Shown: in pieces, positions 1 to 37,971 of the stretch
Layout: each line of letters opens with the position of its first letter
Position numbering within the stretch: position 1 is the stretch's first letter
Source of the DNA: Haloparvum sedimenti
GTDB taxonomy: Archaea; Halobacteriota; Halobacteria; Halobacteriales; Haloferacaceae
Assembly (NCBI RefSeq): GCF_001462205.1
Contig: NZ_LKIR01000127.1
Span: 7,525 to 45,495 of the forward strand
Direction of reading: 5' to 3'
DNA: 37,971 nucleotides
Translations under genes and position numbers: made by a program
Notes under the pieces: model-generated
Told to the model about the DNA's origin: nothing
The model's database searches: none
What the model saw: the letters and a program-made list of their open reading frames with translations, nothing else

Positions 1-72
1 GGCGCCGCGCTCGCGCTGCTGGCCGTCGGCGGGGCCTCCTGGCCCTACGCGGTCGGCATCGGCCTCTTCTGA
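1..72 (+). CDS. C-terminal end of a membrane protein (5' truncated by the window)
   Basis: Frame 1 is open from the first base and encodes 23 residues before a TGA. They are almost all hydrophobic or small (Ala, Leu, Val, Gly, then a Trp-Pro-Tyr turn and a final Gly-Ile-Gly-Leu-Phe). This is what the last transmembrane helix of an integral membrane protein looks like. The family cannot be named from so little sequence. There is no downstream gene in the same operon, because the next start has its own weak TATA-like element near 107-114. That the frame is coding is an inference from its composition and clean stop. Confidence 0.55.
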   Translation, partial: GAALALLAVGGASWPYAVGIGLF

Positions 73-150
73 GGACGCCGCGTCGTTCGACTGCTCCTCC
101 GGCCCGCATAGCTAACTGACTGCCCCACTCATTCGGACTCACTCATACTC

Positions 151-630
151 ATGACCGACGCGCCACCCACCACCGGCTTGCACCACGTGACGAACATCTG
201 TACCGACATGGACGAGACGGTCGCCTTCTACGAGGAGGCTCTCGGCTGGCACACCGTCAAGCGCACGCAGAACTATGACGACCCCGGGACGAAACACTAC
301 TACTTCTCGCCCACGCCCGCCGGCGAGCCCGGCGCCACCGTCACCTACTTCGAGTATCCGGACTCCCGGGGCGCGCCCGGACCGGGCGCGAGCCACCACT
401 TCGCGTTCGGCGTCGAGGACGAGGAGGCGCTGGCGGAGTGGCGCGAGCACCTCCAGGAGCAGGGCGTCCGCGTCTCGCAGGTGAAAGACCGGACCTACTT
501 CAAGAGCGTCTACTTCAGCGACCCCGACGGGCTCGTCTTCGAGCTCGCCACCGAGGGTCCGGGATTCGGCGTCGACGAGGCGGAGCCGGGCAGCGCCGAG
601 ATCGACCCGTTCGCGGACGGCGCGGAATGA
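151..630 (+). CDS. VOC-superfamily (glyoxalase/extradiol dioxygenase-like) protein
   Basis: A single-module VOC protein of 159 residues. The opening (Gly-Leu-His-His-Val-Thr near residues 9-14), the Phe-Tyr-x-x-x-Leu-Gly motif at 26-32 and the Asp-Asp-Pro-Gly-Thr-x-His-Tyr motif at 43-50 resemble the N-terminal half of MhqO/MhqA-type ring-cleaving dioxygenases. Likely metal ligands are a His of the pair 11-12, a His of the pair 82-83 and Glu131 (Phe-Glu-Leu-Ala); these are inferred from the fold. Two-module members are about twice as long, so this one would have to dimerise. The stop overlaps the start of the flavin reductase gene (ATGA), so the two are probably co-translated. Substrate is unknown; quinone or aromatic detoxification is a guess from similarity and the flavin enzyme partner. 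Confidence 0.88.
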   Translation: MTDAPPTTGLHHVTNICTDMDETVAFYEEALGWHTVKRTQNYDDPGTKHYYFSPTPAGEPGATVTYFEYPDSRGAPGPGASHHFAFGVEDEEALAEWREHLQEQGVRVSQVKDRTYFKSVYFSDPDGLVFELATEGPGFGVDEAEPGSAEIDPFADGAE

Positions 631-1268
631 CGGACCCTGTCCCGGAGCCGGGGTCCGAGGACGCGGAGCGGAGCGACCGCCGCGTCCGCGGCGGCGAGCC
701 GGACGCGTTCGGCTCCCCGTATCGGCTGCTGTCGGGCGCCGTGGTCCCCCGGCCGATCGCGTGGGTCTCCTCGCGCGGTCCGGCCGGGGAGAACCTCGCG
801 CCGTACAGCTTCTTCAACGTGGTCGCGGTCGACCCGCCGACCCTGATGTTCGCGCCGGTCGCGACGACGACCGCGCCGAAGGACACGCTCGCGAACGCCC
901 TGGAGACGGAGGCGTTCGTCGTCAACGTCGTCACCGCGGACCTGGTGGAGTCGATGAACGCGTCCAGTGCGACGCTCCCGCCAGACGAGAGCGAGTTCGA
1001 GCACGCGGGCGTGACGCCGATAGAGGCCGACCGAGTCGACGCGCCGCGCGTCGCCGAGGCGAAGGTGAGCTTCGAGTGCGAGCTGTCCGACGCGATCGAA
1101 GTCGGGGGCTCCACCATGGTCCTCGGCGAGGTCGTCTACGCGCACGTCGACGAGGCCGTCACGACCGGAGGGAAACTCGACACGGAGAAGCTGGACGCGG
1201 TCGGGCGCCTCGCCGGGAACTGGTACGCCGGCACCGACGACCGGTTCGAGATCGAGCGCCCGCCGTAG
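627..1268 (+). CDS. Flavin reductase family protein (flavoredoxin-like FMN-binding split barrel)
   Basis: 213 residues. The stretch from about residue 30 (Ser-Pro-Tyr-Arg-Leu-Leu-Ser-Gly-Ala-Val-Val-Pro-Arg-Pro-Ile-Ala-Trp-Val) followed by Asn-Leu-Ala-Pro-Tyr-Ser-Phe-Phe-Asn is the hallmark of FMN-binding flavin reductase/flavoredoxin proteins. A Lys-Asp-Thr segment and Glu-Phe-Val-Val-Asn follow, as usual in the family. It would bind FMN and pass electrons from NAD(P)H or a partner protein. The start is the ATG whose last base is shared with the upstream TGA; an in-frame extension further upstream would lie wholly inside the VOC gene in another frame and is rejected. A T5 tract at 1314-1318 follows the stop. 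The real electron acceptor cannot be told from sequence. Confidence 0.9.
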   Translation: MTDPVPEPGSEDAERSDRRVRGGEPDAFGSPYRLLSGAVVPRPIAWVSSRGPAGENLAPYSFFNVVAVDPPTLMFAPVATTTAPKDTLANALETEAFVVNVVTADLVESMNASSATLPPDESEFEHAGVTPIEADRVDAPRVAEAKVSFECELSDAIEVGGSTMVLGEVVYAHVDEAVTTGGKLDTEKLDAVGRLAGNWYAGTDDRFEIERPP

Positions 1269-1313
1269 CGACCCCGATCGCTCCGGCCCCGTCCGGCGGC
1301 GCTCGCGCCGAGA

Positions 1314-1318
1314 TTTTT
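1314..1318 (+). terminator. T-tract terminator after the VOC-flavin reductase operon
   Basis: Five T residues in an otherwise GC-rich stretch 46 nt after the stop codon, just after a GC-rich hairpin-capable stretch (about 1295-1310). Archaeal transcription ends at such oligo-T runs. Assigned by position only. Confidence 0.4.
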
Positions 1319-1343
1319 GTATAAGGCCATAAGTATGCTAATA

Positions 1344-1357
1344 ATGGTTATAACCAT
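1344..1357. promoter_or_regulatory. Perfect 14-bp palindrome (candidate operator)
   Basis: The 14 bases ATGGTTATAACCAT read the same on both strands. They lie in a 60-bp AT-rich island, about 16 bp upstream of the TATA-like box at 1373-1378, so a dimeric regulator bound here would sit directly upstream of the transcription-factor B/TBP site. No regulator can be named. The symmetry itself is directly visible; its function is inferred. Confidence 0.5.
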
Positions 1358-1372
1358 ATTCGCCGAAGCACA

Positions 1373-1378
1373 TTTATA
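1373..1378 (+). promoter_or_regulatory. TATA-like box of the 40-residue protein gene
   Basis: TTTATA lies 26-31 nt before the ATG at 1404, the spacing expected for an archaeal promoter giving a leaderless or nearly leaderless transcript. Confidence 0.6.
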
Positions 1379-1403
1379 CCGAACCGCGTTACTCGGTGTC
1401 ACG

Positions 1404-1526
1404 ATGACCGACTCCGACCGACGAACGATGAAAGATGTCTCCCACACGGCACCGAACGACACCTCCGCGGACGCGGTCTGGGGACGCGGCCGCGACCGCG
1501 AACCGGAAGAAGAGGAAGAAGAGTAA
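1404..1526 (+). CDS. Small acidic protein, 40 residues
   Basis: A short open frame starting with Met-Thr-Asp-Ser-Asp-Arg-Arg-Thr-Met-Lys-Asp-Val and ending in a run of six Glu. The ATG at 1404 is chosen because it lies about 29 nt after a good TATA box; in-frame starts upstream would begin before or inside the promoter. The Arg-Thr-Met-Lys-Asp-Val-x-His-Thr opening recalls small uncharacterised haloarchaeal proteins, but this is from memory and not checked. No domain, membrane segment or metal site is seen. A perfect palindrome at 1344-1357 suggests regulated expression. It converges on the DUF2797 gene. Function unknown. Confidence 0.6.
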   Translation: MTDSDRRTMKDVSHTAPNDTSADAVWGRGRDREPEEEEEE

Positions 1527-1611
1527 CGCTCGGCGCGTCGACGCTGCTTCTCTCTCATCTCTCACGGCGGAGCGACCGTTCCGGATTCTCACCGCGAGCG
1601 TCGGCACTCCC

Positions 1612-2439
1612 TCACTCGCCGAACGCGCCGAGGCTCGACTGGAGGTCCCGGTCGGTGCGTCCCTCCGCCACCTCGTAGCCGACCAGGTCGCGCATATCGA
1701 CCGCGTACGTCGACCCGCCGCGCTCGAGCACGAGCAGGCGACCCTTCGTTCCGACCACGGTCCCCGCCGCCATCGTCTCGGCCATCGGCCGCTCCGCGAG
1801 GTCGAGGCCGTAGTCGAAGTCGAACCGTTCCGTCACGTCGAACCGATCGAGCAGGGCCGCCCACGCGCGGTCGTCCACCTCGGCCGCCAGTCCGGCTCGC
1901 TTCGTCGGGACCCGCACGCGGTCGACGAGATCGGAGCCGTCGGCGAGTCCGGCCTCGATCTCGCGGGCGATCCGCCCGTTCTCGACGGTTCTGACGTGGG
2001 CCGCGCGGTCGGCGCCCTGCTCCCGGAGCCGGGTCTCGAGCCGCCACAGGCGCGTGACGCCGACCTTGAAGCGGTCGGGGGCGAACGCCGCCAGGTAGAC
2101 GGCGTGGTCCTCGTAGCAGTCCATCTCGTCTTTCAAACACGTCCCGGTACACCGCGCGCAGACCCAGACGTGCGAGTGGGCGTCGCAGTAGGGCGCCTCG
2201 GGCGCGTCGCAGGGGACGTGGGTCCCCTCGTGGACCGTGCCGGCACAGCGCCGCTCGCCGAGCGCGTAGTCGAGTTCGGTGCCCGGCGTCAGGTCGAGAT
2301 ACGTCACGTCGCCGCCGTTTCCGGGTGCATCGCTGTCGCCTGCGGTCGCGTCACCACCGGCCGCGTCGTTCGCGTCGTTCGCGTCGCCGCGGCTCACCAG
2401 GAGGCCGGCGTCTCTCGAGTCATACCCGACGATCTGCAC
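1612..2439 (-). CDS. DUF2797 family cysteine-rich protein
   Basis: 275 residues. After an N-terminal part with a low-complexity Asp/Ala/Gly linker (about residues 18-44), there is a Cys-rich block: Arg-Arg-Cys-Ala-Gly-Thr near 63-68, then Val-Pro-Cys, Tyr-Cys-Asp-Ala-His, Val-Cys-Ala-Arg-Cys and Gly-Thr-Cys-Leu-Lys. These would bind zinc. The following segment (Tyr-Leu-Ala-Ala-Phe-Ala-Pro-Asp-Arg-Phe-Lys-Val-Gly-Val-Thr) resembles the GIY-YIG-like core that I associate with DUF2797. The arrangement matches haloarchaeal members of the family. The biochemical role is not known. It is transcribed alone, convergent with the small acidic gene. The Asp/Ala linker looks like an expansion specific to this lineage. 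Confidence 0.85.
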   Translation of the reverse strand: MQIVGYDSRDAGLLVSRGDANDANDAAGGDATAGDSDAPGNGGDVTYLDLTPGTELDYALGERRCAGTVHEGTHVPCDAPEAPYCDAHSHVWVCARCTGTCLKDEMDCYEDHAVYLAAFAPDRFKVGVTRLWRLETRLREQGADRAAHVRTVENGRIAREIEAGLADGSDLVDRVRVPTKRAGLAAEVDDRAWAALLDRFDVTERFDFDYGLDLAERPMAETMAAGTVVGTKGRLLVLERGGSTYAVDMRDLVGYEVAEGRTDRDLQSSLGAFGE

Positions 2440-2522
2440 GGCGACGCGTACGCCGGCCGGCGGCTTAGGCCTGTCCGTCGGCGAGGAGCGAAGAGGAGCG
2501 GGAGAACGGGGGAGCGTCGGGA

Positions 2523-3032
2523 CTACTCGGCGACCTCGACGGTCACGGCGTCGCGCTCGACCGCGAGTCGGAAGGTCGGGACGGTGCGGTAGACCACTTC
2601 GACGACGTTCTTGCGTTCCAGACTGCGGAGCGCGCGCCGGACGTCGTCCACGTCGGGGTCGACACCGAACGTCTCCCGGAGGTCGTTGAGTACCGAGACG
2701 ACGGACTGCGAGCGCTCCTCGGGGCCGGCGACGACCTCGAACACCTGCGCCTGCAGTTCGGGCACGCGTATCGTGTCCGGGACGCCGCCGGGTTCGGCCT
2801 CGGCGTCGGACTCCACGCCCGGTTCCACGTCGACGAGGTCAGCCGCCTCGCTCGTGGCGCGGATCAGGCTGTCGTCGTCGCGGAAGTAGTAGTCCGTGAG
2901 GTGGCCTTCGAGGTAGCTGTGGACCTCGCTGCCGCTCTCCATCCCCCACGCCTCCTGTAGCTCGGCGTTTTTCGTCGGCTGGAGCCGGACCACGTCCGCG
3001 AGCCGGTCCAGCTCCTCTTCGCTCAGTCCCAT
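2523..3032 (-). CDS. Haloarchaeal conserved protein, probably DUF5797
   Basis: 169 residues, starting Met-Gly-Leu-Ser-Glu-Glu-Glu-Leu-Asp-Arg-Leu-Ala-Asp-Val-Val. The N-terminal part (Gln-Pro-Thr-Lys-Asn-Ala-Glu-Leu-Gln-Glu-Ala-Trp) and the C-terminal part (Val-Arg-Arg-Ala-Leu-Arg-Ser-Leu-Glu-Arg-Lys-Asn-Val-Val) both look like winged-helix elements, joined by an acidic linker around residues 75-90. I recognise it as a protein conserved in haloarchaea and recall the name DUF5797, without certainty. A DNA-binding role is inferred from the helix pattern only. The start is the last ATG before the divergent promoter region shared with the enoyl-CoA hydratase gene. Confidence 0.75.
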   Translation of the reverse strand: MGLSEEELDRLADVVRLQPTKNAELQEAWGMESGSEVHSYLEGHLTDYYFRDDDSLIRATSEAADLVDVEPGVESDAEAEPGGVPDTIRVPELQAQVFEVVAGPEERSQSVVSVLNDLRETFGVDPDVDDVRRALRSLERKNVVEVVYRTVPTFRLAVERDAVTVEVAE

Positions 3033-3161
3033 CTTGCGAAGCGGTTCGCGGCCGCCACAAATGGACGTTCCGGAACCGCGGCGCGAGCGGTCGGGCGCGC
3101 TCTGGGACCGGCCGGGACGGTCCGGGGAACGGTTTTCACCCCTCCCGCCCACGGGTCGGGC

Positions 3162-3938
3162 ATGGCCGCAGACACGGTGACGCTGGAGATCGACGACGCG
3201 GGGGTCGCCACGGTGACGGTGGACCGCCCGGAGAGCCTCAACGCGTTGAACGTCCCCACCCTGGAGGCGCTGGAGGACGCGCTCGCGGAGGCGAGGGAGG
3301 CCGAGGTCCGCGCGCTGGTCCTGACCGGCGCGGGCGAGAAGGCGTTCGTCGCGGGCGCGGACATCTCCTACATGCGGGACCTCTCGACGCCGGAGGCGCA
3401 GGCGTACGCGGAGCTCGGCCATCGGATCGCTAGCGGGCTCGCGGAGTTCCCCGCGCCGACCATCGCCGCGATCAACGGCTACGCGTTCGGCGGCGGCTGT
3501 GAACTCGCCATCGCCTGCGACCTGCGCGTCGCCTCCGAGCGCGCCACGCTCGGGCAGACGGAGGTGGAACTCGGCATCGTTCCGGGCTGGGGCGGCACGC
3601 AGCGACTCCCTCGGCTGGTGGGCGACGAGACCGCGCGCCGGCTGATCTTCTTCGGCGACCGCGTCGACGCGACCGACGCCCACGAGATGGGGCTCGTCGG
3701 CGAGGTCGTCGCGCACGACCAGCTCGACGACCGCGTCGCGGAGCTCGCGGGGGAGCTCGCGGCCGGCCCGCGCCACGCGCTCGCGGCCGCCAAGGAGTCG
3801 ATCAACGCCGGCTACGAGGGGTCCCGCGAGGCGGGGCTCGCGTTCGAACGCCGGACGTGGGCCGGCCTCTTCGGTACGCACGACCAGCGCGAGGGGATGG
3901 ACGCGTTCCTGGACAAGCGCGACGCGGAGTTCGAGTAG
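3162..3938 (+). CDS. Enoyl-CoA hydratase/isomerase (crotonase) family protein
   Basis: 258 residues, the usual length of a crotonase. It adds water across trans-2-enoyl-CoA in fatty-acid beta-oxidation or a related acyl-CoA route. The oxyanion-hole region Gly-Ala-Asp-Ile (65-68) and Gly-Gly-Gly-Cys-Glu-Leu (110-115) are present. Both catalytic glutamates of true hydratases are there: Glu114 and Glu134, 20 residues apart as in rat crotonase (Glu144/Glu164), the second in Gln-Thr-Glu-Val-Glu-Leu-Gly. Pro-Gly-Trp-Gly-Gly-Thr-Gln-Arg-Leu follows at 141-149. Thus hydration rather than a divergent crotonase reaction is likely. A TATA-like element (GGTTTTCAC, about 3132-3140) lies 27 nt before the ATG. 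It is not in an operon with other beta-oxidation genes. Confidence 0.93.
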   Translation: MAADTVTLEIDDAGVATVTVDRPESLNALNVPTLEALEDALAEAREAEVRALVLTGAGEKAFVAGADISYMRDLSTPEAQAYAELGHRIASGLAEFPAPTIAAINGYAFGGGCELAIACDLRVASERATLGQTEVELGIVPGWGGTQRLPRLVGDETARRLIFFGDRVDATDAHEMGLVGEVVAHDQLDDRVAELAGELAAGPRHALAAAKESINAGYEGSREAGLAFERRTWAGLFGTHDQREGMDAFLDKRDAEFE

Positions 3939-4035
3939 TCGGAACCCACTGCGGTCCGTCGCCGATACGCACCTGACCGCGAGAAGGCATCGGCACGGCG
4001 ACACCCTTTTGTCCGCCCCTGTGTCACGGTCATCC

Positions 4036-4446
4036 ATGCAAGACGTTCTCGTCGCGCGCGTGATGAGCACCGATCCCGTGACGGTGACGCCGGACACCTT
4101 CGTCGAGCCGGCCGCGGAGCTGATGCTCGATCAGGGGATCGGTTCGCTGCTCGTGGTCGACGAGGACGGCGCGCTGCGGGGGATACTCACGACGACGGAC
4201 TTCGTCGCCATCGTCGCCGCGAGCAAGCCGAAGGCCGAGACGACCGTCGAGCGCTACATGTCGACGGACGTGGTGACCGCAGGGGCGCAGGACTCCGTTC
4301 AGGAGGTCGCGAACCTGATGACCGAGCACGGCTTCCACCACGTGCCGGTCGTCGACGAGGAGGAGGGACTCATCGGGATGGTCTCCACGACGGACATCGC
4401 GAAGTACGTCGCCGGACTCGATCCGGCCGCCGCCGACGTGGTCTGA
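4036..4446 (+). CDS. Two-CBS-domain protein
   Basis: 136 residues made up almost entirely of two CBS motifs, about residues 5-62 and 70-128. Each has the pattern Val-Met-Ser-Thr-Asp-x-Val-Thr, then Ala-x-x-x-Met near the middle and Gly-Ile/Met-x-Ser/Thr-Thr-Thr-Asp at the end. Such stand-alone CBS pairs bind adenine nucleotides or S-adenosyl compounds and act as energy sensors, often through another enzyme; the partner is not visible here. The start is the ATG 27 nt after the TATA-like CCCTTTTGTCC (about 4004-4014); an upstream in-frame ATG at 4009 overlaps that box and is rejected. It converges on the acylphosphatase gene with 12 nt between the stops. Confidence 0.9.
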   Translation: MQDVLVARVMSTDPVTVTPDTFVEPAAELMLDQGIGSLLVVDEDGALRGILTTTDFVAIVAASKPKAETTVERYMSTDVVTAGAQDSVQEVANLMTEHGFHHVPVVDEEEGLIGMVSTTDIAKYVAGLDPAAADVV

Positions 4447-4458
4447 GGCCGACCCCCG

Positions 4459-4737
4459 TCACCAGCGGACCTCGAACCCCTCGATCCCCTCCGGGTTCTC
4501 CCACGCCACCGCCACGTCGTCGACGTCGGCGGCGGGGCTGCCGGTCTCGCACCACGCGACCAGCTCCTTGACGGCGGGCGTGGGTCCCTCGAAGACCGCC
4601 TCTACCCGGCCGTCGTCGAGGTTTCTGACCCACCCGTCGACCCCCTTCTCGCGGGCCGTATCGCGGGTGTTCGCGCGGTAGTAGACGCCCTGTACGGTCC
4701 CGGAGACGTGAACGTGTGCGCGGGTGCGCTCGCTCAT
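4459..4737 (-). CDS. acyP: Acylphosphatase
   Basis: 92 residues, the typical size. It hydrolyses acyl phosphates such as carbamoyl or 1,3-bisphosphoglycerate phosphates in the cytoplasm. The signature is complete: Gly-Thr-Val-Gln-Gly-Val-Tyr-Tyr-Arg at 13-21, giving the phosphate-binding loop and catalytic Arg21, and Gly-Trp-Val-Arg-Asn-Leu-Asp-Asp-Gly-Arg-Val-Glu at 35-46, giving catalytic Asn39. This matches Arg23/Asn41 of the muscle enzyme. The ATG at 4737 lies about 28 nt after a TATA-like element (reverse strand, about 4760-4770). It diverges from the mutase gene; its metabolic partner is not evident. Confidence 0.95.
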   Translation of the reverse strand: MSERTRAHVHVSGTVQGVYYRANTRDTAREKGVDGWVRNLDDGRVEAVFEGPTPAVKELVAWCETGSPAADVDDVAVAWENPEGIEGFEVRW

Positions 4738-4823
4738 GGGAGAGGGATCGCGGCCGGCGAACTTCAAACGGACGCCCGCGCGCAACCGACGGCTTCTAAC
4801 GCGCGCCGGCCGACGACTCGCCC

Positions 4824-6335
4824 ATGGAACTGTTCGGTACCGCAGGGATCCGCGGCGGCGTCGAGGACCGGGTGACGCCGGCCCTGGCGCTCGCAGTCGG
4901 CGGCGCGGTCGGCGCGATAGCGCGGGAAGCGGAAGAGGAACCGGCGGCCGGTTCCGAAGACCCGGGCGAGGGCGAGCCACCGGAGGTCGTCGTCGGACGC
5001 GACGGTCGCGTGACCGGACCGGCGCTCGCGGCGGCGGCGGAGGCGGGACTGAGCGCCGCGGGGGCGAAGGTTCTCCGAGCGGGCGTGCTCCCAACGCCGG
5101 CGCTGGCGTACGCCGCCCGCGACCGCCACGGCGTGATGCTTACCGCCTCGCACAACCCGCCGCACGACAACGGGATCAAGCTGTTCCGGGACGCGACGGA
5201 GTTCGACCGGGACCTCGAGGCCGCCGTCGAGGAGCGCGTCGCGGCGGACCCGTCCCCGACCGACTGGGACGCGTGGACCGACTCCGAGCGGATCGAGGTG
5301 CTCCCCGACTACCGCGCGGCCGTCGCCGACTACGCCCGCGAGTTCGGCACGCCGCTCGACGGGCTCCGCGTCGCGGTCGACTGCGGCAACGGGATGGCGT
5401 CGGTCGCGACCCCCCAGGTCCTCCGGGAACTCGGCGCCGAGGTCGTCACGCTCAACGCCAACGTCGACGGGCACTTCCCCGGCCGCGGGAGCAAGCCGAC
5501 CCCCGAGACGCTCTCGGACCTGCGCGCGTTCGTCGCGGACGCCAACGAGGGCGTCGCGGCGCCCGGCCGACCGGGCGGAGCGGACGGCGACGGGGGAGGG
5601 AAATCCGAGGACGACGACGCCGAGGGGTTCGCCTTCGGCATCGGCCACGACGGGGACGCGGACCGCATCGTCCTGATCGACGCTGAGGGCGAGGTCGTCC
5701 ACGAGGACACGGTGCTCGCGGTCCTCGCGGAGCACTACACGCGCGCCCACGACGGCGACGACCCGGTGGTCGTGACGACGCCGAACGCCTCCGGACGCAT
5801 CGACGAGCGCGTCGCGGCCGCGGGCGGGCGCGTCGAGCGCGTTCGGCTCGGCGCGCTCCACGAGGGCATCGCGAGCGTCGAGGCCGCGGCCGCCTCGGGC
5901 GAGGCGCCCGACGCCGAGGTGGTGTTCGCCGCGGAGCCGTGGAAGCACGTCCACGCCGGCTTCGGCGGCTGGATCGACGGCGTCTGCTCGGCGGCCGTGA
6001 TCGCACGGCTCGTGGCCGCCGAGGGATTGGAGACCCTCCGCGAGCCGGTGACAGAACGCCCTTACCGCAAGGTCAGCGTCGACTGTCCCGACGACCGCAA
6101 GACCGGGGTGATGGCGCGCCTCGAGACGGCGCTGCCCGACGCGTTCCCCGAGGCGGACGTCTCGACCGAACACGGCGTCAGGCTGGAGTTCCCCGACGCC
6201 TCGTGGGTGCTGGTGCGTCCCTCCGGAACAGAGCCGTACGTCCGCGTCTACGCGGAGAGCGACGAGGTGGACGCGCTCGTCGAGGAGGCGAGCGGCGTCG
6301 TCGCCGACGCGGTCGACGGGGCGTCCGGGGCCTGA
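4824..6335 (+). CDS. Alpha-D-phosphohexomutase family enzyme (phosphoglucosamine/phosphomanno/phosphoglucomutase)
   Basis: 503 residues. It moves phosphate between C1 and C6 of a hexose phosphate via a phosphoserine. The active-site loop Thr-Ala-Ser-His-Asn-Pro (107-112) contains Ser109; Mg is held by Asp276, Asp278 and Asp280 in Gly-His-Asp-Gly-Asp-Ala-Asp-Arg (274-281); the phosphate-binding loop Arg-Pro-Ser-Gly-Thr-Glu-Pro is at 465-471. The sugar-specificity loop reads Ala-Glu-Pro-Trp-Lys-His (370-375) instead of the common Gly-Glu-x-Ser-Gly-His, so the substrate is uncertain. Two Gly/Asp/Glu-rich insertions (about 36-52 and 246-268) lengthen it beyond the usual roughly 450 residues. The ATG lies 28 nt after the TATA-like CTTCTAAC. 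Confidence 0.88.
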   Translation: MELFGTAGIRGGVEDRVTPALALAVGGAVGAIAREAEEEPAAGSEDPGEGEPPEVVVGRDGRVTGPALAAAAEAGLSAAGAKVLRAGVLPTPALAYAARDRHGVMLTASHNPPHDNGIKLFRDATEFDRDLEAAVEERVAADPSPTDWDAWTDSERIEVLPDYRAAVADYAREFGTPLDGLRVAVDCGNGMASVATPQVLRELGAEVVTLNANVDGHFPGRGSKPTPETLSDLRAFVADANEGVAAPGRPGGADGDGGGKSEDDDAEGFAFGIGHDGDADRIVLIDAEGEVVHEDTVLAVLAEHYTRAHDGDDPVVVTTPNASGRIDERVAAAGGRVERVRLGALHEGIASVEAAAASGEAPDAEVVFAAEPWKHVHAGFGGWIDGVCSAAVIARLVAAEGLETLREPVTERPYRKVSVDCPDDRKTGVMARLETALPDAFPEADVSTEHGVRLEFPDASWVLVRPSGTEPYVRVYAESDEVDALVEEASGVVADAVDGASGA

Positions 6336-6478
6336 CCGGACGCCCCTCCGGCGGTGTTTCTGGTGATCGATCCATACATCGCACGGGGGTGTACAGAACC
6401 CCGCAAATCCGGCCGGGTTTCGGGCCGGAGCGGAGGACGTGTCGGACGAACGTGCAATACGATGTCCGCATAGCGACG

Positions 6479-6486
6479 AATTTATG
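6479..6486 (+). promoter_or_regulatory. TATA-like box of the BMP lipoprotein gene
   Basis: AATTTATG stands about 32 nt before the ATG at 6514. An ATG inside this box (6484) is in frame with the gene but cannot be the start if this is the promoter. This decides the start. Confidence 0.55.
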
Positions 6487-6513
6487 CCCGCGAGCGTTCC
6501 CGTTTCAGACGAC

Positions 6514-7662
6514 ATGGCATCCGATCCGAATCGGCGGCGGTTCATCAAGGCGGCAAGCGCGGCCGGTATCGTCGGGCTGGCGGGCTGTACCGGCGGTCCG
6601 GAGGGCGACTCCGGCGGCGAGACGACGGAGGGCGGCTCCGACGGCGAGGAGACGGAGACCGGCGGGGACGGCGAAACCGAGTCCGGTGGCGACGTACCGG
6701 CGCACGTCGGCATGGTCTACTCCGACGGCGGCCTCGGCGACAACTCCTTCAACGACGCCGCTCGCGAGGGCGTCGTCCGCGCGGAGGAGGAGCTCGGCAT
6801 CGCCTTCGACGAATCCCAGCCCGAGGGGACCGGCGAGTTCGGCCAGTACCAGCAGCGCTACGCTAGCTCGACCGACCCCGACTACGACCTCGTCTCCTGT
6901 ATCGGGTTCAACCAGACGGACGCGCTCGCGGAGAACGCGCCCCAGTTCCCCGAGCAGAACTTCATGCTCGTCGACTCCGTGCTGGAGGAGCCGAACGTCG
7001 CGAACTACGTGTTCAAGGAGCACGAGGGCTCGTTCCTGATGGGCGTGCTCGCGGGCAACCTGACCACGACCTCCTTCTCGGCCGGCGCGGGCCAGACGGC
7101 CGGCGACTCCACGAACGTCGGCTTCGTCGGGGGCGTCGACAGCCCGGTCATCCGCCGGTTCCAGGCCGGCTTCGAGGCCGGCGTCGACTACGCGACGGAC
7201 GACGTCGACGTCATCACCAGCTACGTCGGCAGCTACTCCGACCCCTCCGGCGGACAGGAGGCCGCGCTGTCGATGTACCAGAGCGGCGCGGACATCGTCT
7301 ATCACGCCTCCGGCGCGACCGGCGTCGGCGTGTTCCAGGCGGCTCAGGAGGAGGGCCGATTCGCGTTCGGCGTCGACCTCGACCAGTCGATCACCGAGCC
7401 GGAGTTCTCCGACGTGATCCTCGCCTCGATGGTCAAGCGCGTCGACAACGCGGTGTTCCAGTCCATCTCGAACGTGGTCGACGACGACCACCAGGGCGGC
7501 AGCGTCGTCGAACTCGGGCTGGAGTCCAACGGCGTGGAGTGCGTCTACGGCGACGAGATCGGCGGTGAAGTCCCCGACGACGCGACGACTGCCGTCAGCG
7601 ACGCGCGCGACGCGATCATCGCGGGCGACATCGACGTGCCGTCCGAGACGGACGGCAACTGA
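6514..7662 (+). CDS. BMP/PnrA-family ABC transporter substrate-binding lipoprotein
   Basis: 382 residues. A Tat signal (Arg-Arg-Arg-Phe-Ile-Lys at 7-12) runs into a lipobox Leu-Ala-Gly-Cys with Cys25, so the mature protein is a lipid-anchored, exported binding protein. A Gly/Glu/Thr-rich tether (about 26-60) follows, then the BMP domain, with Gly-Gly-Leu-Gly-Asp-Asn-Ser-Phe-Asn-Asp at about 70-79, as in PnrA/BmpA. PnrA proteins bind purine nucleosides, which makes nucleosides the best guess. Glycine-rich linkers like this are usual in haloarchaeal lipoproteins. The ATPase and permease genes follow immediately after a terminator and a new promoter, so the binding protein may be made in excess over the membrane parts. 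Confidence 0.92.
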   Translation: MASDPNRRRFIKAASAAGIVGLAGCTGGPEGDSGGETTEGGSDGEETETGGDGETESGGDVPAHVGMVYSDGGLGDNSFNDAAREGVVRAEEELGIAFDESQPEGTGEFGQYQQRYASSTDPDYDLVSCIGFNQTDALAENAPQFPEQNFMLVDSVLEEPNVANYVFKEHEGSFLMGVLAGNLTTTSFSAGAGQTAGDSTNVGFVGGVDSPVIRRFQAGFEAGVDYATDDVDVITSYVGSYSDPSGGQEAALSMYQSGADIVYHASGATGVGVFQAAQEEGRFAFGVDLDQSITEPEFSDVILASMVKRVDNAVFQSISNVVDDDHQGGSVVELGLESNGVECVYGDEIGGEVPDDATTAVSDARDAIIAGDIDVPSETDGN

Positions 7663-7701
7663 GCCGCCCCGTTACGTCCGTCCCGTTCCGTCCCGCGACC
7701 G

Positions 7702-7706
7702 TTTTT
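7702..7706 (+). terminator. T-tract terminator after the binding-protein gene
   Basis: Five T residues 40 nt after the stop. They would separate the abundant binding-protein message from the ATPase-permease message that starts near 7833. Confidence 0.45.
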
Positions 7707-7801
7707 CTCCGGGCGATGAGCGGTTGCCCTCTCAACCCTGAATCGCCGCCAGCGCCGGTGAGACCGAGTTAGACGGCGGCTCCTCGGCGGGAATCCGCGG
7801 G

Positions 7802-7807
7802 CTTTTA
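7802..7807 (+). promoter_or_regulatory. TATA-like box of the ABC ATPase-permease operon
   Basis: CTTTTA is centred 28 nt before the ATG at 7833, predicting a leaderless transcript for the ATPase and the two overlapping permease genes. Confidence 0.55.
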
Positions 7808-7832
7808 CCGTTTCCCCCGGACCGATCGGTCA

Positions 7833-9473
7833 ATGAACCCGGCGGTCCATTTGGACAGCATTACGAAACGGTTCCCCGGGGTCGTCGCCAACGACGACGT
7901 AGACCTCGTGGTCGAGCGCGGGAGCGTCCACGCGCTGCTCGGCGAGAACGGCGCCGGCAAGACCACGCTGATGAACGTGTTGTACGGACTCTACGAACCC
8001 ACGGAGGGGACCGTCCGCATTGACGGCGCTCCGCAGGAGTTCGACTCGCCGCGGGACGCGATCGACGCCGGCATCGGAATGATCCATCAGCACTTCATGC
8101 TGGTCGACCCGATGACCGTCTGGGAGAACGTCGTCCTCGGCAACGAGCCGACGACGTGGGGCGGGCTCCGCGTCGACGCCGACGCCGCCCGCGAGTCGGT
8201 CCGAGAACTGAGCGCGCGGTACGGCTTCGACGTGGATCCGGACGCGCGGATCGAGGACATCTCCGTCGGCGTCCAACAGCGGGTCGAGATCCTGAAGGCG
8301 CTGTACCGCGGCGCCGACATCCTGATCCTCGACGAACCGACCGCCGTGCTGACGCCACAAGAGGTCGAGGACCTCTACGCCGTCTTCGAGGAGCTGACCG
8401 ATCAGGGCAAGACGATCATCTTCATCTCGCACAAGCTCGGCGAGGCGCTGCGCGCGGCCGACGACGTGACCGTCCTCCGCGACGGCATCAACGTCGGCAC
8501 CGTCTCGACCGACGAGGTGACCCGCGAGGACCTCGCGGAGATGATGGTTGGTCGCGAGGTGCTGATGGAGCCGGCGGCAGACCCTCGCGAGCCGGGCGAG
8601 CGGGTCCTCAGCGTTTCGAACCTCCACGCCGAGGACGACCGCGGCGTCGAGGCCGTTTCGGACGTTTCCTTCGAGATCCGCGCCGGCGAGATCTTCGGGA
8701 TCGCGGGCGTCGACGGCAACGGCCAGTCACAGCTCGTGGAGACGATAACCGGGCTCCGGGAGGCGACCGCGGGGTCGGTGCGCTACCTCGGCGAGCCGAT
8801 GGACGACGTCTCCCGACGCGAACGGATCGACCGCGGGATGGCGTACGTCCCCGAGGACAGACAGGAGCGCGGACTGGTGATGTCCTACGAGCTGACGCAG
8901 AACGGCATCCTGGGCAGCCAGCACGACGCGCCGTTCGCGTCGTCCGGCCGGATCGATTGGAAGGCCTCCCGCGACCACGCGGACCGAGTCATCGAGGCGT
9001 ACGACGTGCGACCGCCGGACCGCGAAGTGACCGCGGAGTCCCTCTCCGGGGGGAACCAGCAGAAGTTCATCGTCGGCCGAGAGTTCGAGCGCGACCCCGA
9101 CCTCGTGGTGGCGACCCATCCGACTCGCGGCGTCGACATCGGGTCGACCGAGTTCATCCACGACCGCCTACTGGAGCTCCGCGCGGAGGGGAAAGCAGTG
9201 CTGCTTGTCTCCTCGAAGCTCGACGAGGTGCAGGGGCTCTCCGACCGGCTCGCGGTGATGCACGAGGGCGCGTTCTCGGGCGTGGTCGATCCCGAGACGG
9301 TGACCGAGGAGGAACTCGGACTGCTGATGGCCGGGGAGTCGCCGGACGACGAGTCCGTCGAGACCGCACGCGTGTACGAGGCCGCGGGGGACGGCCCGCA
9401 TGGCGGACCGGCCGCGGACGAGGACGACGACCGGCGTAACGGGCCGGCCGCGGACGAGGAGGTGGACGCGTGA
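7833..9473 (+). CDS. Double-domain ABC ATPase of a BMP-type (nucleoside) importer
   Basis: 546 residues with two ABC domains in tandem, as in YufO/NupO and RbsA-type ATPases. Domain 1 (about 5-235): Walker A Gly-Glu-Asn-Gly-Ala-Gly-Lys-Thr at 37-44, signature Ile-Ser-Val-Gly-Val-Gln-Gln-Arg, Walker B Ile-Leu-Ile-Leu-Asp-Glu-Pro-Thr. Domain 2 (about 255-505): a degenerate Walker A (Gly-Val-Asp-Gly-Asn-Gly-Gln-Ser, Lys replaced by Gln), signature Leu-Ser-Gly-Gly-Asn-Gln-Gln-Lys and Ala-Thr-His-Pro-Thr-Arg-Gly-Val-Asp instead of Asp-Glu-Pro. These losses are normal for the family; domain 1 hydrolyses ATP. An acidic, Asp-rich tail (about 505-546) is a halophilic extension. The stop overlaps the GTG of the first permease. 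Confidence 0.95.
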   Translation: MNPAVHLDSITKRFPGVVANDDVDLVVERGSVHALLGENGAGKTTLMNVLYGLYEPTEGTVRIDGAPQEFDSPRDAIDAGIGMIHQHFMLVDPMTVWENVVLGNEPTTWGGLRVDADAARESVRELSARYGFDVDPDARIEDISVGVQQRVEILKALYRGADILILDEPTAVLTPQEVEDLYAVFEELTDQGKTIIFISHKLGEALRAADDVTVLRDGINVGTVSTDEVTREDLAEMMVGREVLMEPAADPREPGERVLSVSNLHAEDDRGVEAVSDVSFEIRAGEIFGIAGVDGNGQSQLVETITGLREATAGSVRYLGEPMDDVSRRERIDRGMAYVPEDRQERGLVMSYELTQNGILGSQHDAPFASSGRIDWKASRDHADRVIEAYDVRPPDREVTAESLSGGNQQKFIVGREFERDPDLVVATHPTRGVDIGSTEFIHDRLLELRAEGKAVLLVSSKLDEVQGLSDRLAVMHEGAFSGVVDPETVTEEELGLLMAGESPDDESVETARVYEAAGDGPHGGPAADEDDDRRNGPAADEEVDA

Positions 9474-10762
9474 GCCGGATCGACGCGATAGCGCGGTCGA
9501 TTCGGGAGTTCCTGCGGACGTTCGTCGACCTCTCGGTGGCCGAGCGGCTGCTGATCAGCGTGGCGGCCATCTTCCTGTCGGTCGTCGTCGGCTTCTTCAT
9601 CATCCTCGCCTCGGGGCGGGTCGCGGCCTGCGAGACCGCCGCGTGGACCATGCCGGTGACCGGATTGGGCTTCTGTTACGATCCCTTCCAGGTGTACGCC
9701 GTACTGTTCAACGGGGCGCTCGGCTACCCCTTCGCGTTCGGGGAGCCCGGGCTGTTCAACCCCGACTGGACGCCGTTTAACCTCTCGCTGGGGCTGACGC
9801 TGTCGGAGACGACGCTTTTGGTGTTCACGGGGCTGTCCGTCGCGGTCGCGTTCCGCGCCGGTCTGTTCAACATCGGGACGCAGGGTCAACTCGTGGTCGG
9901 CGGCCTCGCGACCGCGCTCGTCGTCGTCGCCGCCGCGCCGGTGTTCCCGACCGGCCGGCTCGGCGGGATCGCACTCATCGTCATCGGGGTGTTCGCTGGG
10001 GCCATTGCCGGCGGCGTGTGGGGGGCGATCCCCGGCGCGCTGAAGGCATACGCCGACGCCAACGAGGTGATCACGACGATAATGCTCAACTTCATCGCGG
10101 CGAACATCGCGTACGTCCTCGTGCTGGAGGTGTTCCGAGCGGAGGGAAGCTCCGTCGTCGCGACGCAGTACGTCCCGGAACACGCACAGATCCAGCCGTG
10201 GTTCTTCCCCGGGTCCGCCGACTTCGCGGAGGCGGCGCTTCTGGCCGGCGTCCTGTTCGTGGTGGGCCTCTACGTCCTCATCGAGCACACGACGTTCGGC
10301 TACGACCTGCGGACGAGCGGTATCCAGCCGGCCGCGGCCGAGTACGGCGGCGTGAACGCCAAGCTCACGACGGTTCGGGCGATGACGCTTTCGGGGGCGC
10401 TCGGCGGCGTCGGCGGCGCGGTGTGGGTGCTGATGTCCGAGGGGCGCTGGATCGCGTCCGTCCCCGACCTCGGCTTCGACGGCATCACGGTCTCGATCCT
10501 CGCGGGCAACAACCCGCTGGGCGTCTTCCCCGCGGCGTTCCTGTTCGGCCTGCTGAAGGGGGGCGCACTGGAGATCGGGTTCCAGACCGACGTGCCGACG
10601 GAGCTGGTGGCGGTACTGCGCGGGCTCATCATCCTCTTCGTCGCGATGCCGGAATTCTTCCGGATGATCGGCCGGTACGCGGGGCTGGACGGGAGCGGTC
10701 CCGCGAGCGGTGCAACGGACGACAGCGCGGCCGCGTCCGAAGGAGGTGAGGCCGATGCGTAA
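9470..10762 (+). CDS. ABC transporter permease 1 (BMP/nucleoside type)
   Basis: 430 residues with about 8-10 hydrophobic segments (first near 27-50) and a hydrophilic, Ser/Ala/Gly/Asp-rich cytoplasmic tail of about 30 residues. The conserved stretch Phe-Arg-Ala-Gly-Leu-Phe-Asn-Ile-Gly-Thr-Gln-Gly-Gln near 128-140 and the Gly-Ala-Leu-Lys-Ala-Tyr segment are typical of BPD_transp_2 permeases (YufP/NupP). It starts with GTG and overlaps the ATPase stop by 4 nt (GTGA), so translation is coupled. It forms the membrane channel with the next gene product. Confidence 0.93.
   Translation: MSRIDAIARSIREFLRTFVDLSVAERLLISVAAIFLSVVVGFFIILASGRVAACETAAWTMPVTGLGFCYDPFQVYAVLFNGALGYPFAFGEPGLFNPDWTPFNLSLGLTLSETTLLVFTGLSVAVAFRAGLFNIGTQGQLVVGGLATALVVVAAAPVFPTGRLGGIALIVIGVFAGAIAGGVWGAIPGALKAYADANEVITTIMLNFIAANIAYVLVLEVFRAEGSSVVATQYVPEHAQIQPWFFPGSADFAEAALLAGVLFVVGLYVLIEHTTFGYDLRTSGIQPAAAEYGGVNAKLTTVRAMTLSGALGGVGGAVWVLMSEGRWIASVPDLGFDGITVSILAGNNPLGVFPAAFLFGLLKGGALEIGFQTDVPTELVAVLRGLIILFVAMPEFFRMIGRYAGLDGSGPASGATDDSAAASEGGEADA
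10742..10749 (+). promoter_or_regulatory. Strong Shine-Dalgarno sequence inside the operon
   Basis: GGAGGTGA, matching the anti-Shine-Dalgarno end of 16S rRNA, stands 5 nt before the ATG at 10755 and lies within the end of permease 1. It selects 10755 as the start of permease 2 over an in-frame upstream start at 10710. Confidence 0.75.
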
Positions 10763-11816
10763 CCCGCTGAACGAGGTACACGTCCCGGTCGTCGACGACC
10801 TGATCGAGGACGACTACGTCCGGTCGCTCGCCCTCGCGGGTATCGCGCTCGCCGCGTTTCTGACGACACTGGGGATCGGCGGGCTGCTGTTCCCCGACTC
10901 CATCGCCGGCGACCTCGCCGGCATCGTCTTCAACGCCGGCACCGCGACCGCGACGGCGCGGCTCGCGGCCCCCATCGTGCTGGCCGCGCTCGGCGGCATC
11001 TTCGCCGAGAAGTCGGGCGTGATCAACATCGGGCTGGAGGGGCTGCTGATCATCTCGGCGTTCGTCTCCGTGTACGCCACGAGCCTGGTGGGCGCCGGAA
11101 ACACCGTGTTAGGGCTGCCAGCTATCGTCGTCGGGTTCCTCGCCGGCATCGCCGCCTCGGCCGCGCTCGCGGGCGTGTTCGGCGTCGTCTGCATCGAGTT
11201 CAAGGCCGACCAGATCATCGCCGGACTGGCGGTCTGGCTCATCGCGCTCGGGCTGGCGCCGTTCATGTCGACGGTGTTCTTCGGCGGCGTCAACACGCCG
11301 AACCTCGGCGTCAGCGTCGGCTGGTCCTACTCGGCCGCGATGGTCGTCGTCGCCACGGCGGCCTCGTGGTGGACGCTGAACCACACCGCGTTCGGCAAGC
11401 ACCTGCGCGCGGCCGGCGAGAACCCGAAGGCGCTCGACACGGTCGGCGTCTCGGTCTCGAGGGTGCGCCACGCCGGCGTCCTGCTGTCGGGCGTGCTCTC
11501 GGGGGTCGGCGGCTCGGCGCTCGCGCTCTCGATCGGCCAGTTCGTCGGCTCGGGCGAGACGATGGTCCAGGGGAAGGGGTTCATCGCCATCGTCGCCTAC
11601 CTGTTCGGCAACTACAACCCGATCGGCGCGTTCGGCGCCGGCGTGCTGTTCGCCGGCCTCGACGCGATGCAGGTCCGGCTCCAGCAGCTCGGCTACGCGG
11701 TCCCGGACACGCTGGTCCAGACGATCCCGTACGTCGTCGTCATCGTCGTCCTCGCGCTCGTGGGCCGGACGCGGCTCCCCGAGGCGGCCGGCGAACACTA
11801 CGAGACCGAGGACTGA
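10755..11816 (+). CDS. ABC transporter permease 2 (BMP/nucleoside type)
   Basis: 353 residues, strongly hydrophobic with about 8-9 membrane helices. The block Phe-Ala-Glu-Lys-Ser-Gly-Val-Ile-Asn-Ile-Gly-Leu-Glu-Gly (about 82-95) is the hallmark of the second permease of BMP-type importers (YufQ/NupQ). The start overlaps the end of permease 1 by 8 nt and is preceded by a near-perfect Shine-Dalgarno sequence. Together with the lipoprotein, ATPase and permease 1 it gives a full importer. The two permeases would heterodimerise. No further transport gene follows. Confidence 0.93.
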   Translation: MRNPLNEVHVPVVDDLIEDDYVRSLALAGIALAAFLTTLGIGGLLFPDSIAGDLAGIVFNAGTATATARLAAPIVLAALGGIFAEKSGVINIGLEGLLIISAFVSVYATSLVGAGNTVLGLPAIVVGFLAGIAASAALAGVFGVVCIEFKADQIIAGLAVWLIALGLAPFMSTVFFGGVNTPNLGVSVGWSYSAAMVVVATAASWWTLNHTAFGKHLRAAGENPKALDTVGVSVSRVRHAGVLLSGVLSGVGGSALALSIGQFVGSGETMVQGKGFIAIVAYLFGNYNPIGAFGAGVLFAGLDAMQVRLQQLGYAVPDTLVQTIPYVVVIVVLALVGRTRLPEAAGEHYETED

Positions 11817-11913
11817 GGTCCGCGGGCCCACGCCGCGTCTCCCCTTCTGACTCCCCGAAAGCGACGCAAACGGGCATAAAGAGTTTTGCCACCGCGGGGA
11901 CCACCTCCCGGGC

Positions 11914-13284
11914 ATGAGCAGTCACGAGTACGACGTCGTCGTGGTCGGCGCGGGCACCGCCGGCTGTTACGCCGCGGCGACGATCGCCCGGGAGGGGCTC
12001 GACGTCGTCGTCGTGGAGCGAAAGACCGCCGAGGAGGCGGGCCACATCGCCTGCGGCGACGCGCTCAAAGGGGCCGACGCGTTCCCCGACGCGATCCCCA
12101 AATCGCAGATCGAGTCGGCGTTCACCAACACGGGCGTCGACCACGGCCGCTTCGAGATCCCCTCCGAGGACACGGTCCTGGAGATCCCGGTCCCCGGCGA
12201 ACTCGCGGTCATCGACCGCTGGGAGTACGGCCGCAAGCTCATCGAGGGCGCGGAGAACGCGGGCGTGGAGTTCCACTACGATACCGTCGTCTCCGAGGTG
12301 GAGCAGGCCGACGACGGCACCGTCACCGGGGTTGTCGGCAAGCATCGCGGCGAGGCGGTCACCTACGATGCCGACCTGCTGATCGACGGCGCGGGCGCGC
12401 TCTCGATCCTGCAGGACAAGACCGACTTCGAGGACGCCACCTTCGACACGAACGTCAGCTACTCGCAGTTCTGCTCGGCGTACCGCGAGATCGTCGAGGT
12501 GCCCGAGCCGGTCGAGTGGGACGACGCGCTCGTGTTCAAGCCCACCGAGCGCGCCGCGGGCTACCTCTGGTACTTCCCGCGGACCGACACGACGATCAAC
12601 GCCGGCCTCGGCTTCCAGATGAACGAGGAGCCGATGAAGCTCGTCGACTCGCTGAAGAAGGACCTCCGCGACCGCCCCGAGTTCGAGGGCGCGGAAGTCT
12701 CGGACAAGCTCGGCGCGGCGCTGCCCACCCGGCGCCCGTACGACTCCGCGACCGCGCCGGGGTACATCGCGGTCGGCGACGCGGCCGCCCACGTCAACCC
12801 CACGACCGGCGGCGGCATCGCGGGCGCCGCCTACGCCGGCCAGTACGCCGGCGAGCAGGCGATCGAAGCCCTCAGCGAGGGCGACGTGAGCGAGGACGCG
12901 CTCTGGCGCTACAACGAGCGCGTGATGGACCACTTCGGCGGCCGCTACGCCGCCTTAGACGTGTACAACATCCTCTCGACAGCGGTCGACGTCGACGACC
13001 TGATGGGCCTGCTCGCGTCGCTCCCCGGCGAGAACCTCGCGGAGGCGCTCTACGAGGGCTCCACCTCGATGTCGCTGACGCTGAAGCTGAAGTCCGCGAT
13101 CAAGAGCTTCGGCTACTGGCGCCAGATCTGGAACTTCTACGAGACGAAGCAGCTCGCCGACGAGCTGCTCGCCCACTACGAGTCGTACCCCTCCCACCCC
13201 GACGAGATGGCGCGCTGGACCGAGCAGCGCGACGCGATCATGGAGCGCGTCTACGAGACGACCGGCGCGGACCCGAAGTACTAA
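11914..13284 (+). CDS. Geranylgeranyl reductase family FAD-dependent oxidoreductase
   Basis: 456 residues. FAD binding is shown by Val-Val-Gly-Ala-Gly-Thr-Ala-Gly-Cys-Tyr (residues 10-19) and Val-Gly-Asp-Ala-Ala-Ala-His-Val-Asn-Pro (about 287-296). The motif Gly-Tyr-Leu-Trp-Tyr-Phe-Pro (about 213-219) matches the Tyr-x-Trp-x-Phe-Pro of geranylgeranyl reductases. Such enzymes saturate the prenyl chains of archaeal membrane lipids or of menaquinone. Haloarchaea carry several paralogues, so the exact substrate is not settled. A TATA-like CATAAA near 11875-11880 precedes the ATG. The stop is followed within a few bases by the structured repeat (13288). Confidence 0.9.
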   Translation: MSSHEYDVVVVGAGTAGCYAAATIAREGLDVVVVERKTAEEAGHIACGDALKGADAFPDAIPKSQIESAFTNTGVDHGRFEIPSEDTVLEIPVPGELAVIDRWEYGRKLIEGAENAGVEFHYDTVVSEVEQADDGTVTGVVGKHRGEAVTYDADLLIDGAGALSILQDKTDFEDATFDTNVSYSQFCSAYREIVEVPEPVEWDDALVFKPTERAAGYLWYFPRTDTTINAGLGFQMNEEPMKLVDSLKKDLRDRPEFEGAEVSDKLGAALPTRRPYDSATAPGYIAVGDAAAHVNPTTGGGIAGAAYAGQYAGEQAIEALSEGDVSEDALWRYNERVMDHFGGRYAALDVYNILSTAVDVDDLMGLLASLPGENLAEALYEGSTSMSLTLKLKSAIKSFGYWRQIWNFYETKQLADELLAHYESYPSHPDEMARWTEQRDAIMERVYETTGADPKY

Positions 13285-13287
13285 ACA

Positions 13288-13431
13288 CCGACCTTTTTCT
13301 GCGTCGGGTCGCGGCGGCGCTTCGCGCCGCCTTGACCGCTCCTTGAAAAATGTCGATCAAAAAGGACCGCGGTCGGCGCTGCGGGCGCTTCGCGCCCTCG
13401 CGCCGCCGCGGTACCACGACCCCGACAGAAA
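13288..13431 (+). repeat. Structured intergenic repeat, copy A (inverted partner at 28490-28635)
   Basis: About 144 bp that reappears in reverse orientation at 28490-28635 with only a handful of differences. In order: a small hairpin CCGAC/GTCGG with a T-rich loop; an 8-bp stem GGCGGCGC-TTC-GCGCCGCC; a linker TTGAAAAATGTCGATCAAAA; a long hairpin at 13366-13412 with stems ACCGCGG/CCGCGGT, CGGCG/CGCCG and GGGCGC-TTC-GCGCCC; then GACAGAAA. The would-be small open frame through it (ATG 13350) is put out of frame in copy B by an indel, so it is not a coding repeat. The T5 tract at 13294-13298 may also end the reductase transcript. Gene-free DNA extends from 13285 to 13713. Confidence 0.85.
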
Positions 13432-13444
13432 CCCGCACCGCAAC

Positions 13445-13532
13445 CGCATCAGCACCGTACCGCGACCGCATCAGCATCGTACCGCGACCGCATCAGCATC
13501 GTACCGCGACCGCATCAGCATCGTACCGCGAC
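13445..13532 (+). repeat. 22-bp tandem repeat, four copies
   Basis: Four abutting copies of CGCATCAGCATCGTACCGCGAC; the first copy differs at one base. There are no spacers, so this is not a CRISPR array. It directly follows structured repeat copy A. Copy B is followed by related but degenerate DNA (about 28441-28489). The rest of the gap, 13533-13678, is AT-richer DNA with no gene seen. Confidence 0.9.
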
Positions 13533-13678
13533 CAGAGAACAGAAAACCGCACCGAGAGCGCCCTGTTTCTAGAGAATCGCACGGCTACCACACCTATATC
13601 GCGTCAGAAAACGCTCGTTTCTGTAGCCTTCTCCCAGTCGAGAATTTGCTCCGAGTCGGTCCGCGTCCCGATTCTCCC

Positions 13679-13710
13679 ATATATTTATTGCGTTCTATTA
13701 CGTTTCATTT
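13679..13710 (+). promoter_or_regulatory. TATA box and 10-bp direct repeats at the toxin-antitoxin operon
   Basis: ATATATTTATT (13679-13689) lies about 30 nt before the ATG at 13714, giving a leaderless message. Between them CGTTCTATTA and CGTTTCATTT (13691-13710) are an imperfect direct repeat with a period of one helical turn. Placed at the start site, they could be the autoregulatory operator of the winged-helix protein; this is inference. Confidence 0.5.
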
Positions 13711-13713
13711 CGC

Positions 13714-14031
13714 ATGCCGATTCGCATCGACCGGTTCGACGAGGGGCCTGCGGACCTCCTCGATCTGCAGGAAGGGACTCAGCCGTATCGGATCCTGCTG
13801 TTTCTCGCGGAGCATGACGATGCCGCGTTCACGCAGACAGAGATCCACGAGGCGACGGGGATCAAACGGGGAAGCGTCGGCGCCGCGCTGTCGCGGCTGG
13901 AGGACCGCGGGCTCGTCCGTCACCACGGCCGGTACTGGGCCGTCGCGGACGACGACCGCCTCGCCTCGTACGCGGCCCAGATACGGTCGAGTTCGACCTC
14001 GACTGACGACGACTACTACGGCGAGGAGTGA
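13714..14031 (+). CDS. MarR-like winged-helix protein, likely antitoxin/regulator
   Basis: 105 residues. Residues about 22-75 form a winged helix: Pro-Tyr-Arg-Ile-Leu-Leu-Phe-Leu, then Thr-Gln-Thr-Glu-Ile-His-Glu-Ala-Thr-Gly-Ile as first helix, Gly-Ser-Val-Gly-Ala-Ala-Leu-Ser-Arg-Leu-Glu-Asp-Arg-Gly-Leu-Val as recognition helix and turn, and a wing (His-His-Gly-Arg-Tyr-Trp-Ala-Val). The acidic tail (Asp-Asp-Asp-Tyr-Tyr-Gly-Glu-Glu) could bind a partner. It is followed after 3 nt by a PemK/MazF-like gene, and the promoter carries 10-bp direct repeats; together this suggests the DNA-binding antitoxin of a type II pair. Most MazF antitoxins are AbrB or ribbon-helix-helix proteins, so the MarR-like fold is notable. 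The antitoxin role is inferred from the neighbour. Confidence 0.8.
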   Translation: MPIRIDRFDEGPADLLDLQEGTQPYRILLFLAEHDDAAFTQTEIHEATGIKRGSVGAALSRLEDRGLVRHHGRYWAVADDDRLASYAAQIRSSSTSTDDDYYGEE

Positions 14032-14034
14032 CCG

Positions 14035-14364
14035 ATGACGTACGACCGCGGCGACGTCGTGAAAGGCCCCGACCTATTTGCGGAGTACGACTTCCGTCCG
14101 TACGTCTACCTGAGCGACGAGAGCCACCCGTTCAGCGACGAGGAAGCGCTCTACGCGGCGGTCACCACGACCCGCCGTGCCGTCGCCATTCCGATTTCGG
14201 ACGACGACTTCAGGTCCGGTGGGCTCCCGCGAGACAGCTACGTGAATCCATGGACCGTCGCCTCGATCCGCCACGCGGACATCGAGGGAACGGAGGGACG
14301 TCTGATCGAGGAGACCACCGAGAAGATCGCGCGAGAGGCGGCCGGCTATCTCGGCGTTCAATAG
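14035..14364 (+). CDS. PemK/MazF-like toxin of a type II toxin-antitoxin pair
   Basis: 109 residues with the layout of PemK/MazF ribonucleases: an opening Arg-Gly-Asp-Val-Val-Lys-Gly-Pro-Asp-Leu-Phe (5-15), a first strand Arg-Pro-Tyr-Val-Tyr-Leu-Ser-Asp (22-29), a segment Ala-Val-Thr-Thr-Thr-Arg (42-47), and Ser-Tyr-Val-Asn-Pro-Trp-Thr-Val-Ala-Ser-Ile-Arg (68-79) like the family's Ser-Tyr-Val-x-x-x-x-Ile-x. The family cleaves mRNA at short sites. The Ser-His-Pro-Phe-Ser-Asp-Glu-Glu motif recurs in haloarchaeal members from memory. The start is the ATG 3 nt after the upstream stop, so the two are one operon. Activity has not been shown. Confidence 0.8.
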   Translation: MTYDRGDVVKGPDLFAEYDFRPYVYLSDESHPFSDEEALYAAVTTTRRAVAIPISDDDFRSGGLPRDSYVNPWTVASIRHADIEGTEGRLIEETTEKIAREAAGYLGVQ

Positions 14365-14385
14365 CGCGACCTCTTCCGAGCGATA

Positions 14386-14394
14386 CCCTTAACC
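14386..14394 (+). promoter_or_regulatory. TATA-like box of elp3
   Basis: CCCTTAACC is centred 29 nt before the ATG at 14419; elp3 thus has its own promoter and is not part of the toxin operon. Confidence 0.5.
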
Positions 14395-14418
14395 CCGAAA
14401 CCCGTCGATCCAGTCGTA

Positions 14419-16119
14419 ATGAGTACGGACGCACCGAGCGACGAGACGGAGCCCGAGGCGTTCGTGAACGCCTGCGAGGAGCTGGTCGAGCGCATCCTCG
14501 CGGGCGAGGTCGAGCGCGACGACCTCGAGTCCGCGAAGCTCGACGTCTGCTCGGAGTTCTCCTCGCCGAAGGTGCCCAAGAACACCGAGATCCTCGACCA
14601 CGCGCCCGCGGAGTTCCGCGACGAGGTGAAGGAGGTCGTGCGGCGCAAGCCCGTCCGCACCGCCTCCGGCGTCTCGCCGGTCGCGATCATGACCTCGCCG
14701 AAGATGTGCCCGCACGGGAAGTGCCTCTACTGTCCGGGCGGCCCCGCCTCCGAGTTCTCCTCCGCGCAGTCGTACACCGGCCACGAGCCGGCCGCGGCCC
14801 GCGGCGAGCAGAACGACTACGACCCCTACGGACAGGTCACCCTCCGGCTCGAACAGCTCCGGAAGATCGGCCACCCCGTCGACAAGGTCGAGCTCATCCT
14901 GATGGGCGGGACGATGACCGCGCGGTCGCACGACTACCAGGAGTGGTTCGTCAAGCGCGCGCTGCAGGCGATGAACGACTACGACCTCGACAGGGAGCCC
15001 AAGCCCGCGGAGGGCGAGTCGTTCGCGCCCGCGCCCGGCGATGTGGAGTTCGAGTACCTCGAGGACGTCATCGCCGAGAACGAGACCAACGAGATCCGGA
15101 ACGTCGGGACGACCTTCGAGACGAAGCCGGACTGGTGTGACCCCGAGCAGATAAACCGGATGCTGGATCTCGGCGGCACGAAGGTGGAGGTCGGCGTCCA
15201 GACCACCTACGAGCGGATCAACCGCGAGATGCACCGCGGGCACGGCAACGCGGCCTCCCGGAACGCGAACCGCCGGCTGCGCGACGCCGCGTTCAAGGTC
15301 GGCTTCCACATGATGCCCGGCCAGCCGGGCATGACCGAGGAGATGTGTCTGGAGGACTTCCGACAGCTCTTCGACAACCCCGACTGGCGGCCGGACTACC
15401 TCAAGATCTACCCGACGCTCGTGGTCCGAGGGACGCGCGTCTACGACCAGTGGCACGGCGACGAGTACGACCCCCTCGACAACGAGCAGGCCGCGGACCT
15501 GATCGCGGAGATCATGGGCGAGATCCCGGAGTACACCCGCCTCCAGCGCGTCCAGCGGGACATCCCGGCGGACTTCATCGACGCCGGCGTCTGGAAGTCC
15601 AACCTCCGCCAGCTGGCCGAGCAGCGCGCTGAGGAGAAGGGGATCGAGGTCCGCGACATCCGCGCCCGCGAGGTGGGGATGAACGAGGCCGACCCCGACC
15701 CGGACGCGGTCGAGCTGAACGTCACCACCTACGAGGCCGGCGGCGGGACGGAACAGTTCATCGCGTTCGAGGACCCCGTCCGCGACCTGCTGATCGGCTT
15801 CTGTCGCCTGCGGTTTCCATCCTACGCTCCCGACCAGCCCGGCACGCCCGGCACGGAGTCGGACCCAGTCCGCCGCGAGCTCGCGGACGCGGCGCTCGTG
15901 CGCGAACTCCACGTCTACGGCAGCGAGGTCGGCCTCGGTGGCGAGGGCGACTGGCAGCACAAGGGGTACGGCAAGCGCCTGCTGGCCCACGCCGAGGAGC
16001 TGGCCCGCGACGCCGGCTTCTCGAAGATCGCGGTGATCTCCGGCATCGGCGTCCGCCAGTACTACCGCGAGAAGCTCGGGTACAGACAGGACGGACCGTA
16101 CGTCTCCAAGCGGCTCTGA
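14419..16119 (+). CDS. elp3: tRNA uridine(34) acetyltransferase/radical SAM enzyme Elp3
   Basis: 566 residues. Elp3 makes the carboxymethyl group on U34 of certain tRNAs, using acetyl-CoA and a radical-SAM reaction. The iron-sulfur motif Cys-x4-Cys-x2-Cys is at Cys97, Cys102 and Cys105 (Cys-Pro-His-Gly-Lys-Cys-Leu-Tyr-Cys). The C-terminal acetyltransferase domain (from about residue 480) has Gln-His-Lys-Gly-Tyr-Gly-Lys-Arg-Leu-Leu, a pyrophosphate-binding loop, and the closing Tyr-Tyr-Arg-Glu-Lys-Leu-Gly-Tyr. Archaea have Elp3 alone, without Elp1/2/4-6. Length and layout fit the family. It has its own promoter. A short Pro-Gly-Thr-Pro-Gly-Thr linker lies between the catalytic parts. Confidence 0.97.
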   Translation: MSTDAPSDETEPEAFVNACEELVERILAGEVERDDLESAKLDVCSEFSSPKVPKNTEILDHAPAEFRDEVKEVVRRKPVRTASGVSPVAIMTSPKMCPHGKCLYCPGGPASEFSSAQSYTGHEPAAARGEQNDYDPYGQVTLRLEQLRKIGHPVDKVELILMGGTMTARSHDYQEWFVKRALQAMNDYDLDREPKPAEGESFAPAPGDVEFEYLEDVIAENETNEIRNVGTTFETKPDWCDPEQINRMLDLGGTKVEVGVQTTYERINREMHRGHGNAASRNANRRLRDAAFKVGFHMMPGQPGMTEEMCLEDFRQLFDNPDWRPDYLKIYPTLVVRGTRVYDQWHGDEYDPLDNEQAADLIAEIMGEIPEYTRLQRVQRDIPADFIDAGVWKSNLRQLAEQRAEEKGIEVRDIRAREVGMNEADPDPDAVELNVTTYEAGGGTEQFIAFEDPVRDLLIGFCRLRFPSYAPDQPGTPGTESDPVRRELADAALVRELHVYGSEVGLGGEGDWQHKGYGKRLLAHAEELARDAGFSKIAVISGIGVRQYYREKLGYRQDGPYVSKRL

Positions 16120-16316
16120 GGGTTGGGCGGGTCCGTCGCGACGACCGCGGCCGACTTCGTCGCCCCGCACACTCGCAGCCATGAGCGACGCGTCCCCGCG
16201 CGAGCCCCTCCGGAGAACGCCATGCGCACCGCCTCCCTGGCGCCACACGAATTTGAGTCCACGCGACGTCCAGAGAGCGCAATCATTCAGCGAATAAACA
16301 CAACATCAGTTTTCTC

Positions 16317-16336
16317 GAATTTAAGAAAGAATTTTA
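16317..16336 (+). promoter_or_regulatory. AT-rich promoter of the subtilase gene
   Basis: The 265-nt gap before the protease gene is AT-rich from about 16270 to 16337. It holds two TATA-like elements, GAATTTAAG (16317-16325) and ATTTTAG (16331-16337). The first suits a start at ATG 16355, the second a short leader before ATG 16385. Confidence 0.45.
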
Positions 16337-16384
16337 GTCGCGTTGTCACGAGTAATGGTACCCTCTCACACAGTGGGTGTATCC

Positions 16385-17818
16385 ATGAATTTCGACAGAC
16401 GATCCCTTCTGAAGGGCATCGGTGCGGCAGGCGTAGCGACGACGTTCTCGGGACTGGCAGCCGCCGAAGGCGGCGAGGACCCGGCGACAGATCGGTTCCT
16501 CATCGATCTGCGGGAGATCGACCGCGGGGACGTCCCGGACGACGTGGAGATCGTTCACGACATCTCCGAGATCGACCTGCTGGCGGCGCGGGGCGACCCA
16601 GCAGCGGTACCCGGCGTCGACTCGACGACGCCGGACGTGACGGTGTACCGTGACGATGCCGGGGCGGTTCCGGAGAACGCGGGGCCGGCCGCGGAGGTCG
16701 ACAAGGGAAGCGGAACCGCCGGCGACCCGGCATGGGACGACGGCCTGTCCAACAACGAGCTTCAGTGGGACAAGCGCGCTCAGAAACTGGGCGACCTCTC
16801 GGACCGGCCCGACGACAGTCGGACGGTCCACGACACGAGCACGGGAGCAGGCGCTCGCGTCGCCGTGATCGACAGCGGCGTCTCGGACGCCCATCCCGAT
16901 CTGGCGGACGTGGTGAACGCGGAGCTCTCCGCGAACTTCACGACCGACCCCTACGACTTCCGACCGAACGGTGCGGGCGACCATGGCACGCACGTCGCCG
17001 GTACCGTCGCGGCGACGAACGCGAGCGGCGACGGCGTCCTCGGCACCGCGCCGGACGCGGAGGTCGTCTCGCTGCGCGTCTTCTCCGGAGTGGAGGGCGC
17101 GACCGGCGACGTCATCGCGGCGATCGTCGACGCCGCGAACAAGGGGTGTGACGCCGCGAACCTCAGTCTCGGCTACCCGGTCCCCTACGTCGACCCCGAG
17201 GAGTTCCCGTTCCTGCTCGACGTCAAGGAGGCCTACGAGCGCGCCGCCGCGTACGCCCGCGAGCAGGAAATGCTCGTGGTCAACTCCGCGGGTAACGACG
17301 GCATCGACATGGACGCCGAGGGCGTCCTGAGCCTCCCGACGGAGGCCGAGGGCGTCTTCGGCGTCTCCGCGACCGGCCCCATCGGCTTCCTGTGGGACGA
17401 CCGAAAGAAGCGCGAGGACCTCGCGCTCAAGCGCCTCGAGGACCCGACCTCCTCGCCCGCCTTCTACACGAACTACGGCAGCGCCGTGGAGATGAGCGCG
17501 GCAGGCGGCGACGCGGACCTCGACGCGCTCGAGGCGGGCGAGGCGCCGGCCTACTACGACCTGGTCCTCTCGACGGTCGTCTCGCCCGACGGCGACGGCG
17601 GCGTCGTTCCGGGGTACGGCTGGAAGGCCGGCACCTCGATGGCGGCACCGCAGGTGTCCGGCGCCGTGGCGCTGGTGCGGTCGCTGCGGCCGGACGCCGG
17701 CGTCGTGGAGGTGGAGTCGCTGCTCCGCGAGACCGCGACCGATGGCGAACCGGGCGGCGAGCAGTACCACGGCGCGGGCCACCTCGACCTGCGCTCGCTG
17801 GTGAAGGCGGCGCGGTAG
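16385..17818 (+). CDS. Secreted subtilisin-like serine protease (S8, halolysin type)
   Basis: 477 residues. A Tat signal (Asp-Arg-Arg-Ser-Leu-Leu-Lys-Gly, from residue 4) suggests export in the folded state, as for halolysins. The signal-like region ends near Ala-Ala-Ala-Glu (25-28). A propeptide-like region runs to about residue 155. The catalytic triad is complete: Asp163 (Val-Ile-Asp-Ser-Gly), His200 (Asp-His-Gly-Thr-His-Val-Ala-Gly), Ser418 (Gly-Thr-Ser-Met-Ala-Ala-Pro), with oxyanion Asn304 (Ser-Ala-Gly-Asn-Asp-Gly). No C-terminal extra domain is present. An in-frame ATG at 16355 would add ten residues; the Tat motif favours but does not prove 16385. A serpin gene lies 2.3 kb downstream. 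Confidence 0.93.
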   Translation: MNFDRRSLLKGIGAAGVATTFSGLAAAEGGEDPATDRFLIDLREIDRGDVPDDVEIVHDISEIDLLAARGDPAAVPGVDSTTPDVTVYRDDAGAVPENAGPAAEVDKGSGTAGDPAWDDGLSNNELQWDKRAQKLGDLSDRPDDSRTVHDTSTGAGARVAVIDSGVSDAHPDLADVVNAELSANFTTDPYDFRPNGAGDHGTHVAGTVAATNASGDGVLGTAPDAEVVSLRVFSGVEGATGDVIAAIVDAANKGCDAANLSLGYPVPYVDPEEFPFLLDVKEAYERAAAYAREQEMLVVNSAGNDGIDMDAEGVLSLPTEAEGVFGVSATGPIGFLWDDRKKREDLALKRLEDPTSSPAFYTNYGSAVEMSAAGGDADLDALEAGEAPAYYDLVLSTVVSPDGDGGVVPGYGWKAGTSMAAPQVSGAVALVRSLRPDAGVVEVESLLRETATDGEPGGEQYHGAGHLDLRSLVKAAR

Positions 17819-17961
17819 GGCCGTCGCGACCGCGGCCGGGAACGTCGCGGCGCGTCGACGTCGCGACCGGGTGTGACCGGTCGCCGCGCGCCGACCCCGC
17901 GTCCCGATCGCTGCGGCCCCGCGAACGACACGCCTTTTTCCGGGCCCCGTGTGGTCCGGGT

Positions 17962-20079
17962 ATGGAGAGCAAAACGGAGCTGTCGAGCATCGACCTCCGC
18001 GCGCTCGTGACGGAACTCGGGCGATACGCGGGGGCGAAGGTCGACAAGGCCTACCTCTACGGCGACGACCTGCTCCGGCTCAAGCTCCGGGACTTCGACC
18101 GGGGGCGCGTCGAGCTCCTGATCGAGGTCGGCGACGTGAAGCGCGCGCACGTCGCGGCACAGGAACACGTCCCCGACGCGCCGGGTCGGCCGCCCAACTT
18201 CGCGAAGATGCTGCGCAACCGCCTCTCGGGCGCGGACTTCGTCGGGGTCGAGCAGTACGAGTTCGACCGCATCCTCACCTTCGAGTTCGCACGCGAGGAC
18301 GGCAACACGCGCATCGTCGCGGAGCTGTTCGGCCAGGGCAACGTCGCGGCGCTGGACGAGACCGGCGAGGTGGTCGGCGCGTTGGAGACCGTCCGGCTGA
18401 AGTCCCGGACCGTCGCGCCCGGCTCGCAGTACGAGTACCCCGCCTCGCGGCTCAACCCGCTGGACGTGAGCTTCGACGCGTTCGTCCGCCGGATGGACGA
18501 GTCCGACACCGACGTGGTACGGACGCTCGCGACCCAGCTCAACCTCGGCGGGCTCTACGCCGAGGAGGTCTGCTCTCGGGCGGGCGTCGAGAAGACGCTC
18601 GACATCGCGGACGCGACCGAGGAGCAGTACCGCGCCCTCTACGACGCCATCGCGCGGCTGGACGAGCGGCTCCACGCCGGCGAGCTGGACCCGCGCGTCT
18701 ACGAGGACGACGACGGAAACGTGGTCGACGTGACGCCATTCCCGCTGACGGAACACGAGGACCTCGCGAGCGAGGGGTACGACTCGTTCAACGCGGCCGT
18801 CGACGACTACTTCTACCGCTTCGAGCGGGAGGAAGAGGCCGAGGAACCCGAGGATATCGGCTCTTCGAAGCCCGACTTCGAAGCCGAGATCGCGAAACAG
18901 CAGCGCATCATCGAGCAGCAGGAGGGAGCCATCGAGGGGTTCGAACAGCAGGCCGAACGGGAGCGCGAGCGCGCGGAGCTGCTGTACGCCAACTACGACC
19001 TCGTCGACGAGGTGCTCTCGACGGTACAGGACGCCCGCGAGGAGGGCGTTCCGTGGGACGAGATCGCGGAGACGCTGTCGGCCGGCGCCGAGCGCGGCAT
19101 CCCCGCGGCCGAGGCGGTGACCGACGTGGACGGGAGCGAGGGGACGGTGACGGTGGAGTTGGACGACGCCGAGATCGAACTCGACGCGACCGCGGGCGTC
19201 GAGGTGAACGCCGACGAACTCTACAAGGAGGCCAAGCGCATCGAGGGGAAAAAGGAGGGCGCCAAGGAGGCCATCGAAGCGACTCGGGAGGAGCTCGAGG
19301 CCGTCAAGCGCCGCAAGGAGGAGTGGGAGGCGGCAGACGAGGCGGACGACGAGGACGAAGCGGACGACGAGGCGGCGGAACACGAGCCGATCGACTGGCT
19401 CGCTCGCTCGTCGATCCCGCTACGCAAGACCGACCAGTGGTTCGAGCGCTTCCGGTGGTTCCACACTTCGGACGGCTACCTCGTCATCGGGGGGCGCAAC
19501 GCCGACCAGAACGAGGAGCTGGTGAAGAAGTACATGGATAAACACGACCGCTTCTTCCACACGCAGGCCCACGGCGGCCCGGTCACCCTGCTGAAGGCGG
19601 CCGGTCCCTCGGAGGCCTCGGAGCCGGTCGACTTCGACGAGGAGACGCTCCGGCAGGCCGCGCAGTTCGCGGTGTCGTACTCCTCGGACTGGAAGGCGGG
19701 CAGGGGGGCCGGCGACGCCTACATGGTCGAGCCGGAACAGGTGTCCAAGACGCCCGAGAGCGGCGAGTACCTCGAGAAGGGCGGCTTCGCCATCCGTGGT
19801 GACCGCACCTACTTCGAGGACATCGCTTGCCGCGTCGCGGTCGGCGTCCAGTGTGAACCCGTGACGCGCGTGATCGGCGGCCCGCCGGCCGCGGTCCGCG
19901 ACCGCGTCGCGACGAGCGTCGAGTTGGAGCCGGGGATGTACGCGCAAAACGACGCCGCGATGATGGTCTACCGCGAGTTCAAGAACCGCTTCGCGGACCA
20001 GTCGTTCGTCCGCAAAGTCGCGAGCGCGGACCTCATCCAGGAGTTCCTGCCGCCGGGCGGCTCCGAGATCGTCGAGTAG
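17962..20079 (+). CDS. rqcH: Ribosome quality-control protein RqcH/NEMF homologue
   Basis: 705 residues. NEMF/RqcH proteins bind stalled large subunits and recruit tRNA to add a C-terminal tail to the nascent chain. The NFACT-N domain (1 to about 200) keeps the Asp-Arg pair (Asp102-Arg103 in Phe-Asp-Arg-Ile) that in B. subtilis RqcH (Asp97/Arg98) is needed for tRNA-dependent tailing. A coiled-coil middle (about 300-350 and 415-455, Glu/Lys/Gln rich) follows, then the NFACT-R/DUF814 domain (about 480-600) with Gly-Arg-Asn-Ala-Asp-Gln-Asn-Glu. An acidic linker (Asp-Glu-Ala-Asp-Asp-Glu repeats, about 455-475) is inserted before NFACT-R. The start is the ATG after a T-rich element (about 17935-17939) at promoter distance. 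It converges on the serpin. Confidence 0.93.
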   Translation: MESKTELSSIDLRALVTELGRYAGAKVDKAYLYGDDLLRLKLRDFDRGRVELLIEVGDVKRAHVAAQEHVPDAPGRPPNFAKMLRNRLSGADFVGVEQYEFDRILTFEFAREDGNTRIVAELFGQGNVAALDETGEVVGALETVRLKSRTVAPGSQYEYPASRLNPLDVSFDAFVRRMDESDTDVVRTLATQLNLGGLYAEEVCSRAGVEKTLDIADATEEQYRALYDAIARLDERLHAGELDPRVYEDDDGNVVDVTPFPLTEHEDLASEGYDSFNAAVDDYFYRFEREEEAEEPEDIGSSKPDFEAEIAKQQRIIEQQEGAIEGFEQQAERERERAELLYANYDLVDEVLSTVQDAREEGVPWDEIAETLSAGAERGIPAAEAVTDVDGSEGTVTVELDDAEIELDATAGVEVNADELYKEAKRIEGKKEGAKEAIEATREELEAVKRRKEEWEAADEADDEDEADDEAAEHEPIDWLARSSIPLRKTDQWFERFRWFHTSDGYLVIGGRNADQNEELVKKYMDKHDRFFHTQAHGGPVTLLKAAGPSEASEPVDFDEETLRQAAQFAVSYSSDWKAGRGAGDAYMVEPEQVSKTPESGEYLEKGGFAIRGDRTYFEDIACRVAVGVQCEPVTRVIGGPPAAVRDRVATSVELEPGMYAQNDAAMMVYREFKNRFADQSFVRKVASADLIQEFLPPGGSEIVE

Positions 20080-20103
20080 GGCGTCGGCTCGGAACCTCCG
20101 CAG

Positions 20104-21480
20104 TCACTCCTGTGCCGCCCCGGGGTCGACGACTCGCCCGAGAAACAGCAGCGCGTCGGTCGGCTTGTCCCGGATACAGAAGAGGAACGGGCGGTCGAAC
20201 GTGAGGTCGAAAGACTCGGGCGGCGCGCTCTCGATCATGTCGACCGCGGTCGCCGCCGCGGCCTCGGTCCCTTCCTCGTCCACACTGACGAACGCCTCGT
20301 GGTACACCTCGTCGATCCCCGGCCCACCGCCACTCTCGACCATGTTCGAGAAGTTCGCGCCGGGACCGAAGGCAGGTCCCATGCCCAGCGCCTCGAGCGG
20401 CTCCTTCAGTTCGGCGGCGAAGTCGTACTCGAAGCGCGGGAGCCGGAGGTCACCTTCGGCGTCGCCGAGCGCGTCGAACACGCCGAACAGCGTCTCCGCG
20501 TCCAGGTCCGCCTCGAACGCCTCGAAGGCCCCCTCGTCCGGAAGGACGAACACCGCCGCCACCTCCTGCCCGACGTAGGGGAGTTCGACCGCCTGGGCCC
20601 GCGGCAGGTCGGCGTAGTCCGTGCGGAGCTCCTGGTGCATCATCGGGACCGTCGACTCGGTGCCGTCCAGCGCGGTGACGGTCGCGTCCGACGTGTTCTC
20701 GGGGTCGAACTGCTGTCGCCAGCTCGCCGTGAAGTAGATGGCGTTCGTCAGGACGAGCACGGTCTGTGCCGACAGCGAGTTCTCGGGGAGCAGCTCCTCG
20801 ATCCGGTCCGCCGTCGCGTCCGCGACCCACGCGTTGATGCGCTCGCGTTCTCCCTCGGGATCGGCCGCGAAGTCCGCCTCGTTGAACCCGCCGCCGTAGT
20901 GCTCCTCGACCAGCGCGAGGTACTCCTCCGAGAAACCGTACTCCGGCGCGCCCCACAGCGCGTTGGCGACGGCCAGTCGGAAGGCGTCGACATCCTCGTC
21001 CTCGCCGGACGAGTCCTCCGCGGTCGCCCGCTCGTCGAGCGCCGCCTGGAGGTCGCCGAAGGCGGGATGCGTCTCCTCGCGGAGCGTGAAGCCGAGCGTC
21101 TCACGCATCGCGGCTTCCGTCCCCCCGCCCGCGCCGGCGTAGGTCATCGCCAGCGCGAGCGAGACGCTGTACGGGGAGAGGAACGTGTTGCCGGGCGCGG
21201 CCGCGTTCGCGGCCAGTTCGCGGTGGAGGTCCAGCGCGAAGCCGGCGTTGCCCGCCGCGAGTTCCGCGAGCCGTTCGTCGTCTACCGAGGGATCTCCCGC
21301 GGGCGGCGTCTCCGTCGGATCGTCGGTAGGGGTGTCCGTTGGGGTGTCGGTCGGCGTCGCGGTTCCGGTCGGCTCGTCGCCGCCTCCGTCTCCAGTGCAG
21401 CCGGCCAGCGCGGCCGCCGCCAGGGCGCCCGAGACCGCGAGGATGTCGCGGCGCCGGCGCGGGAGTCGCTCGTCGTTCAT
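20104..21480 (-). CDS. Serpin family protease inhibitor, Tat lipoprotein
   Basis: 458 residues. A twin-arginine run (Arg-Arg-Arg-Arg-Asp-Ile-Leu, 8-14) and lipobox Leu-Ala-Gly-Cys with Cys28 predict an exported, lipid-anchored protein. A Thr/Asp/Pro tether (about 35-62) is followed by a complete serpin fold. The reactive-loop hinge Glu-Glu-Gly-Thr-Glu-Ala-Ala-Ala-Ala-Thr-Ala fits inhibitory serpins: small residues from P12 to P9 allow the loop to insert. Counting from the hinge places the scissile bond near Ser-Ala; this is approximate. The end Phe-Asp-Arg-Pro-Phe-Leu-Phe then Leu-Phe-Leu-Gly-Arg-Val is canonical. Inhibitory serpins trap serine proteases, and a subtilase gene is nearby, but no direct link is shown. 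Confidence 0.94.
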   Translation of the reverse strand: MNDERLPRRRRDILAVSGALAAAALAGCTGDGGGDEPTGTATPTDTPTDTPTDDPTETPPAGDPSVDDERLAELAAGNAGFALDLHRELAANAAAPGNTFLSPYSVSLALAMTYAGAGGGTEAAMRETLGFTLREETHPAFGDLQAALDERATAEDSSGEDEDVDAFRLAVANALWGAPEYGFSEEYLALVEEHYGGGFNEADFAADPEGERERINAWVADATADRIEELLPENSLSAQTVLVLTNAIYFTASWRQQFDPENTSDATVTALDGTESTVPMMHQELRTDYADLPRAQAVELPYVGQEVAAVFVLPDEGAFEAFEADLDAETLFGVFDALGDAEGDLRLPRFEYDFAAELKEPLEALGMGPAFGPGANFSNMVESGGGPGIDEVYHEAFVSVDEEGTEAAAATAVDMIESAPPESFDLTFDRPFLFCIRDKPTDALLFLGRVVDPGAAQE

Positions 21481-21643
21481 GTCTCCACGGAGGTGCGCTC
21501 CTACTGAGTGCTTTCCGTAGGCACAAAGAGCCGTTTGCGGTATCGACGCCGAGCGATGGATCTCGCGGGTCCGCTGGCTCCGCGACGCCGGCCAACCGAG
21601 CCGAAAGGGCAAGAGTCAGGCCGCCGGCCGCGAAGGAAGACGT

Positions 21644-22831
21644 ATGAGCGACGACGCCGACGCCGAAGACGCGACCGACGAGCGCCGCATCGAGACGCGC
21701 GCGATCCACGCGGGACAGGAACCGGACGAGGAGACCGGCGCGCTGATGACGCCCATCTACGCCAACTCGACGTACAAGCAGTCCGCGCCGGGCGAGCACA
21801 CCGGCTACGAGTACTCGCGGACCGGGAACCCGACCCGAACCGACCTGGAGGAGAACCTCGCGGCGCTGGAGAACGGCAGCCACGCCCGGGCGTTCTCCTC
21901 GGGCATGGGCGCGATAAACACCGTCCTCAACCTGCTGGAAGCGGGCGACCACGTGGTCGCGGGCGACGATGTCTACGGCGGCACCCACCGCATCCTCACG
22001 CAGGTGTACGAGCAGTACGACCTCGAAACGTCGTTCGTCGACACGACCGACCACGAGGCGGTCGCGGACGCGATGGGAGAGAACACCGAGCTCCTCTGGG
22101 TCGAGACGCCGACGAACCCCCTGATGAACGTCAACGACATCGGGGCGCTCGCCGACATCGCCCACGAGCACGACGCGCTCTGTGCGGTCGACAACACCTT
22201 CGCGACGCCGTACCTCCAGCGCCCGCTCGAACACGGCGCGGACATCGTCTCACAGTCGCTGACGAAGTACCTCGGCGGCCACTCCGACACGGTCGGCGGC
22301 GCGCTGATCGTCGACGACGCCGAACTGGACGACGAGATCGGCTTCTACCAGAACTCGGTCGGCGCGACGCCCGGCCCGTTCGACTCCTTCCTCGTCCTCC
22401 GCGGGACGAAGACGCTCCCGGTGCGGATGGACCGCCACTGCGAAAACGCCAGCGAGCTTGCCGAATGGCTCGAGGGCCACGACGCGGTCGACCGCGTCTA
22501 CTACCCGGGGCTGGAGAGCCACCCACAACACGAGCTTGCGGCCGAGCAGATGGACGACTTCGGCGGCATGCTCTCGTTCGAGCTCGACGGCACGCTGGAG
22601 GAGGGGTCGACGGTCGTCTCCGAGACCGAGGTGTTCACGCTCGCGGAGTCGCTCGGCGGCGTCGAGAGCCTGATCGAGCAGCCGGCCGCGATGACTCACG
22701 CGGCCATCCCCCGCGAGGAGCGACTCGCGGCCGGGCTCACCGACGGCCTCATCCGCGTCTCCGTCGGCGTCGAACACGTCGACGACCTGAAGGCGGACCT
22801 CCAGCAGGCGTTCGACGAAGCGCTGGACTGA
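21644..22831 (+). CDS. Cystathionine gamma-synthase/lyase-type PLP enzyme
   Basis: 395 residues. Trans-sulfuration PLP enzymes make or cleave cystathionine in methionine/cysteine metabolism. The PLP lysine is Lys208 in [11 protein letters not shown]; Asp183 (Val-Asp-Asn-Thr-Phe-Ala-Thr-Pro) contacts the ring nitrogen; [10 protein letters not shown] (55-64) binds the phosphate of the neighbouring subunit. The last part contains Ser-Leu-Gly-Gly-Val-Glu-Ser-Leu, characteristic of the gamma-family. Synthase, gamma-lyase and O-acetylhomoserine sulfhydrylase are hard to separate by sequence alone. It is monocistronic with a T5 tract after the stop (22849-22853). The acidic N-terminal extension fits a halophile. 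Confidence 0.93.
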
Positions 22832-22848
22832 GGCGACTACGTGGTCGG

Positions 22849-22853
22849 TTTTT
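22849..22853 (+). terminator. T-tract terminator of the PLP enzyme gene
   Basis: Five T residues 18 nt after the stop codon, at the edge of a long gene-free region. Confidence 0.5.
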
Positions 22854-23712
22854 GAGGGTGAGTAATCGGGCAAGAGGGTGACTCCCCGGACGGTTTCGTC
22901 CGCGTTTCCCGCTCTGTCTCCGCAGCTTCCGATTTTGCTGTCGATCCTGCTGCTTGGAACAGCACCACCCAGAAAGCCCCAGCCGGCTCGACCGGCCGCC
23001 GTGAGACGGTCCGGGCTGCCTGCGGTGGCGGGCTGCCGGGCTGCGACTCACGGGCTCCCGCTCGTGCCTCGCGGGAACGCGGCACGCTCTGCGCGCTCGC
23101 GCCTCTCCACACCGCCCGCCGCGAGTGCTTGAGGCGCCGGGGCCGGATCGAGCCGGCTGCCCCTTTCAGTCCCACCCAGCACCGCAACCGCCCCGCAACC
23201 GCACAGCAGCCTCACACCTCCCCAACCTCGTCGGCGGCGCGGCCGCGAAACCGCACCGCAGGGCGGCCGCGCCGCCGCCTCCCTCGCGCGGTCGCGGCGA
23301 CACGCGTTGCGGTCGCCGCGGCGCGCGCCAACCGCACCGCCCTGCACAGCACCGCGAGCGCCTGACAGACGGACGTTTTTGGCGGATGAGGCAGAACTCC
23401 CGCCGTGAGTGCTGCCCTATTGCTCCAGCCACGGCACATCGCCCCGTCGGCTGTCCCACGCTCGGCGTCGCAGGCGCGCTACTGCACGCCTGCGAGCAGC
23501 GAGAGCTTGTCTCTCGCCCGCCGCGCGACCCTGACGCGCGCGAGGGAAGCCCGCCCGCGGCCGGAGCAACGCGGAGGCCGCGGGCGGCTGAGGCTGGGGA
23601 GGCGTGAGGCCCCGCTTGACTCGACAGCCGAACTAGAGACTCACCGAGCAACCGGCCTCGACGATAAACTCCACAAACCGGGTCCTGGCGGATTGAAAGG
23701 GCGAGGCCGGTC

Positions 23713-23783
23713 GCGGGCGCTCAGACGACCCCTATCGGCGCCGGGCATGGCGGAGAGGCGCCGATATGTCGCTGAGCGCCCGC
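23713..23783. repeat. Long imperfect inverted repeat (hairpin)
   Basis: GCGGGCGCTCAG at 23713-23724 pairs perfectly with 23772-23783, and ATCGGCGCC at 23734-23742 pairs perfectly with 23757-23765, giving 21 base pairs around a 14-nt loop with a small internal loop. The next bases outside also pair in part. It abuts the 75-bp tandem repeats. Confidence 0.85.
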
Positions 23784-23931
23784 GAGCGGTCGAGGGCTTT
23801 CTGAGTGTTGGCGGCAAGCGCAGCAGGTCGCTTGATCACACAAAAATCGACGTATGGCGAGCGGTCGAGGGCTTTCTGGATGTTGACCGCAAGCACAGCA
23901 GGTCGCTCACTCATGCAAAAAGTCGTGTCTC
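23782..23931. repeat. Two tandem 75-bp repeats
   Basis: Units 23782-23856 and 23857-23931 agree at about 58 of 75 positions, including the identical first 22 bases (GCGAGCGGTCGAGGGCTTTC then TG), the AGCAGGTCGCT word and a CAAAAA run. They end about 30 nt from the stop codon of the aminotransferase gene. Translation in any frame does not give a known protein, though the period is a multiple of three. Confidence 0.85.
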
Positions 23932-23962
23932 TCGGAAGACGAACCACCGAACTCTGTTCTAC

Positions 23963-25138
23963 TTACGCGTCGTACCCCTGTTCGTCCAGCGCTTCCTCCA
24001 GCGCCGACAGGAGGAACTCCACGTTCTTCGTGCGGGCGCCGTGGCCCATACAGCCCATGCGCCAGATGTCGCCGGCTAGGTCGCCGAGCCCGGAGGCGAT
24101 CTCCAGGTCGTGCTCGCTCAGGAGGTGGTCGATGACGGCGCCGTCGTCGACGCCGTCGGGGACGCGGACGGCGTTGAGACTCGGGAGCCAGAACTCGTCG
24201 TCCGCGTTCATCTCGAGCCCGAGCTCGCCCAGGCCGGCCTTCAGGTCGCCGGCCACCTCGCGGTGGCGCGCCCAGCGGTTCTCGATGCCCTCCTCCGCGA
24301 CGAGGCGGAGGGCCTCGCGGAGCGCGTAGACGTTGGTGATGGGTGCGGTGTGGTGATAGGCGCGCTCGTCGCCCCAGTACCCCTCCAAAAGCGAGAGGTC
24401 GAGGTACCACGACCGCGGCTCTTCCTCGCGGTCGAGCACCTTGTCCATCGCGCGGTCGTTCAGCGTGAGGGGGCTCGCGCCTGGCGGACAGGAGAGACAC
24501 TTCTGCGGGCCGGAGTAGGCCACGTCGATGTCCCACTCGTCGACGCGGAGCTCCACGCCGCCGAGCGAGGTGACCGAATCCGCGATCACGTACGCGTCGT
24601 GGTCGTGTGCGATGCTCGTCAACTCGGGGACCTCCGGCTGGAGCACGCCGGTCGACGTCTCGGCGTGGACGAAGCCGAACACGTCGGGCTGGTGCTCCTC
24701 GAAGGCCGCCTCAACGTCTGCGGGGTCGAGCGGCTCGCCCCACGGCGCGTCGACCTCGACGACCTCGCCGCCGGCGCGGCGCGCCATCGAGGCCATCCGG
24801 CCGCCGAAGTAGCCGTTCGTCGGCACGAGCATCGTCTCGCCGGGCTCGACGAGGTTACCGATGGCGGCCTCCATCGACGCGGAGCCGGTCCCCGAGACGG
24901 GGATGGTCCACTGGTTGTCCGTGCGGAACGTGTACCGGAGCAGCTCCTGCGTCTCGTTCATCATCTCGACGAACGAGGGGTCGAGGTGACCGACCAGCGG
25001 CGTGCTCATCGCGCGGAGCACGCGCGGGTGGACCGGGCTCGGGCCGGGCCCCATCAGCGTTCGATCCGGCGGCGTCAGCTCTCCAACATCGGGCGCCTCG
25101 GCGTGACCGGGCGCCTCCTGCTCGGGCGTGCGGGACAT
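23963..25138 (-). CDS. Class V PLP aminotransferase (alanine-glyoxylate/serine-pyruvate type)
   Basis: 391 residues. It resembles alanine-glyoxylate, serine-pyruvate and ureidoglycine-glyoxylate aminotransferases: Met-Gly-Pro-Gly-Pro-Ser (29-34), Val-Ser-Gly-Thr-Gly-Ser (81-86), Ala-Glu-Thr-Ser-Thr-Gly-Val (159-165), Asp187 in Ala-Asp-Ser-Val-Thr-Ser-Leu-Gly-Gly, and the PLP lysine Lys213 in Gly-Pro-Gln-Lys-Cys-Leu. Substrate cannot be decided; glyoxylate or purine-ring nitrogen disposal are possible. The second Met (Met-Ser-Arg-Thr) at 25138 is preferred by its distance from a T-rich element; ATG 25144 would add two residues. It lies downstream of thrS on the same strand with an 88-nt gap. 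Confidence 0.92.
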   Translation of the reverse strand: MSRTPEQEAPGHAEAPDVGELTPPDRTLMGPGPSPVHPRVLRAMSTPLVGHLDPSFVEMMNETQELLRYTFRTDNQWTIPVSGTGSASMEAAIGNLVEPGETMLVPTNGYFGGRMASMARRAGGEVVEVDAPWGEPLDPADVEAAFEEHQPDVFGFVHAETSTGVLQPEVPELTSIAHDHDAYVIADSVTSLGGVELRVDEWDIDVAYSGPQKCLSCPPGASPLTLNDRAMDKVLDREEEPRSWYLDLSLLEGYWGDERAYHHTAPITNVYALREALRLVAEEGIENRWARHREVAGDLKAGLGELGLEMNADDEFWLPSLNAVRVPDGVDDGAVIDHLLSEHDLEIASGLGDLAGDIWRMGCMGHGARTKNVEFLLSALEEALDEQGYDA

Positions 25139-25226
25139 ACGCATGGACGTGCGGCTGGCGGGGGCAAAAACGCGACGGAAGGGGAACGCGGCCGCGGGGT
25201 GCCGGTGCCCGACACCCCGTATCGCC

Positions 25227-27176
25227 TTACTCCGCGTCGATGAAGTCCGGCTCGACGCGCTTCTCGTCGCGCTCCGTCTCGAGGTGGGAGACGAACTCCT
25301 CGAGGGCCACGTCGTTGCGCTCGTTCTCGAAGCGGTCGCGGACGGAGACCGTGCCGGCTTCCTCCTCGTCGCCGCCGACGACGACCATGTACGGGAGTCG
25401 GTCGTCGTGGGCCTCTCGGATCTTGCGCCCCACCGTCCAGTCGCGGTCCTCGACCTCGACGCGGAGGCCGACGTCCTCGAGCGCGTTCTTCACGCGGTGG
25501 GCGTAGCCGAGGGTGTCGTCGGAGACCGGGAGCACGCGGACCTGCTCGGGCGCGAGCCACAGCGGGAAGTTCCCGTTGAAGTGCTCGATCAGCACCATGA
25601 AAAAGCGCTCGTAGGAGCCGTACAGCGCGCGATGGATCATCACCGGGCGGTGCTCCTCGTTGTCCTCGCCCGTGTACGAGAGGTCGAACCGCTCGGGCAT
25701 GTTGAAGTCGAGTTGGACCGTCGGGCCGTCCCAGAGGCGGCCGAGCGCGTCCTCGAACGAGAAGTCGATCTTCGGGCCGTAGAACGCGCCGTCGCCCGCC
25801 TCCACGTCGTAGTCGTAGCCGCCCGACTCCAGCACGTCGCGGAGCTGGTCCTCCGCGGACTCCCAGATCTCGTCGCTGCCGACGGACTTCTCGGGGCGGG
25901 TCGCCAGCGCGACCTCCACGTCCAGTCCGACCGTCTCGACGACCTCGAAGATCATCTCGATGACCGTCTCGATCTCCCGTCGGATCTGGTCCGGGCGGAC
26001 GAACAGGTGGCCGTCGTCGATGGTGAACGACCAGACGCGCGAGAGCCCGGAGAGCTCGCCGCGCTGCTCCTTGCGGTACACCTTCCCGTTCTCGAAGTAG
26101 CGCTTGGGGAGGTCGCGGTACGACCACGTCTTCTGGTCGAAGATGGTCGCGTGGCCCGGGCAGTTCATCGGCTTGAGGCCGTACTCCTCGTCGTTGACGT
26201 CGAGGAGGAACATGTCGTCCTTGTAGTTCTCGTAGTGGCCCGACTGCTTCCACAGCTCCGTCCGGAAGACGTGGGGCGTCTCGACCTCGTCGTAGCCGTG
26301 TTCGCGGTTGAGCCGGTCGGCGTACTCCGAGAGCTCCCGGAGCACCGTCTTCCCGTTGGGGTGGTACAGCGGAAGCCCCGGCCCCGTCACGGTCGGGATG
26401 GAGAACAGGTCCATCTCCTGGCCGATCTTGCGGTGGTCGCGCTCCTTGGCCTGCTCGCGCAGCTCGAGGAACTCCTCGAGGTCCTTCTCGGAGGGGAACG
26501 CCGTGCCGGAGACGCGCGTCAGCGTCTCGTTGTCCTCCTCGCCGCGCCAGTAAGCCGCGGAGATGTCGAGCAGCTCGACCGCCCCGACCTCGCCGGTCGA
26601 GGCGACGTGGGGGCCCTGACAGAGGTCCTGCCAGTCGTCCTGCTCGTAGAAGGTGACCGTCTCCTCGTCGGCCTCCTCGTCGAGGATCTGACGCTTGAAC
26701 TCGTTGTCCTCGTAGATCGAAAGCGCCTCCTCGCGGGAGCGCTCGACGCGCTCGATGTCGTAGTCGGCCTCGATGATCGACTCCATCTCCGACTCGATCT
26801 CCGCGAGGTCCTCCTCGTCGAGGTCGACGTTCGCCACGTCGTAGTAGAACCCCTCGTCGGTCGGCGGGCCGATGGTCAGCTTCGCCTCGGGGTACAGCCG
26901 CTGGAGCGCCTGCGCGAAGACGTGGGCCGCGGAGTGACGCAACACCTGCAGGTACTCGTCGGACTGGTCGGTGACGATCTCGACGTGGGCGCCGTCGTGG
27001 ACCGCGGCGTGCTTGCTCACCAGCTCGCCATCGATCTTGCCCGCAACCGTGTCACGACCGAGCCCCGGGCCGATCTCGTAGGCCACGTCCTCCAGTGTCG
27101 CCCCCGCCGGCACGGAGAGTTCTGATCCGTCCGGGAGGACGACCGTCACGTCGGCCTGAGCATCGGTCTCGCTCAT
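25227..27176 (-). CDS. thrS: Threonyl-tRNA synthetase (bacterial type)
   Basis: 649 residues, charging tRNA-Thr. Domains: TGS (about 8-70), SAD editing domain with the His81-x3-His85 and Cys186-x3-His190 zinc-like site that removes mischarged serine (spacing as in E. coli His73/His77/Cys182/His186), class II catalytic domain (about 260-535) with Pro-Met-Asn-Cys-Pro-Gly-His holding the active-site zinc cysteine and Arg-Val-Trp-Ser-Phe-Thr-Ile-Asp-Asp near motif 2, and an anticodon-binding domain (about 545-640). Many euryarchaea instead have an archaeal editing domain; the bacterial-type form is known in haloarchaea. A TATA-like TTTAAGCG element (27201-27208) lies 27 nt upstream, so the transcript is leaderless. 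Confidence 0.97.
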
Positions 27177-27200
27177 ACTTCGGTCAAACCGGACGAGGGG

Positions 27201-27208
27201 TTTAAGCG
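27201..27208 (-). promoter_or_regulatory. TATA-like box of thrS
   Basis: On the minus strand the sequence reads CGCTTAAA, centred about 28 nt before the thrS ATG (27176). Confidence 0.55.
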
Positions 27209-27278
27209 TTGTTGGACGGCGCGAGTCCCTCCCACGGTTCCGGGGCGACTGCGGGGGATCGCGGCCGGGGCCGCGGGC

Positions 27279-27818
27279 TCACAGATACGGCCGCAACACG
27301 GCCCCGTCGTGGAGGTTCTCGGGCACCGCCTCGAACCAGCGCGCCGCCCGGATCGTCTCGCCCTCGACGCCCAGTTCCGCAACCGGCGGAATGGCTCCTT
27401 CGGCGGTCGCCGCGAGGACGTAGCACTCGCCGCGGTACGCGACCGCGTCCTCGACAACGTCCCCGGCCGACGCGTCCGGGGGCACGTCCGCGCTGGAGAC
27501 GTACAGCTGATCGAGCACGACGAGTCGGTCCCCGACGACCGCCTCCAGCGCGGTCTCCTCGCGGACCTCGCGCGCGGCCGCCTCCGCGAGCGTCTCGCCT
27601 GGTTCCACGCCGCCGCCCGGGAGCGTCCATCCCTCCGACCAGCCGTTCTTGACGAGCGCGATGCGACCCGCGGGGTCCAGCACTCGCGCCGCGACCGCCC
27701 GCGCCGTGCCCTCGGTCGCCCACGCCTCGAACTTCGTGAGTCGATCCGGGTCGACCCGGATCAGGTGCGGTTCGCGCGGCGCGTCGGCGTCCGCGGCGTC
27801 ACCGTCCACCCCCGTCAC
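27279..27818 (-). CDS. Nudix hydrolase
   Basis: 179 residues, starting at a GTG that overlaps the cupin stop by 4 nt (GTGA), so the two are translationally coupled. Nudix enzymes cleave nucleoside diphosphates linked to another group. The Nudix box is at about 67-91: [10 protein letters not shown] then Ala-Arg-Glu-Val-Arg-Glu-Glu-Thr-Ala. The last conserved glycine is replaced by Ala (Glu-Glu-Thr-Ala instead of Glu-Glu-Thr-Gly), a mild deviation that need not remove activity, as both metal-binding Glu residues remain. The conserved Trp-Thr-Leu-Pro-Gly-Gly-Gly precedes it. Substrate is unknown. Only the GTG start fits the operon spacing. Confidence 0.9.
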
Positions 27819-28300
27819 GGCTCCTCGTCCTCCCAGTAGTCGACGTCGTCGTCGATCCGGTAGTAGCCCGACAGCGAGCGCGCCTCCTCGCTCCCGGGCG
27901 GCGCGCCGGCGTAGACGCCGAACTTCTCCGAGTCGGGGTAAACCGTCACGTCCGGTTCGTTCATCGTGGACATCGCGAGGTAGCGGACCGGCTCCTCGCC
28001 GTCGTTGACGACGCGGTGGCCGCCGGATTCGTCGGCGGGGAACGCGACGTAATCGCCGGCCTCGATCGGGATCGGTTCCTCGGGCGTCCGGAGCGTTCCC
28101 GACCCGGCGAGGACGTAGATCGCCTCCTCGTTGCCGGCGTGGTAGTGATAGGGCCACGACTTCGCGCCGGCGGGGAGTTCGTAGAGGCTACAGCCGATCT
28201 CCTCGCCGTCCGCGGCCGCGGCGAGACGCTTGCGGCGGAACGGCGGGTCGCCGCGGTCGCCCGCCTCCCAGTCGAGGTCGGCCTCGTTGACGGGGTCCAT
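27815..28300 (-). CDS. Cupin-domain protein
   Basis: 161 residues. The double-stranded beta-helix carries cupin motif 1 at about 51-66 ([14 protein letters not shown]) with His52, His54 and Glu58/59 as metal ligands, and motif 2 near 82-97 (Gly-Asp-Tyr-Val-Ala-Phe-Pro-Ala-Asp, then Gly-Gly-His). This combination resembles cupins of unknown substrate in haloarchaea. It starts at ATG 28300, 27 nt after the TATA-like TTTTGC (minus strand), and is followed by the overlapping Nudix gene. The two may act in one pathway; which cannot be seen. Confidence 0.9.
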
Positions 28301-28324
28301 GCGTGTGCCCACGCGGGAGGGGCG

Positions 28325-28330
28325 CAAAAT
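28325..28330 (-). promoter_or_regulatory. TATA-like box of the cupin-Nudix operon
   Basis: ATTTTG on the minus strand, 27 nt before the ATG at 28300. The rest of the 347-nt gap 28301-28647 holds the structured repeat copy B; nothing else is seen. Confidence 0.5.
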
Positions 28331-28489
28331 CCTTCTCCCGTTCGAGAGTTCGCGACCGCCGCGACGCTCGACACGAACGCGGTCGACAGGACCGGTAACG
28401 GGAGCGGGCCGAGAACCACGCATTGATCGTGCCTTGGCGGGAGGCGGTTTGGTGCGGTGCTGAGGCGGTGTGGTGCAGTACTGTGGCAG

Positions 28490-28635
28490 TTTCTGTCAAG
28501 ATTGTGGTACCGCGGCGGCGCGAGGGCGCGAAGCGCCCGGAGCGCCGACCGCGGCCCCTTTTTGATCGACATTTTTCAAGGACGGGTGAGCGCGGCGCGA
28601 AGCGCCGCCGCGAACCCGACGCAGAAAAAGGTCGG
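28490..28635 (-). repeat. Structured intergenic repeat, copy B (inverted partner of 13288-13431)
   Basis: About 146 bp, the reverse complement of copy A with roughly a dozen differences including three small indels. All three hairpins are kept: CCGAC/GTCGG, the GCGGCGC-TTC-GCGCCGC stem, and the long three-part hairpin, where the outer A-U pair of copy A becomes a G-U pair. It ends 12 nt before the helicase ATG (28648). The flank 28441-28489 has degenerate repeats like the 22-bp array of copy A. Confidence 0.85.
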
Positions 28636-28647
28636 GGCACAGTCGTT

Positions 28648-31035
28648 ATGCCGGTCCGTGCCCGACCGGGAGGTATCGTGGAGACGGGAGACGACGTCGT
28701 CGACTGGTTGCGCTCGCGGCCCTACTACGAGGGACAGATCGCTGAGCATCGCCGGGTGCCGGGCCGGGAACCCTCGTTCGCGGACGTGGACCTGGAGCCG
28801 CGGCTGGCGGACGCGCTCGCCGACCGCGGGATAGACAAGTTGTACGAACATCAGGCCGAGGCCATCGAGGCGGTCCGCGACGGGAAGGACGCGGTTATCG
28901 CCACCGAGACCGCGAGCGGGAAGTCGCTGGCGTACACGGTCCCCGCCTTCGAGAACGCGATGGACCACGGCGGGCGGACGCTGTATCTCGGCCCGCAGAA
29001 CGCCCTCATCTCCGACCAGGAGGAGACGCTGTCGGCGCTGGCCGGCGATCTGGGATTCGGGAGCCGGGTGTCGGTCGACACCTACACCGGCAGACTGTCG
29101 AAGTCGGAGAAGCGTGACGTTCGGGATCGGCGGCCGACGGTCCTGCTGTCGAACCCGGACATGCTGCACTACGCGCTGTTGCCGTACGGCTACCGGCTCT
29201 GGGAGTGGTTCTTCTCCTCGTTAGAGCTGGTCGTGATCGACGAGGTCCACAACTACCGCGGCGTGTTCGGGTCGGGCGTCGCGCTCGCGCTGCGGCGGCT
29301 CAACAGGCTCTGTGAGCGGTTCGGTGCGGACCCCCAGTACGTCTGCTGTTCCGCGACCATCGGGAATCCGGTCGAGCACGCCGCGACTGTCACCGGCCGG
29401 CCGGAGGGAAACTTCGCGCTCGTGGACGAGGACGCCTCGGGACGCGGGCCGCGCGACTGGGTGCTGTGGAACCCGCCGGAGTACGACGACGACTGGCAGG
29501 AGCGCGGGAGCGGGCGCCGGAAGTCGAGCCACACCGAGACGAAGCGGCTGTTCGTGGATCTGGTCCAGCAGGGCCACCAGACGCTGACGTTCACGCGGGC
29601 GCGTCAGACGGCGGAACAGTACGCGACGGACAGCGCGGACGACCTCCGCGACCGCGGCGAGCGGGAGCTGGCCGGCAAGGTCGGCGCGTATCAGGCGGCG
29701 CTCAAAGACGACACGCGTCGCGACCTCGAGGCACGGCTACACGACGGCGACCTCCGCGGCGTCTGGTCGACCAACGCGCTGGAACTCGGCGTGGACGTGG
29801 GGGGACTCGACGCGGTCCTCATGGACGGCTACCCCGGAACCCGGATGAACACGTTCCAGCAGGCCGGCCGCGCGGGCCGCGGTGACGACCCCGCGCTCGT
29901 GGTGCTGGTCGGCGGCGAGGACCAGCTCGATCAGTACCTGCTGTCCAACCCCGAGGACCTCTTCGAGGCGCCGCCGGAGGACGCCATCTGCGACCCGGAG
30001 AACGACCAGCTCCTCCCGCGCCACGTCGCCTGCGCGGCCGACGAGAACTGGCTCGCGCCGAGGGACCGCGACCACTTCGGCGACGAGTTCCCCGGGATCG
30101 TCGCGGAGTTCACCGAGAACGGCGTGCTCGACCGTCGCGAGACGCGGGATGGGACGCGCTGGACGTTCAACGGCGACGCGAGCCCGCAGCACGAGATGAA
30201 CCTGCGGACCGCCGAGGAGCGCGAGGTGGACCTGATCGACACCGGTCGCAACGAGACGGTCGCCTCGCTCGGACTCTCGGACGCGATGCGCGACGCCCAT
30301 CCGGGCGCCATCTACCATCAGCAGGGCCGCACCTACGAGGTGACGAAGCTGGACCTCAACCGCGACGTGGCGGAGCTGTCGACGACGTGGGCCGACTACT
30401 ACACGCAGGTCCTCACCGAGAAGGACGTTGTCGTGAACGAGGACCTCGACGAGCGTCCGCTCTCCGCGCGGCCGGACACCCCGGTCCGGTTCGCGGACGT
30501 GACCGTTACCGAGCGCGTGACGGGGTTCGAGCGCCGCGACTCCTCGACCGGCGAATCGCTGGGACAGAAGACGCTCGACCTCCCCGAGACGACCCTCCGC
30601 ACGCGGGCGCTCTACTTCCCGGTTCCGGAGGACGTGGAGACGGACATGCGTGCTGACCACGGCGAGCACGGCTTCAATGGCGGCATTCACGCGGCCGAGC
30701 ACGGCGTCATCTCGCTTTTCCCCTTTCACCTGCTGTGTGACCGCTCGGACGTGGGCGGTCTCTCGACGCCGTATCACCCCCACACCGACGCCGCAACCGT
30801 CTTCGTCTACGACGGGTATCCCGGCGGCGTCGGACTGACGCGGCGGGGGTTCGAGCGCGTCGAGGAGCTGTTCGCGCGGACGGCCCGACTCATCGAGGGG
30901 TGCGACTGCACGGACGGCTGTCCCGCGTGCGTCCAGTCGCCCCACTGCGGCAACGCGAACGAGCCGCTGGCGAAGGCGCCCGCGACGCAGCTCCTGTACC
31001 GACTCGTCGACGCGCCCAGTCCGGCCGCGGATTGA
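28648..31035 (+). CDS. DEAD/DEAH-box helicase with C-terminal DUF1998 (MrfA-like)
   Basis: 795 residues. It is a superfamily 2 helicase of the YprA/MrfA type, known in Bacillus for repair of mitomycin C damage. Walker A is Thr-Ala-Ser-Gly-Lys-Ser (88-93), Walker B is Val-Ile-Asp-Glu-Val-His (about 192-197), motif III is Cys-Ser-Ala-Thr-Ile, and motif VI is Gln-Gln-Ala-Gly-Arg-Ala-Gly-Arg. The C-terminal Cys cluster Cys-Asp-Cys-Thr-Asp-Gly-Cys-Pro-Ala-Cys, with a further Cys in Ser-Pro-His-Cys-Gly, is the zinc site seen in MrfA-like proteins. ATG 28648 is chosen because the frame upstream runs through the structured repeat. The promoter must lie in or next to that repeat (a GCAGAAAAAGG run is near). 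Confidence 0.92.
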   Translation: MPVRARPGGIVETGDDVVDWLRSRPYYEGQIAEHRRVPGREPSFADVDLEPRLADALADRGIDKLYEHQAEAIEAVRDGKDAVIATETASGKSLAYTVPAFENAMDHGGRTLYLGPQNALISDQEETLSALAGDLGFGSRVSVDTYTGRLSKSEKRDVRDRRPTVLLSNPDMLHYALLPYGYRLWEWFFSSLELVVIDEVHNYRGVFGSGVALALRRLNRLCERFGADPQYVCCSATIGNPVEHAATVTGRPEGNFALVDEDASGRGPRDWVLWNPPEYDDDWQERGSGRRKSSHTETKRLFVDLVQQGHQTLTFTRARQTAEQYATDSADDLRDRGERELAGKVGAYQAALKDDTRRDLEARLHDGDLRGVWSTNALELGVDVGGLDAVLMDGYPGTRMNTFQQAGRAGRGDDPALVVLVGGEDQLDQYLLSNPEDLFEAPPEDAICDPENDQLLPRHVACAADENWLAPRDRDHFGDEFPGIVAEFTENGVLDRRETRDGTRWTFNGDASPQHEMNLRTAEEREVDLIDTGRNETVASLGLSDAMRDAHPGAIYHQQGRTYEVTKLDLNRDVAELSTTWADYYTQVLTEKDVVVNEDLDERPLSARPDTPVRFADVTVTERVTGFERRDSSTGESLGQKTLDLPETTLRTRALYFPVPEDVETDMRADHGEHGFNGGIHAAEHGVISLFPFHLLCDRSDVGGLSTPYHPHTDAATVFVYDGYPGGVGLTRRGFERVEELFARTARLIEGCDCTDGCPACVQSPHCGNANEPLAKAPATQLLYRLVDAPSPAAD

Positions 31036-31064
31036 GTCCGCCGGGACCGATCACCCGCCGGTTC

Positions 31065-31259
31065 TCAGCCGGACCACTCGCCACCCATATCGCCCGCGAC
31101 GCGGTCGCGCCACGTCTCGAACCTGCGGTCGCAGTCCGGGTTCTCCGCGACGTGGTCGACGAAGCCTGCGCCGGGATCCGCCAGCGCGGCGCCGCAGAAC
31201 GGGCACTCGTTCGGATCGCTCCACGTCGCTTCGACGGTCGTGGGGGTTTCGGCCGACAT
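31065..31259 (-). CDS. Small C2HC zinc-finger protein
   Basis: 64 residues. Cys19-x2-Cys22 (Cys-Pro-Phe-Cys-Gly), then His36 and Cys43 form a C2HC zinc site. The pattern Phe-Val-Asp-His-Val-x-Glu-Asn-Pro-Asp-Cys and the Arg-Phe-Glu-Thr-Trp end recall small haloarchaeal zinc proteins; family naming (DUF7501) is from memory. A TATA-like element (minus strand TTTATTTT, about 31285-31292) stands 28 nt upstream of the ATG. It converges on the helicase gene. Role unknown; binding to nucleic acid or protein are both possible. Confidence 0.8.
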   Translation of the reverse strand: MSAETPTTVEATWSDPNECPFCGAALADPGAGFVDHVAENPDCDRRFETWRDRVAGDMGGEWSG

Positions 31260-31458
31260 GAGAGAGGATCACGTCTGCCTGCAAAATAAAGACACACGTA
31301 TGGGCAGAAAATCTGAACAGAAATGGTCTTAGAGCCGATAACTGCGGGTCAATGTTGTGGTCTCCTGTCTGAATACGCATAAATAAAAACGTTCGTAATT
31401 GTTCGTCATCGGGATATCCCCCCGAACTGGTTCGACCACTGACGAGAACGGCCACGAA

Positions 31459-31466
31459 GTTTATGG
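31459..31466 (+). promoter_or_regulatory. TATA-like box of the lipoprotein gene
   Basis: GTTTATGG is centred 27 nt before ATG 31490. Another in-frame ATG (31463) lies inside the box and so is not the start. Confidence 0.55.
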
Positions 31467-31489
31467 CCGGAAGTCGTCAACGGGCGTCC

Positions 31490-32179
31490 ATGCACTCACG
31501 ACGTCGCGTGCTCGGAGTGGTCGGCAGTTCGTCCGTGCTGGCATTGAGCGGTTGCCTCGACTTCGTGACGGGAGAGGGTGCTTATCAGGTGTCCGCGGAG
31601 CCGGCCGTGGTCAGCTCCTCGACCGCGGACGGGACGGACTACGAACTGCAGGAGGTCGCCGAGCGGGTCATCGAGGAGCAGTTCGAGGTCGCCGGACAGG
31701 AGCGGAGCGTCGAGGCGACGAACTACGTCGCGACCTACGAGAAGACCGTCGAGTTCGGGCCCATCGGCGAGGCGGCCGTCGCGGTGTTCGCGGTGCTGTC
31801 GACGCCCGCGGTCGAGATCGCGGGACAGACGCTCAACCCCGTCGCCGAATACGACAACGAACGCCTCGTACAGTTGCTCGCCTCGAACTACGAGTCGCTG
31901 GAGGTCCGCGGCGAGGCGGAGACGCTGACCTACACCCCGTTCGATACGGAGTACGAGGCGACCAAGTTCGACGCGGTCGCCCAGTTCGAGGGGCAGGAGA
32001 TCGAGGTGTTCGTGCAGGTAGGCTCCGTCCGCCACGAGGAGGACTTCCTCGTGCCGATCGCCGTCTACCCGCAGGACCGTGCCGAAGACGAGGAGCCAGT
32101 CGTCGCGGACCTCACCGGAAATCTCGACCATCCCGCCGATGTCGAGGTGACGACCGCGACCGCCTCGGACTCGTCGTAG
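31490..32179 (+). CDS. DUF6517-like haloarchaeal lipoprotein
   Basis: 229 residues. A Tat signal (Arg-Arg-Arg-Val-Leu, 4-8) with lipobox Leu-Ser-Gly-Cys (Cys22) predicts an exported, lipid-anchored protein. The mature part is mostly beta-strand-like with no known catalytic motif; a segment Thr-Asp-Tyr-Glu-Leu-Gln-Glu-Val and Ala-Thr-Asn-Tyr-Val-Ala-Thr-Tyr-Glu-Lys suits the DUF6517 family, which I recall in haloarchaea. The start is the ATG 27 nt after the TATA box rather than the one within it. It converges on the MutS-like gene with 25 nt between the stops. Function unknown. Confidence 0.82.
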   Translation: MHSRRRVLGVVGSSSVLALSGCLDFVTGEGAYQVSAEPAVVSSSTADGTDYELQEVAERVIEEQFEVAGQERSVEATNYVATYEKTVEFGPIGEAAVAVFAVLSTPAVEIAGQTLNPVAEYDNERLVQLLASNYESLEVRGEAETLTYTPFDTEYEATKFDAVAQFEGQEIEVFVQVGSVRHEEDFLVPIAVYPQDRAEDEEPVVADLTGNLDHPADVEVTTATASDSS

Positions 32180-32204
32180 CGATCGCGGCCGTTGCGGCCG
32201 TTCC

Positions 32205-33977
32205 TCATCGATCGTTCTCGGGGGACCACATCGCGTCCGAGAGAGTCCGCTGGACGGCCTCCTCCCCGACGGCGCTCGCGAGGCTCTCGAACCCCCGTCT
32301 GACCAGCCGGTCGTCGGCGTTCGCCACCAGCCGGGAGACGATGAACTCGGGCGTGGATTTGCCGACGGTCCCGAACCGCGGCTGGTAGTCCACGCGAAGG
32401 TCCAGGTCCTGGGTCAGCCCCTCGGCGAAGATCCCGTCGATGCGGGCGTCGTTCGGCAGCGGACTCAACTCGTCGGCGAGGTGTGTGACGAACACGCCCA
32501 GCGCCGCTTCCTCGACGGTGATCCCGACGAGCCCGTTCAGCAGGTCGGCGGCCCGACCCGGCTCGGTGATCGCCTCGAACTCGTCGACGAGCATCAGCGT
32601 TCTCCCGGATTCGACGAGCGGGGGGACGACGGACTTCAACGTCGACTCCAGTACGCCGGCGTTGAAGGAGGCGTGCCTGCGGTGGAAGACGACGCGGTCG
32701 AATCGCCCGACCTCCGCGGTCTCGGCGGGAACGGGAAGCCCCATCGAAGCGAGCAGCGTCACCGCACACAGCGTCTCCAGCAGGGTCGTCTTCCCGCCGG
32801 AGTTCGCGCCGGTGAGCACGCTGACACGGTCGCCGGAGGGCGGTCGCTCGCCGGCGGCGAACCCGGCGGAGGGGAGGCCGTGCTCGCCGACGGCGTACGA
32901 CACCGGCTGTGGGTCGTCGAGGAAGGGACTCCGCGCGTTCCGCACGGCCACGCCGTCCTCGACCAGCGTCGGTCGCGTGAGGTCGTACGCGGCCGCGAAC
33001 CGCCCCAGCGACAGCTCGAAGGCGATGTCGTCGACCGCGTCGACGGCCGCAGCCACGTCGGCCTCCGCCGCCTCGATGCTCGCGTGCAGGTCTGCCGCGA
33101 CCGCCTCCTCGCGCTCCGTGGCGTCGGCATCCGCCTCGCGAACCAGTTCCCGAAGCGTCCCGGAGACGAAGTCGGCGGCGTCGACCGCCTCGTCGGGCGC
33201 CGCCGCGCGGATAGCGGCCGGTTCGATCCCCGTTTCGTCCGCGACGTGGTCGACAACGCCGGCTTTGAACGCCTCGAAGTCCCGGACGCTTCCCTCCCGG
33301 ACGCTGTCGATCACGTCGAACGCGGAGTCCGACAGCTCGCGGGCCGCGTCGCGGCGGTCGCGGAGCCGGTCGAGTTCGTCGTCCGCGCCGCGTTCGACCG
33401 CGACGCCGTCGTCGGTCTCGCGGACGTAGCCGAGCGCGCCAGCCGCCTCGCGGAGCGCGTCCTCGTCCACGTCCGAGAGCGCGTCGAACGTGGAGCCGGT
33501 GAGCCCCGCCTCTCGGAGCGCGAGGGCGGTTTCGACGGCCGCCCGGTCGGAGCCGTTCTCCGCATCGAACGCGTCGAACGCCTCGACGACGGCGTCGCGG
33601 TCGTCACTGTCGAGGTCCTCCCACGCGGCTCGCGCGGCCAGCACGCGGTCGAGTTTGTCGGCCACCGCCTCGCGGTCCGAAAGCGGCGTCGTCACGCGGA
33701 TCCGATCGCCCGCGTGCTCGGTCAGTGCGTAGCCGGACGCGAGCGTGAGCAGTCGGTCGTACACGTCCCGCGCGTCGCCCGTCGCGAGCACGTCCATGCC
33801 GGCCTTCCCGTTGGCGCGCCGGAGGATCCGCGTCGCTCGGCCGCGCGTGATCCCCGCGTCGACGAGCGCCCGGACGTCGGCCGACTCGATGGCCTCGACG
33901 GCCCGCTCGACGCCGAGCGCTTCGGTCAGCCGCTCGCTCGTCTTGGGACCGACACCCCAGTAGTCCTCCAGTCGCAT
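32205..33977 (-). CDS. MutS-family ATPase with N-terminal helix-hairpin-helix
   Basis: 590 residues. The N-terminus (about 1-55) has two helix-hairpin-helix-like motifs, including Gly-Val-Gly-Pro-Lys-Thr (8-13) and Gly-Ile-Thr-Arg-Gly-Arg-Ala (42-48), suiting branched or damaged DNA. A long alpha-helical core (about 100-325, rich in Asp, Glu and Ala) resembles MutS lever and clamp regions. The C-terminal ABC-type ATPase has Walker A Gly-Ala-Asn-Ser-Gly-Gly-Lys-Thr (390-397), a Walker B with Asp465-Glu466 (Leu-Met-Leu-Val-Asp-Glu-Phe-Glu) and Val-Thr-His. The MutS1 mismatch-reading Phe-x-Glu domain is absent, and no MutS2 Smr nuclease domain follows. So a role in recombination or repair of DNA structures rather than mismatch reading is inferred. 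Confidence 0.88.
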   Translation of the reverse strand: MRLEDYWGVGPKTSERLTEALGVERAVEAIESADVRALVDAGITRGRATRILRRANGKAGMDVLATGDARDVYDRLLTLASGYALTEHAGDRIRVTTPLSDREAVADKLDRVLAARAAWEDLDSDDRDAVVEAFDAFDAENGSDRAAVETALALREAGLTGSTFDALSDVDEDALREAAGALGYVRETDDGVAVERGADDELDRLRDRRDAARELSDSAFDVIDSVREGSVRDFEAFKAGVVDHVADETGIEPAAIRAAAPDEAVDAADFVSGTLRELVREADADATEREEAVAADLHASIEAAEADVAAAVDAVDDIAFELSLGRFAAAYDLTRPTLVEDGVAVRNARSPFLDDPQPVSYAVGEHGLPSAGFAAGERPPSGDRVSVLTGANSGGKTTLLETLCAVTLLASMGLPVPAETAEVGRFDRVVFHRRHASFNAGVLESTLKSVVPPLVESGRTLMLVDEFEAITEPGRAADLLNGLVGITVEEAALGVFVTHLADELSPLPNDARIDGIFAEGLTQDLDLRVDYQPRFGTVGKSTPEFIVSRLVANADDRLVRRGFESLASAVGEEAVQRTLSDAMWSPENDR

Positions 33978-34039
33978 ATACCGTCCCGTCCACGGCCGCA
34001 GTCAAGGAGCTTTCGTCGGAGAAAAAGCGCCGCCGGCGA

Positions 34040-34291
34040 TCAAGCGGGCAACGACCGCCGCGATTCAACGTCCGTCCCGCTGGTCTCGCGCCCGATCCCC
34101 TCGACGAGTGCCGACGCGAGCGCGAGCACCGCTCGTTCGTGTTCGGCACGCGACCCCCGGATCGTCATCGGAGATGTTTCCAGCGCTCTGTACTCGGAGA
34201 GATCCCTCTCGGTGACGGGGCCGTCCTCGTGCAGCTCTTTCGCAAGCGTGCCCAGCAAGTTGTGGAAGTGGATGAGTTCCGTCTTCTTCAT
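34040..34291 (-). CDS. UPF0058 family protein
   Basis: 83 residues, starting Met-Lys-Lys-Thr-Glu-Leu-Ile-His-Phe-His-Asn-Leu-Leu, the conserved opening of UPF0058. The rest is helical, ending in a short basic/Ser tail. Members are small haloarchaeal and methanogen proteins of unknown role. The TATA-like element is within an inverted repeat at 34311-34324, 27 nt upstream of the ATG. It lies between the MutS-like and rhodanese genes on the same strand but with its own promoter. Confidence 0.9.
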   Translation of the reverse strand: MKKTELIHFHNLLGTLAKELHEDGPVTERDLSEYRALETSPMTIRGSRAEHERAVLALASALVEGIGRETSGTDVESRRSLPA

Positions 34292-34310
34292 GCATCACTA
34301 CAGGTTCCGA

Positions 34311-34324
34311 GGGTTTCTAAACCC
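34311..34324. promoter_or_regulatory. Inverted repeat overlapping the UPF0058 TATA box
   Basis: GGGTTT and AAACCC are perfect inverted arms separated by 2 bp. On the minus strand the TATA-like TTTAGAAA is inside. Binding of a dimer here would block TBP. Short enough to be chance. Confidence 0.35.
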
Positions 34325-34404
34325 GTTGCCGATCGGGGGATCGAACCGTCGTAAACCGCTCGTTCGCACGCTGTGGCGCCCGGATCGCTGCGTCGAAGTG
34401 GGTC

Positions 34405-34743
34405 TCAGAGCGGCGTTTCCTGATCGGAGGGACCACCCTCCAGTTCGCCGTCCCAGTCCCGGTAGCCGCCCGCGAGGCTCCTGACGGTCGCGTTTGCGGC
34501 TCCCTCGTAGCTGCCGATAAGCCGCGCTGCCTGTATCGAGGACTGGCCGACCGGACAGACGGTGACGACCTCGTCGTCCCAGTCCACCTCGTCGACGCGG
34601 CCGGGCAGTTCCGTCAGCGGGACGTTGATCGCCCCGGGGATGTGGCCGCGCTCGTAGGCGGCTGCGGGGCGGATGTCGACGACTTGCGGTCCGTTCTCCG
34701 CGAGCTCCTCCGCGAGCTCCTCGGCGGTGATCTCCTCGACCAT
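34405..34743 (-). CDS. Rhodanese-like sulfurtransferase
   Basis: 112 residues, a single rhodanese domain. The active-site loop Val-Cys-Pro-Val-Gly-Gln-Ser-Ser (62-69) contains Cys63, which would carry a persulfide. Val-Val-Asp-Ile-Arg (21-25) and Gly-His-Ile-Pro-Gly-Ala-Ile-Asn-Val-Pro (33-42) are the CH2A signature. The third part ends Leu-Ala-Gly-Gly-Tyr-Arg-Asp-Trp. It sits just downstream of a JAMM protease gene on the same strand, 45 nt away, probably one transcript. In archaea, rhodaneses can deliver sulfur to ubiquitin-like SAMPs or tRNA thiolation; here that is inferred from context. Confidence 0.93.
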   Translation of the reverse strand: MVEEITAEELAEELAENGPQVVDIRPAAAYERGHIPGAINVPLTELPGRVDEVDWDDEVVTVCPVGQSSIQAARLIGSYEGAANATVRSLAGGYRDWDGELEGGPSDQETPL

Positions 34744-34788
34744 TTCTGTCGGCGATAGCGGGCGTGTCGGGAAACCGGTTGCGGTGTG

Positions 34789-35301
34789 TCACTCGATAAC
34801 GATCGGCTCCTCGGAAAACCGCCCCGACGACGCGTCCCAGCGCCACGCTCGGACGGTCTCCCGATGTCTGTCCGACCCGCTCTTTTCGCCCCTACCGCCA
34901 CCGTCGTCGGTACCGTCGTCCGCACCGCCATCTGTCGGCGAGACGATGACGTAGCAGTAGCCGTCCCACGTCGCTCGGTCGCGGTCGGTGGCGCTCGGCT
35001 CCGCGGGACCGCGCGGATGCGAGTGGTAGAATCCCACCACGTCGTCGCCCGCGTCCTCGATCGCTTCGACCGCCTCCAGCAGGGCGGCCGGTGCCATCTC
35101 GTACCGGCTCCGGGCGTTCGCGGCCGCGTTCTCGACCGCCAGTGAGGTCTCGGCTCGGTCCGTCCGCCCGGTGCCGTCGCTGGTCGGGCGTTCGTCGTCT
35201 GCCACACGCGTTCCGCCGAGCACGCCGCAGACCTCCTCGGGGACGCCGTCTCGGGCGTGAGCGATCAGGTCGTCGCGGACGGCGGCGTCGATCCGGAGCA
35301 C
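34789..35301 (-). CDS. JAMM/MPN+ metalloprotease (desampylase-like)
   Basis: 170 residues with start at GTG 35301 (a TTG two codons further upstream is possible). The JAMM zinc motif is complete: Glu23 in Pro-Glu-Glu-Val-Cys-Gly-Val-Leu-Gly-Gly, then His93-Ser-His95 in Tyr-His-Ser-His-Pro-Arg-Gly, with Asp106 eleven residues later (His-x-His-x10-Asp). Haloferax HvJAMM1 of this kind removes ubiquitin-like SAMPs from proteins; others remove different groups. Residues 30-58 and 118-145 are Gly/Asp/Thr-rich insertions typical of halophiles. The rhodanese gene follows 45 nt downstream. The function is inferred from the motif and Haloferax knowledge. Confidence 0.92.
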   Translation of the reverse strand: MLRIDAAVRDDLIAHARDGVPEEVCGVLGGTRVADDERPTSDGTGRTDRAETSLAVENAAANARSRYEMAPAALLEAVEAIEDAGDDVVGFYHSHPRGPAEPSATDRDRATWDGYCYVIVSPTDGGADDGTDDGGGRGEKSGSDRHRETVRAWRWDASSGRFSEEPIVIE

Positions 35302-35657
35302 GGGCAACCGTAGGGAAGCGTCCGGCTTGAAGCCCGCGCCGCGGGCCCGGACGAACGCTCGGACGGTCCGGCCGTGGGAGCGTCGAGAGGTGAGCGTGTT
35401 GGCGAACAGGCGACACGGATGAAGCGTATCCGTCCGGTTGGCCGGTGTGGTCGCAGCTTTCGCTCCGGGACGGAAATCGCGCGGCGACGTGTCGCACCGA
35501 CCGAGTGGCCCGCCGCGCGGCTCGTCTCAGGTCACGAGGTGAGTGGCTCGCTGTCGGTCAAAAGGGTTCGCCCGCGGACGCGGGTCGTATCGGTGGCAGT
35601 GGTTCGGATGTGGGGATCGGACGAGCCTGATGGGGAAACCGACGGTGGCGAGCGCTC
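35302..35657. other. 356-bp gap without a recognised gene
   Basis: GC-rich DNA between the JAMM start and the acyl-CoA dehydrogenase stop. It should hold the JAMM promoter (a weak CTTCAA near 35325). Open frames here have no protein-like pattern, and no clear hairpin or repeat was noticed. Confidence 0.5.
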
Positions 35658-36806
35658 TCAGCGGCTCTGTCTGTAGATCAGGTTGCGTTGGACCTCGTTG
35701 GCGCCCTCGTAGATGACCGGGATGCGGCAGTCGCGGTAGACGCGAGCGATGCGGCGGTCGGTGAAGATGGATCGACCTCCGTGGAGCTGCATGCCGCGCT
35801 CCGCGCAGTCGACCGCGGTTTCGGTCGCCTTCGTCTTCGCGAGCGCTGCCCAGTAGCCCGCGTCGTCGTGGTTCATCACCTTCTCGCACGCGCGCCACGT
35901 GAGCGCACGGGCGGACTCGAAGCCGATCCGCATGTCGGCGAGCATGTGCTGGACGGACTGGAACTCGTTGACCGTCCGGCCGAAGGCGTTCCGACCGTGG
36001 ACGAACTCCTCGGCCTCCTCGATGGCGGCCGCCGCCAGCCCGAGGCCGTGGCCGCCGACGACGACGCGACCGTGGTTGAAGAAGTCGGCGAGCATGTAGA
36101 AACCGCCGCCCTCGGTGCCGACGAGGTTCTCCTCGGGGACGAAGCAGTCCTCGAAGACGATGTGTCCCTGCTTGGAGGCGCGCATCCCCATCTTCTCGGG
36201 GATGTGCTCCGCCTCGTAGCCGTCACGGTCGGTCTCGACGATGAACATCGAGTAGTTGGAGTAGCGGTCCTCCGCGTCGCCCGTCTTGACGTAGACGGTG
36301 AGCCAGTCCGCCTCGACCGCGTTGCCGACCCAGTACTTCTCGCCGGTTATCTCGTAGCCGCCCTCGACCTTCTCGGCGCTCGTCGTCATCCCCGCGAGGT
36401 CGGAGCCGGTCTCGGGCTCGGAGACCGCCAGCCCCGATATCTGGTCGTTCTCGGCGACCGGGCGGAGATATTCCTCCTTCTGTTCCTCGGAACCGTACTG
36501 CTCGACGATCTCGCAGCCGAAACTGGCGAGCTGGAGCGTCAGCGCGATGCCGGCGTCAGCGCGGTAGAACTCCTCCGCGATGGCGAGGATCTGCGCGAGG
36601 TCGTACCCCTTCCCGCCGTACTCCTCGGAGATGTCCTGTGCGACGAGCCCGGCATCCATGCCGGCTTCGAGGATCTCCCACGGGTATTCACCCTCGCGGA
36701 AACGATCCTCCGCGTTCGGCGCGATGTGGTCCGCCGCGAACGCCCGCGCCTCCGCTTTGACCTCGCGGGCGTGTTCGGGGACGATCGTGTCGTCGAGTAG
36801 CTCCAT
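35658..36806 (-). CDS. Acyl-CoA dehydrogenase
   Basis: 382 residues, the normal length. It oxidises an acyl-CoA to the trans-2-enoyl-CoA and passes electrons to ETF. The signature Ala-Val-Ser-Glu-Pro-Glu-Thr-Gly-Ser-Asp (127-136) is the first family motif. The catalytic base Glu367 lies in Tyr-Glu-Gly-Ala-Asn-Glu-Val-Gln (366-373), the position used by short- and medium-chain enzymes. The Leu-His-Gly-Gly-Arg-Ser near 341-346 binds FAD. Chain length of the substrate is not deducible. A TATA-like GTTTTGG element (minus strand, about 36828-36836) lies 26 nt upstream. The downstream end meets the 356-bp gap. The AMP-ligase gene upstream on the same strand may supply an acyl-CoA. Confidence 0.96.
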   Translation of the reverse strand: MELLDDTIVPEHAREVKAEARAFAADHIAPNAEDRFREGEYPWEILEAGMDAGLVAQDISEEYGGKGYDLAQILAIAEEFYRADAGIALTLQLASFGCEIVEQYGSEEQKEEYLRPVAENDQISGLAVSEPETGSDLAGMTTSAEKVEGGYEITGEKYWVGNAVEADWLTVYVKTGDAEDRYSNYSMFIVETDRDGYEAEHIPEKMGMRASKQGHIVFEDCFVPEENLVGTEGGGFYMLADFFNHGRVVVGGHGLGLAAAAIEEAEEFVHGRNAFGRTVNEFQSVQHMLADMRIGFESARALTWRACEKVMNHDDAGYWAALAKTKATETAVDCAERGMQLHGGRSIFTDRRIARVYRDCRIPVIYEGANEVQRNLIYRQSR

Positions 36807-36904
36807 GGGTGGTTCTCTACTCGTGTCACCAAAACCCTCGTGGAACAACGATAAATCGTGCGCTCGTTTATTCGGTCGAGACAGGCCCGAGGAACGCGGC
36901 CGCG

Positions 36905-37971
36905 TCAACGCTCTTCGGGGTCGGAGCGCTCTCCGTCGGCGCGCCCGCCGTCGGACCGGTCGGCATCGTGCGGTTCGGCGTCGGCAGGCTCGGTCGAACC
37001 GCGGTCGGACGACGCCGGGTCGGCGGGATCCGAATCGGCCGCGTCTGCGGGCTCCACATCGTCCGCGTCCGCGGGTTCCGCACCGGCCGGTTCGGGATCC
37101 GCGGGCTCGAACCCCGCGGCGTCGAACCCCGTGTCGGGCCGTTCCGGCTCGAATCCCGCCTCCAGAAGCCGGTCGCGGAGGGCCTCGCGGTCGACCGTCC
37201 CCGAGACGGTCCGTGGCAACTCGTCGGCGAACCCGACCGTTCGCGGAAGCTTGAACCCGGCGAGGCGCTCGCGAGCGAACCGCAGAAGCGCGACCGCGTC
37301 GAGGGGGCGCTCGGCGGAGTCGGTCGCGGCGGCCGCGGTGGCGTCCGAATTCTGCCCGGACGCGGTCGTGGGCTCGGCGTCGGCCTCCTCGTCGTCCTCG
37401 GCGGGGACTACCAGCGCGGCGACGCGCTCGCCCCACTCCTCGTCCGGGAGGCCGGCGACCGCGACTTCGGCCACGCTCGGGTGCTCACGCAGGACGGCCG
37501 CGACCTCCCCGGGTTCGACGTTCTCGCCGCCCGTGATGATCCGGTCGTCGCGTCGGTTCAACACGAAGAGGTAGCCGTCCTCGTCGCGGTATCCCACGTC
37601 GCCGGTCCGGAGCCCGTGTTCCCCGAAGGCGCGGCGATTGGCGTCGGGATCCCGGTAGTACCCCGGGGTTACCGTCGGTCCGTCGATGACGATTTCCCCC
37701 GTTTCACCGACGCCGACCGGGGCTCCGGAGTCGTCTACGACCGTGAGGTCGGTCCCCAAGAGCGGTCGGCCCACCGTCCCGAGGCGATCGACGGCCTCCT
37801 CGGGGGTCGCGGTCGCGACGCCGGAAGCCGCCTCGGTCATTCCGTAGGTGGGGTAGACGGGGATCGAGTAGTTCTCACAGCGCTCGATCAGCGCGTCCGG
37901 CGCCGGGGCACCGCCGAGAAGCACCGTGGACAGCGAGTCCGCGAGCGTCCCCCGGCTGTCGAGCATCCGCG
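36905..37971 (-). CDS. AMP-forming acyl-CoA ligase, C-terminal part (MenE-like; 5' truncated by the window)
   Basis: About 355 residues are visible; the N-terminal part lies beyond the window. Signatures of the ANL superfamily: Gly-Gly-Ala-Pro-Ala-Pro near the visible start, Tyr-Gly-Met-Thr-Glu-Ala-Ala-Ser (AMP-binding motif), Thr-Gly-Asp-Val-Gly-Tyr (about 20 residues before), Arg-Arg-Asp-Asp-Arg-Ile-Ile-Thr-Gly-Gly-Glu-Asn-Val (hinge), Pro-Arg-Thr-Val-Ser-Gly-Thr-Val (like the Pro-x-T-x-x-G-K lysine motif, but the catalytic Lys position reads Thr-Val-Asp-Arg). The overall pattern recalls o-succinylbenzoate-CoA ligase (MenE) of menaquinone synthesis, but other acyl substrates are possible. 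The end carries an extra acidic Pro/Ala/Asp tail of about 80 residues, full of Glu-Pro-Ala-Asp units. Confidence 0.85.
   Translation of the reverse strand, partial: RMLDSRGTLADSLSTVLLGGAPAPDALIERCENYSIPVYPTYGMTEAASGVATATPEEAVDRLGTVGRPLLGTDLTVVDDSGAPVGVGETGEIVIDGPTVTPGYYRDPDANRRAFGEHGLRTGDVGYRDEDGYLFVLNRRDDRIITGGENVEPGEVAAVLREHPSVAEVAVAGLPDEEWGERVAALVVPAEDDEEADAEPTTASGQNSDATAAAATDSAERPLDAVALLRFARERLAGFKLPRTVGFADELPRTVSGTVDREALRDRLLEAGFEPERPDTGFDAAGFEPADPEPAGAEPADADDVEPADAADSDPADPASSDRGSTEPADAEPHDADRSDGGRADGERSDPEER

Follow-up and report, generated by a model that had tools for sequence, protein, structure and literature searches.

A dispersed, structured intergenic repeat of the Halobacteria, a proposed two-way transcription terminator at gene ends

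Haloarchaeal transcripts end at T stretches that finish at a C, and in a reporter assay with Haloferax volcanii 95% of transcripts were terminated by T5C (PMC7237163); archaeal T-stretch terminators are used with the factor aCPSF1/FttA (PMC7515710, PMC8716108). Short dispersed repeats are described from Haloquadratum walsbyi (PMC3119063): SMR (~80–110 bp, mobilisation unexplained) are bounded by terminal inverted repeats, PATEs correspond to IS605 ends, neither of the two duplicating its target, and MITEs share the ends of a transposon. The element analysed here resembles the H. volcanii terminator in having TTTTTC a few nt past stop codons, in intergenic DNA; it differs in carrying T5 on both strands, within a covarying hairpin module with conserved inner letters, and, unlike ordinary T stretches, which are not repeats, it is repeated by descent or copying. 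With SMR, PATEs and MITEs it shares being short, transposase-free, palindromic and dispersed in a haloarchaeon, but only one of its ends is constant, the other varying, the direct repeats beside it are long, and it is found at gene ends class-wide, not inside other mobile elements. Bacterial REP/BIME sequences are likewise dispersed extragenic palindromes at gene 3′ ends, in tandem clusters and with suggested termination roles; compared with them, the element is longer (75–140 bp versus 20–40), has another sequence and structure, shows no GTAG/CGTC tag and has no identified RAYT-type partner. Integron attC sites resemble it only as hairpins after stop codons with a variable apex, the genes flanking the element being housekeeping genes.

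The window (the whole stretch analysed, 37,971 nt of Haloparvum sedimenti DNA) contains two inverted copies of the element, A (13288–13431, + strand) and B (28490–28635, element on the − strand). As the preliminary description had stated, they are nearly identical and opposite, with about a dozen differences and small indels over ~145 bp (91% identity over query positions 9–153 by BLAST), and copy A follows directly on the stop of a reductase gene, starting 4 nt after position 13284. Two exact occurrences of the 23-base centre CTTGAAAAATGTCGATCAAAAAG are present in the window, and none in 100 shuffles. Copies were compared in two alignments. The first, A3, is a 28-sequence MAFFT alignment of family matches and the window copies, with rows picked by BLAST similarity and not by motif; the covariance model made with it, R1, covers the left half of the element (~75 nt) and gives rough E-values. 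The rows of the second, A4 (99 distinct copies), were fitted to the covariance model, and the MAFFT alignment A3 agrees with it. The main features in the window are as follows.

11914–13284, + strand: FAD-dependent oxidoreductase gene (Pfam FAD_binding_3, 6.5e-14), stop 4 nt before copy A; geranylgeranyl-reductase subtype by inference.
13289–13365, + strand: conserved core of copy A (covariance model match 77.2 bits, E 2.3e-15 in the window).
13289–13299, + strand: 5′ arm of stem P1 of copy A, with the + strand T5C at 13294–13299 (sequence, A3/A4, single-sequence fold).
13307–13337, + strand: apical stem P3 of copy A, a freely varying, strongly covarying hairpin (alignments A3/A4).
13345–13355, + strand: 3′ arm of P1 of copy A, GAAAAATGTCG, read as T5C on the − strand (sequence, alignment A4, fold).
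13367–13411, + strand: second hairpin, hp2, of copy A (CCGCGGTCGGCGC..TTCG..CCGCCGCGG; BLAST, fold), common to most own-genome copies.
13433–13533, + strand: tandem tail of copy A, ACCGCATCAGC(A)-type with a 22-bp period; similar tails follow most own-genome copies.
27815–28300, − strand: cupin gene flanking copy B on its other side and divergent from the helicase gene.
28441–28492, − strand: tandem tail of copy B, 21-bp period.
28510–28554, − strand: hp2 of copy B (sequence, single-sequence fold).
28553–28634, − strand: conserved core of copy B (covariance model match 65.6 bits, E 8.8e-13).
28678–31035, + strand: DEAD-box helicase gene with MrfA Zn-binding domain, after copy B (GTG 28678 by score; ATG 28648 possible).

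Each copy has a ~77-bp core followed by the G+C-rich hp2 and, after a short linker, by degenerate tandem repeats of 21/22 bp; this tail lies on the right of both copies and takes the repeat beyond the limits of A and B given above. The core reads CGACC-TTTTTC-TGCGTCGGGT-(hairpin P3)-ACCGCTCCTTGAAAAATGTCG-ATC-AAAAAGG; stem P1 is formed by CGACCTTTTTC paired with GAAAAATGTCG, and P3 stands on top of it. Both copies are predicted to form nested hairpins, in agreement with the hairpins noticed earlier; relative to shuffled sequence, the z-scores lie between −2.9 and −4.2 whichever strand is folded. They had also been taken to be non-coding, and this stands: a coding reading was rejected, since indels shift the frame between the copies and what is conserved are stems and T5 tracts.

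In A3, 95.8% of the pair cells are standard, and 54 cells show a double change compared with 20 in shuffles; controls in which the pairing was slid collapse. In A4, the proportion of paired cells is 98.6% and there are 192 double-change cells against 68 in shuffles, a count reached in none of 500 shuffles. Because the stems covary so strongly, we take the hairpins to be real. P3 positions pass through G-C, C-G, U-A and A-U, and the second pair of P1 alternates between G-C and C-G (CGACC/..CG and CCACC/..GG) next to a T5/A5 block without variation. In A3, which was selected by BLAST, T5 is invariant or nearly so on both strands, as are, nearly, the inner-loop letters TCG-GGT and ACC-N-CTC. In P3, G·U outnumbers A·C by 59 to 14 cells (P = 1e-7 if the cells are independent); this is a hint of a function as folded RNA of the + strand, an excess that related copies or strand-biased mutation could mimic.

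In its own genome (3.24 Mb), the element is found by BLAST with copy A at ~25 places on eleven contigs (E 1e-17 or better), which, apart from the query copy, are 83–96% identical to copy A and in some cases lie in tandem; the covariance model gives 25 matches, and about 20 to 25 copies can be counted overall. Among them P3 occurs in several compensated versions, whereas hp2 and the ACCGCATCAGC-type tail are common to most. DNA comparison alone (BLAST) detected a match, nearly always over the core, in 26 of 170 genomes of the family. The core modelled by R1, C[G/C]ACC-TTTTTC...TCGGGT-variable hairpin-ACCNCTC...GAAAAA...[C/G]G, was found in 110 of the 167 family genomes searched and, across the class Halobacteria, in 340 of 391 genomes and 84 of 86 genera (up to 12 matches listed per genome). 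In a phylum sample, the best R1 match outside the Halobacteria had an E-value of 1.7e-4, which for some 200 genomes is noise. A pattern scan of named genomes returned at least 80 loci, all haloarchaeal among the matches listed, in Haloarcula, Haloferax, Halorubrum, Halobium, Halogranum, Halorientalis, Natronomonas, Halomarina, Halococcus and other genera. The pattern used for these 80 loci was strict and itself holds T5C on both strands, so that counts of T5C among them are circular. The named genomes do not contain the exact 24-base centre that the window copies have, because relatives differ at that place. The same scan gave no match among viral contigs, which leaves a virus-borne origin without support. 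Searching Rfam (release 15) gave no match at the gathering score in the window; nine loci yielded just two matches, both attributable to chance, as they scored below threshold and lay outside the element; no published description was found in the literature searched, where subscription journals are poorly covered. The pair had been described as perhaps a dispersed non-coding element of the lineage, to be given up if related genomes held no copies or if the stems did not covary. Copies and covariation were both found, and the many intergenic copies and the class-wide presence bear the description out.

For the 80 named loci and the window's genome, genes were called with a simple home-made codon-usage caller, which places starts approximately. 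Of 87 copies for which both neighbouring genes were called, 35 lie between two gene tails, 27 have a start on the left and a tail on the right, 19 a tail on the left and a start on the right and 6 lie between two starts; since the selecting pattern was strict and contained T5C, context counts from the named loci describe the best-conserved copies. The corresponding numbers for 360 other intergenic gaps of the same loci are 68, 90, 82 and 120, the two one-tail classes being mirror images for element-free gaps. Accordingly, at least one gene tail faces 81 of 87 copies versus 240 of 360 other gaps (P = 1e-7), tail-to-tail gaps are enriched (35/87 versus 68/360, P = 6e-5) and divergent promoter pairs are avoided (6/87 versus 120/360); the P values of this analysis are overstated, as genomes and copies are not independent. 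The left edge is flush in 79 of 90 distinct copies: it lies ≤11 nt after a stop codon (32 copies), directly after a tRNA (3), 30–65 nt before a start codon, at the outer promoter edge (21), or against a duplicated piece of the right gene's 3′ end (23). The stop and promoter classes account for 53 of 64 copies compared with 14% under random placement (P ~1e-34, for copies that are not fully independent). The part of this flushness that concerns stop codons is not peculiar to the element, given that 41% of ordinary haloarchaeal T5 sites lie within 20 nt of a stop codon. Within the window's genome, most copies are 0–6 nt after stops or 38–43 nt before starts. Loci in which the element begins directly at a tRNA 3′ end (Ser, Arg) are L133, L110, L182 and, judged by eye, L125.

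A role as promoter or attenuator towards the gene on the other side, also proposed at the outset, finds no support in these positions: a left edge that faces a start keeps clear of the promoter region (main cluster at 33–61 nt), and a right edge is separated from the start that it faces by ≥62 nt, mostly by >140 nt. This spacing bears on the helicase gene too. Copy B had been placed 12 nt before its start, which holds for ATG 28648 only; the in-frame GTG 28678, preferred by the gene caller, is 43 nt away, a gap that agrees with the 33–61 nt found for other copies.

The genes to the left of the element include those for the large and small subunits of DNA polymerase D, MenB, CDC48, KorB, EF-2, RadA, PhoU and geranylgeranyl reductase (named by reading the sequences; a family search was made for the window gene only), and the same orthologous gene (PolD large and small subunits, MenB, CDC48, EF-2, RadA and others) is accompanied by the element in different genera. 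At radA, it is present in only 3–4 of 30 genomes; a conserved position was therefore rejected, and recurrence after the same gene is sporadic, not universal.

On this sequence evidence, we propose that the element is a dispersed, non-coding, structured repeat of the Halobacteria, serving as an insulator and as a portable terminator of transcription from both sides, a reading to which we assign a probability of roughly 60%. The archaeal signal, T5 followed by C just past a gene end, is present (13294–13299 in copy A): the + strand carries T5C immediately past the left gene, and the − strand has one or two T5 tracts that follow one or two G+C-rich hairpins. Tracts of this kind on both strands suggest that the element ends transcripts from both sides and shields a neighbouring promoter, and termination from either side is probable. 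It was first described as perhaps a terminator, and placement at gene ends together with T5C on both strands supports that idea well. Only 39 of 397 gene ends (10%) without the element have a T5 within 150 nt, so that the element would supply a signal most genes lack. Polymerase arriving from the left would stop at the left T5C, a few nt past the stop codon; polymerase from the right would come to the T5 tract or tracts after crossing one or two G+C-rich hairpins, and would thereby be kept out of the neighbouring gene or its promoter. Release at the U-tract would be brought about by the archaeal factor aCPSF1/FttA, and copies would arise by insertion or local duplication with a break point regularly at the element's left end. 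Against termination, the inner-loop letters TCGGGT and ACCNCTC are stricter than a T-tract terminator needs, and neither they nor the G·U excess of P3 is explained by it. Copy B, too, is poorly explained: its neighbours, the cupin and helicase genes, diverge and no gene transcript enters it. It may catch antisense transcripts or be neutral.

Should this reading hold, a multi-copy regulatory repeat, so far undescribed, would be common to nearly all haloarchaea, marking gene borders in a way that is legible in the sequence itself. Operon and 3′-end annotation would improve, haloarchaeal genetics would gain a ready two-way terminator part, and the question would arise how a 75–140 bp element without a known enzyme keeps reaching the same type of site. 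The copies behind the genes for EF-2, RadA and DNA polymerase D ease a functional test.

The alternative that survives best is that the element is mainly a selfish, non-autonomous mobile repeat, as are the Haloquadratum MITEs, PATEs and SMR, for which gene ends are harmless sites and termination is a by-product. Dispersed own-genome copies that are ~85–95% identical would be expected of such a repeat, and congeners differ in the occupancy of sites. A Haloferax site with a direct repeat is filled in 8 species (H. larsenii, H. elongans and further species, L219–L223), once, in G036, by a tandem double copy, and empty in 2 (G032, G034); since the filled site, present also in H. larsenii and H. 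elongans, looks old, recombination between the repeats may have removed the element from the empty pair. At a Haloarcula site filled in H. rara, a 129-bp insert lies between gene-end repeats of 93 bp (91/93 identical); the site is empty in three other species (G420, G634, G635), and at other places in these genomes the 129 bp occur again by themselves. In 25 of 95 copies, the 3′ end of the right gene is repeated to the left of the element over 34 to ~145 bp, the left repeat ending 0–9 nt before the core. A piece of the element's right hairpin is contained in several left repeats, so insertion with target duplication and local duplication at a filled site are indistinguishable; simple target-site duplication as the whole story is weakened by this and by the apparent age of the filled Haloferax site, and such repeats fit local duplication better. 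The mobile reading is also faced with a right end that is variable and with the lack of a transposase and of terminal inverted repeats. The inverted repeat present (P1) closes the left half only, and flanking repeats of ~35–145 bp are not the short, fixed-length target duplications of MITEs; nor does the SMR combination of terminal inverted repeats without target duplication apply. As for enzymes, one constant end, a variable other end and long variable duplications suggested SINE-like reverse transcription, which was dropped when a search for the reverse transcriptase RVT_1 (PF00078) was empty in all 52 genomes of genus g21, several of which have 6–15 copies. Descent from PATEs or IS200/IS605, which would leave no target duplication, does not suit the long direct repeats, and the Y1 transposase (Y1_Tnp) of these elements was rejected as mobiliser, its presence not tracking copy number; it is absent from G104 and G110, which are rich in the element (9–10 copies). 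The strong covariation points to use by the host, as does the recurrence after the same genes, and we regard a mainly selfish repeat as unlikely. With its variable right end, its long variable repeats and neither inverted ends nor an enzyme, we rate the element as a dispersed palindromic repeat used at gene ends, outside the described mobile families.

The two-way terminator and mobility might be combined. In a tentative proposal of this kind, rather doubtful as a whole, a class-wide structured DNA copies itself by an undescribed route free of transposase and reverse transcriptase, always breaks at its left end, leaves gene-end duplications of 35–145 bp and has been co-opted as a two-way terminator and insulator of housekeeping genes. 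A sudden change in copy number within g21, where 9–15 copies at E 0.01 (G104, G108, G110, G115) stand against 0 (G118, G132, G141, G146), would permit a search for a partner gene by presence and absence. This genus appears to include Halorubrum sp. CBA1125 (G144 and L120 share a match).

We consider it improbable that the element acts chiefly as a folded RNA of the + strand, either a 3′-UTR structure or a small RNA with a role in stability, processing or protein binding. Such a role would account for strict internal-loop letters around a covarying stem, for the excess of G·U over A·C in P3 and for whole-element folds below the shuffled energy, but the fold z-scores are equally good on the other strand and the G·U excess could result from strand-biased C-to-T change or shared ancestry. 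Moreover, the leading T5C of the + strand should end the left gene's transcript before the fold forms, and 27 of 87 copies are read into only from the right, on the − strand. Least probable is a DNA site for cutting and joining, its hairpin recognised as in attC, REP or IS200/IS605 ends and its left edge being the recombination point: the constant junction of that edge with unrelated gene ends, tRNA ends and duplicated gene pieces, the frequent tandem arrays (L105, L130, L137, L161, L227) and the variable apical hairpin above conserved mismatched inner positions would suit it, but no enzyme was identified, the flanking genes are housekeeping genes and not cassettes, and two element-rich genomes lack the Y1 transposase.

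Tandem arrays were seen in L105 (three copies with a 142-bp period), L137, L130, L161, L140, L184 and L227, and in the window's own genome at C117:36730–37037 and C49:44544–44797; in most, the repeating unit combines core and hairpins with the neighbouring gene's 3′ end. Additional perfect hairpins, from one to four, occupy a single inner position of the core in L108, L110, L123, L126, L158, L164 (3190), L166 and L175, mostly between GAAAAACGTC and the second A5, and in the own genome (C32:211165–211357, L020/L028) extra hairpins follow ACCGCT and precede CCTTGAA; all these resemble small hairpins that were inserted into the element itself. In L138, L144 and L155, the gene that precedes the element, for the PolD large subunit (>1100 codons), looks intein-interrupted by eye, with the intein-like stretch in the C-terminal half. 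Finally, many of the haloarchaeal hairpins in or around the element (L121–L186), for example GCGCTCGCTTCGCTCGCGC, share a tandem T·C/C·T mismatch (5′-TC/5′-TC), which sits two to four pairs below the loop.

What the first reader, a model, noticed from the sequence alone, without database searches (positions are those of the whole stretch)
23713..23931. Hairpin plus two 75-bp repeats in a gene-free region
A 21-bp-paired hairpin abuts two tandem 75-bp units (about 58/75 identical). This is the only dense repetitive structure in 1.1 kb without genes and it ends 31 nt from the aminotransferase stop. It could be a remnant of a mobile element, a non-coding RNA or a replication/recombination site.
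Basis: seen in the sequence. Interest (0 to 1): 0.5.

Follow-up and report, generated by a model that had tools for sequence, protein, structure and literature searches.

The report
Haloarchaeal folded, modular interspersed repeat family
The hairpin and its two 75-bp repeats are one copy of a large family of folded, gene-free DNA repeats scattered over a hundred times through this salt-loving archaeon, with relatives in many other salt-loving archaea, that probably spreads like a parasite without carrying its own enzyme.

Summary
In detail: the two 75-bp units match at 58 of 75 positions, and the hairpin is real and larger than described (38 pairs, 23695-23801). It is not isolated. The 1.13-kb gene-free stretch is two divergent copies, A (+) and B (-), of a modular interspersed repeat. 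Their shared core motif occurs 126 times in this 3.24-Mb genome and in 86 of 392 Halobacteriales genomes (32 of 32 of the Halorubrum genus group, 10-193 copies each; Halorussus litoreus 129). Copies have GC-rich hairpins, the core GAGGYTGGGGAGG-N2-3-GAGG, usually (in this genome) a large closing hairpin, then 0-5 tandem ~75-bp units. Stem sequences differ between copies while pairing is kept. In most arrays the inner units are nearly identical and the outermost is diverged, so arrays grow locally. Copies lie somewhat more often between convergent genes, show no open frame, and match no Rfam family. Best reading: a non-autonomous mobile repeat that works like pneumococcal BOX elements; mobilisation in trans is inferred, not shown. 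A transcribed structured RNA family is the main rival. Haloquadratum PATEs are nearest in style, but the IS605 link was tested and not met. Eight literature searches turned up no earlier description.

The parts
22832..23962 (.). gene-free region between convergent genes, occupied by a divergent pair of repeat elements (B on -, A on +)
   Evidence: matches elsewhere in the genome tile most of it
22900..23361 (-). B-type element, read right to left: P2 hairpin, P3 hairpin, core, closing hairpin, one 3' unit
   Evidence: (96 matching pieces in the genome); borders approximate
23316..23331 (-). 5' start of the B element (GGCGCGCGCC.., P2 hairpin)
   Evidence: similar starts in H. aidingense and Halorussus copies
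23210..23229 (-). conserved core of B (GAGGTTGGGGAGGTGTGAGG)
   Evidence: 126 copies of the pattern in the genome
22968..22987 (-). 3' arm of the B closing stem (GCCGGCTGGGGCTTTCTGGG), start of its single 3' unit
23362..23446 (.). linker shared by other A/B pairs and some B copies (contains ACTCCCGCCGTGAGTGC at 23396-23412)
23447..23931 (+). A-type element (5' CGGCTGTCC.. to end of unit 2)
   Evidence: window 23534-23901 is 93.75% identical over 368 bp to the copy at C45 (L011)
23549..23588 (+). P3 GC hairpin just before the A core (inverted repeat 23551-23562 / 23576-23587)
   Evidence: I9; equivalent stem kept paired in other copies
23590..23609 (+). conserved core of A (GAGGCTGGGGAGGCGTGAGG)
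23695..23801 (+). head hairpin: 38 pairs in 3 helices, with strong covariation between copies
23782..23856 (+). unit 1 (75 bp); its first 20 nt are the 3' arm of the head hairpin's closing stem
23857..23931 (+). unit 2 (75 bp), the outer, diverged unit; 58 of 75 identical to unit 1; its A-run 23917-23921 reads TTTTT towards the aminotransferase's transcription

Best explanation
The feature is one copy of a haloarchaeal family of non-autonomous, modular interspersed repeats. An element has a folded 5' part (P2 and P3 hairpins), the conserved core, usually (in this genome) a large closing hairpin, and a 3' unit of about 75 bp that begins with the 3' strand of the closing stem. SHOWN: dispersal, maintained folding, a core shared across genera with 3' unit sequences that differ by lineage, and local tandem expansion of the inner unit. 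INFERRED: (1) copies spread when a trans-acting recombinase or transposase, not identified, recognises the folded strand or the ends; (2) copies persist where they do little harm, next to gene 3' ends; (3) the 75-bp unit then multiplies at the locus by replication slippage or unequal recombination, adding copies on the inner side and leaving the outermost unit old and diverged; (4) smaller hairpin modules insert into the loops. Folding probably matters on the strand that reads the core as GAGGCTGGGG, either as single-stranded DNA during mobilisation or as a transcript.
For: Copies: 43 and 96 matching pieces in the own genome for the A head and B, 58 for the middle part; pieces are not copies (several per copy), and only 40 first-look candidates were scored per search. 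Core motif: 57 + 69 copies in G000, and 86 of 392 Halobacteriales genomes. Named genomes: 13 of 17, e.g. H. xinjiangense 165, H. distributum 138, Halorussus litoreus 129. A near copy elsewhere in the genome is 93.75% identical over 368 bp. Maintained fold: A head, 31 two-sided-change cells against 12.0 shuffled, 99.3% of cells paired, slid controls 0-3 such cells; P3 stem, 72 cells against 22.2 shuffled (maximum 35 in 500), 35 distinct rows. Array growth: consecutive inner units 91.4% identical (25 pairs, 9 at 100%), last pair 69.4% (20 pairs), between-locus first units 71-73%. The same plan in another family: one Halorussus litoreus copy (L254) has a closing hairpin and two closing motifs exactly 75 bp apart, and another (L247) has the A-type signature TGGCGGACTGAAAGGGCGAGG. 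Placement: 29 of 72 loci convergent and 11 divergent, against 18 of 74 convergent gene pairs in background stretches; median gap about 45 bp to gene 3' ends and about 125 bp to 5' ends. Nested hairpin modules in 25 of 81 core copies. No common open frame: each of the six frames is stopped in 24 to 45 of 75 first units.
Against: No movement was seen: no clean filled/empty pair of one site could be tested. An exact search for the inverted ends found 9 copies in 60 loci (CGATACTGAGTG.. / ..AGTATCG), with no clear target duplication, and the open reading frames read around three further places with the end motif show no transposase by eye. For the other copies the ends are not defined. The placement bias is modest (81 of 128 sides face gene 3' ends; separate binomial p 0.03 and 0.06). 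Four of 20 arrays (L066, L078, L108, L032) have no young inner units. Stem covariation could arise without selection, by quasi-palindrome correction. The 75-bp B unit sequence is absent from 8 Halorubrum genomes, and only 2 of 20 Halorussus and no clear H. aidingense locus of 20 show the closing hairpin, so the family is held together by its 5' part.
Confidence: 0.62

Rival explanations
1. A transcribed, structured non-coding RNA family: each copy is an RNA gene (or UTR module) made from the + strand, and its fold is kept because the RNA works.
For: Covariation in two independent stems. G.T mismatches outnumber A.C in the 5' stems, 24 to 7 over three genomes (18:7, 2:0, 4:0), and the + strand folds better than the - strand in 87 of 120 copies, which points to one strand. 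TATA-like motif 18-24 nt before the P2 hairpin in 12 of 18 H. aidingense copies.
Against: No expression data. The G.T counts are not independent, since copies share ancestry. By the usual archaeal spacing (recalled, not tested) the TATA-like motif would start a transcript inside the P2 arm. No Rfam match. Some copies lack the hairpin (L022, L030). Over 100 paralogues with differing 3' ends look more like a repeat than a gene.
Confidence: 0.2
2. PATEs or other transposase-free derivatives of IS200/IS605 transposons, as described for Haloquadratum.
For: Same style: palindromes, heterogeneous copies, no defined inverted ends or target duplications in most, high copy number, small hairpin modules inserted in the palindromes (PMC3119063 passages).
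Against: The 9 TnpB and 4 TnpA loci of this genome were compared with nine elements. Strong hits come only from the two overlapping loci of one transposon (L287, L296), where the transposon sits inside the element's unit region and its own ends are different; L288, L289, L297 and L299 give only weak hits (best E 5e-5), the other seven none.
Confidence: 0.1
3. A chromosomal working site, for example a transcription terminator for genes that run into the unit end, or a nucleoid/topoisomerase site between convergent genes (REP/BIME-like).
For: Convergent placement in this window and in 29 of 72 loci. Units carry A-runs, so the minus strand reads T-runs towards a gene arriving from the unit side: AAAA in 40 and AAAAA in 28 of 75 first units, TTTT in 0; in the window 23917-23921, about 42 nt past the aminotransferase stop. 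Archaeal terminators are T-rich (recalled).
Against: 43 of 72 loci are not convergent and 23 of 64 unit ends face a gene start; 35 of 75 first units lack even AAAA; 306 of 392 haloarchaeal genomes lack the core. No transcript ends were available.
Confidence: 0.1

Closest known systems
BOX elements of Streptococcus pneumoniae
   Same: Modular: fixed outer modules with a unit present in varying tandem copy number; intergenic, folded, non-autonomous, over-represented between convergent genes; clusters and nested insertions (passages of PMC3049150).
   Different: BOX elements have inverted ends and target duplications and are 67-637 bp in a 39.5% GC host; here both are undefined for most copies, the sequence is GC-rich, and the 75-bp unit carries a strand of the closing stem. 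The archaeal core is shared across several GTDB family groups.
PATEs (palindrome-associated transposable elements) of Haloquadratum walsbyi
   Same: Haloarchaeal, transposase-free, high copy, palindromic, heterogeneous, targeted by small hairpin repeats (passages of PMC3119063).
   Different: PATE palindromes match IS605-type transposon ends; not so for the 9 TnpB / 4 TnpA loci tested here.
SMR-A small mobile repeats of Haloquadratum
   Same: About 110-bp repeats with inverted ends that insert into palindromes of other elements, like the hairpin modules in 25 of 81 copies here.
   Different: No sequence comparison was possible; analogy only.
MITEs
   Same: Nine copies have CGATACTGAGTG.. / ..AGTATCG inverted ends and no coding capacity was seen.
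   Different: No target duplication seen, no partner transposase found in the places read, and these ends were not found in the other copies searched.

Membership tests
BOX elements | outer modules plus a middle unit in variable tandem number | tested here: met
   0-5 units per copy, spacing 75 in 46 of 74 cases; here the repeated unit is at the 3' end, not in the middle
BOX elements | boxA/boxB/boxC sequence | not tested
   no sequence comparison made; works like BOX, no claim of membership
PATE / IS200-IS605 derivative | palindromic ends shared with an IS605-type transposon | tested here: not met
   blastn of nine elements against 13 TnpA/TnpB loci of this genome; the only strong hits are to one transposon that is inserted into an element
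MITE | terminal inverted repeats | tested here: inconclusive
   9 copies with both ends in 60 loci searched by an exact motif; diverged ends would be missed
MITE | target-site duplication | tested here: inconclusive
   no shared flank bases by eye in the 9 copies
MITE | ends match a transposase-carrying element of the host | tested here: inconclusive
   23 exact end motifs in the genome; open frames read around 3 of them show no transposase by eye; 4 further stretches were fetched but not read
Structured ncRNA (any Rfam family) | match at the gathering score | tested here: not met
   window 0 hits, region at E<=5 only five sub-threshold miRNA/snoRNA models, 20 element loci: only one tRNA beside an element
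Structured ncRNA | covariation of the fold | tested here: met
   also compatible with DNA hairpins
Structured ncRNA | transcription | not testable with these tools
   no RNA data available

The most novel reading that the evidence does not exclude
A haloarchaea-wide, self-spreading structured nucleic acid: an ancient folded 5' module (P2, P3 and the G-rich core, which in a KCl-rich cytoplasm might form a G-quadruplex) that is kept under selection for its fold, is present at up to about 190 copies per genome, and picks up new 3' tandem units and loop modules lineage by lineage, spreading through a folded single strand (a transcript or ssDNA) rather than by a classical cut-and-paste transposase.
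Probability: 0.14. Interest if true: 0.82.

Novelty: new variant of a known kind. Interest (0 to 1): 0.55.

Why it matters
If right, 32 of 32 sampled genomes of the Halorubrum group, most of the genus group that holds Halorussus litoreus (15 of 18 by hand count) and some other haloarchaea carry a repeat family for which the searches here found no description, at up to nearly two hundred copies per genome and in DNA without genes. It gives an archaeal counterpart of the pneumococcal BOX repeats, with an unusually clear record of how a tandem array grows (inner side young, outer unit old), and with stems whose sequence changes while pairing stays. It also supplies fast-changing loci that could be used for strain typing, and it poses a direct question: which enzyme moves it?

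Tried and rejected
Rfam: no family. Replication origin or recombination site: rejected because of copy number. Coding repeat: 66 of 74 unit spacings are multiples of three, but no frame is consistently open. IS605/PATE origin: rejected for this genome's 13 TnpA/TnpB loci. MITE with a host transposase: the end motif CGATACTNAGTG occurs 13 + 10 times; the open frames read around three places show no transposase by eye. Viral link: 51 IMG/VR stretches match the core pattern, but 0 of 51 have the upstream GCG..GAGGG part, so they are probably chance; no phage record matches at E 1e-5; three haloarchaeal plasmids have short matches with no listed gene under them, two of which I looked at. Orthologous-site tests were weak. 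The exact core motif is absent from 79 of 80 relative loci around the aminotransferase, the exception being a copy about 4 kb away in Halorussus; a looser blastn also gave weak hits in three loci (L137, L151, L124), and the left neighbour is not shared there. Upstream of gatE the site is filled in G000 and in one Halorubrum genome and lacks the motif in the other 28 of 30 loci, one of which has a copy near the 3' end of gatE, which does not settle whether the position is inherited. A promoter reading of the H. aidingense TATA-like motif was not adopted because of its spacing.

Rows dropped before counts. One search uses 11 of 18 A copies with the head's 5' arm: two with inserts (L013, L018), two with the hairpin deleted (L022, L030) and three with a longer, re-arranged stem (L014, L019, L021) were left out. 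The 81 core copies used are those in the stretches I fetched, found with a slightly looser pattern, out of 126 exact core matches. One search prints 71 of them (no anchor, N runs or duplicates dropped), and in about five a module inserted upstream spoils the stem fit. One search uses 35 distinct rows. One search uses my own simple gene caller, trained on ten genes of the window. In one search the 8 composite loci are counted apart. The printed outputs were cut in the middle, so remarks by eye on them cover only the visible part. In the self-check I added; it gave a complete table for the IS605 test, the A-run counts and the Halorussus 75-bp spacing. Because of the A-runs I raised the working-site rival from 0.08 to 0.1.

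Full report
What was checked. The hairpin spans 23695-23801 with 38 pairs, larger than the 21 pairs named. The stretch 23695-23931 folds with z = -4.8 against 200 dinucleotide shuffles. The region 22832-23962 has no gene and lies between two genes that point at each other: a Cys/Met-metabolism PLP enzyme on + and a class-V aminotransferase on -.

It is one of many. Searching the genome that holds the window (G000, 3,243,052 bases, 143 contigs) with 23695-23931 gave 43 matching pieces. The minus-strand stretch 22840-23220 gave 96, and 23221-23694 gave 58. One copy can give several pieces, and each search scored only 40 first-look candidates, so these figures are not copy numbers; the core motif count is 126. 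The gene-free kilobase is a divergent pair: element A on + (about 23447-23931) and element B on - (about 23361-22900), with a linker between them. At least one other locus, C31, has the same layout.

Anatomy. In this genome both types share, 5' to 3': a GC-rich P2 hairpin starting GGCGCGC and ending GCGCGAGGGA; a P3 hairpin of about 12-18 pairs; the core GAGGYTGGGGAGG-N2-3-GAGG; a spacer; usually GAAAGGG(G)C, a large hairpin and GGGCTTTC; then a unit of about 75 bp that begins with the 3' strand of that closing stem and carries AGCAG near its middle. In A, an extra pair of strands (CGGCTGTC .. GACAGCCG) encloses the 5' part; by eye it hardly varies, so it gives no covariation evidence. Nested modules are common: 25 of 81 core copies contain a CYACTGCACGC hairpin, 15 of these also an AAATCTCCGATTT hairpin.

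The fold is kept while the sequence changes. For the A head, 11 copies (of 18 with the 5' arm; see dropped rows) give 99.3% paired cells, 8 pairs with changes on both sides and 31 such cells, against 12.0 in shuffles; sliding the partner by 1-3 columns gives 0-3. One measure there is not above shuffles: further pair types, 13 against 12.2. For P3, 35 distinct rows give 91.8% paired, 12 pairs and 72 cells with two-sided change, against 76.4%, 7.1 and 22.2 in shuffles. Within the 5' stems, G.T mismatches outnumber A.C by 18:7, 2:0 and 4:0 in three genomes, and the + strand folds better in 47 of 75, 16 of 17 and 24 of 28 copies. This hints that the strand with the core matters, but the copies are related and the counts are not independent. 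Quasi-palindrome repair could also preserve pairing without selection.

The arrays grow from the inside. Among 20 arrays with at least three units, consecutive units other than the last pair are 91.4% identical (25 pairs, 9 at 100%), while the last pair is 69.4% identical, about the level between first units of different loci (71-73%); Mann-Whitney p = 2e-6. Four of the 20 (L066, L078, L108, L032) have no young inner units. Spacing is 75 in 46 of 74 cases and 78 in 12. The window's two units (58 of 75) fit the common two-unit state (29 two-unit arrays, mean 70.9%): one inner unit and one old outer unit.

Placement. With a simple gene caller, 29 of 72 loci lie between convergent genes, 32 between tandem and 11 between divergent genes. 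Background pairs from the same genome gave 6 of 32 and 12 of 42 convergent. In the 64 non-composite loci, 41 unit-side and 40 5'-side neighbours present their 3' end (p 0.03 and 0.06), with median gaps of about 45 bp to gene 3' ends and about 125 bp to gene starts. This is what tolerated insertions look like. It is also compatible with a role at gene ends: 40 of 75 first units hold AAAA and none TTTT, so a gene running in from the unit side meets T-runs, and archaeal terminators are T-rich (recalled).

Distribution. The core pattern is in 86 of 392 Halobacteriales genomes, and the backward-pattern control is nearly always 0, occasionally 1. Single hits in a genome may be chance; by my hand count of that listing about 55 genomes have ten or more. 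All 32 genomes of group g14 have 10-193 copies. Named genomes have counts identical to g14 members (for example H. aquaticum 39/63, H. xinjiangense 96/69), so g14 is Halorubrum; Halorussus litoreus (67/62) equals a g44 member, and 15 of 18 g44 genomes have the core (hand count). 13 of 17 named genomes have the core (one of them, Halogranum, a single hit) and four have none. The window's genome is the only one held of its genus. In H. aidingense and Halorussus copies the P2-P3-core part is recognisable, while the 3' part mostly differs, and the B unit sequence of this genome is absent from 8 Halorubrum genomes even with three mismatches. Yet the plan can recur: of 20 Halorussus litoreus stretches two show the closing hairpin, L254 with two closing motifs exactly 75 bp apart and L247 with the A-type signature TGGCGGACTGAAAGGGCGAGG and closing motifs 48 apart. 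The 5' part and the hairpin-plus-unit plan are therefore old, and the unit sequence changes by lineage.

What moves it. Nine copies in 60 loci have inverted ends CGATACTGAGTG.. and ..AGTATCG, without a clear target duplication. 23 copies of the end motif exist in the genome; open reading frames around three of them show no transposase by eye. The genome has 9 TnpB and 4 TnpA loci. Only one IS605-type transposon touches an element, and it is inserted within the element's unit region, with its own different ends; weak hits elsewhere have E 5e-5 or worse. So no mobilising enzyme is identified, and movement itself is inferred from dispersal, near-identical copies in different places (93.75% over 368 bp) and patchy distribution.

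Comparison with what is known. BOX elements (passages of PMC3049150) are the closest in how they work: modular, with a tandemly multiplied unit, folded, non-autonomous, and over-represented between convergent genes. Haloquadratum PATEs and SMRs (passages of PMC3119063) are the closest in host and style, but the defining IS605 link was tested and not met. Eight library searches for haloarchaeal or Halorubrum repeats (a ninth, sought BOX elements) and passages of five papers other than the BOX paper gave no description of this family. The library lacks most subscription papers, so an earlier description elsewhere is possible.

Verdict. A real, dispersed, folded and modular repeat family; the finding is its local copy. 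Non-autonomous mobile repeat 0.62; transcribed structured RNA family 0.2; IS605-derived 0.1; chromosomal working site such as a terminator 0.1.

Noticed in passing
L296 1262-1460 and L287 1855-1980 (G000 C103): An IS605-type transposon (TnpA plus TnpB) sits inside the unit region of a B element, so one mobile element has used another as its landing place.
   Followed up: partly
L252 (Halorussus litoreus C3:122600-124100), about 563-680: Six head-to-tail 16-bp copies of the core itself (GAGGCTGGGGAGGTTT), a different kind of tandem growth of the same motif.
   Followed up: no
L254 (Halorussus litoreus C4:27400-28600), about 690-900; L247 minus strand: In a different haloarchaeal family a copy has the closing hairpin and two units exactly 75 bp apart, and another has the A-type signature, with different unit sequence.
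   Followed up: partly
L055, L098, L100, L103-L105, L107, L110, L111: A subgroup with MITE-like inverted ends CGATACTGAGTG / AGTATCG; beyond the ends some flanks read GATAG / CTATC, so the inverted repeat may be longer.
   Followed up: partly
L014, L019, L021: In these A copies the head stem is re-arranged: the 5' arm reads like the 3' arm of the other copies (GTCGCTGAGC), as if the hairpin arms had been swapped.
   Followed up: no
L267-L286 (H. aidingense copies): 12 of 18 copies have a TATA-like motif 18-24 nt before the P2 hairpin; TTATAAA motifs also stand on the 3' side.
   Followed up: partly
L302 about 1100-1350 and L300 about 770-1100, upstream of gatE: Both this genome and one Halorubrum genome carry an element just upstream of gatE, with different layout; 28 other loci lack the motif there. 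Inherited position or repeated insertion is undecided.
   Followed up: partly
G000 elements, e.g. L057, L058, L071, L082, L104: Runs of ten Ns (assembly gaps) fall inside elements, so copy and unit numbers in this draft are probably underestimated.
   Followed up: no
3' units of G000 elements: 66 of 74 unit spacings are multiples of three (69, 72, 75, 78, 84) although no frame is consistently open.
   Followed up: partly
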